DNA of 64,000 nt. Origin: Parvularcula marina (lineage in GTDB: Bacteria; Pseudomonadota; Alphaproteobacteria; Caulobacterales; Parvularculaceae). The translations under genes were made by a program, and so were the position numbers. Where the stretch lies: NCBI RefSeq assembly GCF_003399445.1, contig NZ_QUQO01000001.1, positions 2,601,001 to 2,665,000 of the forward strand. The letters are read 5' to 3'. The notes under the pieces are model-generated. The model searched no databases, was not told where the DNA came from, and saw nothing but the letters and a program-made list of their open reading frames with translations. Below are positions 1 to 64,000 of the stretch, one piece after another. Numbering within the stretch: the first letter of the stretch is position 1; each line of letters opens with the position of its first letter.

Positions 1-318
1 TTCTTTGAAGGCGAGGCGATGCGCGGGTCAGCGGAATATACGACCCGCTATAATGGCGCTGTCTGGCAGTTTAATTCGGCTGAAAATCTCAAACGCTTCG
101 AGAAAGACCCGGCTGCCTATGCGCCCCAATATGGCGGCTATTGCGCCTGGGCCGTCGCGCAGGGCTACCTTGCCAAAGGCGATCCGCGCTTTGCGACGGT
201 CGTGGCCGGCAAGCTCTATTTCAATTTCAACGGCAATATTCAGGCAAAGTGGAGCAGAGATATTCCGGGCCAGATTGCAAACGCAAACGCCAATTGGCCC
301 GGCATCCTAGACCGCTGA
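1..318 (+). CDS. YHS domain protein, 5' end outside window
   Basis: The reading frame is open from base 1 to the TGA at 316-318, so the gene begins upstream of the window. The visible 105 residues hold the second half of a YHS-type domain: FNSAENLKRFEKDPAAYAPQ followed by YGGYCAWAVAQG is the typical pattern of the family. YHS proteins are small, often exported and thought to bind metal; the exact function here is unknown. The ATG at 19 is internal to the domain and is not a credible start. It ends directly against the convergent secreted protein at 319. Confidence 0.8.
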   Translation, partial: FFEGEAMRGSAEYTTRYNGAVWQFNSAENLKRFEKDPAAYAPQYGGYCAWAVAQGYLAKGDPRFATVVAGKLYFNFNGNIQAKWSRDIPGQIANANANWPGILDR

Positions 319-642
319 TCAGGGTGAGACGCCGAACTGGCGCGGCACATAAAGCTCAGTGAGCGCTTGGCCAACCGTCACATTCTCCGCACCCGGACGT
401 TGGCAGCCGGGGATCCCGACAGACGCCAGCGTCTGGTTGGGAGACACGGTGCCTTCCGCGACGAGCTTCTGAAGCGGGAAGATGCAGTCATCGAGAATGT
501 TGACCAGCCCTTCAGGCTCGGTTTTGACCTCGCGCGGAGCTGCGCCCCGACCAGGTTGTGCGGCACTGGCAGTGCTCACGCCAAGCAGCCCAATTACGCA
601 AGCAGCAGCAATCGCTTGCGAAAGACGATTCCGGATTACCAT
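319..642 (-). CDS. small secreted protein of unknown function
   Basis: A 107-residue protein with a clear Sec signal peptide: basic start (VIRNR), hydrophobic stretch about 10-26, and an AxA-type cleavage site near STASA-AQ. The mature part is about 78 residues with two cysteines (in DDCIF and PGCQR) that could form a disulfide. I recognise no family. It is convergent with the YHS gene (stop codons abut) and the 206 bases upstream up to tRNA-Pro carry no other gene. Confidence 0.6.
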   Translation of the reverse strand: MVIRNRLSQAIAAACVIGLLGVSTASAAQPGRGAAPREVKTEPEGLVNILDDCIFPLQKLVAEGTVSPNQTLASVGIPGCQRPGAENVTVGQALTELYVPRQFGVSP

Positions 643-848
643 CTGATTTCTCTCCTGTGGCCCTACAGAACGAATGCGCCAACAGCGTCAATTGTTCCGC
701 AGAAGGCCCCCCATACCCATTGGTTAACATAAAGTTGTAACAGTTCCTTGTCATTGCTGCAGTGCAGTTTCCAGCAAGCGCTTAATATCATGACGGAATT
801 GTCATGTGAGGCGCACGGTATTGGAGAAATGAAGGGAGTTGAAACCCG

Positions 849-925
849 TGGTCGGAGTGGCCGGATTCGAACCGACGACCCCTTCACCCCCAGTAAAGTG
901 CGCTACCAGGCTGCGCTACACTCCG
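849..925 (-). tRNA. tRNA-Pro(GGG)
   Basis: On the minus strand the sequence folds as a full cloverleaf: acceptor CGGAGTG/CACTCCG, D arm GCGC...GCGC, anticodon stem CTTTA/TGAAG around loop CTGGGGG (anticodon GGG), and T arm with GGTTCGAATCC. The CCA end is encoded (849-851). It lies alone between the secreted protein gene and the MerR gene. Confidence 0.97.
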
Positions 926-1019
926 GACACACGGGATTTCGCAGGTGACGACAGGCGCCTTTCTGCGAGGCGCCGCGCTTAGCACCAGCGGGGCAGCGGG
1001 GGCAACTGGAACTGCGTGC

Positions 1020-1436
1020 TTAATTCGGGGTGGGGTGAAAAAGCGTCTCGCGCAATTGATGCAGGCTGGTCTTGAGGGAATGAGCCCGGGCGAGCAGCTC
1101 TTCGAGCTGTTGGCGGTCGACTTCCACAGGCACGCTTTTTTGTTGCTCCACCTCACCGGCAAGGGCGGTTCGCCCAAGCTCAGAAACATAAGAAGGCCCA
1201 CGTTCCGAGAAGATTTTCTGGACGCCCTTGGTGGTGAAACCCTGCTCGTGGAGGAGGACTTTGACGCCGTTCAGAAGCTCAATGTCTTGCAGGCGGTAAT
1301 AGCGTCGCCCGCCAGCGCGCCGCATTGGCCGGATCGCACCGAAGCTATCTTCCCAATGGCGAAGGACATGTTGAGGCAGGCAAAGTTCTTCCGCAGCCTC
1401 CGAGATCGTTCGAAAGGCGTCGCGGGCCTTTTTCAT
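1020..1436 (-). CDS. MerR family transcriptional regulator
   Basis: A 138-residue protein. Residues about 10-75 form a MerR-type winged helix: [20 protein letters not shown] is the helix-turn-helix and the following [14 protein letters not shown] is the wing and next helix. The C-terminal 60 residues are charged and predicted helical, as expected for the dimerisation helix, but there is no effector-binding domain or metal-binding cysteine cluster. It overlaps the end of ihfA by 4 bases (ATGA). The arrangement plsX-fabH-ihfA-merR is common in Alphaproteobacteria and its regulator has no well-defined role. Confidence 0.88.
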
Positions 1437-1750
1437 CCATTCGTGCCGGCGCTGCCGCGCAGACCCTCATTGATCTGGTCTTTGAGAACATGGGAGGCAC
1501 GGAAGGTCAGGACACGGCGCGGCGTGATCGCAACTTCTTCGCCTGTCTTGGGATTGCGTCCGATTCGCTCATTTTTGGAGCGTACCTGGAAAGTGCCGAA
1601 TGAGCTCAGCTTGACGGCTTCGCCGGTTTCGAGCCGGGCCGCGATCGTGTCGAGCACGCTTTCAACCAGTTCCCCGGATTCCTGACGTGACAGACCGACG
1701 GCACGATAGACTGCCTCAGTCAGATCAGCTCGCGTATGCGTTTTTCCCAT
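1433..1750 (-). CDS. ihfA: integration host factor subunit alpha
   Basis: 105 residues, the usual IhfA length. It is a HU/IHF-fold DNA-bending protein that pairs with IhfB. The signature [20 protein letters not shown] and the DNA-intercalating arm [20 protein letters not shown] are intact. The start is the ATG at 1750 ([15 protein letters not shown]), preceded by an AGGGG ribosome site; a longer open frame reaching 1912 adds unrelated residues and is rejected. It sits downstream of fabH with a 162-base gap and overlaps merR. Confidence 0.95.
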
Positions 1751-1912
1751 GTGATCGCACCCCTGAGGAATCTTATCATAAGTTATGACGCCATTTCGAC
1801 GATCCTGCAATCGCAACACCTGACAGCGATTTGTCCACCCCCTTATGGGGAGGGCAGAGCCAATTCCACTCACTTTTCCGACTTTTAGCAGTGATTGAGC
1901 GAAAAAGTTCAC

Positions 1913-2899
1913 TTAGAGCTGGATGACGGCTGCGCCCCAGGTCAGGCCGCCGCCCATGCCCTCGATAATCACAAGATCACCGTCTTTTATGCGGCCATCT
2001 GCTTTTGCAACGCTCCATGCGAGAGGGATCGACGCTGCGGAGGTGTTGCCGTGTCGGGCGATCGTCGAGACGACTTTGCTCTCATCCAGACCGAGCTTTT
2101 TGACGACCCCGCCGATGATCCGCTGGTTGGCTTGGTGCGGCACGAACCAGTCAACTTCATCCATGGTGATGCTGGCGGCTTCGGCAGCTTCGACCATGGC
2201 ATCGGAGATACGCCCGACGGCTTCCCGAAAGACCTTGTTCCCTTGCATCCGCAGATGACCGACCGTGCCGGTCATGGAAGGGCCACCATCGACGAAAAGC
2301 AGATCAGTCAGCGACCCGTCACAACGAAGGTGGCTGGCCAGAATGCCTTTGCCGCCCGCATCCTCGGTCGGAACAGCTTCGAGCACGAAGGCGCCGGCAC
2401 CATCACCAAAGAGAACGCATGTCGTGCGGTCTTCCCAATCAAGGATGCGCGAGAAAGTCTCTGCACCGATGACCAGCGCGCGTTTGTGCTGACCGGAGGC
2501 AAGGAACTTCTCCGCCGTGGCCATCGCATAGACAAAGCCCGTGCAGACAGCCTGCAGATCGAAGGCGGCACCTGCACCTGCACCCAGCTTGCGCTGGATG
2601 ATCGATGCGGTTGCGGGGAAGGTCATGTCCGGTGTCGCTGTCGCAACGATGATCAGGTCGATGTCTTCGGCCTTCATCCCGGCATCGGCGAGAGCGGCCT
2701 TGGCCGCCTCGGTGCCCAGATCTGACGTATACTGCCCTTCGGCGGCGATATGGCGTTGGCGAATGCCTGTGCGCTCAGTGATCCATTCGTCGGACGTATC
2801 GACGAACTTGGCCATATCCGCATTGGTTACGACCCGATCGGGAAGGGCGCCACCGCACCCCCGGACTATGGCTCTGAAGGGCAGTGTGTACTGTGTCAT
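1913..2899 (-). CDS. fabH: beta-ketoacyl-ACP synthase III (FabH)
   Basis: 328 residues, full length for KAS III, which condenses acetyl-CoA (or another acyl-CoA) with malonyl-ACP to start fatty acid synthesis. The catalytic Cys-His-Asn triad is visible: Cys in DLQAVCTGF, His in [10 protein letters not shown] and Asn in [14 protein letters not shown]. The C-terminal [10 protein letters not shown] glycine-rich motif is typical. The start overlaps the plsX stop by 4 bases (ATGA), so the two are translationally coupled. Confidence 0.97.
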
Positions 2900-3984
2900 T
2901 CGGCTGCGGCCTCTGCGGGTTCTTCAAGCGGCAGGTGTTTCGCAACGGCGCGCGCTTCAACCTTGGCAACGGTTCGTCTGATTTCGTCCTGGAAAGGATG
3001 ATTGGCGAGTGTCTCGGCCGTCTTGATCGCAGCCGCAACCCCTTCAGCATCAGAGCCGCCATGGCTCTTGATGACAAGGCCGTTCAAGCCAAGCAGCGGG
3101 GCGCCATTCGAATTGGACGGGTTCATTTTTGCCCGCATCTCTTCAAGAGAGGGTTTGACCAGCAGCGCGCCCATTTTGGAGACAATGTTCGATGTCAGTG
3201 CTTCTTTCAGCCAGCTGCCGATCAGCCGTGCTGTACCTTCTGCCGTCTTAAGAGAGACGTTGCCCGTAAAGCCGTCCGTGACCACCACATCTGCTTCGCC
3301 AAGGGAAATACCGTTCCCCTCAACAAAGCCCGTAAAGTTCATTTCGTGATCAGCTTCTTTCAGGATCGTCGCGGCCGTGCGGATCAGGTCATGCCCTTTG
3401 AGATCTTCTGAGCCGACATTCAGAAGGCTGACAGAAGGCTTCTCCTTTTCCGTCAGAGCACGGAAATAGGCCTCCCCCATAATGGCGAACTGGACGAGCT
3501 GCTTGGCCGTCGCTTCGACATTGGCGCCGACATCCAGAACGACGCAGCGACCGCGAAGGGTTGGCCAGATACAGCTGATGGCTGGGCGGTCGATGCCCTC
3601 GATCTTGCGAAGCTGAAGAACTCCCATCGCCATCAAGGCGCCGGTATTACCCGACGAGACAGCAGCATGGGCGTCGCCCGATTTCACGGACGCCATCGCT
3701 GACCACATGGAAGATTTCTTGCCGCGACGTAGAGCCTCAGTCGGCTTGTCATTCATCGTGATGACGTCGTCCGCGTGAGCGATGCTGATCGGCTTATCCG
3801 AAAGCCCCAGCCCGTTCAGCGTCGATGAGATTTCATCCTCACGGCCATGAAGGCTGATCTTTGCCTTGAGGCCAGAGGCATAGGCCCGGCCAACACCGTC
3901 GAGGACTTCCCCGACGCCTTTGTCAGCGCCCATGACGTCCAGGGCGATCCGGATATCCTGCCCGCTCGCTGTGTGTTCAGTCAT
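2896..3984 (-). CDS. plsX: phosphate acyltransferase PlsX
   Basis: 362 residues from the ATG at 3984 ([21 protein letters not shown]). PlsX makes acyl-phosphate from acyl-ACP, the substrate of PlsY in phospholipid synthesis. The family motifs ALDVMGAD near the start, [14 protein letters not shown] and [20 protein letters not shown] are present. The frame is open up to 4035, but those extra residues do not look like PlsX. A strong GGAGG just upstream belongs to a 23-codon out-of-frame reading frame ending across the plsX start; it lies too close to its own ATG to be convincing. yceD and rpmF, often found upstream of plsX, are absent. Confidence 0.95.
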
Positions 3985-4079
3985 AAACTCTTGTTTTCCT
4001 TCGCCCTGCCCGGGGCGGGCCGACCTCGTAAGCAAAGGGGCCGGTCATTCCCTCCTGTGGCGGAAGCGCGAGGCTCCCG

Positions 4080-5270
4080 TCAAGTTGGCAGGATTGGATC
4101 CTCGATCATCTTGGCGGAACGAAGCCAGAATTCCTCGTCAAATCCCGGAATTTCGAGATTGCCGATAAATTGCCGCGCGGCCGCGTCCCATGAGAATTTG
4201 AGGGCCCATTGCCGGCAGGCTTCAGGGTCCCGGTTCTCGAGGGCGGTCATGCACGCCTTTTTGAGGTCTTCATCCATGCAGCCGACGCTGAGGGGCGCGC
4301 CATCAAGGATCTCAAGGGGCCCACGGACAGGATAGGCCGCGACGGGCACGCCGCAGGCGAGGGCCTCGACGTTTACAAGGCCGAACGTGTCCGTCCGGGA
4401 CGGGAAGACGAAGACATCCGAGGCTGTGTAGTATTTGGCCAGATCCTCGCCGAATTGTTTTCCCGCCCAGTGGACGTTCGGATATTTCTTGCGGAGTTCT
4501 TCTTCTTGCGGCCCGGCGCCGACCATGCATTTCGTACCGGGGAGGTCGAGATCGAGAAAATCCTCGAGCGTCTTTTCAACCGCGAAGCGCCCGACATAGG
4601 TGAAGATCGGCCGCGGCAGATCCTTCATCACATCGCTTTCGATGGGGTGGAACTGATCGGTATCCACGCCGCGTTCCCACAGGCGCATATTCTTGAAACC
4701 GCGCTCGCCGAGTTCCTCCATGAGGCCGGGAGTAGCGACCATCATCGCTTCGCCGTGATTGTGAAAATCCTTGAGCAGCGCATAGCCCCAGTCAATCGGC
4801 AGCTTGAAACGCTCATTGGTGTATTCAGCAAAACGCGTGTGGAATGAGGTGGTGTACGGATATTTCCGGCGGCGGCAGAACCGGCGGGCGGCACGGCCGA
4901 TCGGTCCTTCGGTCGCAATGTGGATCGCGTCCGGTTTGAACTTGTTGATCATCGCCGCGACCTTGCGGTTCGGGAACAGGGAAAGCCGGATCTCCGGGTA
5001 AGTCGGCATGGGAAGGGAGTGGAAGTCCTGCGGCGTGATATAAAGGACTTCATTTCCGAATTTGGTCAGGATGCGGCCGAGCGTATCGAGCGTCGTCACC
5101 ACCCCGTTCAGCTGAGGCTTCCAGGCATCCGTGGCGATGACGATTTTTAGCCCCTGTTCGGGGTTCGGCATCGGGAATTTCTGCTTGGCTTTGGTCAGAT
5201 TGCGGACTTGGCCGCCAATCCGGCGAATGCCTCGGGAACGTTCGGGGGTGGGGGATTGTTCTTCGCTCAT
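4080..5270 (-). CDS. GT4-family glycosyltransferase (MgtA-like)
   Basis: About 396 residues from the ATG at 5270; a GTG at 5309 is an alternative. It is a GT-B fold retaining glycosyltransferase. The N-terminal acceptor domain begins KIVIATDAWKPQLNGVVTTL, the C-terminal donor domain has FTYVGRFAVEKTLEDFL and the EX7E-like segment FPSRTDTFGLVNVEALACGVPV. It is closest in pattern to the MgtA / SqdX-type enzymes that mannosylate or glycosylate lipids such as diacylglycerol; donor and acceptor cannot be read from sequence. The first 45 residues are charged and non-conserved. The gene is transcribed towards plsX with a 95-base gap. Confidence 0.85.
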   Translation of the reverse strand: MSEEQSPTPERSRGIRRIGGQVRNLTKAKQKFPMPNPEQGLKIVIATDAWKPQLNGVVTTLDTLGRILTKFGNEVLYITPQDFHSLPMPTYPEIRLSLFPNRKVAAMINKFKPDAIHIATEGPIGRAARRFCRRRKYPYTTSFHTRFAEYTNERFKLPIDWGYALLKDFHNHGEAMMVATPGLMEELGERGFKNMRLWERGVDTDQFHPIESDVMKDLPRPIFTYVGRFAVEKTLEDFLDLDLPGTKCMVGAGPQEEELRKKYPNVHWAGKQFGEDLAKYYTASDVFVFPSRTDTFGLVNVEALACGVPVAAYPVRGPLEILDGAPLSVGCMDEDLKKACMTALENRDPEACRQWALKFSWDAAARQFIGNLEIPGFDEEFWLRSAKMIEDPILPT

Positions 5271-5489
5271 CAGCGACACATATGAGAGAGCAGAGAAGCG
5301 GGCAATCACGAAGGCCTGCTCGGCGGAGAAATGGACAGTTTTTACGTTTCCGCCCTAATTTATTTTGCAGCGCAATAAATGGCGCGCGATAATGGCGCCA
5401 CAATCTCGCTCACCTGAGAAGATTCTGTTAAATCAAGGGAATTTGATAGCTAAAAAATCTCAAGGTGCTTCGCGCCTGCAAAAAAATGC

Positions 5490-5518
5490 TTGCACCATCT
5501 GTTTTCGTTGCCTATTGT
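5490..5518 (+). promoter_or_regulatory. sigma-70-type promoter of the sRNA
   Basis: TTGCAC at 5490-5495, a 17-base spacer, then TATTGT at 5513-5518. Transcription would start near 5524-5526, just at the first G of the sRNA hairpin. No protein gene on this strand lies between here and the terminator at 5573-5604. Confidence 0.7.
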
Positions 5519-5523
5519 TTGAG

Positions 5524-5604
5524 GGCAGCTTCGGCTGCGATGCCCTTTCTGGGCGTTTCCTCCCTATAACTTGGCCGCGGCCTCTGCCGCGGCCATTTTT
5601 TTTT
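5524..5604 (+). ncRNA. mmgR: small RNA resembling suhB/MmgR (alpha-r8) family
   Basis: An approximately 80-base transcript in a protein-free interval. It contains a UUCG hairpin (GCAGC 5525-5529 with GCTGC 5534-5538), a second hairpin (GCCC 5542-5545 with GGGC 5551-5554), a single-stranded TTTCCTCCCT at 5556-5565, and a Rho-independent terminator GGCCGCGGC/GCCGCGGCC plus nine T (5573-5604). The anti-Shine-Dalgarno-like UUUCCUCCCU placed between hairpins is, as I recall it, the hallmark of the alphaproteobacterial MmgR/suhB sRNAs, Hfq-dependent regulators; MmgR in Sinorhizobium limits polyhydroxybutyrate storage. The terminator reaches two bases into the end of the convergent gene at 5603. Confidence 0.82.
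5573..5604 (+). terminator. Rho-independent terminator of the sRNA
   Basis: Perfect 9-bp stem GGCCGCGGC (5573-5581) / GCCGCGGCC (5586-5594), loop CTCT, one A and then nine T. The T tract is on the plus strand only, so it terminates plus-strand transcription although no plus-strand protein gene is present here. Confidence 0.93.
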
Positions 5605-6481
5605 ACTCGGCCGCGATGTCGAGGGGGAGGGCAGCGTCGGAAATGACGCTCGCGATGGCACTGCCAAGGCGTTCTTTTAAAAGGCGGAATCGCGCGCCAA
5701 TCCGCATCGTGCGGGCTTCATCCAGATAAAGTCCGCGATTGATCTCGATCTGAAGGACGTGAACGCCCTTGGCCGGCTTGCCGTAAGTCGAGGTGACGTA
5801 GCCGCCTGCATAGGGCGAGTTGCGCCGGACCGTCAGGCCAGCGCCATCAAGGGCTGCTTCCCAGGATGTGCACACCGCCCGGTCGCAAGAAGCGCCATAG
5901 CGATTCCCAAGGACCGCATCGGCCAGTTTCTGCCCTGACGCCCCCACCGAAGGCATGGAATGCCAGTCGATGACGATGGCCGTGCCGAAAAGATCGACAC
6001 ATTCATCGATCAGCCCCCTGAGGGCGGCGTGATAGGGCTCATAGCACATGCTCAGGCGGGATGAGCCTTCCTGTCCAGAGAGCCGGCGCGAATAGATCGC
6101 GCGCCCGGCCGCGGCATATTTGGGAATGACCCCGAAACCGGCAGCGACCCGGTTGGACCGGCTTTCCGCGCTGATCTTCGGCGGTGTCGTGAACATTGTC
6201 GTATCGATTTCATTCGCCGACCGGTTCACGTCCACGAAAGCGCGCGGGAAACGGGCCGTCAGGATCGGCACCCCGATTTCATCGGGGCTTGGCAGCAACG
6301 TATCGACATATGCGTCCTCCGACCGCCGCAGCTCCGTCAGATCCAGAATCGAGCTTGAAAGAAAACGCGAAGGGTAATGCCGGCCGGAATGCGGGGACGC
6401 AAAGATATAAGGCGCCTGCCAGACACTGGGACGTGTCAGCAGATGTCCCGGGAAGGACGCCTTGACGATTTTTGCAACCAT
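5603..6481 (-). CDS. N-formylglutamate amidohydrolase family protein
   Basis: 292 residues, right for the family. N-formylglutamate amidohydrolase (HutG type) hydrolyses N-formylglutamate to glutamate and formate in some histidine-degradation routes. Conserved elements: IFASPHSGRHYP near the start with the metal-ligand His, PRAFVDVNRSANEID, IVIDWHSMPS and the late LQIEINRGLYLDE. No hut genes are next to it, so its physiological substrate is not supported by context. It is divergent from cpdR across a 162-base region holding a CtrA-like box. Confidence 0.9.
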   Translation of the reverse strand: MVAKIVKASFPGHLLTRPSVWQAPYIFASPHSGRHYPSRFLSSSILDLTELRRSEDAYVDTLLPSPDEIGVPILTARFPRAFVDVNRSANEIDTTMFTTPPKISAESRSNRVAAGFGVIPKYAAAGRAIYSRRLSGQEGSSRLSMCYEPYHAALRGLIDECVDLFGTAIVIDWHSMPSVGASGQKLADAVLGNRYGASCDRAVCTSWEAALDGAGLTVRRNSPYAGGYVTSTYGKPAKGVHVLQIEINRGLYLDEARTMRIGARFRLLKERLGSAIASVISDAALPLDIAAE

Positions 6482-6587
6482 TCTCGATTCCTTCCCCGAG
6501 GATTGAGCCGATTTAGCATGTTGTGCCGATGAGGTGAAATTGAACTGAACGGGCCCGAATGTCGCTGTAAGTTGGCCCGAAGATCGA

Positions 6588-6602
6588 TTAAGGTGGCCTT
6601 AA
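6588..6602 (+). promoter_or_regulatory. CtrA-like binding box upstream of cpdR
   Basis: TTAA-N7-TTAA (TTAA 6588-6591, seven bases, TTAA 6599-6602), the core of the CtrA recognition sequence, 42 bases upstream of the cpdR start in the divergent region. The final C of the usual TTAAC is a G here. CtrA is the master cell-cycle regulator of Alphaproteobacteria and CpdR controls its degradation, so a feedback loop is a reasonable inference. Confidence 0.55.
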
Positions 6603-6643
6603 GGCTGATCGGGGTAGACCTCCCGGGCAGTTTAATAGGGACT

Positions 6644-7012
6644 ATGGGCATGGCGGCGATCTTGCTGGCTGAAGATGACGACAGCATGCGGGGCTTTCTC
6701 AAGAAGGCACTGGAGAAGGCAGGCCATGCCGTTGTGGACGCTTCACAAGGCGATGATGCCCTCAATGAGCTTCAGCTCCGCGAATTCGACCTTCTGCTGA
6801 CGGATATCGTGATGCCGGTCATGGACGGGATCGAGCTGGCGCGCCGCGCGGCCGATATCGATCCTGAAATGAAGATCATGTTCATCACCGGTTTTGCCGC
6901 TGTTGCGCTCAACCCGGCGAACAAGGCGCCTAAAGAGGCGAAGGTTCTCTCCAAGCCGTTCCACCTGCGTGACCTTGTCGATGAAGTCGACCGGATGCTC
7001 GCCGCGGCGTAA
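6644..7012 (+). CDS. cpdR: CpdR-like single-domain response regulator
   Basis: 122 residues comprising only a receiver domain. It starts MGMAAILLAEDDDSMRGFL; the acidic pocket (E10, D11, D12), the phospho-acceptor D54 in LLLTDIVMPVMDG and the conserved Lys in VLSKPFH are intact. CpdR, phosphorylated through CckA-ChpT, in its unphosphorylated form brings the ClpXP protease to the pole and primes degradation of CtrA and PdeA. Length, absence of an output domain and the N-terminal sequence match this family. The frame is open further upstream but the ATG at 6644 gives the canonical N-terminus. Confidence 0.9.
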   Translation: MGMAAILLAEDDDSMRGFLKKALEKAGHAVVDASQGDDALNELQLREFDLLLTDIVMPVMDGIELARRAADIDPEMKIMFITGFAAVALNPANKAPKEAKVLSKPFHLRDLVDEVDRMLAAA

Positions 7013-7029
7013 TAAATTCCGTTTGGAAA

Positions 7030-7455
7030 CTAAAAATCTCCAGGCGCGACCTGCGCGCAGACGATCCCGTGCCGCCGCCACATGGCAACAACCTTGTTCC
7101 GGTCATCGAAAACTAGGTCGGGCAGCGCCGGCTCTTCGAGCAGCCAGCTTTCCTTCAGGACATCGTCAGGGGTGCTGTCGCCATCTGCCCGCATTTTCAG
7201 TGTCACGTCGGGCAGGCCTGCGGCGGCGAGCCAGATTTCTGTCTCATGGCGCACCTCATCTGACCGCCCGGACCAGATTTCGATGCGGTGCCCTGCGGCA
7301 TAGAGCGCCTTGACCGTCTCGATCACGGGCACAATCGGTGAATCCTCCGTGCAGGCACGAAAGAAGGCGGACCAGTTCTTTGGCCGCGTCGTGACGTGAT
7401 GACGGCGGTGCTCGATATCAGCCAGAGTGCCGTCGAGGTCGCAGATGATGAACAT
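7030..7455 (-). CDS. HAD-family phosphatase, polynucleotide 3'-phosphatase-like
   Basis: 141 residues. HAD motif I is at the very N-terminus (IICDLDGTLAD, nucleophile Asp and general acid Asp), motif II is the Ser in IEIWSGRSDE, and motif IV is LPDLVFDDRNKV. The compact form with IEHRRHHV and the WSAFF segment resembles the phosphatase half of T4-type polynucleotide kinase/phosphatase proteins, often found in phage and bacteria. The substrate is not known. It follows the serine hydrolase gene by 11 bases on the same strand and is probably cotranscribed. Confidence 0.8.
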   Translation of the reverse strand: MFIICDLDGTLADIEHRRHHVTTRPKNWSAFFRACTEDSPIVPVIETVKALYAAGHRIEIWSGRSDEVRHETEIWLAAAGLPDVTLKMRADGDSTPDDVLKESWLLEEPALPDLVFDDRNKVVAMWRRHGIVCAQVAPGDF

Positions 7456-7466
7456 GGGGCTACCCG

Positions 7467-9026
7467 TTAATCGACCCGGACAAGATCGAGGTCGTGGAAG
7501 TCATAGGAGAAATCCGTGATGTCAGAGACGGCTTCCATCGCCATGCGGGTGATCTTGCCGTCTTCTTCCGTGAACGTCACGAAGGCATCGGCTTTCAGCG
7601 AACGATCCGGCCAGAAAGCGACAAACCGATCGCCATCATAATGGCTGAGCGAACCATCGAGAATTTCAGACCGGCTCATATCGATGAAGAGCTTGCCGTC
7701 CTTCATGCTGATCGTGACATCTCCATACCAGGCGTCCCGATAGACCCCCGTATAAGCCGCAAGGGGCAGGCTTGGGGCCGCCGCATCTGTCGGCGGGGAG
7801 ACAGCGCCAGCAAGGGCAGCCTGCGCTTCGGCAATCGATTTGGCGAACCGCTCACCTGAGGCGGCGATATAGTCATACTGCCGGCCGCCCAGGAGATCAT
7901 CCGCTATCTGAGTGGTGAAGGTTGAGGCTGTCCCCCGGTAATCATTCGATGACGCGAAGATGCCGATATTCTTCTCAGGCAGGAGGATGAAATTGCTGGT
8001 CACGCCGGGCGCCCCGCCGGAATGCGAGACCATCAGCGTGCCTTCGAAATCGGTGATATTCCAGCCAAGGGCATAAAGCTGCATATGCGATGCCCCGGCA
8101 TTGAAACTTCCGCCGCTGCGTTTCGGCGTCACGCCAGTCCAGAGTTCCCGCGCCTGTTTCTCGCTGATGATCCGTTCACCGTCTTTGGTCTCCGCGCCAT
8201 CAAGCCAGAACTGGGCCCAGATCATCATGTCACTCGCCGGACAGACGAGACCTGCGGCGGCAGCATGTTCTGGCTTGAAGAGCGTGCGTTCATCAACGGG
8301 CACGCCTTCTTCCTCGCCGGGCGCGCGTTCGTGTCCCGTCATCAGGGTCTGTTCATCACGCATCCGGGTATAGTCCGTTGCGCATTCTTCAAGCCCGACA
8401 GGCTCGAAAATTTCTGCCCGGACGAAATCCGCCCAGCTCTCACCAGAGGCGCGGGCGACGATCTCACCAGCGACGATATAAAGGAGGTTGTCATAGGCAT
8501 AGGCGGCCCGGAACTCTGTGCTCGGACGCAAATGCGGCAGGGCGGCGATGATATCGCCGGCGGTGGAATAGGAATCCGGCCAGAAGAGCAGGTCCCCGGC
8601 ACCGAGCGGCAGGCCCGACCGGTGGGTCAGCGCATCGCGCACGGTGAAGTGCTCACTGACCCAGGGGTCATACATCGCAAATTCTGGGATATAAGTCCGG
8701 ACCGGCGCATCCCATTCAACCAGCCCTCTGTCGACGAGGATGGCCAGCGCGGTCGTCGTGAAGGCTTTCGAAATCGACGCGACGGGCAGGAGCATATCCT
8801 CCGTAAGCGGTGCGTCCGTGCCTTCATCGGCTTTACCGTAGGCCGCTTGAAAGACGACCTCGCCATCGACGGTGATGGCCGCCGCCATGCCGGTGGCATC
8901 GAAAGCTTCCATGGCCCGCAGGGCTTCGCCCTCAAAATCGGGCAGGGCGTTTTCCGGTTCTCCTGACGGCGTGGCACAGGCGGCAAGGCCCAATGCGAGG
9001 GAGGAGGCGATGGCCAGCTTTTTCAT
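7467..9026 (-). CDS. serine hydrolase, class C beta-lactamase fold, lipoprotein
   Basis: 519 residues. The N-terminus is a lipoprotein signal (MKKLAIASSLALGLAACATP, lipobox LAAC). The beta-lactamase/PBP-like domain covers about 35-390: SxxK nucleophile motif in PVASISKAFTTTALAI, the Tyr-x-Asn element in YAYDNLLYIVAGE, and the HxG motif in MVSHSGGAPGVTSNF. The last 100 residues are a beta-rich C-terminal domain often attached to these proteins (lipocalin-like, DUF3471). Such enzymes are esterases or D-Ala peptidases more often than true beta-lactamases, so resistance should not be assumed. Confidence 0.9.
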   Translation of the reverse strand: MKKLAIASSLALGLAACATPSGEPENALPDFEGEALRAMEAFDATGMAAAITVDGEVVFQAAYGKADEGTDAPLTEDMLLPVASISKAFTTTALAILVDRGLVEWDAPVRTYIPEFAMYDPWVSEHFTVRDALTHRSGLPLGAGDLLFWPDSYSTAGDIIAALPHLRPSTEFRAAYAYDNLLYIVAGEIVARASGESWADFVRAEIFEPVGLEECATDYTRMRDEQTLMTGHERAPGEEEGVPVDERTLFKPEHAAAAGLVCPASDMMIWAQFWLDGAETKDGERIISEKQARELWTGVTPKRSGGSFNAGASHMQLYALGWNITDFEGTLMVSHSGGAPGVTSNFILLPEKNIGIFASSNDYRGTASTFTTQIADDLLGGRQYDYIAASGERFAKSIAEAQAALAGAVSPPTDAAAPSLPLAAYTGVYRDAWYGDVTISMKDGKLFIDMSRSEILDGSLSHYDGDRFVAFWPDRSLKADAFVTFTEEDGKITRMAMEAVSDITDFSYDFHDLDLVRVD

Positions 9027-9157
9027 CTTCTCTGCCTTTGAAAAATTCGTGATGTCCTAGCTCCCGCAGGACGGCAGAAATGTCCAGACAGGCGATCTTG
9101 AATGGCATGAGGTTTCGCTTGCCCGTCTCGTTCCTCTCGGCTATCCCCTCGCGCTCC

Positions 9158-9232
9158 GGGCGTATAGCTCAGTGGTAGAGCACTGCCTTCACACGGCAGG
9201 GGTCCGTGGTTCGAACCCACGTACGCCCACCA
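9158..9232 (+). tRNA. tRNA-Val(CAC)
   Basis: Cloverleaf with acceptor GGGCGTA/TACGCCC, D arm GCTC...GAGC, anticodon stem CTGCC/GGCAG around TTCACAC (anticodon CAC), and T arm with GGTTCGAACCC. CCA is encoded at 9230-9232. It borders the carbohydrate cluster, but no integrase or repeated tRNA 3' end was seen at the far side. Confidence 0.97.
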
Positions 9233-9297
9233 TTTTCCCGGCCTATCGCTTCGCTACTTGAGGCTGCGTCGTAGTCGCCTCGCGACGAAGGCGGGCA

Positions 9298-10055
9298 TCA
9301 TTCCTCCAGCACCCTGATCTCGATATTACGGAACTCTGTCGGATGGGTTTCGGCCTGAAGGGCAAAATATCCGCGCGCGACAGGCGTGCCTTCGCCCTCG
9401 ACGGGCATTGCATCACCAATCTGGGGGGACTGGTAACGCATCACTTCCTCGCCATTGATGAAATGGATGATCTCCTCGCCGCCGCGGACATGAATTTCCG
9501 CCTTCACCCAATCGTCGCCGTGATATGTGGGAGAGGCCGAATTGATGCAATGCTCGGTACGCAACACGCCATCCATCACGACATGGTATCGGGCGTGCAC
9601 AGATTACCTGTCGGACGCTCATCCGCCCCATTGCCGCCAAGAAGCTGGACTTCGATGGAACGGGGGAAGTCCTTGTCCAGCGGCATGGTCGCGGGGTCTT
9701 CGGTGTGGACCATCAGACCATTATTGCGCCACGCCCAGTCCGGCCCACCACTGATCTGCTCACCGAGAAAACGGTATTCGAAACGGATGTCATAAGAAGA
9801 GTAGGGCGTCTCGTAAAAGAGATGGCCGAACTCTCCCTGAAAGACGTCATACTGATCATAATGGATCTGCAGGACGCCGTCCTCTACACGGAATGTCTCG
9901 AACGGATCCTCGCCAAGGGGATAGCCGCTCAGTTTCGGTGTCCAGCCGGTGAGGTCCTTGCCATTGAAGATCGGCACCCATTCAGCGGTCGCCTGCACTC
10001 TTTCACCGCCGCAGGCCGCAAGGGTGAGAGCCAGAAGTAGGGCAGCGCGTCTCAT
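9298..10055 (-). pseudogene. DUF1080 (3-keto-glycoside hydrolase/lyase-like) lipoprotein, frameshifted
   Basis: Two adjacent frames together make one DUF1080 protein. The first frame (10055 down to 9576) starts with a lipoprotein signal (LLALTLAACGG), continues EWVPIFNGKDLTGWTPKLSG and runs to NLCTPD, then reaches a stop. The second frame (from about 9600 down to 9298) continues HVVMDGVLRTEHCINSASPT through VARGYFALQAETHPTEFRNI. Loss of one C in an ACCCAT-like run at about 9585 explains the break. Members of this concanavalin-like family cleave 3-keto-glycosides. The start overlaps the GlcG-like gene by 4 bases. Either a real recent inactivation or a sequencing error; the intact downstream frame suggests it is recent. 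Confidence 0.85.
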
Positions 10056-10519
10056 TCGGGACGATCGGTGCTGAGATCCGCGAGCACCGCCCCCGCATTG
10101 CCGCAGGCAATATCGAATTCGGTGACAGCGCCCGAAACACCGACGCCGCCAACGCCGACACCATCACTTGTGAAAAGCGGCAGGCCGCCGCCAAAGGTCG
10201 CCATGTCCGGCGCGGCGGGCCCGTTCCAGTTTGCCGTCTCACTGCTCGCAAACTCATAGGTCGCAGCCGATTTACCCTTCCATTTGGCAACCTCCGCGGC
10301 GGCGGTCGAGGCGCCGTCCATCTTGGCGTAGGTGACGAGGCGCCCGGCATGATCGAAGATCGCAACAGCAATCTCCTCGCCATTCTTCCGGGCATGATCG
10401 AGGCAGCCGTCACGGATGGTCTCGGCGGTGGCAAGGTCCATGACCGGCCGCATCGTCTGGGCCTGTACGCTGGCGGTTGAGATAGCGAGTGCCATGATGG
10501 CGAATACGGATTTTTTCAT
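10052..10519 (-). CDS. exported GlcG/HbpS-like protein (DUF336)
   Basis: 155 residues with a Sec signal peptide (MKKSVFAIMALAISTASVQA, cleavage before QTM). The mature part is a GlcG/HbpS-type domain: VMDLATAETIRDGCLDHARK, IAVAIFDHAGRLVTYAKMDG, and the glycine-rich DGVGVGGVGVSGAVTEFD. Family members bind heme or act as accessory proteins in redox and diol metabolism; the function here is unknown. It lies between the ThuA gene (36-base gap) and the DUF1080 gene (4-base overlap), so the three form one minus-strand operon within the keto-glycoside cluster. Confidence 0.85.
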   Translation of the reverse strand: MKKSVFAIMALAISTASVQAQTMRPVMDLATAETIRDGCLDHARKNGEEIAVAIFDHAGRLVTYAKMDGASTAAAEVAKWKGKSAATYEFASSETANWNGPAAPDMATFGGGLPLFTSDGVGVGGVGVSGAVTEFDIACGNAGAVLADLSTDRPE

Positions 10520-10555
10520 TCTTATAGCCTCCCTGATGAGAATTGGGACGGGGGG

Positions 10556-11353
10556 TTATTCCGCCGCCGTCACCCACTTAACGCCGCCCAGCACATGTTG
10601 CTGGAAGATATCCTCCGTATAGGTTTCTGCTGTGTGGCCCATGGAGGTGTAGAACACCCGGCCGCCGTTGAATTCATGTTGCCAGGAAATCGGGTTGGGG
10701 TTCGCATCCGCCTCACCAATCGAGGCCGGATCGAGTGTGACGAGCAGGGTCACCGCCGGGTTATAATCCTTGATATAATACCATTCATCGACGCGGGAGA
10801 AATTCGTCGGGAGGCCCTCCGTACTCGTCTGGCTGGCATTGATGACGGAGAGTTCGCCGCGCGGTGTGCCAGGAGGGTGGCTTTCAAAATAGCCGCCGAT
10901 TAATTTTCCGTACCAGGTCCAATTATAATGGGAATCCGACGCGCCGTGAATGCCGATGACGCCGCCGCCATTCTGGACGAAAGCCTGAAAGGCCATGCGC
11001 CGGTCACCGACCCACCATTCGCCGCCTGGCTCGCGGGAATTTGATGTCGTGTTGATGAGCATCAGGGCATCGATATCGGCGAGGCCTTCGGTCGAGAAAA
11101 TCTCGGGGTCCTCGCTCGCCGTGACGCGATAGCCTTCGGCCTCCAGCATCGCCGTCATGGCAGCGACGCCGGGCTCGATCGATTTGTGCCGCCAGCCCGT
11201 CGAATGGGAGAAAATGAGGATGTGCGGCTTGTCCGCCGCCGCAGGGGTTTCCTGTGCTGAGGGCCCACCGCATGCCGCAAGAAGCATGAGGATCGGGAGC
11301 AGGAAGAGCGGCGTCCTTTTCCCCAGCATTTTCGTGTCAGACCTTAATCCCAT
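10556..11353 (-). CDS. ThuA-domain lipoprotein
   Basis: 265 residues. The signal region ends in the lipobox LLAACGG, so the protein is probably a periplasmic lipoprotein. The ThuA (trehalose-utilization, glutamine-amidotransferase-like) domain follows: ILIFSHSTGWRHKSIEPG, the DALMLINTTSN strand, GGGVIGIHGASDSHYNW and the late PISWQHEFNGGRVFYTSMGH. ThuA proteins accompany disaccharide 3-keto metabolism, for example in thuAB, where they act on keto-sugars. I keep the ATG at 11353 because a GGGAG sits 9 bases upstream; the ATG at 11329 would give a more compact signal peptide. Confidence 0.88.
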   Translation of the reverse strand: MGLRSDTKMLGKRTPLFLLPILMLLAACGGPSAQETPAAADKPHILIFSHSTGWRHKSIEPGVAAMTAMLEAEGYRVTASEDPEIFSTEGLADIDALMLINTTSNSREPGGEWWVGDRRMAFQAFVQNGGGVIGIHGASDSHYNWTWYGKLIGGYFESHPPGTPRGELSVINASQTSTEGLPTNFSRVDEWYYIKDYNPAVTLLVTLDPASIGEADANPNPISWQHEFNGGRVFYTSMGHTAETYTEDIFQQHVLGGVKWVTAAE

Positions 11354-11394
11354 GGCGCATTTCTCCCTTATTGACTGTTTATGCTACTCGACGA

Positions 11395-11408
11395 TGTTGG
11401 CGCTAACA
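11395..11408. promoter_or_regulatory. LacI-type operator in divergent promoter region
   Basis: TGTTGGCGCTAACA, a near-perfect palindrome (12 of 14 positions symmetric) with the central CG and TAAC half-site of LacI-family operators. It lies between the divergent ThuA operon and the first dehydrogenase pair. A close variant is at 24271-24284 in the other divergent region of the cluster. Confidence 0.65.
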
Positions 11409-11490
11409 GTCATAGTGGCGGAAATCGCACGGGATGACACATTCTTCTGCACCTCCCGGCATAAGAAAATAAGGCGTGGGAGGCGTCCGC

Positions 11491-12060
11491 ATGGCAGACA
11501 GGGGTGAAAGCCCGGACCGGCGCGAAGTGCTGCGCCGCGCCGCCTGGTTGGCGGGTGGGGCCGCGATAAGCCAGCTTCCGGCATGTTCAAAGAGCGTTGA
11601 ACCGTCCGCTACCGCTGCGCCGGCAACGGAATTCTTTTCCGCCGATGAGATGCGGCTCATCACCCGGATTGCCGATCTAATCATTCCCGAGACCGACACA
11701 CCCGGCGCATCGGGCGCAGGCGTGCCGCAAAAGCTCGACGAGATGATGGCCCATTGGGCGTCTGAGGAGACGCAAAGCCGCTGGCGCGGTGTTCTCATGC
11801 GCATTGATAGGGCTGCGGAGGAAACCTACGGCAAATCATTCCTTTCCCTTACCCCGGCACGGCAACATGTCTTGCTACGGATGTTCGATCGCGATGCGAT
11901 GCATACGGGCGGGGACGATTATCACGATGTGAAGGAGTTGATCGTCTCCGCTTATTATCAGTCCGAGGTCGGCGCGACGCAGGAATTGCGCTTCGAGCTT
12001 ATCCCCGGCGCCTATCGGGGCTGCGTGCCTCTTGCGGAGATTGGCCGCGCCTGGGCGTGA
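11491..12060 (+). CDS. gluconate 2-dehydrogenase subunit 3-like protein, Tat-exported (pair A)
   Basis: 189 residues from the ATG at 11491, chosen for the GGGAGG 7 bases before it. The N-terminus has a Tat-like signal: DRREVLRRAAWLAGGAAISQ then LPACS, possibly a lipobox. The rest is the subunit 3 domain: FFSADEMRLITRIADLIIPE, DTPGASGAGV, and the C-terminal IGATQELRFELIPG-type ending (here VGATQELRFELIPGAYRGC). In FAD-dependent sugar dehydrogenases this small subunit chaperones and carries the large subunit through the Tat system. The large subunit follows 28 bases later and has no signal peptide of its own. Confidence 0.9.
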   Translation: MADRGESPDRREVLRRAAWLAGGAAISQLPACSKSVEPSATAAPATEFFSADEMRLITRIADLIIPETDTPGASGAGVPQKLDEMMAHWASEETQSRWRGVLMRIDRAAEETYGKSFLSLTPARQHVLLRMFDRDAMHTGGDDYHDVKELIVSAYYQSEVGATQELRFELIPGAYRGCVPLAEIGRAWA

Positions 12061-12088
12061 GCGGCAAGGGCTTGTGAGGAGGGCGTCG

Positions 12089-13765
12089 GTGGAACCGGAA
12101 TTTGATGCAATCGTCGTCGGCTCCGGCATGAGCGGGGGCTGGGCGGCAAAGGAGCTCACCGAGCGGGGGCTCAAAACCCTCGTCATCGAGCGCGGGCGCC
12201 ATATTGAACATGGCGCTGATTATACCGATTTCGATGCGCCCTGGGAGCTGCCCTATCTCAACCGCATCCCGGAAGACGAACAATCGCTTTATCCCTTTGC
12301 CAGTCAGGCGACGAAACATTTCCGGATGAAGGCCGGGGACCATCCTTATTCAGTGCCGGAGGACCGGCCATTCCGCTGGTTCAGGGGATATCATCTGGGT
12401 GGCCGCTCGCTGATGTGGGCGCGGCAATCATACCGCATGAGCGATATCGATTTTGAGGCCAATAAAAAGGACGGGTACGGCGTCGACTGGCCCATCCGCT
12501 ATCAAGATATCGCGCCGTGGTATGATCATGTCGAACGGTTCGCAGGGATTTCAGGGCAGGCCGAAGGCCTTGAGCAATTGCCTGATGGCGTCTTCCAGCC
12601 GGCGATGGAGCTCAACTGCCTCGAGGAAGAGATGAAAAAGCGCCTTGAGGTCGCATACCCGACGCGCAAGCTTACCATTGGCCGCTGCGCGCATATCACT
12701 GAGGCCACAGAGGAGCAGCTGGACCTCGGACGGGGGAATTGTCAGTATAGGAGCTATTGCTCGCGGGGCTGCAGCTTCGGCAGCTATTTCTCATCCCTCA
12801 GCGCGACATTGCCCGCAGCGCGGCTCACCGAAAACCTCACCATCGTCACCGATGCTATCGGCCACAGCGTCATCTATGACCCCGAAACGAACAGGGCGAC
12901 CGGGGTGCGGATCATTGATTCGAATACGAAGGAAGGCCGCATTTACACCGGACGCGTCGTTTTTCTGTGTGCCTCGGCCATCGGCTCTGCGCAGATCATG
13001 CTCAATTCCATGTCAGATGCATTCCCCACCGGCATCGCCAATTCTAGCGATATGGTGGGCCGGAACCTGATGGATCATGTCAGCGGCATGGGCGCAGGCG
13101 GCAGCTTCGACGGCTTTGAGGACATGTATTATTCGGGCCGCCGGCCGAACGGGTTCTACATTCCGCGCTACCGCAATGTGACGGAAGATGCGCCCGATTT
13201 CGTGCGCGGCTACGGGTTTCAGGGCGGCTGCCAGCGCGGCAGTTGGGAACGGGGCCGCGGCATGGCGGGCATCGGTGCTGACTTCAAACATGCCCTGCGG
13301 ACCCCCAGCGGCTGGAGCGTCTGGCTGTCAGGCTTTGGCGAGATGCTGCCCAATCCCGATAACCGGGTGACGCTACATCCGACGAAGACGGATCAATGGG
13401 GCATGGCCCAGGTCCATATCGACTGCACGCTGGGTGAGAACGACAAGAAACTCGCCAGACAGGCTAATCTGGATGCGGTGGCGATGCTGGAAGCGGCGGG
13501 CTTCAAGAATGTCTCCGCGCGTGGGGAGGAACCTTTTGCGCCGGGTTCGGCCATCCATGAAATGGGGACGGTGCGGATGGGGCATGACCCCAAAACATCC
13601 GTGCTCAACAAATATAATCAGGCACATGACGTGCCGAACCTCTTTGTGACGGATGGCGCCTGTATGACGTCCACGGCATGTCAAAACCCGTCACTCACCT
13701 ATATGGCGATGTCCGCGCGCGCTGCGCATCATGCCGCCGAATTCCTCAAGGCAGGGACGATCTAG
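12089..13765 (+). CDS. GMC-family FAD sugar dehydrogenase, large subunit (pair A)
   Basis: 558 residues from the GTG at 12089, placed 5 bases after GAGGAGGG; the upstream open frame overlaps the previous gene and is not used. Rossmann FAD motif FDAIVVGSGMSGGWAAKEL at 5-23. A cysteine set C218-x5-C224-x3-C228 (NCQYRSYCSRGC) matches the spacing of the [3Fe-4S] ligands in bacterial FAD glucose dehydrogenase, so electrons probably leave through an Fe-S cluster rather than to oxygen. The C-terminal GMC domain has the catalytic AIHEMGTVRMG and NPSLTYMAMSARAA. The probable reaction is oxidation of a glycoside, likely at C3; the substrate is inferred from context. Confidence 0.88.
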   Translation: MEPEFDAIVVGSGMSGGWAAKELTERGLKTLVIERGRHIEHGADYTDFDAPWELPYLNRIPEDEQSLYPFASQATKHFRMKAGDHPYSVPEDRPFRWFRGYHLGGRSLMWARQSYRMSDIDFEANKKDGYGVDWPIRYQDIAPWYDHVERFAGISGQAEGLEQLPDGVFQPAMELNCLEEEMKKRLEVAYPTRKLTIGRCAHITEATEEQLDLGRGNCQYRSYCSRGCSFGSYFSSLSATLPAARLTENLTIVTDAIGHSVIYDPETNRATGVRIIDSNTKEGRIYTGRVVFLCASAIGSAQIMLNSMSDAFPTGIANSSDMVGRNLMDHVSGMGAGGSFDGFEDMYYSGRRPNGFYIPRYRNVTEDAPDFVRGYGFQGGCQRGSWERGRGMAGIGADFKHALRTPSGWSVWLSGFGEMLPNPDNRVTLHPTKTDQWGMAQVHIDCTLGENDKKLARQANLDAVAMLEAAGFKNVSARGEEPFAPGSAIHEMGTVRMGHDPKTSVLNKYNQAHDVPNLFVTDGACMTSTACQNPSLTYMAMSARAAHHAAEFLKAGTI

Positions 13766-13833
13766 AATGCGGGTACTCCACGATCATATCTGTACGAACA
13801 GCCATAGTGCTGGAAAGCCGAAGGAGGCTGGCG

Positions 13834-14427
13834 ATGAAACGCGCTGAAAACAAGTCGCCGGAAGCGCCGATCGACCGGCGGGAGCTGATGCGCCGAGCCG
13901 TCTATATGGTCGGCGGCGCGGCGGCGTTGGCCGGGCTTGAGGGATGCTCGGGCGCAGAAGGAAATGTCCAGCCGCAGACGAGAGGCAGCGCAGGCCGATA
14001 TTTCTCAGCTATCCGGATGGACCAGCTTCGCGCCGTTATCGATGTCATGATCCCCGCGACAGATACACCCGGTGCTATCGCTGCCGGGGTGCCAGAATTC
14101 ATGGATGACATGATGCGCGACTGGGCGTCCGCCGAGACGCGCTCTCAAATGAAAGCCGTCCTTGATCAGATTGATGAGCGGGCCATCCGTGTCGGCGGCC
14201 GGTCTTTCCGGCGGCTAGCGCCTGAGCACCAGCTCGCCGTGCTCGAAGGTTATGACGCCCATTCCTTCGAAGTGTGGAATGCTGACTATCAGCGTTTCAA
14301 GGACCTTGTGCTGCTTGGCTATTATCATTCTGAAATCGGGGCAACGCAGGAACTCCGTTTCGAACTCATCCCCGGGCGGTGGGATGCTTGCGTGCCCTTG
14401 GGCGATATGCGGACTTGGGCTGACTGA
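13834..14427 (+). CDS. gluconate 2-dehydrogenase subunit 3-like protein, Tat-exported (pair B)
   Basis: 197 residues from the ATG at 13834, which follows AAGGAGG. Tat-like signal DRRELMRRAVYMVGGAAALA and a Cys at GLEGC. The domain parallels the pair A subunit: YFSAIRMDQLRAVIDVMIPA, DTPGAIAAGVPEFMDDMMRDW and SEIGATQELRFELIPGRWD. The close likeness of both the small and the large subunits to pair A shows that the pair arose by tandem duplication. It lies 68 bases after the pair A large subunit and 26 before its own partner. Confidence 0.9.
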   Translation: MKRAENKSPEAPIDRRELMRRAVYMVGGAAALAGLEGCSGAEGNVQPQTRGSAGRYFSAIRMDQLRAVIDVMIPATDTPGAIAAGVPEFMDDMMRDWASAETRSQMKAVLDQIDERAIRVGGRSFRRLAPEHQLAVLEGYDAHSFEVWNADYQRFKDLVLLGYYHSEIGATQELRFELIPGRWDACVPLGDMRTWAD

Positions 14428-14453
14428 GCGTCACTGAATAAGAAAGAGCTTTC

Positions 14454-16145
14454 ATGGATTTTGATGCAATCGTCGTCGGCTCCGGGATCAGCGGGGGCTG
14501 GGCCGCCAAGGAACTCTGCGAGCAGGGCTTCAAGACACTCGTGATTGAGCGGGGCCAGCACGTTCAGCATGGGGCGGATTATCAGGATTTCCGAAACCTT
14601 TGGGAGCTCGATAACCGGGGGCGCATGCCGGAAGATGTTCTGGACGAGGATTATGAAATCCAGCGCCAATGTTATGCCTTTAACACGGCGAACCAGCACC
14701 TTTTCGTGAAGGATTCTGACCACCCCTACGAGACACCGGAAGGGCGGCCCTTTAACTGGTTACGCGGTTATCATCTGGGCGGGCGCTCACTCCTCTGGGC
14801 ACGACACTCTTATCGCTGGAGTGAGATGGATTTTGAGGCCAATCTTCGGGATGGCCACGGGATCGACTGGCCGATCCGATATGCCGATATTGCGCCGTGG
14901 TATGATTATGTCGAACGGTTTGCCGGAATCTCAGGCTCCTATGAAGGCCTCGATCATGTGCCGGATGGACAATTCCTGCCCGCCATGGACCTCAATTGCG
15001 TGGAATCGGCTGTCAAAGAAAAGATCGAGGAGGCCTATCCCGGGCGTAAACTCCTCATGGGACGGATTGCTCATCTGACGGAACCTACCGAGGAGCAAAA
15101 GGAGCTGGGGCGCGGGCAGTGCCAGTTCCGCAATCTCTGCTATCGCGGTTGTTCCTATGGCGCCTATTTTTCCAGCCTCAGTGCGACCCTTCCGGCTGCC
15201 GAGCGGACGGGGAACCTCACCATTGTTACGGATGCCATCGGGCATAGCGTCATCTATGATCCGGCGACCGGCCGGGCCTCCGGCGTGCGGGTCGTTGATT
15301 ACAATACTAAGGAGGGCCGTACCTATACGGCCAAGGTCGTCTTCCTTTGCGCGTCGGCAATTGGCTCCACCCATATGATGCTCAATTCGATATCGGAGCA
15401 ATTTCCGAACGGCATCGCGAACAGCTCGGGCGCCCTCGGACGATATCTGATGGATCATGTCAGCGGCTTTGGGGTTTCGGGCACCATGCCGGGTTTTGCT
15501 GACAAATATTATGCGGGCAAACGGCCGGGCGGCATCTATGTGCCACGATTCCGAAACCTGCCCGGGCAGACGCCGGAGACGGATTTTGTGCGCGGCTACG
15601 GCTTTCAGGGAGGCGGCGCACGGGCGGACTGGCGGCGCGGCACCTATCAGGCGGGCGTCGGGGCCGAGCTCAAAGAACGCTTGCGGACGCCAGGTCCCTG
15701 GAGTTTCGGTTTCTCGATTTTCGGGGAGATGCTGCCGCGTGCTGAAAACCGCATCACATTATCGAGGAATACGGATAAATGGGGCATCCCGCTGCCGCAT
15801 ATCGACTGCACGCTGGGCGATAATGACCTGAAGCTAGCGGCGCGCGCGCTTGAGGACGCAACGGAAATGCTCGAGACGGCAGGTGTCGTCCAGCTGCGGA
15901 CGAGAGCCGAGCCTGCACCGCCCGGTCATGGTATCCATGAAATGGGCAGCGCCCGGATGGGCCGGAACCCAAGGGAGTCCGTCCTCAACCGTTGGAACCA
16001 GGCGCATGATGTGCCGAACCTGTTTGTCACCGACGGGGCGTGCATGACATCATCGGCGTGCCAGAATCCGTCATTGACCTATATGGCGCTGACGGCGCGC
16101 GCGGCCCGGCATGCGGGGGAATTGATGAAAGAGGGCATCGTATGA
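14454..16145 (+). CDS. GMC-family FAD sugar dehydrogenase, large subunit (pair B)
   Basis: 563 residues. FAD motif MDFDAIVVGSGISGGWAAKE at the N-terminus with no signal peptide. The cysteine set C223-x5-C229-x3-C233 (QCQFRNLCYRGC) again fits a [3Fe-4S] site. The C-terminal GMC domain has GIHEMGSARMGRNPRESVLN and NPSLTYMALTARAA. It shares long runs with pair A (LTIVTDAIGHSVIYDP, VFLCASAIGS), while the middle part and substrate-side loops differ, suggesting a different glycoside preference. It overlaps the next gene by 4 bases. Confidence 0.88.
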   Translation: MDFDAIVVGSGISGGWAAKELCEQGFKTLVIERGQHVQHGADYQDFRNLWELDNRGRMPEDVLDEDYEIQRQCYAFNTANQHLFVKDSDHPYETPEGRPFNWLRGYHLGGRSLLWARHSYRWSEMDFEANLRDGHGIDWPIRYADIAPWYDYVERFAGISGSYEGLDHVPDGQFLPAMDLNCVESAVKEKIEEAYPGRKLLMGRIAHLTEPTEEQKELGRGQCQFRNLCYRGCSYGAYFSSLSATLPAAERTGNLTIVTDAIGHSVIYDPATGRASGVRVVDYNTKEGRTYTAKVVFLCASAIGSTHMMLNSISEQFPNGIANSSGALGRYLMDHVSGFGVSGTMPGFADKYYAGKRPGGIYVPRFRNLPGQTPETDFVRGYGFQGGGARADWRRGTYQAGVGAELKERLRTPGPWSFGFSIFGEMLPRAENRITLSRNTDKWGIPLPHIDCTLGDNDLKLAARALEDATEMLETAGVVQLRTRAEPAPPGHGIHEMGSARMGRNPRESVLNRWNQAHDVPNLFVTDGACMTSSACQNPSLTYMALTARAARHAGELMKEGIV

Positions 16146-17044
16146 TGAGGGATAAAATGGAACGGGAAATCGATATGAACCGCCGCAGATTATTGGGGAC
16201 AGGCGTTGCCGCTCTCTCGATGATGGCATTGCCGGGGTGTGCTGAGTTTCAGGCACTCGACCGGGTCGGTCTTGCCCGCAAGCGGCCGGGGATTCAACTT
16301 TATACCGTCCGTGCCGCGATGGAGCAGGATGTCCCCGGAACGCTCAAAGCCATTGCTGGCATGGGCTATGGAGAGGTCGAATTCGCCGGATATTTTGATG
16401 CAGGCCCTGCGGAGTGCCGCCGCATCGTCGCCGATCTTGGCATGACGGCACCGAGCGGTCATGTGCAAGCCCGCGATGTTCGCGATGCTCCGCAAAAGGT
16501 GGTCGATGTCGCAGCGGAGGCCGGTCATGATTATGTGACTATTGGCTGGCTGCACCCGGATGACCGGCAAACAATCAGTCAGTATCAGGAATGGGCGACG
16601 GCCTGTAACCGTATCGGCGAGCTCTGCAAGAAAGCAGGTATGCGCTTTGCCTATCACAATCACGATTTCGAATTCGTGCCGATTGGCGGCAATGTGCCTT
16701 ATGATGTGTTGATGTTGGAGACGGATCCGGAGCTGGTCGATTTCGAACTCGATTTCTACTGGGTTCAGCGGGCCGGAAAATCGATCGAATCCGTGCTTGC
16801 ATTTGCACCGGAGCGTTTCCCGATGGCTCATATCAAGGATATGGACACCGCCGGGAATATGACTGATGTCGGTACAGGGACGATCGATTTTGCGAGCATC
16901 CTTGGAAACAAGGAAATTTCGCGGATCAAGCATCTCTTTGCGGAACGCGATGACGCGCCTGACCCTTTCAAGTCAGCCGCGATCAGCCATGCGGGCCTTC
17001 AGGACATTATCGACCGGGCCTATCCGCGAAACCTATTCGGTTGA
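16142..17044 (+). CDS. exported sugar isomerase/epimerase-like TIM-barrel lipoprotein
   Basis: About 300 residues from the ATG at 16142 (ATGA overlap with pair B); ATGs at 16145, 16157 and further in are possible starts. A Tat-like/lipoprotein signal NRRRLLGTGVAALSMMALPG with Cys is visible. The body is an AP-endonuclease-2/xylose isomerase-like barrel: GIQLYTVRAAMEQDVPGTL, GYGEVEFAGYF, RFAYHNHDFEF (metal-site His and Glu), LEFD-like VDFELDFYWVQRAGKS and MAHIKDMD. An exported barrel of this type may epimerise, hydrate or cleave 3-keto-sugars in the periplasm. Its last 12 bases overlap the convergent GH2 gene. Confidence 0.85.
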   Translation: MMRDKMEREIDMNRRRLLGTGVAALSMMALPGCAEFQALDRVGLARKRPGIQLYTVRAAMEQDVPGTLKAIAGMGYGEVEFAGYFDAGPAECRRIVADLGMTAPSGHVQARDVRDAPQKVVDVAAEAGHDYVTIGWLHPDDRQTISQYQEWATACNRIGELCKKAGMRFAYHNHDFEFVPIGGNVPYDVLMLETDPELVDFELDFYWVQRAGKSIESVLAFAPERFPMAHIKDMDTAGNMTDVGTGTIDFASILGNKEISRIKHLFAERDDAPDPFKSAAISHAGLQDIIDRAYPRNLFG

Positions 17045-18925
17045 GGTCTCGTCTGAGGTTTCAGTCATGGTACGGTAATAGGCGGCAAGGATGTCAAAGG
17101 CCTCCTTCCGTTCACCGGTCTCCGAGATGAGCCCCTTGCGGTTCCAGCCCTGCTGATAAATCGGGTGCTGACGGCGGGGCGAGCGGAAATCCTTCAGGAT
17201 CCAGGGCGACATGCCGCGCAGGAACGGCACGCGGTCCGCCATAGCGAGTGTCTGGCGGTAATATTCCGCCTGATATTCCTCAGTGAATTTGCGCGGGTTT
17301 TTTACTTCATGAAAACCAGCCTGTGCGCCTGCGCCATATTCGGAGAAAATCATCGGTTTTCCGTGGTCGGACAACCATGAAATCTCATGAACCTCGGCGA
17401 GGGGCACATTCCCGTACCAGCCATTATAGGTGTTGACCGCCATGACATCGAGCGAGGTGACGAGCGGATCATCGACTCGGGCGACTTCGCCATCCCCCTG
17501 ATCGCTTTGGGAGGTGAGGAGGGCAGCGGTCACCAGCCGTGTGTCATCGAGTTCCCGGACGTCATCGATCAGCGTATTGAGGAAAATGTTTCGAGCCTCA
17601 CTGACGGGTGTCTCATTGGCGACGCTCCAGAGGATGACGGACGCGCGATTACGGTCGCGCAGGATATTCTCGGCCAGCATGGCGCGGGCGGCGTCAAGCG
17701 TCCCTTCGTCTTCCCAATCGATGCGCCAATAGACGGGGATTTCACTCCAGACGAGCAGGCCCATCTCATCGGCCAGCCGCACGGTAGATTCAGAATGCGG
17801 ATAATGGGCAAGGCGGACGAAATTGCCATTGAGGCCGTCCTTGATTTCGGTGAGCAGCGCGCGGGCGGCAGCCTCCGTCATCACACGTGACGGATCGCGG
17901 CCCAACTCCTCTTCATGCATGCTGATGCCGCGTAAATATACCGGTTTTCCGTTGAGGAGGATGTCCTCTCCCTCAACTGAAATCGTTCGAAAGCCGATCC
18001 GTTCGGCAAGATCATCTTCCCCTGCAGTGATCGTCACATCATAAAGCTTCGGGTTTTCCGGTGACCAGCGGACGAGCCTCTCGGGGGCGGGGAAGACGGC
18101 GGTCCATATCCCGTCCGCATTCGTCTCTTCTCGCAGGTCAATGCCGAGTTCCTCAATCGACAGTTGGATGGGCTGGCTTGCGGCTTTCGGGCCGTCGAGC
18201 CTCACGGTCACTCTTATGTGGCGGTTATCCGGATCAAGCCGGACCCATGCGTCATCGATGAATGTCTCTGGCGTGGTGATGAATTGGACGGGCCGAGTGA
18301 TGCCGCCATAGGTCTCCCAATCAGTGACGGGCGGCGGCACGCTTTTGTCTGTTCGCTGAGAATCAACACCGATCGTAACATTGTTCTCGCCGCTTTTGAC
18401 GAGATCCGTCACTTCAAAGGTGAAGGGCGTGAAGCCGCCCTCATGCGTGCCGGCAAGTTCGCCATTGAGATAGACGCGAGCCGTGTAGTTTGCGGCCCCG
18501 ACGCGGATAAAACTCCGTTCCCCTCTCTTTTTCTTCGCCTCGAATGTGCGGGAGTACCAGACGAGCCCCTCATAATGACGCATTTCGGGGGCGTGATTGG
18601 TCCAGGAGGAGGGGAGGGTCACGCGCGGCGAACGCGCCATGTCATATTCAAATAGCGCGGAAGGTGCACGCCGCGTGGCGATATCGACATCCTGTGGGGC
18701 GAAGCGCTGATGCCCATATCCCGAGGGGCTGCCGTGAAATCCGTATAAGCCGTCACGGTAGGGATCGATCGAATAACTCCAGGAGCCTGAGAGGTCTTGC
18801 CCGTCGCGTGATGCTGCGTTGGCGACAACGAATTCCGGGCGGGTTGGCGTTATTTCGACTTGAGCTAGCGAAACTCCTCCGTAGACGAAAATGCAAGTTG
18901 CAATAAGGCCGAGTTTCTTCAGCAT
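17033..18925 (-). CDS. glycoside hydrolase family 2 protein, exported
   Basis: 630 residues from the ATG at 18925, which follows GGAGG; the frame is open further upstream without support. Signal peptide about 1-21 (MLKKLGLIATCIFVYGGVSL). Then a sugar-binding jelly roll (VTLPSSWTNHAPEMRHYEG), an immunoglobulin-like domain and the TIM barrel. The catalytic acid/base is E438 in VILWSVANETP and the nucleophile is E529 in MIFSEYGAGA, as in beta-glucuronidases and beta-galactosidases. The sugar specificity is not readable. It is a conventional glycosidase inside a cluster otherwise built for the keto-glycoside route. Confidence 0.9.
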   Translation of the reverse strand: MLKKLGLIATCIFVYGGVSLAQVEITPTRPEFVVANAASRDGQDLSGSWSYSIDPYRDGLYGFHGSPSGYGHQRFAPQDVDIATRRAPSALFEYDMARSPRVTLPSSWTNHAPEMRHYEGLVWYSRTFEAKKKRGERSFIRVGAANYTARVYLNGELAGTHEGGFTPFTFEVTDLVKSGENNVTIGVDSQRTDKSVPPPVTDWETYGGITRPVQFITTPETFIDDAWVRLDPDNRHIRVTVRLDGPKAASQPIQLSIEELGIDLREETNADGIWTAVFPAPERLVRWSPENPKLYDVTITAGEDDLAERIGFRTISVEGEDILLNGKPVYLRGISMHEEELGRDPSRVMTEAAARALLTEIKDGLNGNFVRLAHYPHSESTVRLADEMGLLVWSEIPVYWRIDWEDEGTLDAARAMLAENILRDRNRASVILWSVANETPVSEARNIFLNTLIDDVRELDDTRLVTAALLTSQSDQGDGEVARVDDPLVTSLDVMAVNTYNGWYGNVPLAEVHEISWLSDHGKPMIFSEYGAGAQAGFHEVKNPRKFTEEYQAEYYRQTLAMADRVPFLRGMSPWILKDFRSPRRQHPIYQQGWNRKGLISETGERKEAFDILAAYYRTMTETSDETSTE

Positions 18926-19050
18926 CGTTCCCTCCAGCTCATTCTTGATCCGGATATTCGTCTGGAAAATTGCAGTCCGAACATCGCGAAATCTCCTGAA
19001 ATAGGCTAGCTTTCTTTGATGGTGAATGCCACCGAATGAGGGAGGAATGG

Positions 19051-20646
19051 ATGAGAATTTCCACAAGTTTTTGGGCGCTGACACTGGCCTTGGGGGCGGG
19101 CGCCTGCGGTGGCCGTGAAGAGGCACCAGCCGAAGAAACGAAGGTCGTTGAAGAGAGTGACCAAGCACCCGTGAGCCTCGGTCTCTTTGATGAGATGAGT
19201 GATATTGGCGATGTGGCCACGCCCGGCAGTGCGAGTTTCGATCCCGGCACGGGGGTCTATGAGATCACGGCCAGCGGTGAGAATATGTGGGCGGACAAGG
19301 ACGCCTTCACCTATGTCTGGACGAAAATGTCCGGAGACGTCTTTGTCTCGGCGGATATCGAATGGCTGGGTGAAGGGGTTCATGAGCATCGCAAGGCAGG
19401 CGTGGTCATCCGGGAAAGCCTTGAGCCGGATGCGCGCTATGCCGATATCGTCATTCATGGCGATGGGCTGACCTCCCTTCAGTACCGCGATGAAACAGGC
19501 GGCGAGACCCGCCAGATCGTCTCGGCTGTGCAGGACGCTTCCCGCGTACGGCTCGAAAAAGAAGGCGATTATGTCTTCATGTCGGTTGCACTCGAGGATG
19601 GTGGATGGCAGCGCGGCGGCGGCAATTACCGCATTCCGTTCGGGGATGAATTCTATGTCGGCCTTGCCGTTTGCTCGCACGACAACAGTGTGACGGAGAC
19701 GGCGCGGTTCTCAAATGTCGAGATCACACCGCTTGATCTCGAACCAGTGACGGAGACGGGGTATCCCGCTGGCGTAGACAGCTCGCTAGAAATCTTGGAT
19801 GTCGCAACCGGTAATCGGGAAGTCATTTATACGAGTGATGACAAATTCGAAGCGCCGAACTGGTCACGAGACGGCGAATATCTTCTTTTCAATGGCGGCG
19901 GGTATATCTGGAAAATTCCGGCAGAGGGTGGTGATCCGGTAAAGGTGAATACGGGGCCGTATATCCGGAACAATAATGATCACGGTATTTCCCCGGACGG
20001 CACGCAACTGATCATCTCCGATCAGTCGCAGCCGGATGATATCTCCCGCATCTATTTGCTGCCGATTGAGGGCGCGGATGAGCCGCGTGAAGTTGTTAGC
20101 CATCCGACGGCACGGTCTTACTGGCATGCCTGGTCACCGGACGGGGAAGTCATTGCCTACACGGCGCAGCGTCCTGAAATCTCGGACTCCTATAATATCT
20201 GGGCGAAGCGCCTCGATGGCGGTGAAGAATGGCGCGTGACGGACTCGGACGGTCTTGACGATGGCGCGGATTTTTCACCGGACGGGGAGTGGCTCTATTT
20301 CAACTCGACCCGGACCGGCGCCATGCAGATCTGGAAAGTTCGGCCCGATGGGACAGAACCCACGCAAGTTACATTTGATGAGAGCTACCGCGACTGGTTC
20401 CCGCATCCGTCCCCGGACGGAAAGTGGATCATCATGGTGTCCTTCGGGCTTGATGTGGATCTCGCCGATCACCCGCCGAACCGGGATGTCTTTATCCGGA
20501 TGATGCCGGCCGATGGCAGCGAGCCGCCGCATATCGTTACCAAGCTGCATGGCGGTCAGGGGACGATCAATGTGCCGTCATGGTCCCCTGACTCAACCAG
20601 AGTGGCGATGGTCAGCTACCGGCTCGACCGGCCTGACCGTCCGTAA
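19051..20646 (+). CDS. lipoprotein with LamG-like domain and TolB/PD40 beta-propeller
   Basis: 531 residues from the ATG at 19051, 5 bases after GGAGG. Signal MRISTSFWALTLALGAGACG with a lipobox Cys. Residues about 30-230 look like a concanavalin-type (DUF1349-like) domain: WADKDAFTYVWTKMSGDVFV, RKAGVVIRESLEPDARYADI. Residues about 240-530 form a propeller of PD40 repeats, each with the pattern SPDG(E/T): GISPDGTQLIIS, AWSPDGEVIAYTA, DFSPDGEWLYFNS, HPSPDGKWIIMVS. There is no catalytic motif that I recognise; a glycan-binding or sensing role is possible. It is divergent from GH2 and convergent with the MFS gene. Confidence 0.82.
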   Translation: MRISTSFWALTLALGAGACGGREEAPAEETKVVEESDQAPVSLGLFDEMSDIGDVATPGSASFDPGTGVYEITASGENMWADKDAFTYVWTKMSGDVFVSADIEWLGEGVHEHRKAGVVIRESLEPDARYADIVIHGDGLTSLQYRDETGGETRQIVSAVQDASRVRLEKEGDYVFMSVALEDGGWQRGGGNYRIPFGDEFYVGLAVCSHDNSVTETARFSNVEITPLDLEPVTETGYPAGVDSSLEILDVATGNREVIYTSDDKFEAPNWSRDGEYLLFNGGGYIWKIPAEGGDPVKVNTGPYIRNNNDHGISPDGTQLIISDQSQPDDISRIYLLPIEGADEPREVVSHPTARSYWHAWSPDGEVIAYTAQRPEISDSYNIWAKRLDGGEEWRVTDSDGLDDGADFSPDGEWLYFNSTRTGAMQIWKVRPDGTEPTQVTFDESYRDWFPHPSPDGKWIIMVSFGLDVDLADHPPNRDVFIRMMPADGSEPPHIVTKLHGGQGTINVPSWSPDSTRVAMVSYRLDRPDRP

Positions 20647-20649
20647 GGG

Positions 20650-21969
20650 TCAGTCATTGCCGCCGAGCTTCTTCTTGCGTTCGATGAACCAGACGGCGCC
20701 GAAGATGACGAACAGGATCACCGGGATGATCGCGATGGTTCGGAAGGATGTCTCCGCCGCATAGGCGAGGACATCCTGCAACTGCTCCGACCCCGGTTGA
20801 AGGGCTGCAAAAGCGTCCTGTCCACCGGCGCGTTCTAGCTTGGCTGTGTCATAGATGGCCCCAAGCTTTGGCAGGACAAGCTGGATCGCCATGGCGCCGG
20901 CAAAACCGACAAGCCCGATCGTCCACGGGCCACCGTGCGGATAGCGCTGGGCCACCGCGGCAAGCATGGTCGGCCACATGAAGCAGACGCCAACTGCCCA
21001 GATCGTTGCCGCAAAAAGCGCCGTGACCGGAGAATTGGCAACCGCGAGGAGATAAAGCCCCAACGCCGCCGGGATGGTCGTCATCCATAAGAGGCCCATA
21101 TCAGAGACCCGGTGGGCGAGGGCGCCCGCGAAATGGCGCATCACGAACATGATGGCCGAGACATAGATCAGCACAATGATGCCCGGCATCTTCACGGTCT
21201 CGGTGAGGGCCACATCGACCCACGATCCGGGCGCCAGTTCCGCCGAGGCCGTCAGGAACATGATCACAAAAAAGATCCAGAAACTGGGCCGCTTGAACGG
21301 GACCATGATCATGTCGGTGAAGCTCATGTCAGGATCTTCGATCTGGGTCTTGGGAAAGGTTTCTTTCATCGCCCAGGCACCAAAGGCCGCACCCGGAATG
21401 ATGATCATGGCGATCGCGACCTGCCAGCTCAAATTCATCGCCTGAAAGAGGACGAGGCTCAACAGCCCGCCTGCGACGATCCCCGCCGGCCACCATGCAT
21501 GAAGGACATTGAGGCGGTGCGTCTTGTCATCAGGATATAGGACTGCGGTGACAGGGTTGATCGAGGCTTCGGTGGCGCCCCAGCCGAGCCCGCAAAGGAT
21601 CATGCCGAACTTCACCATGAAGATGATCATGCCGCCTGCGCCCATCATCGGGGCAAGGATGATAAGTATGGGCCCCGCGATAAAACAGGCAGAGGCAAAG
21701 AGGAGGACGCGCTTTGCTCCGAACCGGTCGAGAAACGGGCTGATGACGAGGAGGGAGAGTGCAAATCCCAGAAAGGATGCGCCCAGAGCCTCGCCGATCA
21801 GGCGGCCGGAATTGGCCGCATCAATTGGGTTGAAGACGCCCGCCTGAATGGCGCCCGATGCGCCCGTCCGCAGGGAGAAGGACACAGCGGCGGTGAAAAG
21901 CGCCAATACGCTGATCCAGAAGAGTGCACGCTTATTATACTCCGTCTTCGGAGTCTGTTGTTCTGACAT
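20650..21969 (-). CDS. MFS sugar transporter
   Basis: 439 residues with about 12 membrane segments, starting MSEQQTPKTEYNKRALFWIS. The loop between helices 2 and 3 carries a motif A-like LLVISPFLDRFGAKRVLLF. It is the last gene of a minus-strand unit Gfo/Idh/MocA - epimerase - MFS and therefore is the likely importer of the sugar or keto-sugar released in the periplasm; the substrate is an inference. A short GCCC-GAAAA-GGGC hairpin lies in the 50-base gap before it, followed by TTTCCTT, and may reduce its expression relative to the upstream genes. Confidence 0.85.
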   Translation of the reverse strand: MSEQQTPKTEYNKRALFWISVLALFTAAVSFSLRTGASGAIQAGVFNPIDAANSGRLIGEALGASFLGFALSLLVISPFLDRFGAKRVLLFASACFIAGPILIILAPMMGAGGMIIFMVKFGMILCGLGWGATEASINPVTAVLYPDDKTHRLNVLHAWWPAGIVAGGLLSLVLFQAMNLSWQVAIAMIIIPGAAFGAWAMKETFPKTQIEDPDMSFTDMIMVPFKRPSFWIFFVIMFLTASAELAPGSWVDVALTETVKMPGIIVLIYVSAIMFVMRHFAGALAHRVSDMGLLWMTTIPAALGLYLLAVANSPVTALFAATIWAVGVCFMWPTMLAAVAQRYPHGGPWTIGLVGFAGAMAIQLVLPKLGAIYDTAKLERAGGQDAFAALQPGSEQLQDVLAYAAETSFRTIAIIPVILFVIFGAVWFIERKKKLGGND

Positions 21970-22019
21970 GTCGTTCCTCCCTCAAGGAAAGCCCTTTTCG
22001 GGCCATGTTTTCTTTGTCT

Positions 22020-23066
22020 TTAGTTCAGTCCGAGGATCCGGCGGTTCCGGTCCATGTCGGGCGCGGCGCCCGCAAAGTCGTCAAAGGCTTTCTCGGTCAC
22101 CCTGATCATGTGATCGGCGATAAAGGGCGCGCCCTCGGCGGCTCCCTGTTCGGGATGTTTGAGGCAGCATTCCCATTCGAGCACCGCCCAGCCGTCATAT
22201 CCGTACTGGGTCAGTTTCGAGAAGATGGCGCGGAAATCAATCTGTCCGTCACCGAGCGAACGGAACCGGCCCGGACGGTCCTGCCAGCCAAGATAGCCGC
22301 CATAAACGCCGGCTTTGCCGGTCGGGTTAAACTCCGCGTCCTTCACATGGAAGGCCTTGATCCGCTCATGGTAGAAATCAATGAATTGCAGATAGTCGAG
22401 CTGCTGCAGGATGAAGTGGCTCGGGTCGTAAAGAATATTCGCCCGCGGATGGTCATCGACTTCCTCAAGGAACCGCTCGAATGTCGCGCCGTCATGAAGG
22501 TCTTCGCCGGGGTGAAGCTCATAGCACGCATCAACGCCATTCTCTTCGAAGACATCGAGCAGCGGCTTCCATCGGCGGCCGAGCTCGGCAAAGCCTTCCT
22601 CGACAAGGCCCGCCGGGCGTTGCGGCCAGGGATACATCGTATGCCAGAGGAGGGCGCCGGAGAACGTGGCGTGTGAGGAACAGCCGAAGTGCCGGCTGGC
22701 TTTGGCCGCCAGTTTCACCTGCTCGGCGGCCCATTCGGCCTTGCCTGCCTCATTGCCGCGGAGCTGTTCGGGTGCGAAGGCATCGAACATTTCTCCGTAG
22801 GCGGGATGAACGGCGACGAGCTGGCCCTGAAGGTGGGTTGAAAGCTCTGTGACCTCAAGCCCCGCATCGGCGCAGATGCCCGCGACCTCGTCGCAGTAAT
22901 CCTTACTCTCGGCAGCCTTTTCGAGATCAAAGAGGCGGCTCTCCCATGTTGGGATCTGCACGCCCTTATAGCCGAGCGAGCCCGCCCATTGGGTGATCGA
23001 CTTAAGATCGTTGAATGGCGCGCTATCGTCCGCAAACTGCGCAAGAAAAATGGCGGGGCCTTTCAT
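22020..23066 (-). CDS. sugar phosphate isomerase/epimerase-family protein, cytoplasmic
   Basis: 348 residues with no signal peptide, start after AAGGAG. An AP-endonuclease-2/xylose isomerase-like TIM barrel: LGYKGVQIPTWESRLFDLEK, LEVTELSTHLQGQLVAVHP, DACYELHPGEDLHDGATFER (metal Glu), NILYDPSHFILQQLDYLQFI, KAFHVKDAEFNP and WAVLEWECC. These include the conserved metal ligands. Proteins of this length paired with a Gfo/Idh/MocA dehydrogenase are common in inositol, levoglucosan and keto-glycoside pathways. It follows the oxidoreductase by 21 bases and precedes the MFS transporter. Confidence 0.88.
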   Translation of the reverse strand: MKGPAIFLAQFADDSAPFNDLKSITQWAGSLGYKGVQIPTWESRLFDLEKAAESKDYCDEVAGICADAGLEVTELSTHLQGQLVAVHPAYGEMFDAFAPEQLRGNEAGKAEWAAEQVKLAAKASRHFGCSSHATFSGALLWHTMYPWPQRPAGLVEEGFAELGRRWKPLLDVFEENGVDACYELHPGEDLHDGATFERFLEEVDDHPRANILYDPSHFILQQLDYLQFIDFYHERIKAFHVKDAEFNPTGKAGVYGGYLGWQDRPGRFRSLGDGQIDFRAIFSKLTQYGYDGWAVLEWECCLKHPEQGAAEGAPFIADHMIRVTEKAFDDFAGAAPDMDRNRRILGLN

Positions 23067-23087
23067 GCTCGTCTCCTTATTCGTGGG

Positions 23088-24257
23088 TCAGCTCTGGTTT
23101 TCGATACCGGCAAGCGGTGTCCAGGCTGAATTGTTCTTGCTGCTGATATTGGCGGCCCGGATGAAGCGCATAGCCGACATGCCGTCTTCGATCGTGGCGT
23201 AACCGGGCGGGGTGCCCGGCCGCTTGCCGCCATCCCGGACGTCGCCTGCAAAGGCCGCATAAAGATTGGCGAAGGCTTCGATATAGCCTTCAGGATGACC
23301 GCCCGGCGTGCGGCAGACGGCGAGGGCAGCGTCCGAGAGATAGGGCGTGCCGGCGCCAGAGCGCAGGACCATTTCGGGTTCGCCCCGACGTTTGAGGGAG
23401 AGAGTGTTCGGCTCTTCCTGAAACCAGTGAAGGCTCGCTTTGCTGCCATAAATCTCGATACGGAGGGCATTGATGGCGCCAGAGCAGACCTGGCTGGCCG
23501 AAATGAGGCCAGCCGCGCCGCCATCGAGCCGGAACATCGCCATGCCGTCATCATCAATCGCCCGGCCGGGCAGGACGGCGCGCAATTCGGCGGCAACATC
23601 AGTGACACGCTCGCCAGTCATGAACTCGACCATATTGTAGGCATGCGTGCCGATATCGGCAAAGGCACCGGACTCACCGGAGCGCGCAGGGTCACTGCGC
23701 CAGCTTGCCTGTTTGCTGCCCTTGGTGTCGTCCTCGCGGGAAAGCCAGTCCTGAAGATAGCTGACGGCCACCCGGCGGATCTCGCCAAGCTCGCCCGCTG
23801 CAATGCGCTCGCGCGCCTCGATCGCCATGGGATAGCCCGTATAGGTCTGGGTGAGGGCAAAGAGACGGCCGGTTTCTTTGACGGCTTCCTCAATGCGCAG
23901 CGCGTCTTCAAGAACGCCGGCCAGCGGCTTGTCGCAGATGACATCAAAGCCGGCCTTCATGGCAGAGCAGGCAATATCGGCATGCGAATCATTCGGTGTG
24001 ACGATGGACACGCATTGCATCCGGATATCTTCAGGCAGAGCTAATTCTGCGCCGAACATCTCCGTATAGGATGCATAGCTGCGTTCTGGCGAGAGGCCGA
24101 GTTCCGCGCCGAAAGCGCGCGAGGCGTCGCCATCCCGGCTGAAGGCGCCGGCGACAAGGGCGATCTCTCCCGTGATCCCTGCCGCGAGCCGATGAATAGC
24201 CCCGATGAATGCTCCCTGGCCGCCCCCGACCATGCCCATGCGCACCTTTTTCGGCAC
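23088..24257 (-). CDS. Gfo/Idh/MocA family oxidoreductase
   Basis: 389 residues from a GTG at 24257, just after GGAGGG; an ATG at 24239 is an alternative. The NAD(P)-binding domain starts MGMVGGGQGAFIGAIHRLAA and continues to VICDKPLAGVLEDA, the EKP-like motif with the catalytic Lys. The C-terminal alpha/beta domain has SGAFADIGTHAYNMVEFMTG, which supplies the catalytic Asp/His. These enzymes oxidise or reduce sugar hydroxyls; here a role in interconverting 3-keto- and 3-hydroxy-sugars is likely. A LacI-type operator lies 14 bases upstream of the start codon. Confidence 0.92.
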   Translation of the reverse strand: MPKKVRMGMVGGGQGAFIGAIHRLAAGITGEIALVAGAFSRDGDASRAFGAELGLSPERSYASYTEMFGAELALPEDIRMQCVSIVTPNDSHADIACSAMKAGFDVICDKPLAGVLEDALRIEEAVKETGRLFALTQTYTGYPMAIEARERIAAGELGEIRRVAVSYLQDWLSREDDTKGSKQASWRSDPARSGESGAFADIGTHAYNMVEFMTGERVTDVAAELRAVLPGRAIDDDGMAMFRLDGGAAGLISASQVCSGAINALRIEIYGSKASLHWFQEEPNTLSLKRRGEPEMVLRSGAGTPYLSDAALAVCRTPGGHPEGYIEAFANLYAAFAGDVRDGGKRPGTPPGYATIEDGMSAMRFIRAANISSKNNSAWTPLAGIENQS

Positions 24258-24270
24258 ATTCCCTCCATTA

Positions 24271-24284
24271 TGTTACCGCTAACG
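24271..24284. promoter_or_regulatory. LacI-type operator upstream of Gfo/Idh/MocA gene
   Basis: TGTTACCGCTAACG, matching 12 of 14 bases of TGTTAGCGCTAACA and similar to the site at 11395-11408. It is in the 195-base divergent region between the import/epimerase unit and the third dehydrogenase unit. Position just before the ribosome site of the minus-strand gene suits a repressor. Confidence 0.6.
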
Positions 24285-24350
24285 GTTTTTCATTGGCGTA
24301 ACAGCTCTCACGATAACTGGAAATCGCCAATAACAGAAAAAGCCAATTAG

Positions 24351-24367
24351 ATTGTGCGCTGCACAAT
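24351..24367. promoter_or_regulatory. perfect palindrome, possible operator
   Basis: ATTGTGC-GCT-GCACAAT: perfect 7-base arms around three bases, 86 bases upstream of the DUF1080 start. It differs from the LacI-type boxes, so if it is functional it binds another regulator. It could also be a small hairpin in the leader RNA. Confidence 0.4.
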
Positions 24368-24452
24368 TCGAAGATGTCTGCGCGCATGGCTGGTCAAGAC
24401 TGTCCGGCTCATGCATCTTGCGCTCCGAATCAATGAGGGAAAGGGCCTTCCA

Positions 24453-25151
24453 ATGCGTGTGACAACTATTCTGGGCGCTAGCCTGCTCGCTCTGTCATTG
24501 GGGACGGCCTCCGCCGGGGATGACGAGACGGATTTTGTCTCTCTCTTCGATGGCGAGAGCCTTTCTGGGTGGAAATCGACCACGGAAAATCCAGACTCCT
24601 TCAGCGTCAAAGACGGCATCCTCATTGTCAAAGGAGGGCGTGCGCATCTCTTTTATGATGGTCCTGTCAATGACGGCGATTTCAAAAATTTCGAGCTGCA
24701 GGCAAAGGTTCGCACAACGCCGGGGTCGAATTCCGGCATTTATTTCCATACGTCCTATCAAGCCGAAGGCTGGCCGGATATCGGTCATGAGGCGCAGGTG
24801 AACTCGACCAACGGCGATCCGCGCAAGACGGGCAGCCTCTATGCGATTGCCGATGTCTATGCACCGGGCGACAGTGAAGAGCCTTTCGTTGTGCGCTTTG
24901 AGGGGCAGGATATTCAGGCTTGGGCGCCGTCCGCCCCGTCCACCGATGGCGAATGGTTCGACTACACCGTGATTGTCATCGACAATACGGTCGAGCTGAA
25001 AGTCGATGGCAAGACGACCATCAAATGGACGGAGCCGGAGGATTGGCCTGATCAGGGCCGTCAGATTGATCACGGAACGTTCGCCCTTCAGGCGCATGAT
25101 CCTGACAGTGAGATCCATTACAAGGACATCCGCGTTCGCGTCCTCGACTGA
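24453..25151 (+). CDS. DUF1080 family 3-keto-glycoside hydrolase/lyase-like protein
   Basis: 232 residues from the ATG at 24453; the upstream open frame is not used. Signal peptide MRVTTILGASLLALSLGTASA. The concanavalin-like DUF1080 domain begins FVSLFDGESLSGWKSTTENP and includes GDFKNFELQAKVRTTPGSNS, GIYFHTSYQAEGWPDIGHEA and HGTFALQAHDPDSEIHYKDI. Family members cleave glycosidic bonds of 3-keto-glycosides, probably through elimination, in the periplasm. It is an intact counterpart of the frameshifted gene at 9298-10055 but clearly a different subfamily. The GMC large subunit follows 42 bases later. Confidence 0.88.
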   Translation: MRVTTILGASLLALSLGTASAGDDETDFVSLFDGESLSGWKSTTENPDSFSVKDGILIVKGGRAHLFYDGPVNDGDFKNFELQAKVRTTPGSNSGIYFHTSYQAEGWPDIGHEAQVNSTNGDPRKTGSLYAIADVYAPGDSEEPFVVRFEGQDIQAWAPSAPSTDGEWFDYTVIVIDNTVELKVDGKTTIKWTEPEDWPDQGRQIDHGTFALQAHDPDSEIHYKDIRVRVLD

Positions 25152-25193
25152 GCCGCCGATACGACTACAGACAAAAAAGAGAAAAGAGACGAG

Positions 25194-26888
25194 ATGCAGG
25201 CTGAACCGGAACACGACGTTGTCGTCATCGGGTCGGGCGCAGGCGGCGGCATGGCTGCCTATGTGCTGACGAAAGCGGGCGTGAAAGTCCTGATGCTGGA
25301 GGCGGGGCGCAATTATGATCCGCTGACGGAAACGCCGATGCTGCACACTAATCATCAGGCACCGCTTCGCGGCGCGGGCACCAAGGACAAGGTGTTCGGC
25401 TATTACGATGCGACGGTCGATGGCGGGTGGGAAGTCCCCGGTGAGCCATACTCAAGAGGCGAGGGCTCTGAGTTCTACTGGTACCGCTCGCGTATGCTGG
25501 GGGGGCGGACCAATCACTGGGCCCGCAATTCCTTCCGTATGGGGCCATATGATTTCAAACCCCGGAGCCGGGACGGGCTCGGCGTCGACTGGCCGGTGAC
25601 TTACGAGGATATCGCGCCCTATTACGATAAGACTGAAGCGCTGGTCGGTGTTTATGGCCGCAATGATGGGCTTGAGAACCATCCCAATTCAGGGCCAGGT
25701 GTTCTGCATGACCCGCCCAAGGCCCGCATCCCGGAGCTGCTGATCCAGGCGGCGGCAACGGATATGGGCATCCCTTGCGTGCCGGCCCGCCGTGCAGTGA
25801 TGACCCGCGACCTCGATCAGCGGAAGGCCTGTTACTATGCGTCCGCCTGCGGACGGGGCTGCGCCATAGGCGCCGCTTTCCAAACGACAACGTCCTTCCT
25901 GCCATGGGCGCGCGCGACAGGGAACCTTACCATCACGACCGATGCCATGGTGCATGAGATCGAGATGGGGGAGGACGGCAAGGCCAAGGGCGTCTGGTAT
26001 ATCGAAAAGAAATCGGGTGAGCACAAATTCGTTCCTGCAAGGATTGTTATTCTTGCGGCCAGTGCGGGCGAGACCGCCCGCATCATGCTCAATTCGAAAA
26101 ACGCGCAAGCACCGGATGGGGTGGGGAACTCCTCCGGTCAGGTCGGCCGGAACCTGATGGATACGGTCGGTGCCTCCATGGGTGCACGCATCCCGGCCTT
26201 TGAGAACAGGCCCCGCTATAATGAAGACGGCGCCATGGGCATCCACATGTATATCCCGTTCTGGCTGTACCCGGAGCAGGCGGCGGGTAAGCTCGATTTT
26301 CCGCGTGGATATCATTATGAAATGGGCGGCGGGTTCAGCCAGCCCGATATGGGCGTTGGTGGTTATGGAGACATGGCCGGCGGCTATGGCGCGAAGCTGA
26401 AGGAAGAGGCGCGGCGCTATTATGGCAGCTATGTCTGGTTCGCCCAGCGCGGGGAGATGATCCCTAATGAGCATTGCTATGCCGAGATCGATCCTGAGCT
26501 CAAAGATAATTACGGCATTCCTGTTCTCAAATTCCACTACAAACACACCGAACACGAATTAAATCAGGTGGCGCATTTCCAGAAGACGACGCTGGAGCTG
26601 ATCGACCGCATGGGCGGGGAGGTGCCGACAAATGTCCCCTCACCAAAGGACGCCATCGCGCCGGGCGGCTGGATCATTCACGAGGTCGGGACAGCCCGGA
26701 TGGGTGATGATCCCGGCAGCTCGGTGACCAATGAATTTGGTCAATCCTGGGATGTCGATAATCTCTTCCTGATGGACGGGGCTATATTCGCGTCCAAGGC
26801 ACACAAGAACCCGACCCTCACCATCATGGCACTTGCCTGGCGGAATACAGATTATCTTGTCGAACAGATGCAGCAGGGAGCACTTTGA
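25194..26888 (+). CDS. GMC-family FAD sugar dehydrogenase, large subunit (pair C)
   Basis: 564 residues. FAD motif HDVVVIGSGAGGGMAAYVLT at the N-terminus, without signal peptide. Cysteine set C213-x5-C219-x3-C223 (ACYYASACGRGC), as in pairs A and B. The C-terminal GMC domain has GWIIHEVGTARMGDDPGSSV and NPTLTIMALAWRNTDYL. It is much more distant from A and B than these are from each other, and its gene order is reversed (large subunit first). It is followed at once by its small subunit. Confidence 0.88.
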   Translation: MQAEPEHDVVVIGSGAGGGMAAYVLTKAGVKVLMLEAGRNYDPLTETPMLHTNHQAPLRGAGTKDKVFGYYDATVDGGWEVPGEPYSRGEGSEFYWYRSRMLGGRTNHWARNSFRMGPYDFKPRSRDGLGVDWPVTYEDIAPYYDKTEALVGVYGRNDGLENHPNSGPGVLHDPPKARIPELLIQAAATDMGIPCVPARRAVMTRDLDQRKACYYASACGRGCAIGAAFQTTTSFLPWARATGNLTITTDAMVHEIEMGEDGKAKGVWYIEKKSGEHKFVPARIVILAASAGETARIMLNSKNAQAPDGVGNSSGQVGRNLMDTVGASMGARIPAFENRPRYNEDGAMGIHMYIPFWLYPEQAAGKLDFPRGYHYEMGGGFSQPDMGVGGYGDMAGGYGAKLKEEARRYYGSYVWFAQRGEMIPNEHCYAEIDPELKDNYGIPVLKFHYKHTEHELNQVAHFQKTTLELIDRMGGEVPTNVPSPKDAIAPGGWIIHEVGTARMGDDPGSSVTNEFGQSWDVDNLFLMDGAIFASKAHKNPTLTIMALAWRNTDYLVEQMQQGAL

Positions 26889-26890
26889 TC

Positions 26891-27628
26891 ATGGTCCTGC
26901 ACAAGAAAATTGACCGCCGTACGACGATCAAATGGGTGATGTCCGGTGTCGCGGCCTCCGCGATGACAGCCTGCGGCGACAGGAAAGAGACAAAGGCTGC
27001 GCTGGATGACGGGATCATCCCCGCGCGCCCCATCAGCAAACATCGGGCAAGCCTTGGGCAGGCGGCCGACATCTCGGGTACGCCTTACGGCACCGACCCC
27101 GATCTTATGCAGCCAGCCAACACATGGTCGCGGACGATGACCGAGAAGCAGCTCGCGGTAACGGCGGCGCTCGCGGATATGTTTGTTCCGGAGGATGAGC
27201 ATTCCCCATCGGCGAGCGCGGTCGGTGTGCCGGACTTCCTCGATGAGTGGATCAGTGCCCCTTATGAAGGGCAACAGCGCGACCGCGCGATCATCCTGCC
27301 GGGGCTCACCTGGATCGAGCAGGTCTCAATTGGCCGGTTCGGGAAGGGCTTTGCTACGATCAGCGAGGCGGAGAGGGCGTCGATCCTCGATGACGTTGCC
27401 GTCTATGGTCAGGAGAAAGAAGAGCTGAAAGAGGGCGCCGCGTTCATCCGGCGCTTCCGGTCGCTCACCATGGGGGCGTTCTTCTCAACGCCTGAGGGGA
27501 TGGCTGATATCGGCTATCGCGGGAACCAGCCGACAGCCGGTCCTTATCCCGGCCCCTCTCAGGAAGCGCTCGATCACCTTGAAGCTCACCTTCGATCGAT
27601 CGGCCTCAAAATGCCGTCACTCGGCTGA
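26891..27628 (+). CDS. gluconate 2-dehydrogenase subunit 3-like protein, Tat-exported (pair C)
   Basis: About 245 residues from the ATG at 26891; a TTG at 26885 that overlaps the large-subunit stop (TTGA) is an alternative. Tat-like signal KIDRRTTIKWVMSGVAASAM followed by TAC. The domain has [40 protein letters not shown] and the C-terminal ADIGYRGNQPTAGPYPGPSQ, characteristic of the longer subunit 3 type. It should escort the pair C large subunit across the membrane. No cytochrome c gene follows, so the electron acceptor is encoded elsewhere. Confidence 0.87.
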   Translation: MVLHKKIDRRTTIKWVMSGVAASAMTACGDRKETKAALDDGIIPARPISKHRASLGQAADISGTPYGTDPDLMQPANTWSRTMTEKQLAVTAALADMFVPEDEHSPSASAVGVPDFLDEWISAPYEGQQRDRAIILPGLTWIEQVSIGRFGKGFATISEAERASILDDVAVYGQEKEELKEGAAFIRRFRSLTMGAFFSTPEGMADIGYRGNQPTAGPYPGPSQEALDHLEAHLRSIGLKMPSLG

Positions 27629-27654
27629 TTTCTCTTGAATAAAGGCGATTGCCA

Positions 27655-27677
27655 CCCTGTCCCGTTTTGGGACAGGG
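27655..27677 (+). terminator. hairpin after the dehydrogenase cluster, no T tract
   Basis: Perfect 9-bp inverted repeat CCCTGTCCC / GGGACAGGG around GTTTT, 27 bases after the pair C small-subunit stop. No run of T follows, so it may be an RNA-stabilising or Rho-dependent end rather than an intrinsic terminator. Confidence 0.5.
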
Positions 27678-27818
27678 CCTGCCTGTTTGTGGTGCAAATG
27701 CATCGGTCCTCGCAAGGCTCTGCCGCGGTAGCAATTTTATAGGCATATTTCCGGCAATAAGGGGTTCTGTTTTAGTTGAATATGTTATATGGCCAAAACA
27801 GATTTAGAGAGAACCGGA

Positions 27819-27923
27819 ATGAGCCAGTCGCTCAACATCATTGTATTCCCGGGCCTGCGCGTTGTGCGGGGCGTCTCGCTTGTACTTCTTCTTATTAGCA
27901 ACAGCCTGAGGGAGCGGCGCTGA
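27819..27923 (+). CDS. ilvL: ilv operon leader peptide (attenuator)
   Basis: A 34-codon reading frame starting at ATG 27819 after AGAGAGAA and ending with TGA at 27921-27923. Fifteen of its 34 residues are Leu, Val or Ile, including the run LVLLLI encoded at 27879-27896. It precedes a Rho-independent terminator and the ilv/leu operon. This is the layout of a ribosome-mediated attenuator: when charged Leu/Val/Ile tRNAs are scarce the ribosome stalls at the run and frees GGGAGC (27910-27915) to pair with GCTCCC (27953-27958), preventing the terminator. When it reads to the stop, it covers GGGAGC and the terminator forms. Confidence 0.85.
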
Positions 27924-27949
27924 GACGGGCTACGGCCAACGGTTCTCGC

Positions 27950-27975
27950 AAGGCTCCCGAAGGGGAGCTTTTTTT
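27950..27975 (+). terminator. attenuator terminator of the ilv-leu operon
   Basis: Stem GCTCCC (27953-27958) / GGGAGC (27963-27968), loop GAAG, extended by AAG/TTT pairs, followed by seven T at 27969-27975. It ends 16 bases before the ilvD start codon. The 5' arm can alternatively pair with GGGAGC at 27910-27915 inside the leader peptide region. Confidence 0.9.
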
Positions 27976-27991
27976 ATGCGCCGATGATGAC

Positions 27992-29650
27992 ATGAAACGC
28001 AGCGATGCGATCACTAAAGGGCCTCAGAAAGCCGCCGCCCGAGCCATGCTCCGGGGGACGGGGCTGACCGATGCCGATTTCGAAAAGCCGATGGTCGCGG
28101 TCGTCAGCACTTATTCCTCAGTCATGCCCTGCAACATGCATTTACGGACCTTGGCCGGTCCCCTTTGTGACGGCATTCGCGAAAGCGGTGCGGTGCCCTT
28201 TGAATTCGGCGCACCGGTTGTCACGGACGGGATCTCCATGGGGCACGACGGCATGCGCGCGTCGCTCATCAGTCGGGAGGTTATCGCCGACTCGATTGAG
28301 CTCTGTGTGCGCGGGCATGCCCTCGATGCCGCCGTCATTCTGGTTGGCTGTGACAAGACCATTCCAGCCGCCGCCATGGCGCTGGCGCGTCTCGATATTC
28401 CGGGGGCGGTGCTTTACGGCGGGACAATCGGCAAAGGCCGTCTGGGCGATCGCGACCTTTCCATTCAGGATGTCTTCGAGGCCGTCGGTCAGCACGCCAA
28501 GGGCGATATCGATGATGCTGGCCTGAAAGCTGTTGAGGAAAAAGCCTGTCCGGGCGCAGGCGCCTGTGGCGGCCAGTTCACGGCCAACACAATGGCGATG
28601 GCACTGGCCTTCCTCGGGGTCGCGCCGATGGGCGCAGGGGATGTACCCGCTGTCCATCCTGACAAGCCGGGCGTTGCCCATGCAGTTGGGCTGCTTGCCG
28701 GTCAGCAGGCGCTTGGCACATCGATCCGTTCCCTGATCACGCCGGCAAGCCTGCGCAATGCTGTCTCGGCTGTTGTTGCCTCCGGCGGGTCAACCAACGC
28801 GGTGCTGCATCTGGCGGCCATTGCGGCAGAAGCCGGTGTCGATTTTGACATTGATATTTTCGATGAGCTGTCTCGCGAAGTCCCGGTGATCACGGATCTC
28901 AAGCCCGGCGGACGGTATCTGGCGCAGGACATGTCCGAGGCTGGCGGCTGTCGGCTCTTCGGCGCGCGCCTCAAAGAAGCAGGGCTGCTCGAAGACACGA
29001 TGACCGTCACGGGGCGGACATTGTTCGAAGAGCTTGCAGAAGCAGAAGAAACACCGGGTCAGGACGTCATCTGGACCGTCGATAAGCCGGTGAAAGAAAC
29101 CGGCGGCATCCGCATTCTTTACGGCGATGTAGCGCCGGAGGGCGCGGTGCTGAAGACGTCCGGCTACGCGGATCGCGCCTTCTCCGGTCCGGCGCGGGTC
29201 TTTGATTGTGAAGAGGACTGCTTTGCCGAAGTGCAGGCAGGCGGCATCAAATCCGGTGATGTCGTGGTCATCCGCTATGAGGGACCAAAAGGCGGCCCCG
29301 GCATGCGCGAGATGCTGGCCGTCACGGCAGCCTTGGCCGGGCAGGGGCTCGCGGGCGATGTTGCGCTGATCACGGATGGGCGTTTCTCGGGTGCAAGTCA
29401 CGGCTATGTCATCGGTCATGCAAGCCCTGAAGCCGCCGCAGGCGGCCCGCTCGCTTACCTTAAAGATGGCGACAAGATTTCAATCGATCCGGCATCCCGC
29501 CGTATCGATGCAGATATTCCGTGGGAGGAGCGCCGGGCCGAGATGTCCGTGCGCCCGCAAAAATCCTACGGCGGTGTTTTCGATAAATTTGCCAAACTCG
29601 TCGGCTCTGCATCGCGTGGTGCCGTCACCCTTCAGGAGAAAAAAGGATGA
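27992..29650 (+). CDS. ilvD: dihydroxy-acid dehydratase
   Basis: 552 residues, full length. It dehydrates 2,3-dihydroxy-isovalerate and -methylvalerate to the 2-keto acids in valine and isoleucine synthesis. Fe-S and active-site elements: [36 protein letters not shown] and the third Cys in [20 protein letters not shown]; the [18 protein letters not shown] segment near the end is conserved. First gene of the operon, 16 bases after the attenuator. Overlaps ilvC by 4 bases (ATGA). Confidence 0.97.
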
Positions 29651-30669
29651 GCGAAGAGCTTCGCGTTTTCACCAAAGACGATGTCAAACCCGGCACGCTG
29701 ACGGACAAGACGATTGCGATTGTCGGCTATGGCAGCCAGGGCCGTGCCCATGCCCAGAACCTGCGTGAAAGCGGGTTCGACGTCATCATCGGCGCACGTA
29801 AGGGTGGCAAAAGCCATCAGCTGGCAGAAGAAGACGGCTTCCGCGTGCTCGACATTGCGAGTGCCGCGAAAGAAGCCGATTTCATCGCCCTGACCGCACC
29901 GGATATGGCGCATAAGGAGATCTTTGAGAATCACGTCGCCCCCAATCTGTCGGCGGGCAAAACGCTGATGTTCGCGCATGGTTTCTCGGTGATCTATGGT
30001 CAGGTTCGCCCGCCCAAAGACGTCGATGTCATCATGGTGGCGCCCAAAGGGCCGGGCGATCTGGTCCGCCGTGAATATCAGCGCGGGCGCGGCGTGCCCT
30101 GCCTTTTCGCGGTCGAGCAGGATGCGTCAGGCGAAGCCACGCAGCGCGCTCTTTCCTATGCGGATGGCCTTGGCGGCACGGCTGCAGCGATCTTTGAGAC
30201 GACCTTCCGTGATGAGACCGAAACCGATCTCTTTGGCGAGCAGGCCGTTCTTTGCGGCGGCGTCACCGAGTTGATCATTGCCGGTTACGAAACTCTCGTT
30301 GAAGCGGGCTATCCTTCCGAGCTTGCCTATTATGAGTGCTTCCACGAGCTCAAACTCATCGTCGACCTCCTTCACGAAGGCGGCATGAAGAAGATGTATG
30401 AGTTCATCTCCGAGACGGCGACCTTTGGCGATCTGCGCTCTGGCCCGCGTGTCGTGAATGCGGACGCCAAGGCGAAGATGAAAGATGTCCTCGACGAGAT
30501 CCGCAGTGGTACTTTTGCCAATGACTGGATTCTGGAGAACCAGGCCGGGAAAGCGCGCTACAGCTCCATGCTTCGTCAGAAAACGGAGCACGACATGGAA
30601 AAAGTCGGCGACCGGATGCGTTCCATGATGACATGGCTCGGCGGCGACAAAAACAATTCCGGTGACTGA
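29647..30669 (+). CDS. ilvC: ketol-acid reductoisomerase (class I)
   Basis: 340 residues, class I length. NADPH-binding motif [20 protein letters not shown]; the Mg ligands lie in [17 protein letters not shown] and the C-terminal knotted domain holds [13 protein letters not shown]. The cofactor loop GARKGGKS is typical of NADP-dependent forms. It converts acetolactate to dihydroxy-isovalerate. A 45-base gap with a CAGGAG ribosome site separates it from ilvB. Confidence 0.97.
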
Positions 30670-30714
30670 AGACTAACCCTTAACCCCTGAAGAGATCCGA
30701 CAGGAGCGATCATA

Positions 30715-32409
30715 ATGAACACGGCAACCGCCCAGGCCCCGACCCCGGCACCCGAAATATTGCGCGGCGCCGATCTGGTCGTACGTGCACTGGAAGCACA
30801 AGGGGTAACCACCGTTTTCGGTTACCCGGGCGGTGCGATCATGCCGGTTTATGACGCCCTGCCGGGCTCTTCACTCAAGCACATTCTCTGTCGGCATGAG
30901 CAGGGGGCGGCATTTGCGGCTGCCGGTTGGTCACGCATGACGGGGAAAGCTGGCGTCTGCTTTGCCACAAGTGGTCCGGGGGCGACCAATCTCGTCACCG
31001 GGATCGCGGATGCCTTCATGGATTCGGTGCCGATGGTCGCCATTACGGGGCAGGTCGCCGAGGCCGTGATGGGCACAGACGCCTTCCAGGAGATCGACAC
31101 ATTCGGCGTCACCATGCCGGTCGTGAAGCACTCCTATATCGTCCGTAATGCCGCAGAATTGCCGGAGATTATCGCTGAAGCCTTCCGGATCGCCGAAGAA
31201 GGGCGTCCGGGCCCGGTCCTGGTCGATATTCCCAAAGACATCCAGCTGGCGACGGCAGATGTGTCGATCACCCCGCCAATGAAGCGCGAAGAACTGCCCA
31301 CGGATGTTTCCGTTCTTGACGCCGCGCGCGAAGCGGTGCGGTCTGCCAAGCGGCCACTCTTTTATCTCGGCGGCGGCATCGTCCGTAGTGGCGCAACTGA
31401 GGATGTCCGCCGGGTCGTTGAGGAAACCGGCATTCCGGCTGTGGCAACCTTGCAGGCGCAGGGCGTCCTGCCCACCGGTCACGAGCAGTTCCTCGGCATG
31501 CTCGGCATGCATGGCTCGCGGGCAGCCAATCTTGCCGTTCAGTCCACGGACCTCCTGATCGTTGTCGGCGCTCGTTTTGATGACCGCGCAACGGGCCGCC
31601 TCAACGGCTTTGCGCCTGAGGCTCGGGTCATCCATTTTGACCGCGACATCTCAGAGATCAGCAAATTGCGGGACGCGAATATCGCCGTGCCCGGAGAGCT
31701 GAAGGACAGTGTCACGGGCTTCAATCCCGGGCCATGCGATGTCGCTGAGTGGTGCTCCACCTGTTACGCCGAACGGGAAGCGTCCGCGCCGCGCTATGAT
31801 GCGCCGGGCGAGGGGATTTTCGCGCCCGCCTTCCTCAAGCAATTATCCGAGGCCGCCGGAGATGATTTCGTCGGGGTCGCCGATGTCGGCCAGCACCAGA
31901 TGTGGATTGCCCAGCATTGCCGTTTCTCCCGGCCGCAGGCGCATCTGACGAGCGGGGGCCTCGGCTCCATGGGCTTCTCGCTGCCCACCGCCATGGGTGC
32001 GAAAATGTCTGAGCCCTCCGCAACCGTTGTTTCGATCTCGGGCGATGGCGGCTTCATGATGAATGTGCAGGAGCTCGCCACCATTCGCCGCTACCAGATC
32101 CCGGTCAAGATCGTGGTCATCAACAATTCCCGTCTCGGCATGGTTCGTCAGTGGCAGGAGCTGTTCTTTGAAGAGAACTATTCCGAAGTCGATCTATCCG
32201 ATAATCCTGACTTTGCCGTTGTGGCGCAGGCCTTCGGCATCGAAGGATTCACGATCACGAAACGCGATGAAGTGCCCGGCGCGATTGACCGCCTCCTGAA
32301 AGCTGATGGCCCGATCCTCTGCCATGTCGTGATCGACCCTGCCGATAATGTCTGGCCGCTCGTCCCGCCCGGGGCCACCAATGCTGAAATGCTGGAGACA
32401 TCCAAATGA
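30715..32409 (+). CDS. ilvB: acetolactate synthase, large subunit
   Basis: 564 residues. A ThDP enzyme making acetolactate and acetohydroxybutyrate. VFGYPGGAIMPVYDAL and RHEQGAAFAAAGWSRMTGK (catalytic Glu) are in the N-terminal domain; the ThDP-Mg motif is SGDGGFMMNVQELATIRRYQ with KIVVINN. Because its partner is a short IlvM-like subunit, the gene resembles the ilvG-ilvM arrangement of gammaproteobacteria more than ilvIH. Overlaps the small subunit by 4 bases. Confidence 0.96.
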   Translation: MNTATAQAPTPAPEILRGADLVVRALEAQGVTTVFGYPGGAIMPVYDALPGSSLKHILCRHEQGAAFAAAGWSRMTGKAGVCFATSGPGATNLVTGIADAFMDSVPMVAITGQVAEAVMGTDAFQEIDTFGVTMPVVKHSYIVRNAAELPEIIAEAFRIAEEGRPGPVLVDIPKDIQLATADVSITPPMKREELPTDVSVLDAAREAVRSAKRPLFYLGGGIVRSGATEDVRRVVEETGIPAVATLQAQGVLPTGHEQFLGMLGMHGSRAANLAVQSTDLLIVVGARFDDRATGRLNGFAPEARVIHFDRDISEISKLRDANIAVPGELKDSVTGFNPGPCDVAEWCSTCYAEREASAPRYDAPGEGIFAPAFLKQLSEAAGDDFVGVADVGQHQMWIAQHCRFSRPQAHLTSGGLGSMGFSLPTAMGAKMSEPSATVVSISGDGGFMMNVQELATIRRYQIPVKIVVINNSRLGMVRQWQELFFEENYSEVDLSDNPDFAVVAQAFGIEGFTITKRDEVPGAIDRLLKADGPILCHVVIDPADNVWPLVPPGATNAEMLETSK

Positions 32410-32696
32410 GCATCGAGACGCTGAATATCGAGACCGACAATGTGAACGGCACGCTTCGCCGTATCTGGACCGTCATCGAACAGCGCGGCTGGTTTGTCCG
32501 TTGCCTGCTGGTCGAGGAATCCGGCGATGGGGCAAAGACCTGGGTGCAGGTTTCACCTTATGGTGAGCGGAAGATCGAAACGCTCCGCCGTCAGATCGAA
32601 CGGCTGGTGAATGTGCGTTCTGTCAAGCTGGAGCAGCGCAGCCGCGTGCGGCCCAGCATGTTCAAGGAAATCCCGCATACAGAGGTCGTCTTATGA
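32406..32696 (+). CDS. ilvM: acetolactate synthase small subunit, short ACT-domain (IlvM) type
   Basis: 96 residues, mainly one ACT domain: GTLRRIWTVIEQRGWFVRCL at 15-34 and IERLVNVRSVKLEQRSR towards the end. Usual IlvH/IlvN proteins in Alphaproteobacteria have about 160-190 residues with a second domain; this one has the length of E. coli IlvM (87 residues). The glycine-rich turn where valine binds in IlvH is not obvious, so valine feedback may be weak. Coupled by 4-base overlaps to both neighbours. Confidence 0.85.
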   Translation: MSIETLNIETDNVNGTLRRIWTVIEQRGWFVRCLLVEESGDGAKTWVQVSPYGERKIETLRRQIERLVNVRSVKLEQRSRVRPSMFKEIPHTEVVL

Positions 32697-33952
32697 GTGT
32701 GACGGCGCCAGAATGTGAGGGCGACGTATCGCCTTTCGGCATCTCTGAACGGGAAGTCGAAGCCATCTCGAGCCGGGCGGATCCCGCCTGGAACGAGATT
32801 TCGGTGACGCCCTGCCTTCACGCGCCAAAACTCTCTGCCCTGACGGGGACGGAGCTCTATCTTAAATTCGAGAACCAGCAATATACGAACAGTTTCAAGG
32901 AACGCGGCGCGCTCGCCAAGCTCCTGTCTCTCTCTGAAGAGGAACGCGCGCGCGGGGTGATCGCGGCCTCCGCCGGTAATCACGCGCAAGGTCTTGCCCG
33001 CCATGCAGCACTGCTCGGGGTGAAGGCATGCATCTTCATGCCGCGCCGGACGCCTTCCGTGAAGGTCGAGGAAACGCGTGCGCTCGGCGCGGATATCGTT
33101 CTTGAGGGGGACAATTACGATGCCGCCAGCAAAGCCGCAGCCGCTCGCGCAGGCGAGACTGGCGAGATCATGGTTCATCCCTTCGACGATCCGCATGTCG
33201 CATGCGGTCAGGGAACGGTCATCTCAGAAATGCTGGCCGCGGTGCCGGATCTCGATGTCGTGGTGGTTCCCATCGGCGGCGGGGGCCTTGCGGCGGGCAC
33301 GGCTGTTATCGGCAAACGGATCAAGCCTGACCTCAAGGTCGTCGGGGTGCAGGCGGCCTTGTACCCAAGCATGCTGAATGCCCTCCGCAAGACGGATCGG
33401 CCCTGCGGCGGCAGCACGCTGGCGGAAGGCATCGCGGTTTCCGAGCCCGGGCAACTGACCCGGCGGATCATCGCCGAATATGTCGATGAGATCGTGACGG
33501 TCGAAGAAGCCCAGCTTGAAACGGCGCTTTGCCTCCTTCTCAACACCCAGAAAACGCTCGCCGAAGGGGCGGGGGCTGCGGGTCTTGCCGCCGTCATGGC
33601 GCATCGCGGCCTCTTCCGCGGCAAGAAGGTTGGCAGCATCATCTGTGGCGGGAATATCGATACAAGGCTCGTCTCCGGTGTGCTGATGCGCGATCTTGCG
33701 CGGCATCGGCGGCTCGCCCGGCTCAGGATCGAGCTGATCGACGTACCCGGACAGCTTTCCATTGTGTCCGATGCGATCACGCGCGCGGACGGCAACATTA
33801 TCGATGTCGCCTATCACAAGATCTTCAATGATCTGCCCGCCAAACAGACCTATCTCGACATCTCCGTGGAGGCCACGGATGCCGATCATATGGACAGGAT
33901 TATCGCCGAGCTTCGCTCTGTCGGTCTGAATGTCGATTTTGCGAATTATTAA
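32693..33952 (+). CDS. ilvA: threonine ammonia-lyase
   Basis: 419 residues. PLP enzyme deaminating threonine to 2-oxobutyrate, first step to isoleucine. The PLP lysine is K69 in YTNSFKERGALAKL; SAGNHAQGLARHAALL binds the substrate and VVVPIGGGGLAAGTAV is the PLP-phosphate loop. The last 80 residues form a single short ACT-like region (IELIDVPGQLSIVSDAI), as in the 400-residue type of IlvA rather than the 510-residue E. coli biosynthetic enzyme. Placement between ilvM and leuA is found in xanthomonads, as I recall. Confidence 0.94.
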   Translation: MSVTAPECEGDVSPFGISEREVEAISSRADPAWNEISVTPCLHAPKLSALTGTELYLKFENQQYTNSFKERGALAKLLSLSEEERARGVIAASAGNHAQGLARHAALLGVKACIFMPRRTPSVKVEETRALGADIVLEGDNYDAASKAAAARAGETGEIMVHPFDDPHVACGQGTVISEMLAAVPDLDVVVVPIGGGGLAAGTAVIGKRIKPDLKVVGVQAALYPSMLNALRKTDRPCGGSTLAEGIAVSEPGQLTRRIIAEYVDEIVTVEEAQLETALCLLLNTQKTLAEGAGAAGLAAVMAHRGLFRGKKVGSIICGGNIDTRLVSGVLMRDLARHRRLARLRIELIDVPGQLSIVSDAITRADGNIIDVAYHKIFNDLPAKQTYLDISVEATDADHMDRIIAELRSVGLNVDFANY

Positions 33953-33967
33953 AGGGAGGACGTCCCC

Positions 33968-35160
<1,193 letters not shown>

Positions 35161-35161
<1 letters not shown>

Positions 35162-36516
35162 TGGCTAAGACACTGTTTGACAAGATCTGGGAGCGGAATC
35201 TTGTCACGCCTGAAACGGAAGATCGCCCGGCGATCCTGCATATCGGCTTGCACCTGATCCATGAAGTGACAAGCCCGCAGGCCTTCACGGTACTGAAGGA
35301 ACGGGGTCTAAATGTTCGCCGCCCTGACCTGACGCTCGGCACAATCGATCACTCGGTGCCGACCTTGCCTGCACGCGCGGATGGGCGGTTGCCTTACGTG
35401 ACGGCGCAGGCCGAGATGCAGGTCGAGACGCTTCGCAAGAACTGTCAGGAGCAGGGCATTCCCTTGCTGGATCTCGATGATGAACGTCGCGGCATCGTCC
35501 ATGTTGTCGGGCCAGAACTTGGCCGTACACGGCCGGGAATCGTCATCGTCTGCGGCGATAGTCATACCTCAACCCATGGCGCGTTCGGCGCGCTCGCCTT
35601 TGGTATCGGCACAACCGAGGTCGGCCATGTGCTGGCAACGCAAAGCCTGTTGCAGCGCCGCCCCCGGACGATGCGAGTGACGTTTGAGGGCGAATTGCCG
35701 GACGGTGTTGGTGGCAAGGATATGGCCCTCGCCATGATCGCAAAGCTCGGCACGCAGGGCGGTACGGGCTATGTCATCGAATATCAGGGCAAGGCCGTCC
35801 GTCAACTGACGATGGAAGGGCGAATGACCCTTTGCAATATGTCCATCGAAGGCGGCGCACGGGCCGGCATGGTGGCGCCCGATGAAGTGACTTGGGCCTA
35901 TCTTGAGAAAGCCGCTGGCATCTCCCTCGACAGGGACGAGGACCTCGTGAGCGATGAAGGTGCGGTGTTCGACAAGGAAATCGTGATCGACGCGGCCAGC
36001 CTGACCCCTATGGTGACTTACGGAACGTCTCCTGATGCGGCGTCGGCTGCGAACGGGAATGTACCCGATGCGGAGGAAGGGCTCGATTATATGGGCTTTG
36101 TGGCAGGGCATCCGCTTGCGGAATATCCCGTCAACAAGGTCTTTGTTGGCTCCTGCACAAATGGTCGGATCGAAGATATGCGCGCCACAGCGCGCGTCCT
36201 CACCGGACGCAAAGTTGCCGAGGGTGTCCTCATGCTGATCGTTCCCGGTTCCGAAGCGGTCAAGCGGCAGGCAGAAGAAGAGGGGCTCGATCAGGTCTTT
36301 GCTGCGGCGGGCGCCGAATGGCGGGAGCCGGGCTGCTCGATGTGTATCGCCATGAATGGCGATAAGGGTGAGCCGGGTGAACTTGTCGTCTCAACCTCGA
36401 ACAGGAATTTCAAGGGCCGGCAGGGCGAGGGTGTACGAACTGTCCTTGCCTCTCCGCTGACCGCTGCCGCCTCGGCAGTGGCAGGACGGATTGCTGATCC
36501 GCGGGAGTATCTCTGA
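35161..36516 (+). CDS. leuC: 3-isopropylmalate dehydratase, large subunit
   Basis: 451 residues. The start ATG shares one base with the leuA stop (TGATG). An aconitase-family protein with a [4Fe-4S] cluster: [13 protein letters not shown] at the start, [20 protein letters not shown], and cluster cysteines in [20 protein letters not shown] and [13 protein letters not shown]. With LeuD it isomerises 2- to 3-isopropylmalate. Two bases separate its stop from leuD. Confidence 0.96.
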
Positions 36517-36517
36517 C

Positions 36518-37087
36518 ATGGACGCATTCGGAAAACTCACGAGCAAGACATTCGTCCTGCCGGATGAGAATATCGACACGGACCAGATCATCCCGGCGCG
36601 TTTCCTGACGACAACGTCGCGGGATGGTCTTGCCGATGGCTGCTTTCACGACTGGCGGTTCGATGGGTCAGGCAAGCTGACGGCTCATCCTCTCAACGAT
36701 GTCGATACATCCAGCTATCAGGTGCTGATCGCGGGCGATAATTTCGGCTGCGGCTCCTCGCGAGAACATGCGCCTTGGGCGCTTCTGGCCTTCGGGTTCC
36801 GTGTGGTGATCAGTACCGAGATCGCGGATATTTTCCGCTCGAATTCCCTCAAAAACGGCCTCTTGCCTGTAACAGTCAGTGAGGAGCTTCATCAGCAATT
36901 GATGGAACATGCAGGCGAAGAGGTCACTGTCGACCTTGAGGAAATGACGATCCGTCACGGCAATCACGTCTCCTCATTTGAGATTGAACCTTTCGCCCGG
37001 CAATGCCTGCTGGCAGGGAAGGATTCGCTCGACGTCCTGATCGACGCCATTCCGCAGATTGAAGAATATGAGGCACAGCGCGCATGA
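36518..37087 (+). CDS. leuD: 3-isopropylmalate dehydratase, small subunit
   Basis: 189 residues from the ATG at 36518 (MDAFGKLTSKTFVLPDENID). Swivelling domain of isopropylmalate isomerase: DTDQIIPARFL and NFGCGSSREHAPWALLAFGF are the signature motifs. Starts two bases after leuC and overlaps leuB by 4 bases. Confidence 0.96.
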   Translation: MDAFGKLTSKTFVLPDENIDTDQIIPARFLTTTSRDGLADGCFHDWRFDGSGKLTAHPLNDVDTSSYQVLIAGDNFGCGSSREHAPWALLAFGFRVVISTEIADIFRSNSLKNGLLPVTVSEELHQQLMEHAGEEVTVDLEEMTIRHGNHVSSFEIEPFARQCLLAGKDSLDVLIDAIPQIEEYEAQRA

Positions 37088-38118
37088 CCCTCAACCTTGT
37101 TGTCCTGCCCGGTGACGGGATCGGCCCGGAAGTCACGAAAGCCGCAGAGGACGTCCTCAGCGCGGTCTGCAAGGGCGCGGGGCTGGAGCTGAAAATGTCT
37201 CATCATCTGATCGGCGGCATTGCGATTGATGAGACGGGCAATCCGTTGCCGGAGGAAACACTCGCTGCCTGCGCGGATGCGCAAGGCGTTCTGTTAGGCG
37301 CGGTCGGCGGGCCGAAATGGGATGGCGGATCGGTCCGGCCTGAACAGGGGCTCTTGCGGATACGTGAGGCGCTCGGCCTCTTCACAAATATCCGTCCCGT
37401 GCGCGTCTTCGAGGGGCTCGAGCATCTCTCGCCGATCAAGAACGCAGCCGGCCTCGATATAGTGATCGTCCGGGAGCTGACGGGCGGGATCTATTTCGGT
37501 GAACGGCAGGAAGGCGATGAGGTCGCCAGCGATCTCTGCACCTATTCTGCGGAGGAAGTCCGCCGGGTGGTGGCGCCTGCTTTCGAAATCGCAAAAGCGC
37601 GGAACGGCAAGCTCACCTCGGTCGACAAGGCGAATGTGCTGGCATCTTCGCGGCTCTGGCGTCGCACGGCGGAAGCTGTGGCGAAGGACTACCCGGAGGT
37701 GACGCTCAGCCATGCGCTGGTCGATGCCATGGCGATGCATCTTGTGACCCATCCGAATGATTTCGATGTTCTGGTCACGGAGAATATGTTCGGCGATATC
37801 CTTTCCGATGAGGCCGCCGCCGTTTCGGGGTCTATCGGTCTGGCAGCGTCTGCGTCGCTTGGCGCGCCGGGAACGCCAGGGCTTTATGAGCCGATCCATG
37901 GCTCGGCGCCCGACATTGCAGGGCAGGGCGTTGCCAATCCATCCGGTGCGATCCTGTCGGCGGCCATGTTCCTTCGGTTCGGCGCGGCACGTGAGGATCT
38001 CGCGAGCCAGATTGAGGCGGCGGTTGAAAGTGCGCTGAAAGCCGGTGTCCTGACACGTGATCTGGGCGGAGACGCGAATACGGAAGAAATAACTTCGGCC
38101 ATTCTGGAACGGCTTTAA
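37084..38118 (+). CDS. leuB: 3-isopropylmalate dehydrogenase
   Basis: 344 residues. Oxidative decarboxylation of 3-isopropylmalate with NAD. LNLVVLPGDGIGPEVTKAAE at the start; substrate-binding IVIVRELTGGIYFGER; metal-binding MFGDILSDEAAAVSGSIGL; and EPIHGSAPDIAGQGVANPSG for NAD. Last gene of the operon; the convergent monooxygenase gene ends 9 bases further and I see no intrinsic terminator between them. Confidence 0.97.
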   Translation: MTLNLVVLPGDGIGPEVTKAAEDVLSAVCKGAGLELKMSHHLIGGIAIDETGNPLPEETLAACADAQGVLLGAVGGPKWDGGSVRPEQGLLRIREALGLFTNIRPVRVFEGLEHLSPIKNAAGLDIVIVRELTGGIYFGERQEGDEVASDLCTYSAEEVRRVVAPAFEIAKARNGKLTSVDKANVLASSRLWRRTAEAVAKDYPEVTLSHALVDAMAMHLVTHPNDFDVLVTENMFGDILSDEAAAVSGSIGLAASASLGAPGTPGLYEPIHGSAPDIAGQGVANPSGAILSAAMFLRFGAAREDLASQIEAAVESALKAGVLTRDLGGDANTEEITSAILERL

Positions 38119-38127
38119 GCCTGCCGG

Positions 38128-39642
38128 TCATGCACTCGCATCTGCGGGCGTGCCTTGCGGGATACCCTCGGTAATGCGTGTGGCGGGCTCGAATTTCAGG
38201 ACACCATCTTCCACCTGCCCGAACTGATAGGCGCTCAGATCCGCAAGGTAGTTCTGGTGAACGCGCCATGGGGCTTTCACGCCCTGTTTGGGCAGGACAT
38301 TGGCGGCCCGCTCGATATAGCCGGAGTTGAAATGGATCAGCGGCACGGTCTCGCGCGGTTCGGGCGGTGTATCCGGGCGGCAGACGCCATAGCCTTTCTT
38401 CCGTATACGGTTAAGAATGCGGCAGACATGCCGCGCCGACAGATCCGCCTTCAATGTCCATGAGGCATTGGTGTAGCCAAAACAGAAGGCAAAATTCGGC
38501 GCACCCTCGATCATCATCCCTTTATAGATCAGGCGATCGGCAAAGTTCAGCTTCTCGCCATCCACGGTCAGGGCAATGCCGCCGAACAGTTTGATCTTCA
38601 GGCCCGTCGCGGTGACCACCGCATCCGCGACGAGATGGGTGCCGTCGGCAAGCAGGACGCCCGTCTCGTCCAACTTCTCAATCTGATTGGTGACGATGGA
38701 GGCGCGGCCTTCCTTCAGGGAACGGAAAAAGACGGAATCTGGGTCAAGGCAGACCCGCTGGTCCCAGACATTATATCGGGGAGAGAAGGCGATCTCGGCA
38801 TCGACATTCGGCCCGGCCTCTTCCTGCGCGATCTTCTTGATCGATTTGCGCGCAAAGTCCGGCTTCCAGCGGGCAAAGCCATACTGAACGATACTCAACA
38901 AAATGCTCCGCCACCGGATGAGACTGCCGGCAAATTTCTTTGCGGGCAGCCGGCCGACAGTTCGCGCAAAGCCGTCCTCGGCGATGCGGGGCACGACATC
39001 GCTGGGGGAGCGCTGGAGCATGGTGACGTGCTCTGCATGTTCGGCAAGAGCGGGAACAACGGTTATCGCGGTGGCGCCGCTGCCGATGACGATAATCTTC
39101 TTGCCCTCGGCAGAGAAATCTTCCGGCCAGAATTGTGGATGCAGGATTTGCCCGCCAAAGGCATCCTTACCCGGAAAGTCCGGCGCATGGCCTTCGGCAT
39201 AGTCGTAATAACCAGCGCAGGCGAGGAGGAAGCGGCAAGTGATCTGTCCGTCCTGCCCATTCTCTCGATAGCTCACCGTCCAGAGTTGGCGATCGGATGA
39301 CCAAGATGCGCCAGTCACTTCGCGGCCATAGCGGATCAGGCCATCAACGCCGTATTCGGCAGCCGTCTCGTTGATATAATCCCGGATGATGTCGCCATCG
39401 GCAATCGGTTGGCTATCCGGCCACGGACGGAAGGGATAGCCCAGTGTATACATATCAGAATCAGAGCGCACACCGGGATAGCGGAAGAGATCCCATGTCC
39501 CGCCCATTCGCTCACGCGCTTCGAAAATCTCGAAGCGTTCCTCAGGACAGTGCATTTTTAGCCGACAGGCAGCGCCGATGCCGGACAGGCCGGCCCCGAT
39601 GATGAGAACATCAAGGGTTTCTTGCTGGTTGAGTGTTGCCAT
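38128..39642 (-). CDS. flavin-containing (Baeyer-Villiger-type) monooxygenase
   Basis: 504 residues. FAD Rossmann motif LDVLIIGAGLSGIGAACRLK, then RMGGTWDLFRYPGVRSDSDM and the Baeyer-Villiger fingerprint FGGQILHPQFWPED (FxGxxxHxxxWP), then NADPH motif IVIGSGATAITVVPALAE. The pattern resembles EthA-type ketone monooxygenases from actinobacteria and marine Alphaproteobacteria. The substrate is unknown and there is no functional link to the leu operon it converges on. Confidence 0.88.
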   Translation of the reverse strand: MATLNQQETLDVLIIGAGLSGIGAACRLKMHCPEERFEIFEARERMGGTWDLFRYPGVRSDSDMYTLGYPFRPWPDSQPIADGDIIRDYINETAAEYGVDGLIRYGREVTGASWSSDRQLWTVSYRENGQDGQITCRFLLACAGYYDYAEGHAPDFPGKDAFGGQILHPQFWPEDFSAEGKKIIVIGSGATAITVVPALAEHAEHVTMLQRSPSDVVPRIAEDGFARTVGRLPAKKFAGSLIRWRSILLSIVQYGFARWKPDFARKSIKKIAQEEAGPNVDAEIAFSPRYNVWDQRVCLDPDSVFFRSLKEGRASIVTNQIEKLDETGVLLADGTHLVADAVVTATGLKIKLFGGIALTVDGEKLNFADRLIYKGMMIEGAPNFAFCFGYTNASWTLKADLSARHVCRILNRIRKKGYGVCRPDTPPEPRETVPLIHFNSGYIERAANVLPKQGVKAPWRVHQNYLADLSAYQFGQVEDGVLKFEPATRITEGIPQGTPADASA

Positions 39643-39714
39643 GACCTGCCTTTTCGAACACCGCGCACACGGTGCGAATATTGGCCCGGTCTGGCAAGTC
39701 CGATCTGTCGTTGC

Positions 39715-39945
39715 CTAGAGCACGAAGAACAGGATCGCGAAGAGGGCGAGTGCGGCCAGCAGCGTCGAAATGGCGAGAATGTACCTCACGCCATCGCCTG
39801 TATGGCCCTGCCGGACGGCCTCGGTCGTCGTATCCATGGGATAGGGCGTGCCGGGCAGGTCGACGGGCTCAAGGTTTTCCTGCTCTTCCTCCGGCTCAGA
39901 GAGGGCCGAGTCCGGCTCTTCTTTTCTATCTGTCGCAATCGTCAT
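39715..39945 (-). CDS. small single-pass membrane protein of unknown function
   Basis: 76 residues: an acidic, proline-rich N-terminal half (EPDSALSEPEEEQENLEPVD) followed by a C-terminal hydrophobic segment (YILAISTLLAALALFAILFF). This is a tail-anchored topology with the N-terminus probably in the cytoplasm. GAGGATTGTC precedes the start. I recognise no family. It lies alone between the monooxygenase (72 bases downstream of it, beginning at 39642) and mmsA, with a 243-base interval to the latter in which I see no gene. Confidence 0.55.
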   Translation of the reverse strand: MTIATDRKEEPDSALSEPEEEQENLEPVDLPGTPYPMDTTTEAVRQGHTGDGVRYILAISTLLAALALFAILFFVL

Positions 39946-40188
39946 GACAATCCTCCGTCTCGTTCACGGCGGTCTGGGAGCAGCGCTGTGAAGCGTTGAC
40001 GCCCTGTCAGGGCCAATCGCCAGACCCGCCTCTACGGAGAAACAACGGCTCGAGGCCCTTGCGGTTGCGTGATTTTCTCAAGCGGGACGTTTCATCGCAG
40101 GGGGAGAGCGTGACACGGGCTCTTGCACGGGGGCGGCGTCTCGCGCCATGTGGGGCAAAAATACCCAAAATCTGCGGAGGATACCGAC

Positions 40189-41685
40189 ATGGCTGACGTG
40201 CATCATTTCATCAATGGAGAGCGCCGCGAGGGCCGCTCCGGCCGGTTCAGCGACATTTTCGACCCCAATACGGGCCAGGTTCAGCGCCGCGCCGCGCTCG
40301 CCTCGACGGCGGAAGTCGGGGAGGCCATTGCTTCTGCCAAGGCCGCTCTGCCGGTCTGGTCGGCGATGAACCCCCAGCGCCGGGCGCGTGTGATGTTCGC
40401 CTTCAAGCGCCTCGTCGAAGAGAATATGGATGAGCTTGCCGAAATGCTCTCGTCTGAGCATGGCAAGGTGATCGCCGATTCAAAAGGCGATGTGCAGCGC
40501 GGTCTTGACGTTGTCGAATTTGCCTGCGGCATCCCGCATCTCCTCAAAGGGGAGTACACGGAAGGAGCCGGCCCCGGCATCGATGTTTACTCTATGCGCC
40601 AACCGCTCGGTGTGACGGCGGGGATTACGCCTTTCAATTTCCCAGCCATGATCCCGTGCTGGATGTTCGCGGTGTCGATCGCCTGCGGAAATACATTTGT
40701 GCTGAAGCCTTCTGAGAAGGATCCGTCCGTCCCCTTGCGGCTTTGCGAGCTGATGATGGAAGCAGGGGCGCCTGCCGGTGTCCTCAACATGGTCAATGGC
40801 GACAAAGAAGCGGTCGATGCGATCCTGACCCATCCGGATATCAAGGCCGTCAGTTTCGTCGGCTCGTCGGATATCGCCCATTATGTCTACAAGACGGGTA
40901 CGGAGCATGGCAAACGCATCCAGGCCATGGGCGGCGCCAAGAACCACGGCATCATCCTGCCTGATGCCGATATGGATCAGGTGGTGAAGGATTATCTGGG
41001 CTCCGCCTTCGGCTCGGCTGGCGAACGCTGCATGGCGCTGCCGGTGGCTGTCCCCGTGGGTACGGACACCGCGGATGAGTTTGTCGCTAGGATGGTCGAT
41101 GAGGCGCAGAAGCTCCGTGTGGGGGTCTCAACCGACATGGATGCGCATTACGGCCCGGTCGTCACCTCCGCGCATCGCGAGAAGATCGCAAGCTACATCC
41201 AGATGGGTGTTGATGAGGGCGCCGAGCTCAAGCTCGATGGCCGGGACTTCTCGCTTCAGGGGCATGAGGAAGGCTTCTTCATCGGCCCGACCATCTTTGA
41301 TCACGTGAAGCCGAATATGCGGTCCTATCAGGAAGAAATCTTCGGGCCGGTCCTTCAGGTCGTCCGTGCCGAGACATTGGAAGAGGCGGCGGCCCTGCCG
41401 TCCGATCACCAGTACGGCAATGGCGTTGCGCTCTTCACCCGCAATGGCCGGGCGGCGCGGGAATTTGCCCAACAGGTCAATGTCGGCATGGTCGGCATCA
41501 ATGTGCCGATCCCGGTGCCGGTCAGCTATCACACCTTTGGCGGCTGGAAACGCTCTGCCTTCGGCGATGTGAACCAGCATGGCCCTGAAGGCGTACGCTT
41601 CTGGACCAAGATCAAAACGGTCACCCAGCGCTGGCCGGAAGGCGAGATCGACGATCAGGCTTTTGTCATTCCAACCATGGGGTAA
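40189..41685 (+). CDS. mmsA: methylmalonate-semialdehyde dehydrogenase (acylating)
   Basis: 498 residues from the ATG at 40189, 8 bases after GCGGAGG. CoA-dependent aldehyde dehydrogenase converting methylmalonate semialdehyde to propionyl-CoA in valine and inositol breakdown. It begins VHHFINGERREGRSGRFSDI; the family-specific GITPFNFPAMIPCWMFAVSI and the catalytic C281 in SAGERCMALPVAVPVG are present. A frame open upstream to 40123 lacks a better ribosome site. Confidence 0.95.
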   Translation: MADVHHFINGERREGRSGRFSDIFDPNTGQVQRRAALASTAEVGEAIASAKAALPVWSAMNPQRRARVMFAFKRLVEENMDELAEMLSSEHGKVIADSKGDVQRGLDVVEFACGIPHLLKGEYTEGAGPGIDVYSMRQPLGVTAGITPFNFPAMIPCWMFAVSIACGNTFVLKPSEKDPSVPLRLCELMMEAGAPAGVLNMVNGDKEAVDAILTHPDIKAVSFVGSSDIAHYVYKTGTEHGKRIQAMGGAKNHGIILPDADMDQVVKDYLGSAFGSAGERCMALPVAVPVGTDTADEFVARMVDEAQKLRVGVSTDMDAHYGPVVTSAHREKIASYIQMGVDEGAELKLDGRDFSLQGHEEGFFIGPTIFDHVKPNMRSYQEEIFGPVLQVVRAETLEEAAALPSDHQYGNGVALFTRNGRAAREFAQQVNVGMVGINVPIPVPVSYHTFGGWKRSAFGDVNQHGPEGVRFWTKIKTVTQRWPEGEIDDQAFVIPTMG

Positions 41686-41689
41686 ACGG

Positions 41690-42214
41690 ATGAAACTCTT
41701 CGTCCTTGCAGCTTTGTTCGTGTTTTCCGGTTCCGCCGCATTGGCGGGGCCGGATGACTTCACCGATGGCCCGGTCATCACGGGCTATGGCAAAGTGACG
41801 AATGTCGAGGCCGCCACTCAACTTGATGCGGCCCAGACTTTCCGTGTGGCGTTCGATACATCGAAAAGCGGCGAGGCGGAGGTTAATCGCACGATCAACA
41901 GTGCGGCACGCTTTCTCAACATGCAGGCGCGGGCGGGGGTGGCCCCGGAGAATATCGAGCTTGCCGTCGTGCTTCACGGCAAGGCGGTCTACGATGTGAC
42001 AAGGGCAGGGCCTGAGGCGGCGGACGGTAATCCGAGTACGGAACTGATATCGCTCCTGCAGGCGCAGGGTGTCCGCTTTATCGTCTGCGGCCAGTCGGCG
42101 GGCTATTACGATGTAACGGCCCAGGATCTGCTGCCCGGTGTCGAAATGGCAGTCTCGGCGATGACCGCCCATGCCCTTCTCCAGCAGGATGGATTCACCC
42201 TCAATCCGTTCTAA
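41690..42214 (+). CDS. exported DsrE-family protein
   Basis: 174 residues from the ATG at 41690, four bases after the mmsA stop. Signal peptide MKLFVLAALFVFSGSAALAG. The mature protein looks like a DsrE/DsrF-like domain: NRTINSAARFLNMQARAGVA, IELAVVLHGKAVYDVT and VRFIVCGQSAGYYDV, where the Cys is in the position of the conserved DsrE cysteine. Periplasmic members are widespread and of uncertain function; a sulfur-transfer role is an inference from the family only. Confidence 0.8.
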   Translation: MKLFVLAALFVFSGSAALAGPDDFTDGPVITGYGKVTNVEAATQLDAAQTFRVAFDTSKSGEAEVNRTINSAARFLNMQARAGVAPENIELAVVLHGKAVYDVTRAGPEAADGNPSTELISLLQAQGVRFIVCGQSAGYYDVTAQDLLPGVEMAVSAMTAHALLQQDGFTLNPF

Positions 42215-42259
42215 GCCCACCGATTTGCGCGGGCGACCGGCAGCGACTATCTCGCTGCG

Positions 42260-43240
42260 ATGACTTACGCCCCGCACCGTTTCTGCGTAGCGCCGATGAT
42301 TGATTGGACGGACCGCTATTGCCGGTTTGTCCATCGTCAGCTCAGCAAACACGCCCGGCTCTATACCGAGATGATCGTCGATGAAGCGATCCTGCGCGGA
42401 GACCGCTCGCATCTGCTCGACTTCGATACCGAAGAGCACCCCCTCGCGCTGCAGCTCGGCGGCAGTGATTCGACCAAAATGGCGGCGGCTGCGAAGATCG
42501 GGGCCGAGTGGGGCTATGACGAGATCAACATGAATATCGGCTGCCCGTCAGATCGGGTCCAGTCGGGCCGGTTTGGCGCCTGTCTGATGACCTCACCGGA
42601 TCTCGTCGCCGACTGCCTCAAGGCGATGCAGGACGCTGTTGATATTCCCGTCACGGCGAAATGCCGGATCGGGGTTGATGATCAGGAGCCAGCCGAGATC
42701 CTGCCGCGCTTTATCGACCGGCTGGCGGAGGCTGGCGTGACGGTCTTTATCGTCCATGCCCGCAAAGCATGGCTGGATGGCCTGTCACCGAAAGAGAACC
42801 GCACGGTGCCGCCGCTCGACTATCTGCTGGTGGAGGAAGTGGCGCGGGCCCGTCCGCATCTGACCTTCGTGCTCAATGGCGGGATTGAGGATCTTGATCA
42901 GGCTGCGTCCCATCTTGAGACATTTGACGGGGTCATGCTCGGCCGCGCGGCCTATGAGCGGCCCTTCATCCTGTCCCGGATTGATACACGCTTCTTTGAC
43001 AGCCCCTGCGAGGCACCCGACCGCCTCACCGTCATCAAGGCGGTGGCAGCGAAGGCCGCGGTGATGGACGTGCCGATCTGGAAGTTTGCCCGGCACATGC
43101 TCGGTCTCTTCCATGGCGAGGCAGGCGCCCGTGACTGGCGCCGCCGGATCAGCGAAGAGGGAAGAGATCGGGGCGCGACCCCAGACTGGTTCATCCGGTT
43201 GGGAACGGAAATCACAGCCCGGTCGAGGGCGGCTGCATGA
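42260..43240 (+). CDS. dusA: tRNA-dihydrouridine(20/20a) synthase DusA
   Basis: 326 residues. FMN enzyme reducing uridines 20 and 20a in the tRNA D loop. It begins HRFCVAPMIDWTDRYCRFVH with the DusA-type MIDWT; YTEMIVDEAILRGDR, INMNIGCPSDRVQSGRFGAC (catalytic Cys in GCPS), and IVHARKAWLDGLSPKENRTV are DusA-specific. Overlaps the TauE gene by 4 bases. Confidence 0.95.
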   Translation: MTYAPHRFCVAPMIDWTDRYCRFVHRQLSKHARLYTEMIVDEAILRGDRSHLLDFDTEEHPLALQLGGSDSTKMAAAAKIGAEWGYDEINMNIGCPSDRVQSGRFGACLMTSPDLVADCLKAMQDAVDIPVTAKCRIGVDDQEPAEILPRFIDRLAEAGVTVFIVHARKAWLDGLSPKENRTVPPLDYLLVEEVARARPHLTFVLNGGIEDLDQAASHLETFDGVMLGRAAYERPFILSRIDTRFFDSPCEAPDRLTVIKAVAAKAAVMDVPIWKFARHMLGLFHGEAGARDWRRRISEEGRDRGATPDWFIRLGTEITARSRAAA

Positions 43241-44052
43241 CACTCACGGCTATTCTTGTCCTTGTGCTGACAGGGCTCGGCGCCGGCTTTGCGGGCGGTC
43301 TTTTCGGGATTGGCGGCGGCGTCGTCATCGTGCCGGCGCTCTATGCTGCCTTCACGGGTATGGGGATGGCGGAGGATGAGGCGATCAAGACCGCGATCGC
43401 GACCTCCATGGCGACCATCATCGTCACCTCCATCCGCTCGGTGATGCGTCATCACCGGCATGATAATGTCGACTGGCCTGTCCTGAAGGCCTGGATGCCG
43501 GGCCTCGCGGTCGGTGCCATCCTCGGTTCAGTCATTGCGCGTTACATTGATGGACAGGTGCTGACGGGTATTTTCGGCGCCGGGCTGATCCTGCTCGCCA
43601 CCCAGCGGCTGATGAGCACGCGGGGGAACAAACAGACGACTGAGGGCACCATGCCCAGCCAGCCTGCTCAGCACGGGATTGCAGGCGCGGTCGGCGCATT
43701 TTCCAGCCTTTTGGGCATTGGCGGGGGCGTCATCGGCGTGCTGCTCCTCACCCAGTTCGGGCGCAGCGTTCATCGCGCGGTCGGCACGGCGGCCGGCTTC
43801 GGGCTCGCCATCGCGATCCCCGGCACGTTCGGCTACCTCTGGCCCGCTGCGACGGACACGGAGGTCATGCCCTGGCGCATCGGCCTTGTCTCAATTGTTG
43901 GGTTTCTGGCGATCGCCTCAGGCACCTTTTTCGGGGCACCGATCGGGGCGTCGACGGCGGCAAAGCTCGATGCAAAGCTCCTGACCCGGATCTTTGCGAG
44001 CTATGCCGCCCTGACCGGCATCCTCATGCTCAAGGAAGCCGTCTTCGGTTGA
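43237..44052 (+). CDS. sulfite exporter TauE/SafE family permease
   Basis: 271 residues with about eight membrane segments in two repeats, each opening with the family motif: GAGFAGGLFGIGGGVVIVPA near the start and GAFSSLLGIGGGVIGVLL in the second half. The family exports sulfite, sulfonates or related anions; the substrate cannot be told. Coupled by overlap to dusA, probably without functional meaning. Confidence 0.9.
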   Translation: MTLTAILVLVLTGLGAGFAGGLFGIGGGVVIVPALYAAFTGMGMAEDEAIKTAIATSMATIIVTSIRSVMRHHRHDNVDWPVLKAWMPGLAVGAILGSVIARYIDGQVLTGIFGAGLILLATQRLMSTRGNKQTTEGTMPSQPAQHGIAGAVGAFSSLLGIGGGVIGVLLLTQFGRSVHRAVGTAAGFGLAIAIPGTFGYLWPAATDTEVMPWRIGLVSIVGFLAIASGTFFGAPIGASTAAKLDAKLLTRIFASYAALTGILMLKEAVFG

Positions 44053-44054
44053 GC

Positions 44055-44885
44055 TTAGATGACCTTGTAGTCCGAGCCGCCACCGAATTTCGGCAGGGCA
44101 GGTTCGGGCGCAAAGTAATCCCGGCGAGCCGGCAGGCGCGTGCGCGTGACCCGCGGTTCGGGCTCAGGCGTCACGACCGGCGGCACCACTTCGGCATAGC
44201 TTTCAGCGGTGGCTTTCGGCAGGCACGGATTGGTCGGCGCGAACGGGTTCAGTGCCGTGCCTGGTCCCTGATAGGGCGTGCCGTCAGCTTTAAGACACGG
44301 ATCAAACTCGCCCCCCGGCGTGTTCGCGGTGTAGAAATCGCCATCATCCTTCTTCGCAATCAGCCTCGGATTGGCGGAGAAGAATTTCCCGTCATCTTTT
44401 TTGTCCGTGCGCTGCTGGTTGGTGGTGAAGAAGGCGCCATCGTCCTTCTTGTCGGCGCGGCGCGGATTGGTCGTGAAGAATTTGCCGTCATCAGGCTTGT
44501 CGGCCTTCACCGCATTCGGTGTCATCGCCGGCTTTTCTTCGTCCTGACGCTCCGGCAGCCCGCGGATCTGGCGGCCGCCATTTGTCTCATCATCGGCATG
44601 AAAGGCCGCAAAATAGAGATCGTCGGCGTCACTGGCCTTGGCGATACGGTCGGCGCGCTGGCCGTCTGCAAAAACGAGCGGCCCCATCCCTGCGGGGACA
44701 CCATTTTCAATATCCCCGGCGAGATTTGCCGTCACCCATGTGTCCGTCGGGGCTGTCGGTGCCGATTTGGCACTGAACATGCGCTTGCCCGGCAGTGTAT
44801 CGCCGTCAATCGCTGAATACCCAGCATAAAGGGCGAGCCCCCCAAGAGCTGCGAGACCGGTCATCCGGATGGCTTTCTGCAGCAT
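44055..44885 (-). CDS. exported protein with four 16-residue repeats, unknown function
   Basis: 276 residues from the ATG at 44885 (an upstream start at 44906 adds seven). The N-terminus is a signal anchor (MTGLAALGGLALYAGYSAI). Residues 127-190 are four tandem 16-residue repeats of the form xxDKKDDGxFFTTNxx; the earlier ASDADDLYFAAFHADD may be a degenerate copy. The end is rich in Pro and Arg. The acidic DDG motifs hint at calcium binding but this is speculative. I recognise no family. It converges with the TauE gene with two bases between the stops. Confidence 0.65.
   Translation of the reverse strand: MLQKAIRMTGLAALGGLALYAGYSAIDGDTLPGKRMFSAKSAPTAPTDTWVTANLAGDIENGVPAGMGPLVFADGQRADRIAKASDADDLYFAAFHADDETNGGRQIRGLPERQDEEKPAMTPNAVKADKPDDGKFFTTNPRRADKKDDGAFFTTNQQRTDKKDDGKFFSANPRLIAKKDDGDFYTANTPGGEFDPCLKADGTPYQGPGTALNPFAPTNPCLPKATAESYAEVVPPVVTPEPEPRVTRTRLPARRDYFAPEPALPKFGGGSDYKVI
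44316..44507 (-). repeat. tandem 48-base repeats inside coding sequence
   Basis: Four in-frame units of 48 bases, coding for residues 127-142, 143-158, 159-174 and 175-190 of the exported protein. The common core is KKDDG, one variable residue, then F(F/Y)(T/S)(T/A)N. The first three are closest to one another; the fourth has diverged. Confidence 0.85.
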
Positions 44886-45129
44886 GTCATGCACTCCAAA
44901 ACACAAACGACGGGCGCGAGCGTCCCGATTGGGTAAATATTCTGCTAATATTATGCCAACAATTGTGAGGTGTCATTGTCACGCTTTGGCAGGGTTAATC
45001 CCGGTTCTCGCGATCAGGGGGTCTCACGACCTGTTCAATCCGAAAGCTGCGTGGTAAGGATTTGAGGAAGAACCATGCCATGGCGGGTCTGCCGCGCGGG
45101 GGGCATGGGGTGCTGGTGGGTTGTATCGT

Positions 45130-46131
45130 ATGAAGACTGGGGATACCGGCCTCAATCTGATCAAGGCGTATGAAGGCCTCAGGCTTTCGGCGCAGTCCGA
45201 GCCGTTGCCGGGCGCGCAGGCTGGTGATCGGGATGCGGTTAGCTGGAGCGTGGGCTACGGCCACAAGGCGACGGCTGGCGCAGGGATGACCGTGACAGAG
45301 CGCGAGGCATCGCGCCTTCTCCAGGAAGATATCTCTCCGATTGAGAACCTTATCCGCACGACTGTGCGCGCACCGCTCAACCAGAATGAACATGACGCGC
45401 TGGTGTCACTGATTTTCAACATTGGCGAGGAAAATTTCCGCCGGTCGACGGTTCTGCAAAAACTCAATGATGGCGACAAGCTCGGGGCCGCCGAGGCGTT
45501 CGAGCGCTGGAGCCGGGCCCGTGTCGACGGCAAACTCGTCAAACTGGACGGCCTTGTGCGCCGCCGGGCCGCCGAGAAGTCGCTATTCCTGATGCCGACC
45601 GATGCCGAACTCGTCGTGCCGACTTCTGAGGTCATGCCGGCTGATGAATGTGACGGCGCGATCCGCTCGGAAGCCGCGATCAACAACGCGCCGCTGTTCG
45701 ATCTCAAAGAGTTCCGGCGTGACCGGAACCGGCAATTGACGCCCGAAGAGACCGAACAACGGCTGACGGCACTTTATCATGCGCAGCAGGCACTGACTGG
45801 TGATCCGGCCAAGATGATCATTTCCAAGGCCGAAGAACGCGAAGATATTGGTGTCACGGTCGGTGCGGCGATGGCCGGGCTGATGGCGCTGGCCACGACC
45901 CTGCTCGGGGGCTTGCTGGTTCTGTCGGAATATCTGCCGGGGACACTCGCAACAGTCGGGATCGGCGGCGATATCATCGCATTGATCGAAGCCAATCTGC
46001 CGCGTTGGCTCCTCGTCGGCGGCGGGGTCGCGCTTTATTTCATTGCTTATGTCCTCGTGAAACGGGCCAACCGTCACGGCATCAAGCGGCGGCGCGCCAT
46101 GGAAGTTGCCAGGGTTCAGCACGCCGATTGA
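45130..46131 (+). CDS. membrane-anchored GH24 lysozyme-like protein
   Basis: 333 residues from the ATG at 45130; an in-frame TTG at 45121 is possible. Residues 1-150 are a phage-type GH24 lysozyme: GLNLIKAYEGLRLSA with catalytic E15, WSVGYGHKATAGAGMTVTER, LNQNEHDALVSLIFNIGEEN, and LVRRRAAEKSLFL. A linker follows, then two hydrophobic segments at about 243-270 and 293-311. There is no holin, spanin or phage gene nearby, so it is probably a domesticated muramidase held in the membrane. The next gene starts with TTG across its stop codon. Confidence 0.85.
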   Translation: MKTGDTGLNLIKAYEGLRLSAQSEPLPGAQAGDRDAVSWSVGYGHKATAGAGMTVTEREASRLLQEDISPIENLIRTTVRAPLNQNEHDALVSLIFNIGEENFRRSTVLQKLNDGDKLGAAEAFERWSRARVDGKLVKLDGLVRRRAAEKSLFLMPTDAELVVPTSEVMPADECDGAIRSEAAINNAPLFDLKEFRRDRNRQLTPEETEQRLTALYHAQQALTGDPAKMIISKAEEREDIGVTVGAAMAGLMALATTLLGGLLVLSEYLPGTLATVGIGGDIIALIEANLPRWLLVGGGVALYFIAYVLVKRANRHGIKRRRAMEVARVQHAD

Positions 46132-46544
46132 CCATCCACATCGCGAAATTATCAGTAGGGAGTACGGGGATTGAGAGCCTCGGGCGCTGGCAGGCGAGCC
46201 TTATTGAGCGGCGCGGCGTCAAATATCCCTATCATGTCACCCGGATGTTCCCCCGCAGGGGCGAGGAAGTCCTTGATGGCGGCTCGATTTACTGGGTGAT
46301 CCAGGGCTATTTCACTGCCCGCCAGCAGATTGTCGGGCTCGAACCCGTTACGGCGGAGGACGGCACCTCGAAATGCCGCATCGATCTTGATCCCAAGCTC
46401 ATTCCGGTCAGTCCCATCGCTAAACGCCCGTTTCAGGGCTGGCGATATTTAAAGCCTGAAGATGCACCTGCAGATGTGACCGGGGGCGCCAAGGGTGATA
46501 GTCTGGAGCTGACGCGCAGGCTATCCGAGCTGGGATTGCTGTAA
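46128..46544 (+). CDS. DUF1489 family protein
   Basis: 138 residues beginning at a TTG at 46128 that overlaps the lysozyme stop (TTGA). The start is chosen because LTIHIAKLSVGSTGIESLGR matches the usual N-terminus of DUF1489; the longer upstream frame is a shadow of the lysozyme. Conserved features are RGVKYPYHVTRMFPRRGEEV, DGGSIYWVIQGYFTARQQI and a C-terminal RPFQGWRYL. The family is alphaproteobacterial and of unknown function. Confidence 0.88.
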   Translation: MTIHIAKLSVGSTGIESLGRWQASLIERRGVKYPYHVTRMFPRRGEEVLDGGSIYWVIQGYFTARQQIVGLEPVTAEDGTSKCRIDLDPKLIPVSPIAKRPFQGWRYLKPEDAPADVTGGAKGDSLELTRRLSELGLL

Positions 46545-46565
46545 TCGCGCGAGTGAAGGGGCGGG

Positions 46566-47444
46566 ATGAAGGTGAATACGCTGACATCGGGGACGACCGT
46601 CGCGGCCGTGGCGGCACTGGCTGTTGTGGCATCGCTGACCAATCAGGGGCTGAAATCACCCGCTGATGAAACGCCGCCGCAGACGCTGAAAGGCGAAATC
46701 ATCGAGGAGGGCGCGCCGGTCCTGACCGAAGCGCGCACGGCCCTGCGGCCTGATTTCTCCGTGTCCCTCCTTTCTGAAACATCCGGGGCCATCCATGAGG
46801 AGGGCGGTGACATAGAATTCTGTGTGCCGCTGGTTTTCCCGGAGGCAACGTGCCTGCCTCGCGACCGGATCCTGAAGCTCGATGGACGGCCCATCGATCG
46901 GCTGACGCCGGATGGAGCGCCGCGTTTCGACAAACTCCTGATGGTGCATCCGACCGACTTCCGTGAGCCTGAACGTGAGGTGCGCACCTGCGAAGTCTTT
47001 GCCCGTCTCAAATCAGAAGAGTGGGGCGCGATGACGACCGCCGGCATGGCGGCCGAAGCCCGCTTTGAGCGCTATTGCGGCCTGATGGCGCTGGCGCGGG
47101 TCGCCCAGCCAGCACGAACTAGCCGCTTGTCTGATAAGGGACTGACGGAAGCGGAAATCGAAAGCGTGCCCGGTGAAGCTTGGCCGCATTTCGGTGAGCG
47201 CTTCAGCGACAGCCCGATCTTCTCGCGCGACGAAAAGGATGAACGGCGTTGGAACGGCAATACCGAGACCCTGCTGATGACGGTGCAGGATATTGCTGTC
47301 GCCGATTTTGACGATGACGGTTTTGCCGAGCGCCTTCTGGTGGTTGCGGGCAGGGCGCGGGGCGGCAGTGCCGGGTTCTCCAGCTTCATGCTGTTCGAGC
47401 ATGACGATCAGGGTGTCGGATTACGTCAGGTCGTCTGGGAATAA
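46566..47444 (+). CDS. exported or membrane-anchored protein of unknown function
   Basis: 292 residues. A hydrophobic segment at 10-26 (TTVAAVAALAVVASL) serves as a signal or anchor. The remainder is soluble with several cysteines (DIEFCVPL, EATCLPRD, VRTCEVFA, FERYCGLM) that could pair in the periplasm. Near the C-terminus VADFDDDGFAERLLVVAG looks like an FG-GAP/EF-hand type calcium loop. No family is recognised. It starts 21 bases after the DUF1489 gene and ends before a bidirectional terminator. Confidence 0.6.
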   Translation: MKVNTLTSGTTVAAVAALAVVASLTNQGLKSPADETPPQTLKGEIIEEGAPVLTEARTALRPDFSVSLLSETSGAIHEEGGDIEFCVPLVFPEATCLPRDRILKLDGRPIDRLTPDGAPRFDKLLMVHPTDFREPEREVRTCEVFARLKSEEWGAMTTAGMAAEARFERYCGLMALARVAQPARTSRLSDKGLTEAEIESVPGEAWPHFGERFSDSPIFSRDEKDERRWNGNTETLLMTVQDIAVADFDDDGFAERLLVVAGRARGGSAGFSSFMLFEHDDQGVGLRQVVWE

Positions 47445-47482
47445 GACGACCCTCATCACCAGCTTTCCCACCCCAATAAAAA

Positions 47483-47511
47483 AGCGCGCCCCGAAAGGCG
47501 CGCTCTTCTTT
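47483..47511. terminator. bidirectional intrinsic terminator
   Basis: Stem AGCGCGCC (47483-47490) / GGCGCGCT (47497-47504) with loop CCGAAA. It is flanked by a run of A on the left and TCTTCTTT on the right, so it can work on both strands between the convergent genes ending at 47444 and 47533. Confidence 0.88.
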
Positions 47512-47532
47512 CCCAGGAAAAAATCTTGGTGC

Positions 47533-48216
47533 TTAGCGAAGCGTCGATGTCGCCGGGCGCTTGAGAAGCGGGCGATCGGCGACCGGGTCATTCCGGGTCG
47601 GCATCAGCTCACGAGCGCGAGGTGCCTCAAGACGGGCAACCGGACGGCGCGGGGCTTCTTCTTCGACGACTTCTTCTGCGAAGTCCTGCTGCGTGGTTTC
47701 TTCTTCAACCGCAGCGGAAACAGGCGGTGTCACCGTCTTGCGCGGGGTGACGAGTTTGGCACCTGAGCCGCTGAGCGGATCGTCGGAATGCTCGCTCGAG
47801 CCGTCGAAACGGGCGCCGCTCTCAATGGTCAGGGATTTGTGCGTGATGTCGCCTTTGACGAAGGCGGTGGAGGCCAGTTCGACCTCAACAGCGCGGATCG
47901 AGCCTTCGACACTGCCGGAGACGCGGACTTTTTCCGCCATGACTTCGCCATCGACACGGGCGCCGTCACCGATGACCAGACCTTTGGCCTTGATGTCACC
48001 GTCGATCTCGCCATCGAACTGGACTTCGCCAGCGGATTCGATCGATCCCTTGATGACGACGTCACTGGAAATGATGGAAGGCACACCGGCGGGGCGGGAG
48101 GAACTCCGGCCACGGCCACGGCCATTATTCTTTTTGGTAGAGTCCTCAGCGTCAGCCATCACTTGCTGTGCTTCGATGACTTCCTGCTGGTTGTTCGACT
48201 TAGCTTTCGAAAACAT
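47533..48216 (-). CDS. bactofilin
   Basis: 227 residues from the ATG at 48216. The central bactofilin beta-helix spans about 45-150 and is built of short repeats: SIISSDVVIKGSIESAGEVQ, FDGEIDGDIKAKGLVIGDGA, VDGEVMAEKVRVSGSVEGSI. It has a flexible N-terminus and a Pro/Glu-rich C-terminus as in Caulobacter BacA/BacB. Bactofilins polymerise without nucleotide under the membrane and position cell-wall enzymes. The neighbour on the same strand is an M23 peptidase whose coding end overlaps this start by 17 bases, the typical bactofilin-LytM pairing. Confidence 0.93.
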   Translation of the reverse strand: MFSKAKSNNQQEVIEAQQVMADAEDSTKKNNGRGRGRSSSRPAGVPSIISSDVVIKGSIESAGEVQFDGEIDGDIKAKGLVIGDGARVDGEVMAEKVRVSGSVEGSIRAVEVELASTAFVKGDITHKSLTIESGARFDGSSEHSDDPLSGSGAKLVTPRKTVTPPVSAAVEEETTQQDFAEEVVEEEAPRRPVARLEAPRARELMPTRNDPVADRPLLKRPATSTLR

Positions 48217-49540
48217 AACGCCCTGCCTCAATGAACTTCAGTGGGTCGATCTGGCGTCCACGATAATGAATCTCATAGTGAACGTGATAACCCGTACTCC
48301 GGCCTGTACTGCCCAATAGGCCAACTTGATCATGCAGATTCACCGTCTGGCCCGCTCGAACGGTGATCCTGTTCATATGTGCAAAACGTGTTTTGAAGCC
48401 ATTCCCATGGTCGATTTCGACCGTATTCCCAAACCCACCACGTCTGCCAGCAAACGTTACCCTCCCTGGGGCGGTCGCGACAAGCGGTGAATTGCGTGGA
48501 GCGGCAAAATCGAGCCCTTTATGTGCAGCGCGAACGTTCTTTTTGACAGGATCCCACCGCATCCCGAAGCGGGAGGTCATGCGATGGCGGACTTTGATGG
48601 GGGTAGAGAGCGGCACGGACTCAAGTGCGGAGTTCAAGGTGAGAAGCTCTTCGTAAATTCCCTCAATGCGGGCAGCGCTTTTGAAATAGGCATTTCCGCC
48701 CGCAACGCCCTGCACCGGAATGAGGGGGCCGCCCTGACCGGTCAGCTCGTCCTCGCCTGTCGCGGCGCTTGAATCCGCAAGCGCGGAGAGGCGGTGACGC
48801 TCGACCAGCGTATCAACATCGATGCCCGTGTGATTGAGGATCTGCGACATCTCCCGAATGGAGTAGCGCATGTCTTCTTCGAGGCTTGCCATCAGGACGA
48901 CCTGCTTGGCGGAGAGCTCTGCCGTTTCACGCCGCATGGTCGAGAGGACATCGTCATCAATGCCTTCGGCGACCCGCTGGTTCATGATGCCCTGAAGGGC
49001 TTCGTCACGGAGAGAAGAGGTACGCGACTGGCGCGGGGTGGGCTCACGGCCCACCGGATCGATCATCAGGCGGTTGGTGGAGCCCGGCTCCTTGCCGCCC
49101 GGCGCGCCGACTTCGGAAAGCGTCTTGGCGAGGGCATCATAGCGGCGGTCGGCGGCGGACTTGTTCTCAACGAGGGCGCGGAGCGTCTCGTGCTGGCGAT
49201 TGAGGCCGGAGATCGTCGCCTCGAATTCGCGGGAATAAATATAGTTGAGCGCGTTCACCTGATCATAGGCGGTTTCCGCGGTCTGCAGGCGGCGGCGATA
49301 GGCGGCTTCCTGGTCGCGGCGCTCCTGATCTTTGGAGACGATGATCTGCTCTTTGAAGACCACGTTGACCGATGCGTAAGCGACCCAGAGAAGGGCGACG
49401 CCAAGCACGGTTGCCATGAGAATTTGCGTGCGCGCAGAAAGCTTTACGAAGCGGACAATGCCCTCAGAGCGGTGATAAATCTGGCGTTCACGGAACAATT
49501 TGCCGAAGGCTCGTTCCATGCGACCATTATCGCGACCCAT
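48200..49540 (-). CDS. M23 (LytM) metallopeptidase, membrane-anchored, bactofilin partner
   Basis: 446 residues. A cytoplasmic N-terminus of about 40 residues, one membrane segment (ILMATVLGVALLWVAYASV), a long coiled-coil region and a C-terminal M23 domain. The zinc-site motifs are complete: HKGLDFAAPRNSP (HxxxD) and YHVHYEIHYRG (HxH), with FGMRWDP ahead. It should cleave peptidoglycan crosslinks in the periplasm. The layout and overlap with the bactofilin gene resemble the LmdC-BacA type pairs that shape stalks and curved cells. Confidence 0.93.
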   Translation of the reverse strand: MGRDNGRMERAFGKLFRERQIYHRSEGIVRFVKLSARTQILMATVLGVALLWVAYASVNVVFKEQIIVSKDQERRDQEAAYRRRLQTAETAYDQVNALNYIYSREFEATISGLNRQHETLRALVENKSAADRRYDALAKTLSEVGAPGGKEPGSTNRLMIDPVGREPTPRQSRTSSLRDEALQGIMNQRVAEGIDDDVLSTMRRETAELSAKQVVLMASLEEDMRYSIREMSQILNHTGIDVDTLVERHRLSALADSSAATGEDELTGQGGPLIPVQGVAGGNAYFKSAARIEGIYEELLTLNSALESVPLSTPIKVRHRMTSRFGMRWDPVKKNVRAAHKGLDFAAPRNSPLVATAPGRVTFAGRRGGFGNTVEIDHGNGFKTRFAHMNRITVRAGQTVNLHDQVGLLGSTGRSTGYHVHYEIHYRGRQIDPLKFIEAGRYVFES

Positions 49541-49752
49541 CGTAATCAGCCCTCAGCCGTTGCCCGAACAGGGGATTGCAGATCTTGGCATCGAGCCGAA
49601 AATCGTAACCTGTACCCACCTGTTACAATAACACACACAATGTGCTCCTGATGCAAGACTTGGCACACAGCCAAATCCAAGAATTATCTATTTGACATGA
49701 AAACACGGGCGTTCGGTTAATGTCGGTGGAAAACTTGCGCGGGCCTGCCGAT

Positions 49753-50550
49753 TTAAGATTTGGCGAGGGCTTCATACCATTGGCGCTCAAATCCCGCTTC
49801 CTCTCTGGCTTCATCATTGAAAGGACGCTTCAGGCCGCCCGGAAAATGCTGCTCTACCAGTGATTTGAAGATTTCCGCAGGACTTTGTTCATCCCCAGAA
49901 CAGCAATGCCGGAACCATCTGATTCCAGTCGCGACATGGCCGATTTCCTCGGTGTAAATCACGGTGAGAACCTCGGCGCTCGAATCGTCTCCAGCCCGGC
50001 GCAGGCGCTCGATCATGCCGGGCGTCACGTCGAGCCCTCGTGCTTCAAGAACGAGCGGCGCAATCGCCAGCCGGGCTTTGATATCGAACGATGTCCGGGC
50101 GGCGGCATCGAAGAGGCCTTCATGCGCGGGCAGGGCACCATAGCGGGTGTCCATCTGCTCCAGACGGTCAGCCACCATCAGGAAATGGCGTGCCTCATCG
50201 GACATGACCGATAGCCAGTCAGCCACGAATGAATCCCGCTCCGGCAGGGGAATCACATGCGCGAATCGACCAGCCATATCGGCGGCGAGATCAATGGCAT
50301 TGAGCTCGATATGCGCGATGGCATGCATGAGCGCCTGCCGCCCTGCTAGCGAGCCGAGCCCGCGTTTCGGCATCTCATTCGGGGGCCGCAAGGGCGGTTC
50401 ATCGCGCCGAACGGGTCTCGGCCAGTCGGACAGCGGCGAATCGGGAATGCCCGAAACGCCTTCATTTGCGAGCTTGAGGGCGAGTGCGGCCTTCTCTCTG
50501 GGATCGACGGCTTTGAGAATCTCACCCAGCGGGAGCCGTGGATCAGCCAT
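49753..50550 (-). CDS. DUF455 ferritin-like protein
   Basis: 265 residues from the ATG at 50550 (MADPRLPLGEILKAV). A helical ferritin-like protein: ALMHAIAHIELNAIDLAADM with the conserved E/H pair, SVMSDEARHFLMVADRLEQM and TEEIGHVATGIRWFRHCC supply the probable di-iron ligands. The family is of unknown function; some members are related to tRNA hydroxylase MiaE. It overlaps the end of bcp by 8 bases and is cotranscribed with it. The 212 bases downstream to the M23 gene carry no gene. Confidence 0.88.
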   Translation of the reverse strand: MADPRLPLGEILKAVDPREKAALALKLANEGVSGIPDSPLSDWPRPVRRDEPPLRPPNEMPKRGLGSLAGRQALMHAIAHIELNAIDLAADMAGRFAHVIPLPERDSFVADWLSVMSDEARHFLMVADRLEQMDTRYGALPAHEGLFDAAARTSFDIKARLAIAPLVLEARGLDVTPGMIERLRRAGDDSSAEVLTVIYTEEIGHVATGIRWFRHCCSGDEQSPAEIFKSLVEQHFPGGLKRPFNDEAREEAGFERQWYEALAKS

Positions 50551-51007
50551 GCGCTTTGACGGCATCGAGAACCTTCTCGACATGCCCGGGCACGCGGACT
50601 TTCCGCCAGACTTCCAGGATCTTGCCGTCCGGGCCGATCAGGAAGGTCGACCGCTCGATCCCCATGTATTTCTTCCCATACATGTTCTTCTCGACCCAGG
50701 AGCCATAAGCCTCGATCACCTTGCCGTCCTCGTCGGAGGCAAGGGGAACGGTCAGCTCATGCTTGGCGCGAAATTTGGCGTGTTTCTCCGGGGTATCCTT
50801 GGAGACACCGAGCACATTAGCGCCCGCTTTCTTGAATGCCCCCAGCATTTCGGAGAAGCCAATGGCCTCTTTCGTGCATCCAGATGTGTCATCCTTGGGG
50901 TAGAAATAGAGCACCAGCATCTGCCCCATGAAATCCTTGAGAGAAACCTTCCCGCCATCTTCGGTAGGCAGAGAAAAATTGGGGGCCTTCTTGCCGGCTT
51001 CGGTCAT
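50543..51007 (-). CDS. bcp: thioredoxin-dependent peroxiredoxin Bcp/PrxQ
   Basis: 154 residues. Reduces hydroperoxides. The peroxidatic Cys is C44 in FYPKDDTSGCTKEAIGFSEM. The resolving Cys five residues further, found in E. coli Bcp, is absent (Ile here), so this is a 1-Cys or atypical type. ERSTFLIGPDGKI and VPGHVEKVL at the end are conserved. Divergent from the AsmA-like gene across 183 bases. Confidence 0.94.
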   Translation of the reverse strand: MTEAGKKAPNFSLPTEDGGKVSLKDFMGQMLVLYFYPKDDTSGCTKEAIGFSEMLGAFKKAGANVLGVSKDTPEKHAKFRAKHELTVPLASDEDGKVIEAYGSWVEKNMYGKKYMGIERSTFLIGPDGKILEVWRKVRVPGHVEKVLDAVKAHG

Positions 51008-51190
51008 CCTTACGCTCCATTTGAGGCAAATCGCAGCTGATTTGCGGGACTGGCTTTTCAGTTCGGGCGCTCTATCAGGGACAATCCGTTTTGTAATCGG
51101 GACGATGCTGCGTCACTCTGGCCAATCAGGAACAGCTTCGTTACGATATCACGTCTCCATGGGCAGGGGGCAAGGGTAATCGCGGGCAAT

Positions 51191-54100
51191 ATGGACGAAC
51201 CGGCCAAGCCGACACAGACAGGAAAGACGCGTGCCGTCCGCCGGGTGGCCCGTTTCGGCCTGCACGGTTTCGCACTACTCTTTGCGCTGAATGCCTACTT
51301 CATCGCGGGGCTGTTCTTCATGGTCAGCGGGGAGGGGATTGTCTTCAATTCCCTGCATGAGCCCGTCGAGAAAGCCCTGACCGAGAAAGCTGGTGCGCAA
51401 GCGGTTGAGATCGGCGAGGTGCGCCTGATCCGTGATGCGCGCGGGCGTCATCCTCTCAAGCTGACGGTCACTGAATTTCGCATGGATCAGGGAGGTGGCC
51501 GTATTGTGGAGTTACCGAAAATCTCCATGCGGATTGATGGCCCCTCCATGCTGCGCGGGCGGGTCCTGCCGAAATTCGTCGAGATTGATGGCGCGACGGT
51601 CGAGATCGTCCGGCGCGAAGATGATCTCGATGTTGGCGGCAGTCTCGATGTCGAGGAGCTGATCCGTCTGGCGAGCCTCATTTCCGATGTCTCGGGCGGT
51701 TTCGAAGGCGCCGTCCTCAACGAATTCACTTTTGCCTATGCCGATATCGAGGCGGGCACGAGGTTCCGGGCCGAAGGCGGGACCGCTTCGCTCCGTGTTG
51801 AGAATGATGATTATGACTTCACCATGGTCGTCCCCTTCGAGGAGGCGGACGGCACAAAAGGATCGCTCAGCCTCAATGCCGCGACCCGGCCAAGCCATGG
51901 CAGCTTCACGGCGGAGCTTCTCTTCAACAGGGCGCCGATGGCGGAGCTGCTTGAAATCTTCTTTGCTGATAATGAGCAATTGTCTTTCGACGTGCCGGTT
52001 TCAGGCAATATCCGCGCTGCGGGCAGCGTCATTCAGGGGCTGTCGCGCCTCAATATCGATCTCAGCGTGGGTGAGGGGACCGTTAAACTCCGTGATGCGG
52101 AACTGCCAGTGGCCGCGCTTGATCTCAAAGCCAGCCATAATGTCCTGTCGCGGACATTGACGATAGATAGCCTTGGTTTTGACGCGGCGGGCGCCGCTGG
52201 CAATCTTGCCGGCACGGTCACTTATGAGACCGCGACGAGCGGCATGTCCGGGATCGATTTCGACCTTCTGGCAGATCAGGTGACGGTGACCCAGGAGGGC
52301 ATGTTTGATGGCCCCGTGCCGCTCGAAAACGTCACGCTCGTCGGCGGCTATGATGTCGCAAGCCATGAGATCCGTCTTGAAAATCTTGAGGCGGATTATT
52401 TCGATGCGAGGCTGAAAGCGGAAGCGAGCCTGCGCCGCGAGGACGGGGCAGGCATTCCTGCGATCAAGGCGCAGGCCAGCATTGATGGGCACCTGACGGT
52501 TGAGCAGGTCTTGCGCGGCTGGCCGATCCCGGCAGCGGACGGCGCGCGCCAGTGGGTCGTCTCTGGCATGCCGAAAGCGGACGTCTCAGGCGTCACTTTC
52601 GTCATGGATGTACCGGCAAACGGCTTCACGCCGGAAGGTCTCTCAGAAGACGCGCTCGTCGATCTGAACTTCCGGGCGGAGGATGCAACGGTCATCTACA
52701 CGCCCGGCATGACGCCGGTGACGGGGCTCAATGCAACGGGCCGCATTCTTGGCAACAGCTTCTCCGTGACAGCTGATCGTGGCCGGATCGGTAAAGTCCG
52801 GATCACCGGCGGCGGTGTTGAGATGCCTTATCTTGTCCCCAAAGGCGGCCCCGGTATCTTCACGGTCAAATTCGATGGTCAGGTCTCGGACATTCTCGGG
52901 ATCGTCGATGAAGAACCGCTCGGCTATATTTCCGAGGCGGGGTTTGAGCCGTCATCTTTCGAAGGCATGGGCGAGTTTACCCTGACCCTTGTCAGGCCAC
53001 TCCTCTCCTATGTTCCGATTGAGGATTATGAATTCAACGGCAAGGGCAGCTTTACGGGCGTGACGTTCGAGCCTTTCGGCGCGACCCTGCCGCTGGTCGA
53101 TGGCAGCGGCACGGTTTCTCTCACTGAAAAAGGGATGACGATCACCGGGCTTGCCGATGCGGCGGGCATTCCCGCAAGCTTTGAATGGAGCCGTCCGTTC
53201 GGGGACCGGATCACCCAGACGCTGGTGGCGGAAGCGAAGATCAGTCCACGGACGGCGGATGCTTTTGGCCTGCCGTTGCGGCGATTCCTGCGGGGCGAGG
53301 TCAATACGCGCATCTCGGCAGAGGGCAATAAATCCGGCTTCCAGAAAGCAGCGTTTGAAGCGGACCTGACGCCGGCGGCCCTGTTCCTTGAGAATGGCCG
53401 CATCCTGAAACCCGAAGGCCAGCCCGGCCACGCGGCGGTCAATGTCGCGCTGCCCGGTCAGGTGCCGGTCATTCAGGTCGAACGACTGGCCTTCACCATG
53501 CCCGGCGCGAATTTCGAAGGGAATGCCCGGTTTACCCCGCAAGGTGGTCTGATCGACATGGACCTGCCGCGCATCTGGATGGATGGGGTCGCGGATATGA
53601 GTGTCCGGTTGACCCGGGATGACAGGCGGGTCAAACTCTCCGTGTCCGGAGATTATGCCGATGCCTCGGGGCTGATCGACAATGTCCTGTCTGCCAGACC
53701 GTCAAAGAACGGCGGCAATCTTCCGGGCGGGGTCGATCTTGACGTCTCGCTCGCGCGGGTGGGCCTGAAGGGGTATACGGAGCTGTTAGACGTTGAGGTG
53801 TCCGGCCACCATGATGGCGCGGAGATGGCCCGCCTGACGGCAAAAGGCGTCTTTGAAGGGGGCGGCCAGCTTGATGTCGTCCTTGGCGAGAACCCGGCAG
53901 GGCTCGGTGAGGATGTGACGATCACGACGGACCGGTTCGGCCGTCTTCTCAATGGTGTCTTTGGCATAACCTCCGTTCTTGGCGGCGAAGTGAAGATGAC
54001 CGCGACCTTCATCGATGAAGGGCCGATGGCGGGCCAGTTCGAGGCCACCAACCTGACGCTGCGCAATGCGCCGACCGTTGCGAGACTTCTCTCAATTGGC

Positions 54101-54631
54101 TCACTCGATGGGCTCGCCAATGTTCTCAATGGCGAGGGGCTCGAATTCGATCATCTCAAGGGCGACCTTCAGCTCAAAGACGGGGAGCTGAAACTCGTCG
54201 ATGCGCAATTGACCGGCTCGGCGCTCGGCCTTTCCGCAAACGGCGCCGTCAATCTCGAAAGTGAGAGCTTCAACCTGCATGGCGCGGTCGCGCCGGCCTA
54301 TCGCGTCAACTCGATGTTCGGCTCCCTGCCGGGTCTCGGCGATCTCTTCGTCTCTCGGGATGGCGAAGGCATTTTCGCGCTCGCCTACCGCGTCGAAGGG
54401 CCAATGGCGGATGCAACGGTGCAGGTGAACACGCTCGCGGCCCTTACGCCGGGCATCTTCCGGCGGGTCTTTGAGCCGGTCGGCGATGAAGAACCGACGA
54501 CAGCCGAATTGCTCAAAGCGGCGGAAGAAGCGGCAGGGGATCTGGCAGCGCGAGATTTCCTATCGACGCCGGAGCTCCTCAGGGAGTATGAGCGCGAACA
54601 GACAGTGCGGGATGACCTGCCTTCGCCATAA
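51191..54631 (+). CDS. large AsmA/YhdP-like envelope protein
   Basis: 1146 residues. One N-terminal membrane segment (FGLHGFALLFALNAYFIAGL) anchors a very long periplasmic beta-rich protein. The body has DUF3971-type repeats, and the C-terminal part from about 930 has the AsmA-like sequence NGVFGITSVLGGEVKMTATF and LLSIGSLDGLANVLNGEGLE. These are features of the TamB/YhdP/YdbH group that form hydrophobic grooves carrying phospholipids between inner and outer membranes. It is preceded by a 183-base promoter region and has a palindrome TGCCGCA-GCC-TGCGGCA 19 bases after its stop (54651-54667). Confidence 0.88.
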   Translation: MDEPAKPTQTGKTRAVRRVARFGLHGFALLFALNAYFIAGLFFMVSGEGIVFNSLHEPVEKALTEKAGAQAVEIGEVRLIRDARGRHPLKLTVTEFRMDQGGGRIVELPKISMRIDGPSMLRGRVLPKFVEIDGATVEIVRREDDLDVGGSLDVEELIRLASLISDVSGGFEGAVLNEFTFAYADIEAGTRFRAEGGTASLRVENDDYDFTMVVPFEEADGTKGSLSLNAATRPSHGSFTAELLFNRAPMAELLEIFFADNEQLSFDVPVSGNIRAAGSVIQGLSRLNIDLSVGEGTVKLRDAELPVAALDLKASHNVLSRTLTIDSLGFDAAGAAGNLAGTVTYETATSGMSGIDFDLLADQVTVTQEGMFDGPVPLENVTLVGGYDVASHEIRLENLEADYFDARLKAEASLRREDGAGIPAIKAQASIDGHLTVEQVLRGWPIPAADGARQWVVSGMPKADVSGVTFVMDVPANGFTPEGLSEDALVDLNFRAEDATVIYTPGMTPVTGLNATGRILGNSFSVTADRGRIGKVRITGGGVEMPYLVPKGGPGIFTVKFDGQVSDILGIVDEEPLGYISEAGFEPSSFEGMGEFTLTLVRPLLSYVPIEDYEFNGKGSFTGVTFEPFGATLPLVDGSGTVSLTEKGMTITGLADAAGIPASFEWSRPFGDRITQTLVAEAKISPRTADAFGLPLRRFLRGEVNTRISAEGNKSGFQKAAFEADLTPAALFLENGRILKPEGQPGHAAVNVALPGQVPVIQVERLAFTMPGANFEGNARFTPQGGLIDMDLPRIWMDGVADMSVRLTRDDRRVKLSVSGDYADASGLIDNVLSARPSKNGGNLPGGVDLDVSLARVGLKGYTELLDVEVSGHHDGAEMARLTAKGVFEGGGQLDVVLGENPAGLGEDVTITTDRFGRLLNGVFGITSVLGGEVKMTATFIDEGPMAGQFEATNLTLRNAPTVARLLSIGSLDGLANVLNGEGLEFDHLKGDLQLKDGELKLVDAQLTGSALGLSANGAVNLESESFNLHGAVAPAYRVNSMFGSLPGLGDLFVSRDGEGIFALAYRVEGPMADATVQVNTLAALTPGIFRRVFEPVGDEEPTTAELLKAAEEAAGDLAARDFLSTPELLREYEREQTVRDDLPSP

Positions 54632-54710
54632 TCCGACATGACCGGGTCGATGCCGCAGCCTGCGGCACGCCTTCGGGCAATGTAGAGTGACTGATGCCCC
54701 TGGGGTTTTG

Positions 54711-55457
54711 ATGCTATCCTTATTCAAGAAAATCGGCCGTTTCCTGAACAATATGGATGCCAAGGCGATCACGTCGCTGGCCGTGACCGTGGCCTTGCTT
54801 GGGTTCGTCGTGATCATGCTGGTCTATGGGACGGACTGGCTCGGTATCAATCAGTCGGCCGTCAACAACATCATGAATAATGTGGCGAACAGCCCGTTTG
54901 CGCTGTTCGGAGTGATCGCGGTTTTCTGTGCGCTGGCGCTGACCGGTTTCCCGCAGACACTCCTGTTTGCCGGGACAGTGGCTGTCTTTGGCGCGACCAC
55001 CGGCGCGTGGTTTTCCTGGATTGCGACTCTCTGCTCGGCGACCCTGACCTTTTATCTGGGCCATCTTTTCGGCGCGCGGTTTGTCCGCAAGCTGAGCGCC
55101 GGCAAGGCAAAATCCATGATCGAAGTCGCCCAGAACCATGGGATACTGGCAGCGATGATCATCCGCTGGATTCCGTCAGCGCCCTTCATCGTCATCAATT
55201 CGATCTTTGGTGTCGCCTCCGTGCCGTGGTGGAAATTCATTGCGGGCACGGCGGTCGGGATCATTCCGAAGATCCTTGTCGTTTCTTTCTTCACCGATCA
55301 GGTCGATGAGTTCCTCGGCTTCTTTCAAAGCCGGGATCCGAAGGATCTTGGGGTCATCGCGCTCGTGGTCGTGCTCTGGCTTGTCTTCCTGCTCTTTGTA
55401 CGCTGGCTCTACATGCGGCTGCGGCGAACGACTTTATCGGGCCTCGATGGCGAATAA
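54711..55457 (+). CDS. TVP38/TMEM64 (DedA-like) membrane protein
   Basis: About 248 residues from the ATG at 54711; a GTG at 54687 is possible and I cannot decide. Five or six membrane segments. The SNARE-associated/DedA core includes LTGFPQTLLFAGTVAVFGAT, TLTFYLGHLFGARFVRKLSA and IIRWIPSAPFIVINSIFGVA, typical of the family that moves or flips lipids. It lies between the AsmA-like gene and mreB, all on the same strand. Confidence 0.85.
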   Translation: MLSLFKKIGRFLNNMDAKAITSLAVTVALLGFVVIMLVYGTDWLGINQSAVNNIMNNVANSPFALFGVIAVFCALALTGFPQTLLFAGTVAVFGATTGAWFSWIATLCSATLTFYLGHLFGARFVRKLSAGKAKSMIEVAQNHGILAAMIIRWIPSAPFIVINSIFGVASVPWWKFIAGTAVGIIPKILVVSFFTDQVDEFLGFFQSRDPKDLGVIALVVVLWLVFLLFVRWLYMRLRRTTLSGLDGE

Positions 55458-55574
55458 ATAAGCTCCCCGCCTTATTTTGCCGTGCTATTTACGGTTAATA
55501 AGTCTGTCTGTGCGTATTCTGCCTGCTGCTAGGGGTGCTAACCGCCGCCTGACTGCCGGGCGGCACCACACTGA

Positions 55575-56627
<1,053 letters not shown>

Positions 56628-56647
56628 CCGGACATTATCTTGAATAC

Positions 56648-56684
56648 TTGCCGGAAACACGCCTAACAGAAGGCATTCCGGCAA
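56648..56684 (+). repeat. strong inverted repeat between mreB and mreC
   Basis: TTGCCGGAA (56648-56656) and TTCCGGCAA (56676-56684) are perfect inverted copies 19 bases apart, with GCC/GGC pairing inside and TGAA/TTCA outside. No T tract follows, so it is more likely a processing or stability hairpin that sets MreB above MreC and MreD than a full terminator. Confidence 0.7.
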
Positions 56685-56731
56685 TTCACAGGGGATCTGG
56701 GCAGGGCTCCTTGCCGTAGTATGAGCAGTCG

Positions 56732-57646
56732 ATGGCAATTTTTGACGAACTCAAAGGGTCGCTGACGCCGAAACGCCATCCCCGCCGGACGGGGATCGTC
56801 TTTTTCCTGTCGCTCTCACTCTCGATGACTGGGCTCAGTTTCTACGGCGCGCAGGCAAGCGTTTTCGAAAAGGCGCGTGAGACGGTGCTCGATGTCTTCG
56901 AGCCTGTTCTGACGGCCTTTGGCGCGCCCGCACGCTGGATCGGTAACCGGGTCGGCAATGTCGAGGATTATTTCCGTATCTATGCGGAGAATAAGCGCCT
57001 TCGCGAAGAGAATGCCGAGCTGCGCGTCTGGATGCAGGACGCGCTGAGCCTGCGCCGCCAGATCTATTATTACGAGCAGTTGCTCGAGACCAAACAGCCC
57101 GAACCGGCAACCTTCATTGATGCGAGCGTCATCGGCGAGAATAACGGCCCCTATGACCATGCGCTGATCCTCAGCGCGGGCCGCACCGATGGCGTGAAGC
57201 CCGGGCAGGCGGTCGTCGACGATGGCGGGCTTCTCGGCCATGTCATCACATCGGGGAGTTCCGCCGCACGCATTCTTCTGGTCACGGATTATGAGAGCCA
57301 GGTTCCGGTCTTTATCGAGGATCTTGAGGTCGAAGCGCTGCTAGCAGGTAGGTCGAGCGGTATGCCGGTGCTGGAGATTTTCTCTGAACGCCGGGCCGTG
57401 CCGATCAAGCCGGGCGGGCGGATCGTGACGTCAGGCGCGGACGGTCTGTTGCCGCGCGGCCTGCCGGTCGGGGAGGTGGCGCGCGTCGTAGACGGGGTCG
57501 TCTATGTCGATCTCTTTGCCAACACCCGCACGCCTGATCTCGTCCGAATCGTCGATTACGCATTCCCCTCAGATGTTGAGGATCCCGCTCCAGAACAGAG
57601 TTCCTCCTTGGGTGGGGCAGAGGGGCCGGCGAGTGCCGATGGTTGA
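56732..57646 (+). CDS. mreC: rod shape-determining protein MreC
   Basis: 304 residues. Short cytoplasmic part, one membrane segment (TGIVFFLSLSLSMTGLSFYG), a coiled coil around 70-115 (YAENKRLREENAELRVWMQD) and the double beta-barrel MreC domain with NGPYDHALILSAGRTDGVKP and GGRIVTSGADGLLPRGLPVG. It links MreB to PBP2. Overlaps mreD by 8 bases. Confidence 0.96.
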   Translation: MAIFDELKGSLTPKRHPRRTGIVFFLSLSLSMTGLSFYGAQASVFEKARETVLDVFEPVLTAFGAPARWIGNRVGNVEDYFRIYAENKRLREENAELRVWMQDALSLRRQIYYYEQLLETKQPEPATFIDASVIGENNGPYDHALILSAGRTDGVKPGQAVVDDGGLLGHVITSGSSAARILLVTDYESQVPVFIEDLEVEALLAGRSSGMPVLEIFSERRAVPIKPGGRIVTSGADGLLPRGLPVGEVARVVDGVVYVDLFANTRTPDLVRIVDYAFPSDVEDPAPEQSSSLGGAEGPASADG

Positions 57647-58160
57647 TCAGTACGCGGTCAGGCGCGCCATCCGTGCGGCAGGCCCGTCGATCGCGCTTTT
57701 TCTTGCCGTCATCCTGCTCGTAACCCCGTTACGGCTCTTTCAGGGTTATGTGCCGACGCCCTGGCTGCCGATGATCATCATCTTTCTCTATGCAGTTTAT
57801 GAGCCTGAAGCCTTGCCGCCAGTCGTTGTCTTTGCGGCAGGGGTGATGCATGATCTGCTTTACGGCGCGGGGATCGGGGTCTGGGCGAGCGTCTATCTGG
57901 GCCTGCAATATATGGTCTATTCGCAGCACGAATATCTCGATGGCCGTTTGCCGCGGGTCGTCTGGGCTGCTTTCGCAGTGGCCGCGACGGTCGCGGCACT
58001 CGCGCTTTATCTGCTGCGGTCGTTTCTGGCGGGTGGTTTTCTGCCCATGGCACCGCTCTTCTACCAATTATTCATCACCGTAGCCGTTTACCGGCTCGCA
58101 ACCATGCTGTTTTTCTATTTGAGGGCCCGGGCCAAACGGGCTGAGGAAGAAGCCGTATGA
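57639..58160 (+). CDS. mreD: rod shape-determining protein MreD
   Basis: 173 residues from the ATG at 57639 (MVDQYAVRRAIRAAGPSIAL), within the end of mreC. Five or six membrane segments and the family-typical PEALPPVVVFAAGVMHDLLY. Length and position between mreC and mrdA identify it. Overlaps mrdA by 4 bases. Confidence 0.94.
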   Translation: MVDQYAVRRAIRAAGPSIALFLAVILLVTPLRLFQGYVPTPWLPMIIIFLYAVYEPEALPPVVVFAAGVMHDLLYGAGIGVWASVYLGLQYMVYSQHEYLDGRLPRVVWAAFAVAATVAALALYLLRSFLAGGFLPMAPLFYQLFITVAVYRLATMLFFYLRARAKRAEEEAV

Positions 58161-60133
58161 AAGTCGAGCCGTTTGATACCCAGCGCCAGACCGCGTTTTC
58201 GCGGCGCTCCGCGCTGTTGTCCGGCGGGATGCTCGTGCTTTTTGGCGGGGTCGTCTATCGACTCTTCGACCTTCAGGTCCGCCGCTATGACGAATTCGCC
58301 GCCAAGGCAGATGATAACCGCTTCAAGCAGCGTGTGGTCGTCCCCCGTCGCGGCGACATGCTCGACCGCTATGGCAATGTGATTGCGACCAGTCGGCAGA
58401 ACTTCCGTATTCTGCTGATCCCCGAAGATACCGACAATATCCCAGAATCGATTGCGCGGCTTGAAGAGATTGTACCCCTTAGTGCCCGGCAGGAAGAACG
58501 CCTCCTGCGCGATATCACGGCCAAGAAGAACCAGTCCTTCGTGCCGGTTGAGGTGATGGATAATCTCAGCTGGGATGAATTCTCCGCTGTCAATTTCCGC
58601 CTGCCGCGTCTGCCCGGCATTTCAACCGAGGTCGGTGAGACCCGGTTTTATCCGGATGGTGAGCACATCTCTGCTATTGTCGGGCATGTCGGGGCGGCGG
58701 ACAGCCGCGATCTGGCGAATGCGGAAGATCAGGCTAAACGACTTCTTTATCTCCAGCCCGGCTTCAAGCTCGGCAAGCTGGGGCTCGAGAAGAAATATGA
58801 TACAGAATTGCGCGGGCAGGCGGGCACACAGACCGTTGAGATCACGGCGGCTGGCCGCGTCATCGATGAGAATGACCACAGAGGCAATGAAGCTCTGCCG
58901 GGCACCACGCTTTCGCTGACCATCGACACGGACATCCAGGCGAAAGCCTATGAAGTGCTGTCTACGGATTATGGCGAATATCCTGAAGGGACCGAAGGGC
59001 CGGGGGCGATCAGCGGCGCGGCGGTCGTCATGGATGTCGTTAATGGCGATGTCATCGCGCTTGTTTCGACGCCCGGCTTTAACCCGAATGACTTTGCCAA
59101 GACGGTTGGATCTTCGAAGCTACGCGAGCTTGAAACCTCTCCGCTTCACCCGATGCTCTGTAAGCCGATTGCCGGGGCTTATGCGCCCGGCTCGACCTTC
59201 AAGATGCTGTCGGCGATCACAGCACAAGAGGCAGGTATCTCGCCGTCGACCCGTTTCGGCTGCTCAGGAAAATTCTGGTATGGCGGGCATGAGCATAACT
59301 GCTGGAAGCAGGGCGGACATGGCGCGGTCGACATGGTCAACTCGCTCAAACATTCCTGCGACGTCTATTATTATAACGTGGCAACGCGGGTTGATATCGA
59401 TCACATCGCCGAAGTCGCCAAACGCTTCGGGCTAGGACAGAAATTCGACCTTGGGCTTTCCGGACAGGTTTCAGGCATCGTGCCGAGCCGGGAATGGAAG
59501 CGGAATTTCTACCGGACGAATCCGGACAATCAGACCTGGTTCCCGGGTGAGACCCTCTCGGTCGTGATCGGGCAGGGCGCTGTGACGTCGACACCGTTGC
59601 AGCTGGCCGTCATGTCGGCGCGGATCGCAACCGGCAAGGTCGTCACGCCACGGATTGTCAGAGGCATCGGTGATAGTTTCGTGGAGGATCCTGTCTTTGA
59701 GACGCTCGCGGGGGATCCGGAGCATCTCGACATCGCCCGTCAGGGCATGGATGCTGTGGTCAACCAGTGGGGGACGGCGGCCCGCTCATCTTTGATGCCG
59801 GATTTCCGCATGGCCGGGAAGACAGGCACGAGCCAGGTCCGCTCACTGCAGATCAATCCCGCGACCGGCCGTCCTTTCCAGAACCATGAGCTTCCTTGGC
59901 GCCAGCGCGACAACGCATTGTTCGTGGCCTTCGCGCCTTACGATAATCCGCGTTATGCCTGCGCTGTAGTCGTTGAGCATGGCGGTTCAGGCTCCAAGGC
60001 TGCAGGCCCTCGTGCGCGCGACCTCATGCGGGCGGTCCTTGAGAAGGATCCCTCTAACCCCGCAAAGAACCCGCTCTATTATCCGTCCGGCACCGGAGCG
60101 AACCGCATTGCCGCGCTGGAAGGACAGGGCTGA
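58157..60133 (+). CDS. mrdA: penicillin-binding protein 2 (peptidoglycan transpeptidase)
   Basis: 658 residues. One N-terminal membrane segment (GGMLVLFGGVVYRLFDLQV), a pedestal domain with RGDMLDRYGNVIATSRQNFR, and the transpeptidase domain: nucleophile S346 in PGSTFKMLSAI, SxN-like SCD in KHSCDVYYYN and KTG in RMAGKTGTSQV. The elongation-specific class B PBP. One base is shared with the rodA start (TGATG). Confidence 0.97.
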   Translation: MKVEPFDTQRQTAFSRRSALLSGGMLVLFGGVVYRLFDLQVRRYDEFAAKADDNRFKQRVVVPRRGDMLDRYGNVIATSRQNFRILLIPEDTDNIPESIARLEEIVPLSARQEERLLRDITAKKNQSFVPVEVMDNLSWDEFSAVNFRLPRLPGISTEVGETRFYPDGEHISAIVGHVGAADSRDLANAEDQAKRLLYLQPGFKLGKLGLEKKYDTELRGQAGTQTVEITAAGRVIDENDHRGNEALPGTTLSLTIDTDIQAKAYEVLSTDYGEYPEGTEGPGAISGAAVVMDVVNGDVIALVSTPGFNPNDFAKTVGSSKLRELETSPLHPMLCKPIAGAYAPGSTFKMLSAITAQEAGISPSTRFGCSGKFWYGGHEHNCWKQGGHGAVDMVNSLKHSCDVYYYNVATRVDIDHIAEVAKRFGLGQKFDLGLSGQVSGIVPSREWKRNFYRTNPDNQTWFPGETLSVVIGQGAVTSTPLQLAVMSARIATGKVVTPRIVRGIGDSFVEDPVFETLAGDPEHLDIARQGMDAVVNQWGTAARSSLMPDFRMAGKTGTSQVRSLQINPATGRPFQNHELPWRQRDNALFVAFAPYDNPRYACAVVVEHGGSGSKAAGPRARDLMRAVLEKDPSNPAKNPLYYPSGTGANRIAALEGQG

Positions 60134-61290
60134 TGGCAAAGGAAGCCTTGCGCGTTCCGACCGCTGAGCTTGACCTTCAGGAACGCATCCTGAGGCTCCA
60201 TTGGCCCTTGCTGCTCGTTCTCTGCGGTATTGCCGGGATCGGAGTCATGACGCTTTACTCGGTGCCGCAGGGGCACTGGTCGCCCTATGCGGCGCAGCAC
60301 CTGATCCGGTTTTTGGTCTGTCTTGTGGGCTTGGCGGTGGTTGCGGTCATCCCGCTCCGCTTCTGGCTGTCAGCGTCCTATCCGATTTATTTCGGTGTGC
60401 TGGTCCTCCTTCTCCTCGTGCCGTTTATCGGGGAGATGAATAATGGCGCACGACGCTGGATCGACCTTGGCGGGTTTCAGCTCCAGCCTTCCGAGATGAT
60501 GAAGGTTGCCGTCGTCATGGCACTGGCACGTTATTATCACGGGCTCGAATTCAAGAAGGTGTCGACTATCCTCGGGATGATCCCGCCGCTCGCCATGGTT
60601 GGGGTGCCGGTCGGGCTTGTCTTCATCCAGCCGGATCTGGGGACATCGCTGCTGATCGGTTTCTCCGGCCTTTTTGTGATCCTGCTGGCGGGGATCAGCT
60701 GGCGGGTCGTTATTGTCGGGATTTTTACCGCGCTTGCCGGGATTGTTGTCGCCATCCAGACTGGGCTCCTGAAGGAATATCAGATCGAGCGGGTGACGGC
60801 CTTCCTCAACCCGGATCATGATCCTCTGGGGGCGAACTTCCACCCTAATCAGTCGAAGATTGCGATTGGCTCAGGCGGAGTCGAAGGGAAGGGGCTTCTT
60901 GAGGGCACCCAGAGCCAGCTCGGCTTCCTGCCCGAGAAGCACACGGACTTTATCTTCACTATCTATGGAGAAGAATTCGGCCTGATCGGCACGACCATTC
61001 TGCTTGGGCTTTATATACTAGCATTCCTTCTGACCGCGCGGATCGCAGGCGCCGCCCGAAGTCACTTCGGCCGGCTGATGAGCCTCGGGATCGGGCTGAC
61101 CTTTGTTTCTTATGTGCTGGTCAATACAGGGATGGTCATGGGACTGGCGCCCGTTGTCGGGGTGCCGCTGCCGCTCGTCTCATATGGGGGGACGGTCATG
61201 CTCGCCATGATGGGCGGCTTTGGCCTTGTCATGTGCACCTGGGTGAACCGTCATCAAGATACACTGCGGACACAAGGATGGCGGCGCTAA
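60133..61290 (+). CDS. rodA: peptidoglycan glycosyltransferase RodA
   Basis: 385 residues with about ten membrane segments, SEDS family. NNGARRWIDLGGFQLQPSEM, VFIQPDLGTSLLIGFSGLFV, the catalytic-region EYQIERVTAFLNPDHDPLGA and LGFLPEKHTDFIFTIYGEEF are conserved. Polymerises glycan strands for rod growth together with PBP2. Last gene of the operon. Confidence 0.97.
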   Translation: MAKEALRVPTAELDLQERILRLHWPLLLVLCGIAGIGVMTLYSVPQGHWSPYAAQHLIRFLVCLVGLAVVAVIPLRFWLSASYPIYFGVLVLLLLVPFIGEMNNGARRWIDLGGFQLQPSEMMKVAVVMALARYYHGLEFKKVSTILGMIPPLAMVGVPVGLVFIQPDLGTSLLIGFSGLFVILLAGISWRVVIVGIFTALAGIVVAIQTGLLKEYQIERVTAFLNPDHDPLGANFHPNQSKIAIGSGGVEGKGLLEGTQSQLGFLPEKHTDFIFTIYGEEFGLIGTTILLGLYILAFLLTARIAGAARSHFGRLMSLGIGLTFVSYVLVNTGMVMGLAPVVGVPLPLVSYGGTVMLAMMGGFGLVMCTWVNRHQDTLRTQGWRR

Positions 61291-61337
61291 GAACCCGCCG
61301 CCTTCATTCATTCAGTCATTTTAAAAATGCGGTGACC

Positions 61338-61703
61338 TCAACCGTAGCGGTTGAGGATCTCTTCGATGGCCGCGCGTGTGTCGGCGATATCGCTGAGGAA
61401 GCGGGCGATGCCGTCGCGGGCACGCTCAAGCTCACCTTCCTTGGCAGCAAGTTCTATCTCTTTAGCACGATCTGCCATCAGCGCGGCGCCGATATTGGCC
61501 GAAGATCCTTTGAGCGTATGGCCAATCCGGATCAGGCCCGGCTTGTCATCAGCAGCAAGGGCCGCGTTCAGCTGTTCGCAGAGCTCGTCGGTCGAGGTCC
61601 AGAAAGCGTCTAGAATCATCTTCACGCCTTCAATGCCCGCCGCTTCGGCTAGGCCGCCGATCTGGCTTTCATCGATAACCGATGCGGTTACAACAGACAT
61701 CAT
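61338..61703 (-). CDS. stand-alone Hpt (histidine phosphotransfer) protein
   Basis: 121 residues from ATG 61703 (ATGATG; 61700 also possible). A single Hpt domain with the phosphorylated H62 in LIRIGHTLKGSSANIG, helices before and after as expected, and no kinase part. It would pass phosphate between a hybrid kinase and a response regulator. No kinase gene is next to it. The frame is open up to 61955 but the upstream part is antisense to the transporter start. Confidence 0.88.
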   Translation of the reverse strand: MMSVVTASVIDESQIGGLAEAAGIEGVKMILDAFWTSTDELCEQLNAALAADDKPGLIRIGHTLKGSSANIGAALMADRAKEIELAAKEGELERARDGIARFLSDIADTRAAIEEILNRYG

Positions 61704-61860
61704 TCTCGCCTCATTCTTCCCCAACCGCGTGGAATATCTCGCAGATCGCCCCACGGATCGATTGAACCCGGGCCAATCATTGCTAAGACGGGTAAAGTAA
61801 CGGCTAACCGCGGCATGAAAATTGATGTTTCGCGGCATAAAAAGGGCTGAGGGGCATAAA

Positions 61861-63357
61861 ATGGCAGTATCGGGCAGCGCGAATCCGCAAGAACACTGGT
61901 CGGGACGCGCAGCGTTCATCCTGGCGGCAGTGGGCTCCGCAGTGGGCTTGGGCAACCTTGTCAGGTTTCCCTATGTCGCTGGTGAGACGGGCGGGGGGGC
62001 ATTTGTGCTCTTCTATCTCGTCTGCATCCTCTTTATCGGCCTGCCGGTGCTGTGCGCCGAGCTGATGATCGGCCGCCGAGGCGGCGGGTCTGCCGTTGCA
62101 GCCATCGCCCGTCTTTCAAAATCAGAAGGCAAGTCAGGTATCTGGACCATCGTCGGATGGCTCGGGATGATCTCGACCTTCCTGATCCTGACCTTCTATT
62201 CGGTGCTGGCCGGTTGGGTGCTGCATTTCGTTCTGCTGTCGATCGGTGATCTGGCGGGCGCGATTGGAGAGAATGGCCTTGGCGCCATCTCCAGCCCGGC
62301 TTTCGAGGCCATGTCGAAAGACGACATCTCCTCCCAGCTTGGTGAGCTTCTCACTCAGCCTGTTCGCATGATTATCATGCACGGCATCTTCATCATCGTG
62401 ACGATTGCGATCGTCATGCGCGGTATCAAGGGCGGGATCGAAGTCGCGGCCAAAGTGCTGATGCCGATCTTCTTCATTCTGCTTCTGGCGCTGACTGTTT
62501 CCTCGCTGATCAATGGCGATGCAGGCGCAGGCTTTGCCTTCCTCTTCCAGCCGGACTTTGAGAAATTCGGCGCGGCATTGTCGGATGGATCGATCCTTCT
62601 TGACGCTATCGGGCAGGCTTTCTTCTCGCTCAGCCTCGGCTCCGCGATGATGATCACTTACGGTCTCTATCTGTCGCGGGAAGATCAAATTCCGGGGGCG
62701 GCACGGGCTGTTGCATTTGCTGACACAAGCGTCGCGCTGATTGCCGGTCTGGCGATTTTCCCGATCGTCTTTGCGGCGGGCCTCAACGAAGCTGCTGGCT
62801 TCTCGCTGCTCTTTAACTCGCTTCCGCTGGCATTCCACCAGCTGCCATTCGGCGGTATTTTCGCCATCGCCTTCTTCATCATGACGCTCTTTGCGGCGCT
62901 CACCTCATCGATCGCGCTTCTCGAAGTGACGGTGGCGATTGCGGATGGTGACGTTGATGTTGATCCAGCCAAGCGGGACCGTCGCCGGGTGCAGGGCGCC
63001 ATCGTCATTGGCCTGATTGCCTTTGGGATTGGTGTCGCGAATGCGCTCAGCCAAGTGTCTGGTGTCGAGACCTTCTTCAACACCTGGCACCCGCTTGATT
63101 TCATCCCGCTCTTTGAGGGGCTGGTGCTGCTCGATCTTATTGATCAGCTGACGGCGAATATCCTGCTGCCGCTTGGCGGCTTCTTGACTGCGATCTTCGC
63201 GGGCTGGGTCGTCTCCGGCTCAGCAGCGCGCGAAGAACTCAACTTCAACAGCGAGCGGACCTTCAAGATCTGGCGGTTCCTTTGCCGCTGGGTCTGCCCG
63301 CTCTTTGTCGGGCTGGTGCTGGTTTACGCTGCGATCATCGCCCCGATGCTTGGCTGA
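61861..63357 (+). CDS. sodium-dependent transporter (NSS/SNF family)
   Basis: 498 residues from the ATG at 61861; an open frame to 61822 is not needed. A LeuT-fold symporter with 11-12 membrane segments. The sodium and substrate site is in FILAAVGSAVGLGNLVRFPY; GGGAFVLFYLVCILFIGLPV and FFSLSLGSAMMITYGLYLSR are typical of bacterial amino-acid or amine transporters. The substrate is not identified. Divergent from the Hpt gene across 157 bases. Confidence 0.93.
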   Translation: MAVSGSANPQEHWSGRAAFILAAVGSAVGLGNLVRFPYVAGETGGGAFVLFYLVCILFIGLPVLCAELMIGRRGGGSAVAAIARLSKSEGKSGIWTIVGWLGMISTFLILTFYSVLAGWVLHFVLLSIGDLAGAIGENGLGAISSPAFEAMSKDDISSQLGELLTQPVRMIIMHGIFIIVTIAIVMRGIKGGIEVAAKVLMPIFFILLLALTVSSLINGDAGAGFAFLFQPDFEKFGAALSDGSILLDAIGQAFFSLSLGSAMMITYGLYLSREDQIPGAARAVAFADTSVALIAGLAIFPIVFAAGLNEAAGFSLLFNSLPLAFHQLPFGGIFAIAFFIMTLFAALTSSIALLEVTVAIADGDVDVDPAKRDRRRVQGAIVIGLIAFGIGVANALSQVSGVETFFNTWHPLDFIPLFEGLVLLDLIDQLTANILLPLGGFLTAIFAGWVVSGSAAREELNFNSERTFKIWRFLCRWVCPLFVGLVLVYAAIIAPMLG

Positions 63358-63360
63358 TCC

Positions 63361-64000
63361 TCAGCGAAGATCTGAAAATCTGTCTGTGGCAGCGACGAGC
63401 TCGGCAACGATGCCGGGCTCGCTTGCTGCGTGACCGGCGTCCGTCACGATTCGCAGATCCGATCCCGGCCAGGCTTCATGAAGCTCAAGCGCTGTCTTCA
63501 TCGGGGTGACGACGTCATAGCGGCCCTGCACGATGACGCCGGGGATGTTCTCAAGCGAGGAAGCCTCATCGAGAATCCAGCCATCGCGCTCGAAAAACCC
63601 ACCATGCACAAAATAGTGCGCTTCGATCCGGGCAAAGGCGAGGGCGAAATGCTCACCGGCAAAACTCGACATCCGCTGCAATGAAGGTTGCAGAGAAACG
63701 GTCGACCCTTCCCACACGGACCAGGCTCGGGCGGCCCTGAGCCGCTCTTCCGCATCGTCGCCCGTCAGCCGACGGTAGTAGGCGGCCATCATATCATCGC
63801 GCTCTTCTTCGGGGATGACATTGAGAAAATCCCGCCAGCTATCGGGGTAAATCCAGTTTGCGCCTTCCTGATAGAACCACAGGAGCTCTTCGCGCCGGAG
63901 CGTGAAAATCCCCCGCAGGACGAGCTCGGTCACCCGGTCCCGGTGGGTAAGGGCGTAAGCCAGCGCCAGCGTCGAGCCCCATGAGCCGCCGAAGACCTGC
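63361..64000 (-). CDS. pip: proline iminopeptidase, 5' end outside window
   Basis: 213 residues of the C-terminal part; the gene continues past 64000. Alpha/beta hydrolase S33 family. The nucleophile motif GGSWGSTLALAYALTHRDRV is at the very edge of the window, followed by the family-specific LRGIFTLRREELLWFYQEGA and AARAWSVWEGSTV. The catalytic Asp lies in VQGRYDVVTPMKTA and His in TDAGHAASEPG. Removes N-terminal proline from peptides. Three bases separate its stop from that of the transporter. Confidence 0.93.
   Translation of the reverse strand, partial: QVFGGSWGSTLALAYALTHRDRVTELVLRGIFTLRREELLWFYQEGANWIYPDSWRDFLNVIPEEERDDMMAAYYRRLTGDDAEERLRAARAWSVWEGSTVSLQPSLQRMSSFAGEHFALAFARIEAHYFVHGGFFERDGWILDEASSLENIPGVIVQGRYDVVTPMKTALELHEAWPGSDLRIVTDAGHAASEPGIVAELVAATDRFSDLR

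Follow-up and report, generated by a model that had tools for sequence, protein, structure and literature searches.

The window, the whole stretch of 64,000 nucleotides from Parvularcula marina that we analysed, carries on its forward strand a nine-gene cluster, ilvD-ilvC-ilvG-ilvM-ilvA-leuA-leuC-leuD-leuB, behind a short leader. The first gene, ilvD (27992-29650), encodes a dihydroxy-acid dehydratase (NCBIfam NF002068, 709 bits against a cut-off of 644) and is followed by ilvC (29647-30669, NF004017) and by the gene for an ilvG-type acetolactate synthase large subunit (30715-32409), which matches the acetolactate synthase 2 catalytic subunit model NF006524 with 866 bits. The apparent gap between ilvG and ilvA is occupied by an ilvM-like gene (32406-32696), which brings the cluster to nine genes. 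Its 96-residue product is a small subunit with an ACT domain (PF13710, 62.5 bits), and its best NCBIfam match, NF008362, is below the cut-off (40.2 of 68). Further downstream are ilvA for threonine ammonia-lyase (32693-33952, NF005600), leuA (33968-35161, NF002086), leuC (35161-36516, NF004016), leuD (36491-37087 with the start codon as mechanically listed, NF002458) and, as the last gene, leuB (37084-38118, TIGR00169). Several neighbours overlap by at least 4 nt, and the largest gap, between ilvC and ilvG, is 45 nt; the nine genes are likely to form one transcript.

The leader ORF of 34 codons lies on the same strand at 27819-27923, with its stop codon at 27921-27923, and has equivalents upstream of ilvD in relatives. 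A putative Shine-Dalgarno-like AGAGAG, read directly, is found at 27806-27811, 7 nt 5' of the leader ATG. Leucine, valine and isoleucine account for 15 of the 34 residues, and the control-codon run CTT GTA CTT CTT CTT ATT (LVLLLI) at 27879-27896 is conserved together with its codon choice. The leader is therefore a short ORF whose codon run specifies the end products of a cluster of Leu, Ile and Val synthesis genes. The first-pass annotation, made from the letters of the window, had described the 34-codon leader, its 15 Leu/Val/Ile residues and the LVLLLI run, and its coordinates agree with ours to the base.

An intrinsic terminator stands between the leader and the first gene. Its hairpin begins 26 nt after the leader ORF and has a nine-pair stem, in which segment 3 (27950-27958) pairs with segment 4 (27963-27971, from the terminator search and the fold) around a GAAG loop. 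The seven-T run at 27969-27975 was read directly and has three of its T inside the stem; a short transcript would be expected to end at this run, from which the ilvD start is 16 nt away. The terminator has an energy of -15 kcal/mol, and 4 of 200 shuffles folded at least as well. GCTCCC (27953-27958) and the seven T, which the first-pass annotation had assigned to the terminator, are both present, but the stem is longer than it had claimed. The antiterminator arm, segment 2 (GGGAGC), sits at exactly the position given there, 27910-27915, in the last leader codons, and is indicated by sequence, fold and comparison; segment 3 can pair with segment 2 or with segment 4.

In the minimum-energy fold, a possible segment 1 (CUUCUUC, 27885-27891) may pair with GAGGGAG at 27908-27914. 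This 1:2 protector was not mentioned in the first-pass annotation, and it may complete the arrangement to 1:2 / 2:3 / 3:4. Folding the leader without a ribosome from 27835 or 27880 gives the terminator and possibly the protector too. The pairing of the run with segment 2 is not stronger than it is with ilvD-like codons, and longer folds of the window alone were no better than shuffles (z of -1.17, -0.45, -0.52, -0.65 and +0.58 for five stretches).

Several other features of the window are recorded here. Between the terminator and ilvD, positions 27976-27994 read ATG CGC CGA TGA and ATG ATG ACA TGA, with an ATGA overlap between each and the next start; this chain leads to the ilvD ATG (27992), and AGGGGAG of the terminator lies 8 nt before its first ATG. 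We considered an ilvD start through overlapping mini-ORFs and rejected it, since such ATGs are absent in the same-genus locus L004, and the chain is therefore treated as chance. A perfect 9-bp inverted repeat without a T run, CCCTGTCCC-gtttt-GGGACAGGG, is located at 27655-27677, just 3' of the upstream gene, which is gluconate 2-dehydrogenase subunit 3-like. At the gathering score, the Rfam matches in the window are only tRNAs and suhB, far from the leader: tRNA-Pro(GGG) at 849-925, the suhB/mmgR sRNA at 5535-5609 (RF00519, 65.1 bits) and tRNA-Val(CAC) at 9158-9232.

Leaders upstream of ilvD in relatives

A search by DNA similarity of the whole leader reached 12 of 100 genomes at E 0.01, its own included, mostly with matches of 22-34 nt. 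Due to these few DNA relatives, we used loci anchored on the ilvD protein. We collected the best 30 loci found in 61 genomes and the best 80 among the matches listed by a further scan, and removal of 6 duplicates from these 110 left 104 distinct ilvD-upstream regions. Because only the best-ranked loci were taken, the set samples the closest IlvD relatives. The same-genus genomes compared include Parvularcula oceani, P. mediterranea and P. dongshanensis.

An automatic filter, which required at least five Leu/Ile/Val codons in seven and a terminator score of at least 16, was passed by 81 of the 104 regions among the closest IlvD matches listed. For one of those passing, L082, the score probably came from the wrong ORF, and another of its frames reads LVSLSLGLALIS. 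Relaxed folding or inspection by eye revealed a run and a hairpin in 14 of the 23 failures (L014, L017, L019, L020, L047, L054, L057, L073-L075, L095, L106, L111 and L119); L057 is doubtful, and the T tail is short or broken in L095, L111 and L119. A further failure, L028, has a Leu-only run. The leader is missing at ilvD in the other 8 of the 104 regions. Three of them (L029-L031) have a different IlvD, below 50% identity, and in L090 ilvD apparently comes straight after the end of leuB. In L089, L096, L102 and L109 the order is leuA-leuC-leuD-leuB-ilvD-ilvC-ilvG, with a leader before leuA and none at ilvD. These rearranged loci belong to Tahibacter, Rhodanobacter and one unplaced MAG.

For the chance expectation, we scanned both strands of the window and 80 loci (1.496 Mb) for ORFs with a start codon, at least six Leu/Ile/Val in seven codons near the end and a terminator no more than 110 nt from the stop. 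In 66 of 81 sources a qualifying ORF stood immediately before ilvD; five lay elsewhere, four of which were the same kind of leader before leuA and one (L100) unrelated. When no terminator was demanded, 34 runs were found elsewhere, including those five. About 230 nt upstream of position 10001, the L100 sequence, a MAG labelled Pirellulales with ilvD-ilvC-ilvG-ilvM, has a strong terminator and a leader of similar type (LIIILIVALI); contamination or transfer are alternative origins of this ilv cluster.

Among 37 family genomes compared, a leader model matched all 22 with a full-length IlvD of this kind; 18 of these had supplied training sequences, and the other four were found too. A weak match (E 0.014) was found in one of 14 family genomes without such an IlvD, and one genome with only a contig-edge IlvD fragment had no match. 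Overall, 43 of 62 family genomes were matched. In 289 genomes of the class, the model found a single match besides the window, also next to ilvD, in a scan whose yield is limited by strict filters and by training mainly on Parvularculaceae. One family genome (G101) has two matches, perhaps from two strains in the assembly, for which 7% contamination is given.

The attenuator is common to Parvularculaceae, Brevundimonas, other Alphaproteobacteria and Lysobacter-type Gammaproteobacteria. In an IlvD tree, with labels from record titles, the 74 sequences labelled alphaproteobacterial form one clade (support 0.94), counting the Bordetella MAG L069 as alpha. The gammaproteobacterial MAG L106 is sister to this clade, and the other 25 sequences labelled gammaproteobacterial, counting the unplaced MAG L109 as gamma, form a separate clade. 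Transfer of the operon and leader between the classes was considered with this tree and not adopted. The MAG labelled Bordetella sp. has a Brevundimonas-like ilv cluster with a leader and is possibly misbinned.

Pairing, geometry and the proposed control

The first-pass annotation looked to the leader peptide for conservation in relatives, and this holds for the run and fails for the tail after it, which shifts frame within the genus. GGAGC is kept in ten genus genomes, in leader frames 0, 1 and 2 in four, one and five cases, respectively, and the leader stop codon lies -4 to +15 nt from it. Because GGAGC occurs in all three frames, the RNA rather than the peptide is constrained in the genus, and the peptide tail is not the conserved object. 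Given the usual size of the ribosome footprint, whichever of these stop codons the ribosome reached, it would cover or adjoin GGAGC. Segment 2 lies 10-14 nt beyond the end of the seven-codon run window in 52 of 79 loci, and in the window it begins 13 nt past the last Ile codon. With these distances, a ribosome stalled in the run would leave segment 2 free and one at the stop codon would cover it. The stalling-versus-completion geometry proposed in the first-pass annotation fits the 13-nt gap, the conserved distance and the stop near the antiterminator.

The pairing between segments 2 and 3 is also seen in comparison. RNAalifold on 25 of the 81 sequences picked the 2:3 antiterminator unprompted; the covariation term of this alignment is about zero (0.03), and the co-variation is between clades. 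The conserved parts between the run and the T tract are the run, segment 2 and the terminator. Antiterminator and terminator arms vary in step across clades: many Alphaproteobacteria have GGAGCGG/CCGCTCC, Lysobacter and its relatives have GGCGCGGG/CCCGCGCC and GCGCGGGGT/ACCCCGCGC, and L084 and L110 have GGTGCGGG/CCCGCACC. The alternative antiterminator therefore uses the 5' arm of the terminator and co-varies with it between clades. Leaders paired with their own terminator arm at a mean of -14.9 kcal/mol versus -13.0 for swapped arms, and none of 5000 permutations, which ignore phylogeny, was as low. On average, 31% of the arms from other loci paired better than a leader's own. The z of the 2:3 pairing against shuffles was below -2 in only 46 of 81 loci, and an antiterminator helix of five perfect pairs was absent in two of the 81 (L072 and L083).

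It is highly likely from these comparisons that a ribosome-mediated transcription attenuator controls the whole ilvDCGMA-leuACDB cluster, which was the reading of the first-pass annotation and is supported by the run, the distance, the compensatory pairing, the stop position and the leader before leuA. Its further suggestion that no protein regulator is needed goes further than these comparisons reach. The sequence supports the parts, their geometry, conservation and co-variation, and the codon bias; the leader translation, stalling, termination and read-through that we infer would proceed as follows. A shortage of charged tRNA-Leu, tRNA-Val or tRNA-Ile would stall the ribosome in the run and leave segment 2 free to pair with GCTCCC of segment 3. 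This 2:3 pairing would block the terminator, and RNA polymerase would enter ilvD. With an ample supply of the amino acids, the ribosome would reach the stop codon and cover segment 2, segments 3 and 4 would form the terminator, and transcription would end near 27975. We suggest annotating the 34-codon ORF as a leader peptide and marking the cluster as probably controlled by attenuation.

The same ORF could encode a small functional membrane protein, with LVLLLI as part of a membrane segment and the hairpin as an ordinary terminator after the ORF, which we consider very improbable. The run is hydrophobic, some relatives such as L020 have long hydrophobic stretches, and the N-termini are alike within clades (MTQRNNHPQ in several Lysobacter, MSHRAAIAA in several Brevundimonas). 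However, the N-termini differ between clades, and the run is nearly pure Leu/Ile/Val with a codon choice unlike that of genes. Besides the frame changes after the run, the peptide ends before the antiterminator in L005, L012 and L013, where the nucleotides are kept. The window's peptide, the only one scanned, matched no Pfam or NCBIfam family up to E 10.

A plain terminator for upstream read-through, combined with a chance leader ORF and an ilvD promoter further down, has even less in its favour. A consensus scan of 27600-28100 passed no sigma-70-type promoter upstream of the leader, as this explanation would have it, but it passed none downstream either, and the ilvD ATG follows the T run after only 16 nt. 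The conserved run, distance and pairing also argue against it, as does the rarity of a run with a terminator elsewhere (the one unrelated case in 1.496 Mb). Least credible is direct binding of an amino acid or tRNA by the leader, as in a riboswitch or T-box. A terminator-bearing 5' leader of an amino-acid cluster would suit this, but the window matched no Rfam leader family at the gathering score, its locus L001 matched none even up to E 1, and no extra consensus helix appears between the run and the T tract in an alignment that covers the run onward.

Codon choice in the control run

We compared the codons of the seven-codon run windows with those of the ilvD genes of the same 81 loci, which are related, so that the cells are not independent. 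The leucine codons CTT (44% in the run versus 8% in ilvD) and CTC (40 versus 20) are in excess, whereas CTG (6 versus 57) and TTG (2 versus 13) are depleted. Isoleucine is encoded by ATT in 89% of cases in the run versus 21% in ilvD. For valine, the values are 45 versus 3% for GTA, 34 versus 51 for GTC, 17 versus 33 for GTG and 4 versus 13 for GTT. The excess of CTY, GTA and ATT was found in all four groups tested; the GTG deficit fails in the Parvularculaceae group (30 versus 27). In the nine genes of the window, GTA makes up 4% of the Val codons and CTT 21% of the Leu codons.

Selection for a protector helix fails to explain this bias, because the run pairs with the next 30 nt more weakly than synonymous runs of ilvD usage. 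The mean z in the four groups, the second of which includes the genus, was +0.6 to +1.7 relative to runs that follow the ilvD usage of the same locus; relative to the pooled run usage, the difference was small (z -0.55 to -0.01). Codons might have been chosen to keep the run unpaired, which would account for part of the bias, but the preference for GTA over GTT and for ATT over ATA is partly against this.

The 43 tRNA matches in the P. marina genome include one gene each for tRNA-Leu with anticodons TAA, CAA, TAG, CAG and GAG and for tRNA-Val with GAC, CAC and TAC; tRNA-Ile(GAT) is absent among these 43 matches, perhaps owing to the draft assembly. CTT and CTC are read by tRNA-Leu GAG, and GTA by tRNA-Val TAC. 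We tentatively propose that the leader may sense three isoacceptors, tRNA-Leu(GAG) via CTT/CTC, tRNA-Val(UAC) via GTA and tRNA-Ile via ATT, and that this choice is under selection in Alpha- and Gammaproteobacteria. If so, the leader would be a three-input starvation gauge for the nine-gene cluster, and the isoacceptor choice would have been kept while the peptide tail, spacer and gene order changed.

During leucine starvation of E. coli, CUU, CUC and CUA are low-rate, greatly varying codons and CUG is fast, with UUG and UUA less variable, according to PMC3783181. PMC1183508 attributes the strong codon bias of attenuators to the selective charging of isoacceptors. The bias of the run thus fits an existing theory. 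That two classes keep this bias, and for three amino acids simultaneously, is the most interesting aspect and the part worth testing, and these leaders are a large natural data set for the theory of starvation-sensitive control-codon isoacceptors.

Relation to known attenuators

Vitreschak and colleagues reportedly predicted branched-chain attenuators in alpha- and gammaproteobacteria in 2004. Among the titles and abstract openings listed, which mostly lie outside subscription journals, there was none on an attenuator of the ilv-leu cluster in Parvularcula, Brevundimonas or Lysobacter, and an earlier description, for instance among the 2004 predictions, is possible. A term search of the main text of PMC2965389 gave no 'ilv'. 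Ile/Val attenuator motifs were absent from Rfam when PMC3766115 was written, as stated there. The window's copy is matched by no Rfam, Pfam or NCBIfam leader model.

Within the same class, Caulobacter crescentus has an attenuator of ilvBN with tandem Ile and Val codons and a terminator, as described in PMC4117421, which cites Tarleton et al. (1994). It controls ilvBN alone, unlike the nine-gene cluster of the window. In NCBI taxonomy, Parvularcula is placed in Parvularculales and Caulobacter in Caulobacterales.

The enterobacterial leuL leader resembles the window in standing before leu genes and in Leu codons chosen for sensitivity; its run has Leu only. The use of rare Leu codons in the leu leader has long been discussed, judging from a title in the reference list of PMC1183508. 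The Rfam model RF00512 (Leu_leader) did not match the window and gave a sub-threshold match on L110 (23.2 bits versus a gathering score of 50).

Judged by its sequence, the attenuator is very probably a well-preserved new example of the textbook mechanism, built like that of the E. coli ilvXGMEDA operon (ilvL). The region of ilvL is covered by RF02744 and scores 157.4 bits, whereas the window and L001 are not matched by this model. Like the window, ilvL has a leader with a mixed run, VVVIII (Val/Ile). Its GTGCGGGG can pair with CCCCGCAC, and a hairpin followed by eight T lies ahead of ilvG and ilvM. The Gly-Ala-Ala tail of ilvL is found in many of the relatives but not in the window's own peptide, and the ilvL run uses GTG, whereas leaders of the window type use GTA and CTT/CTC. 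The gene sets also differ: ilvX is first in E. coli, whereas ilvD is first and leuACDB is included in the cluster of the window.
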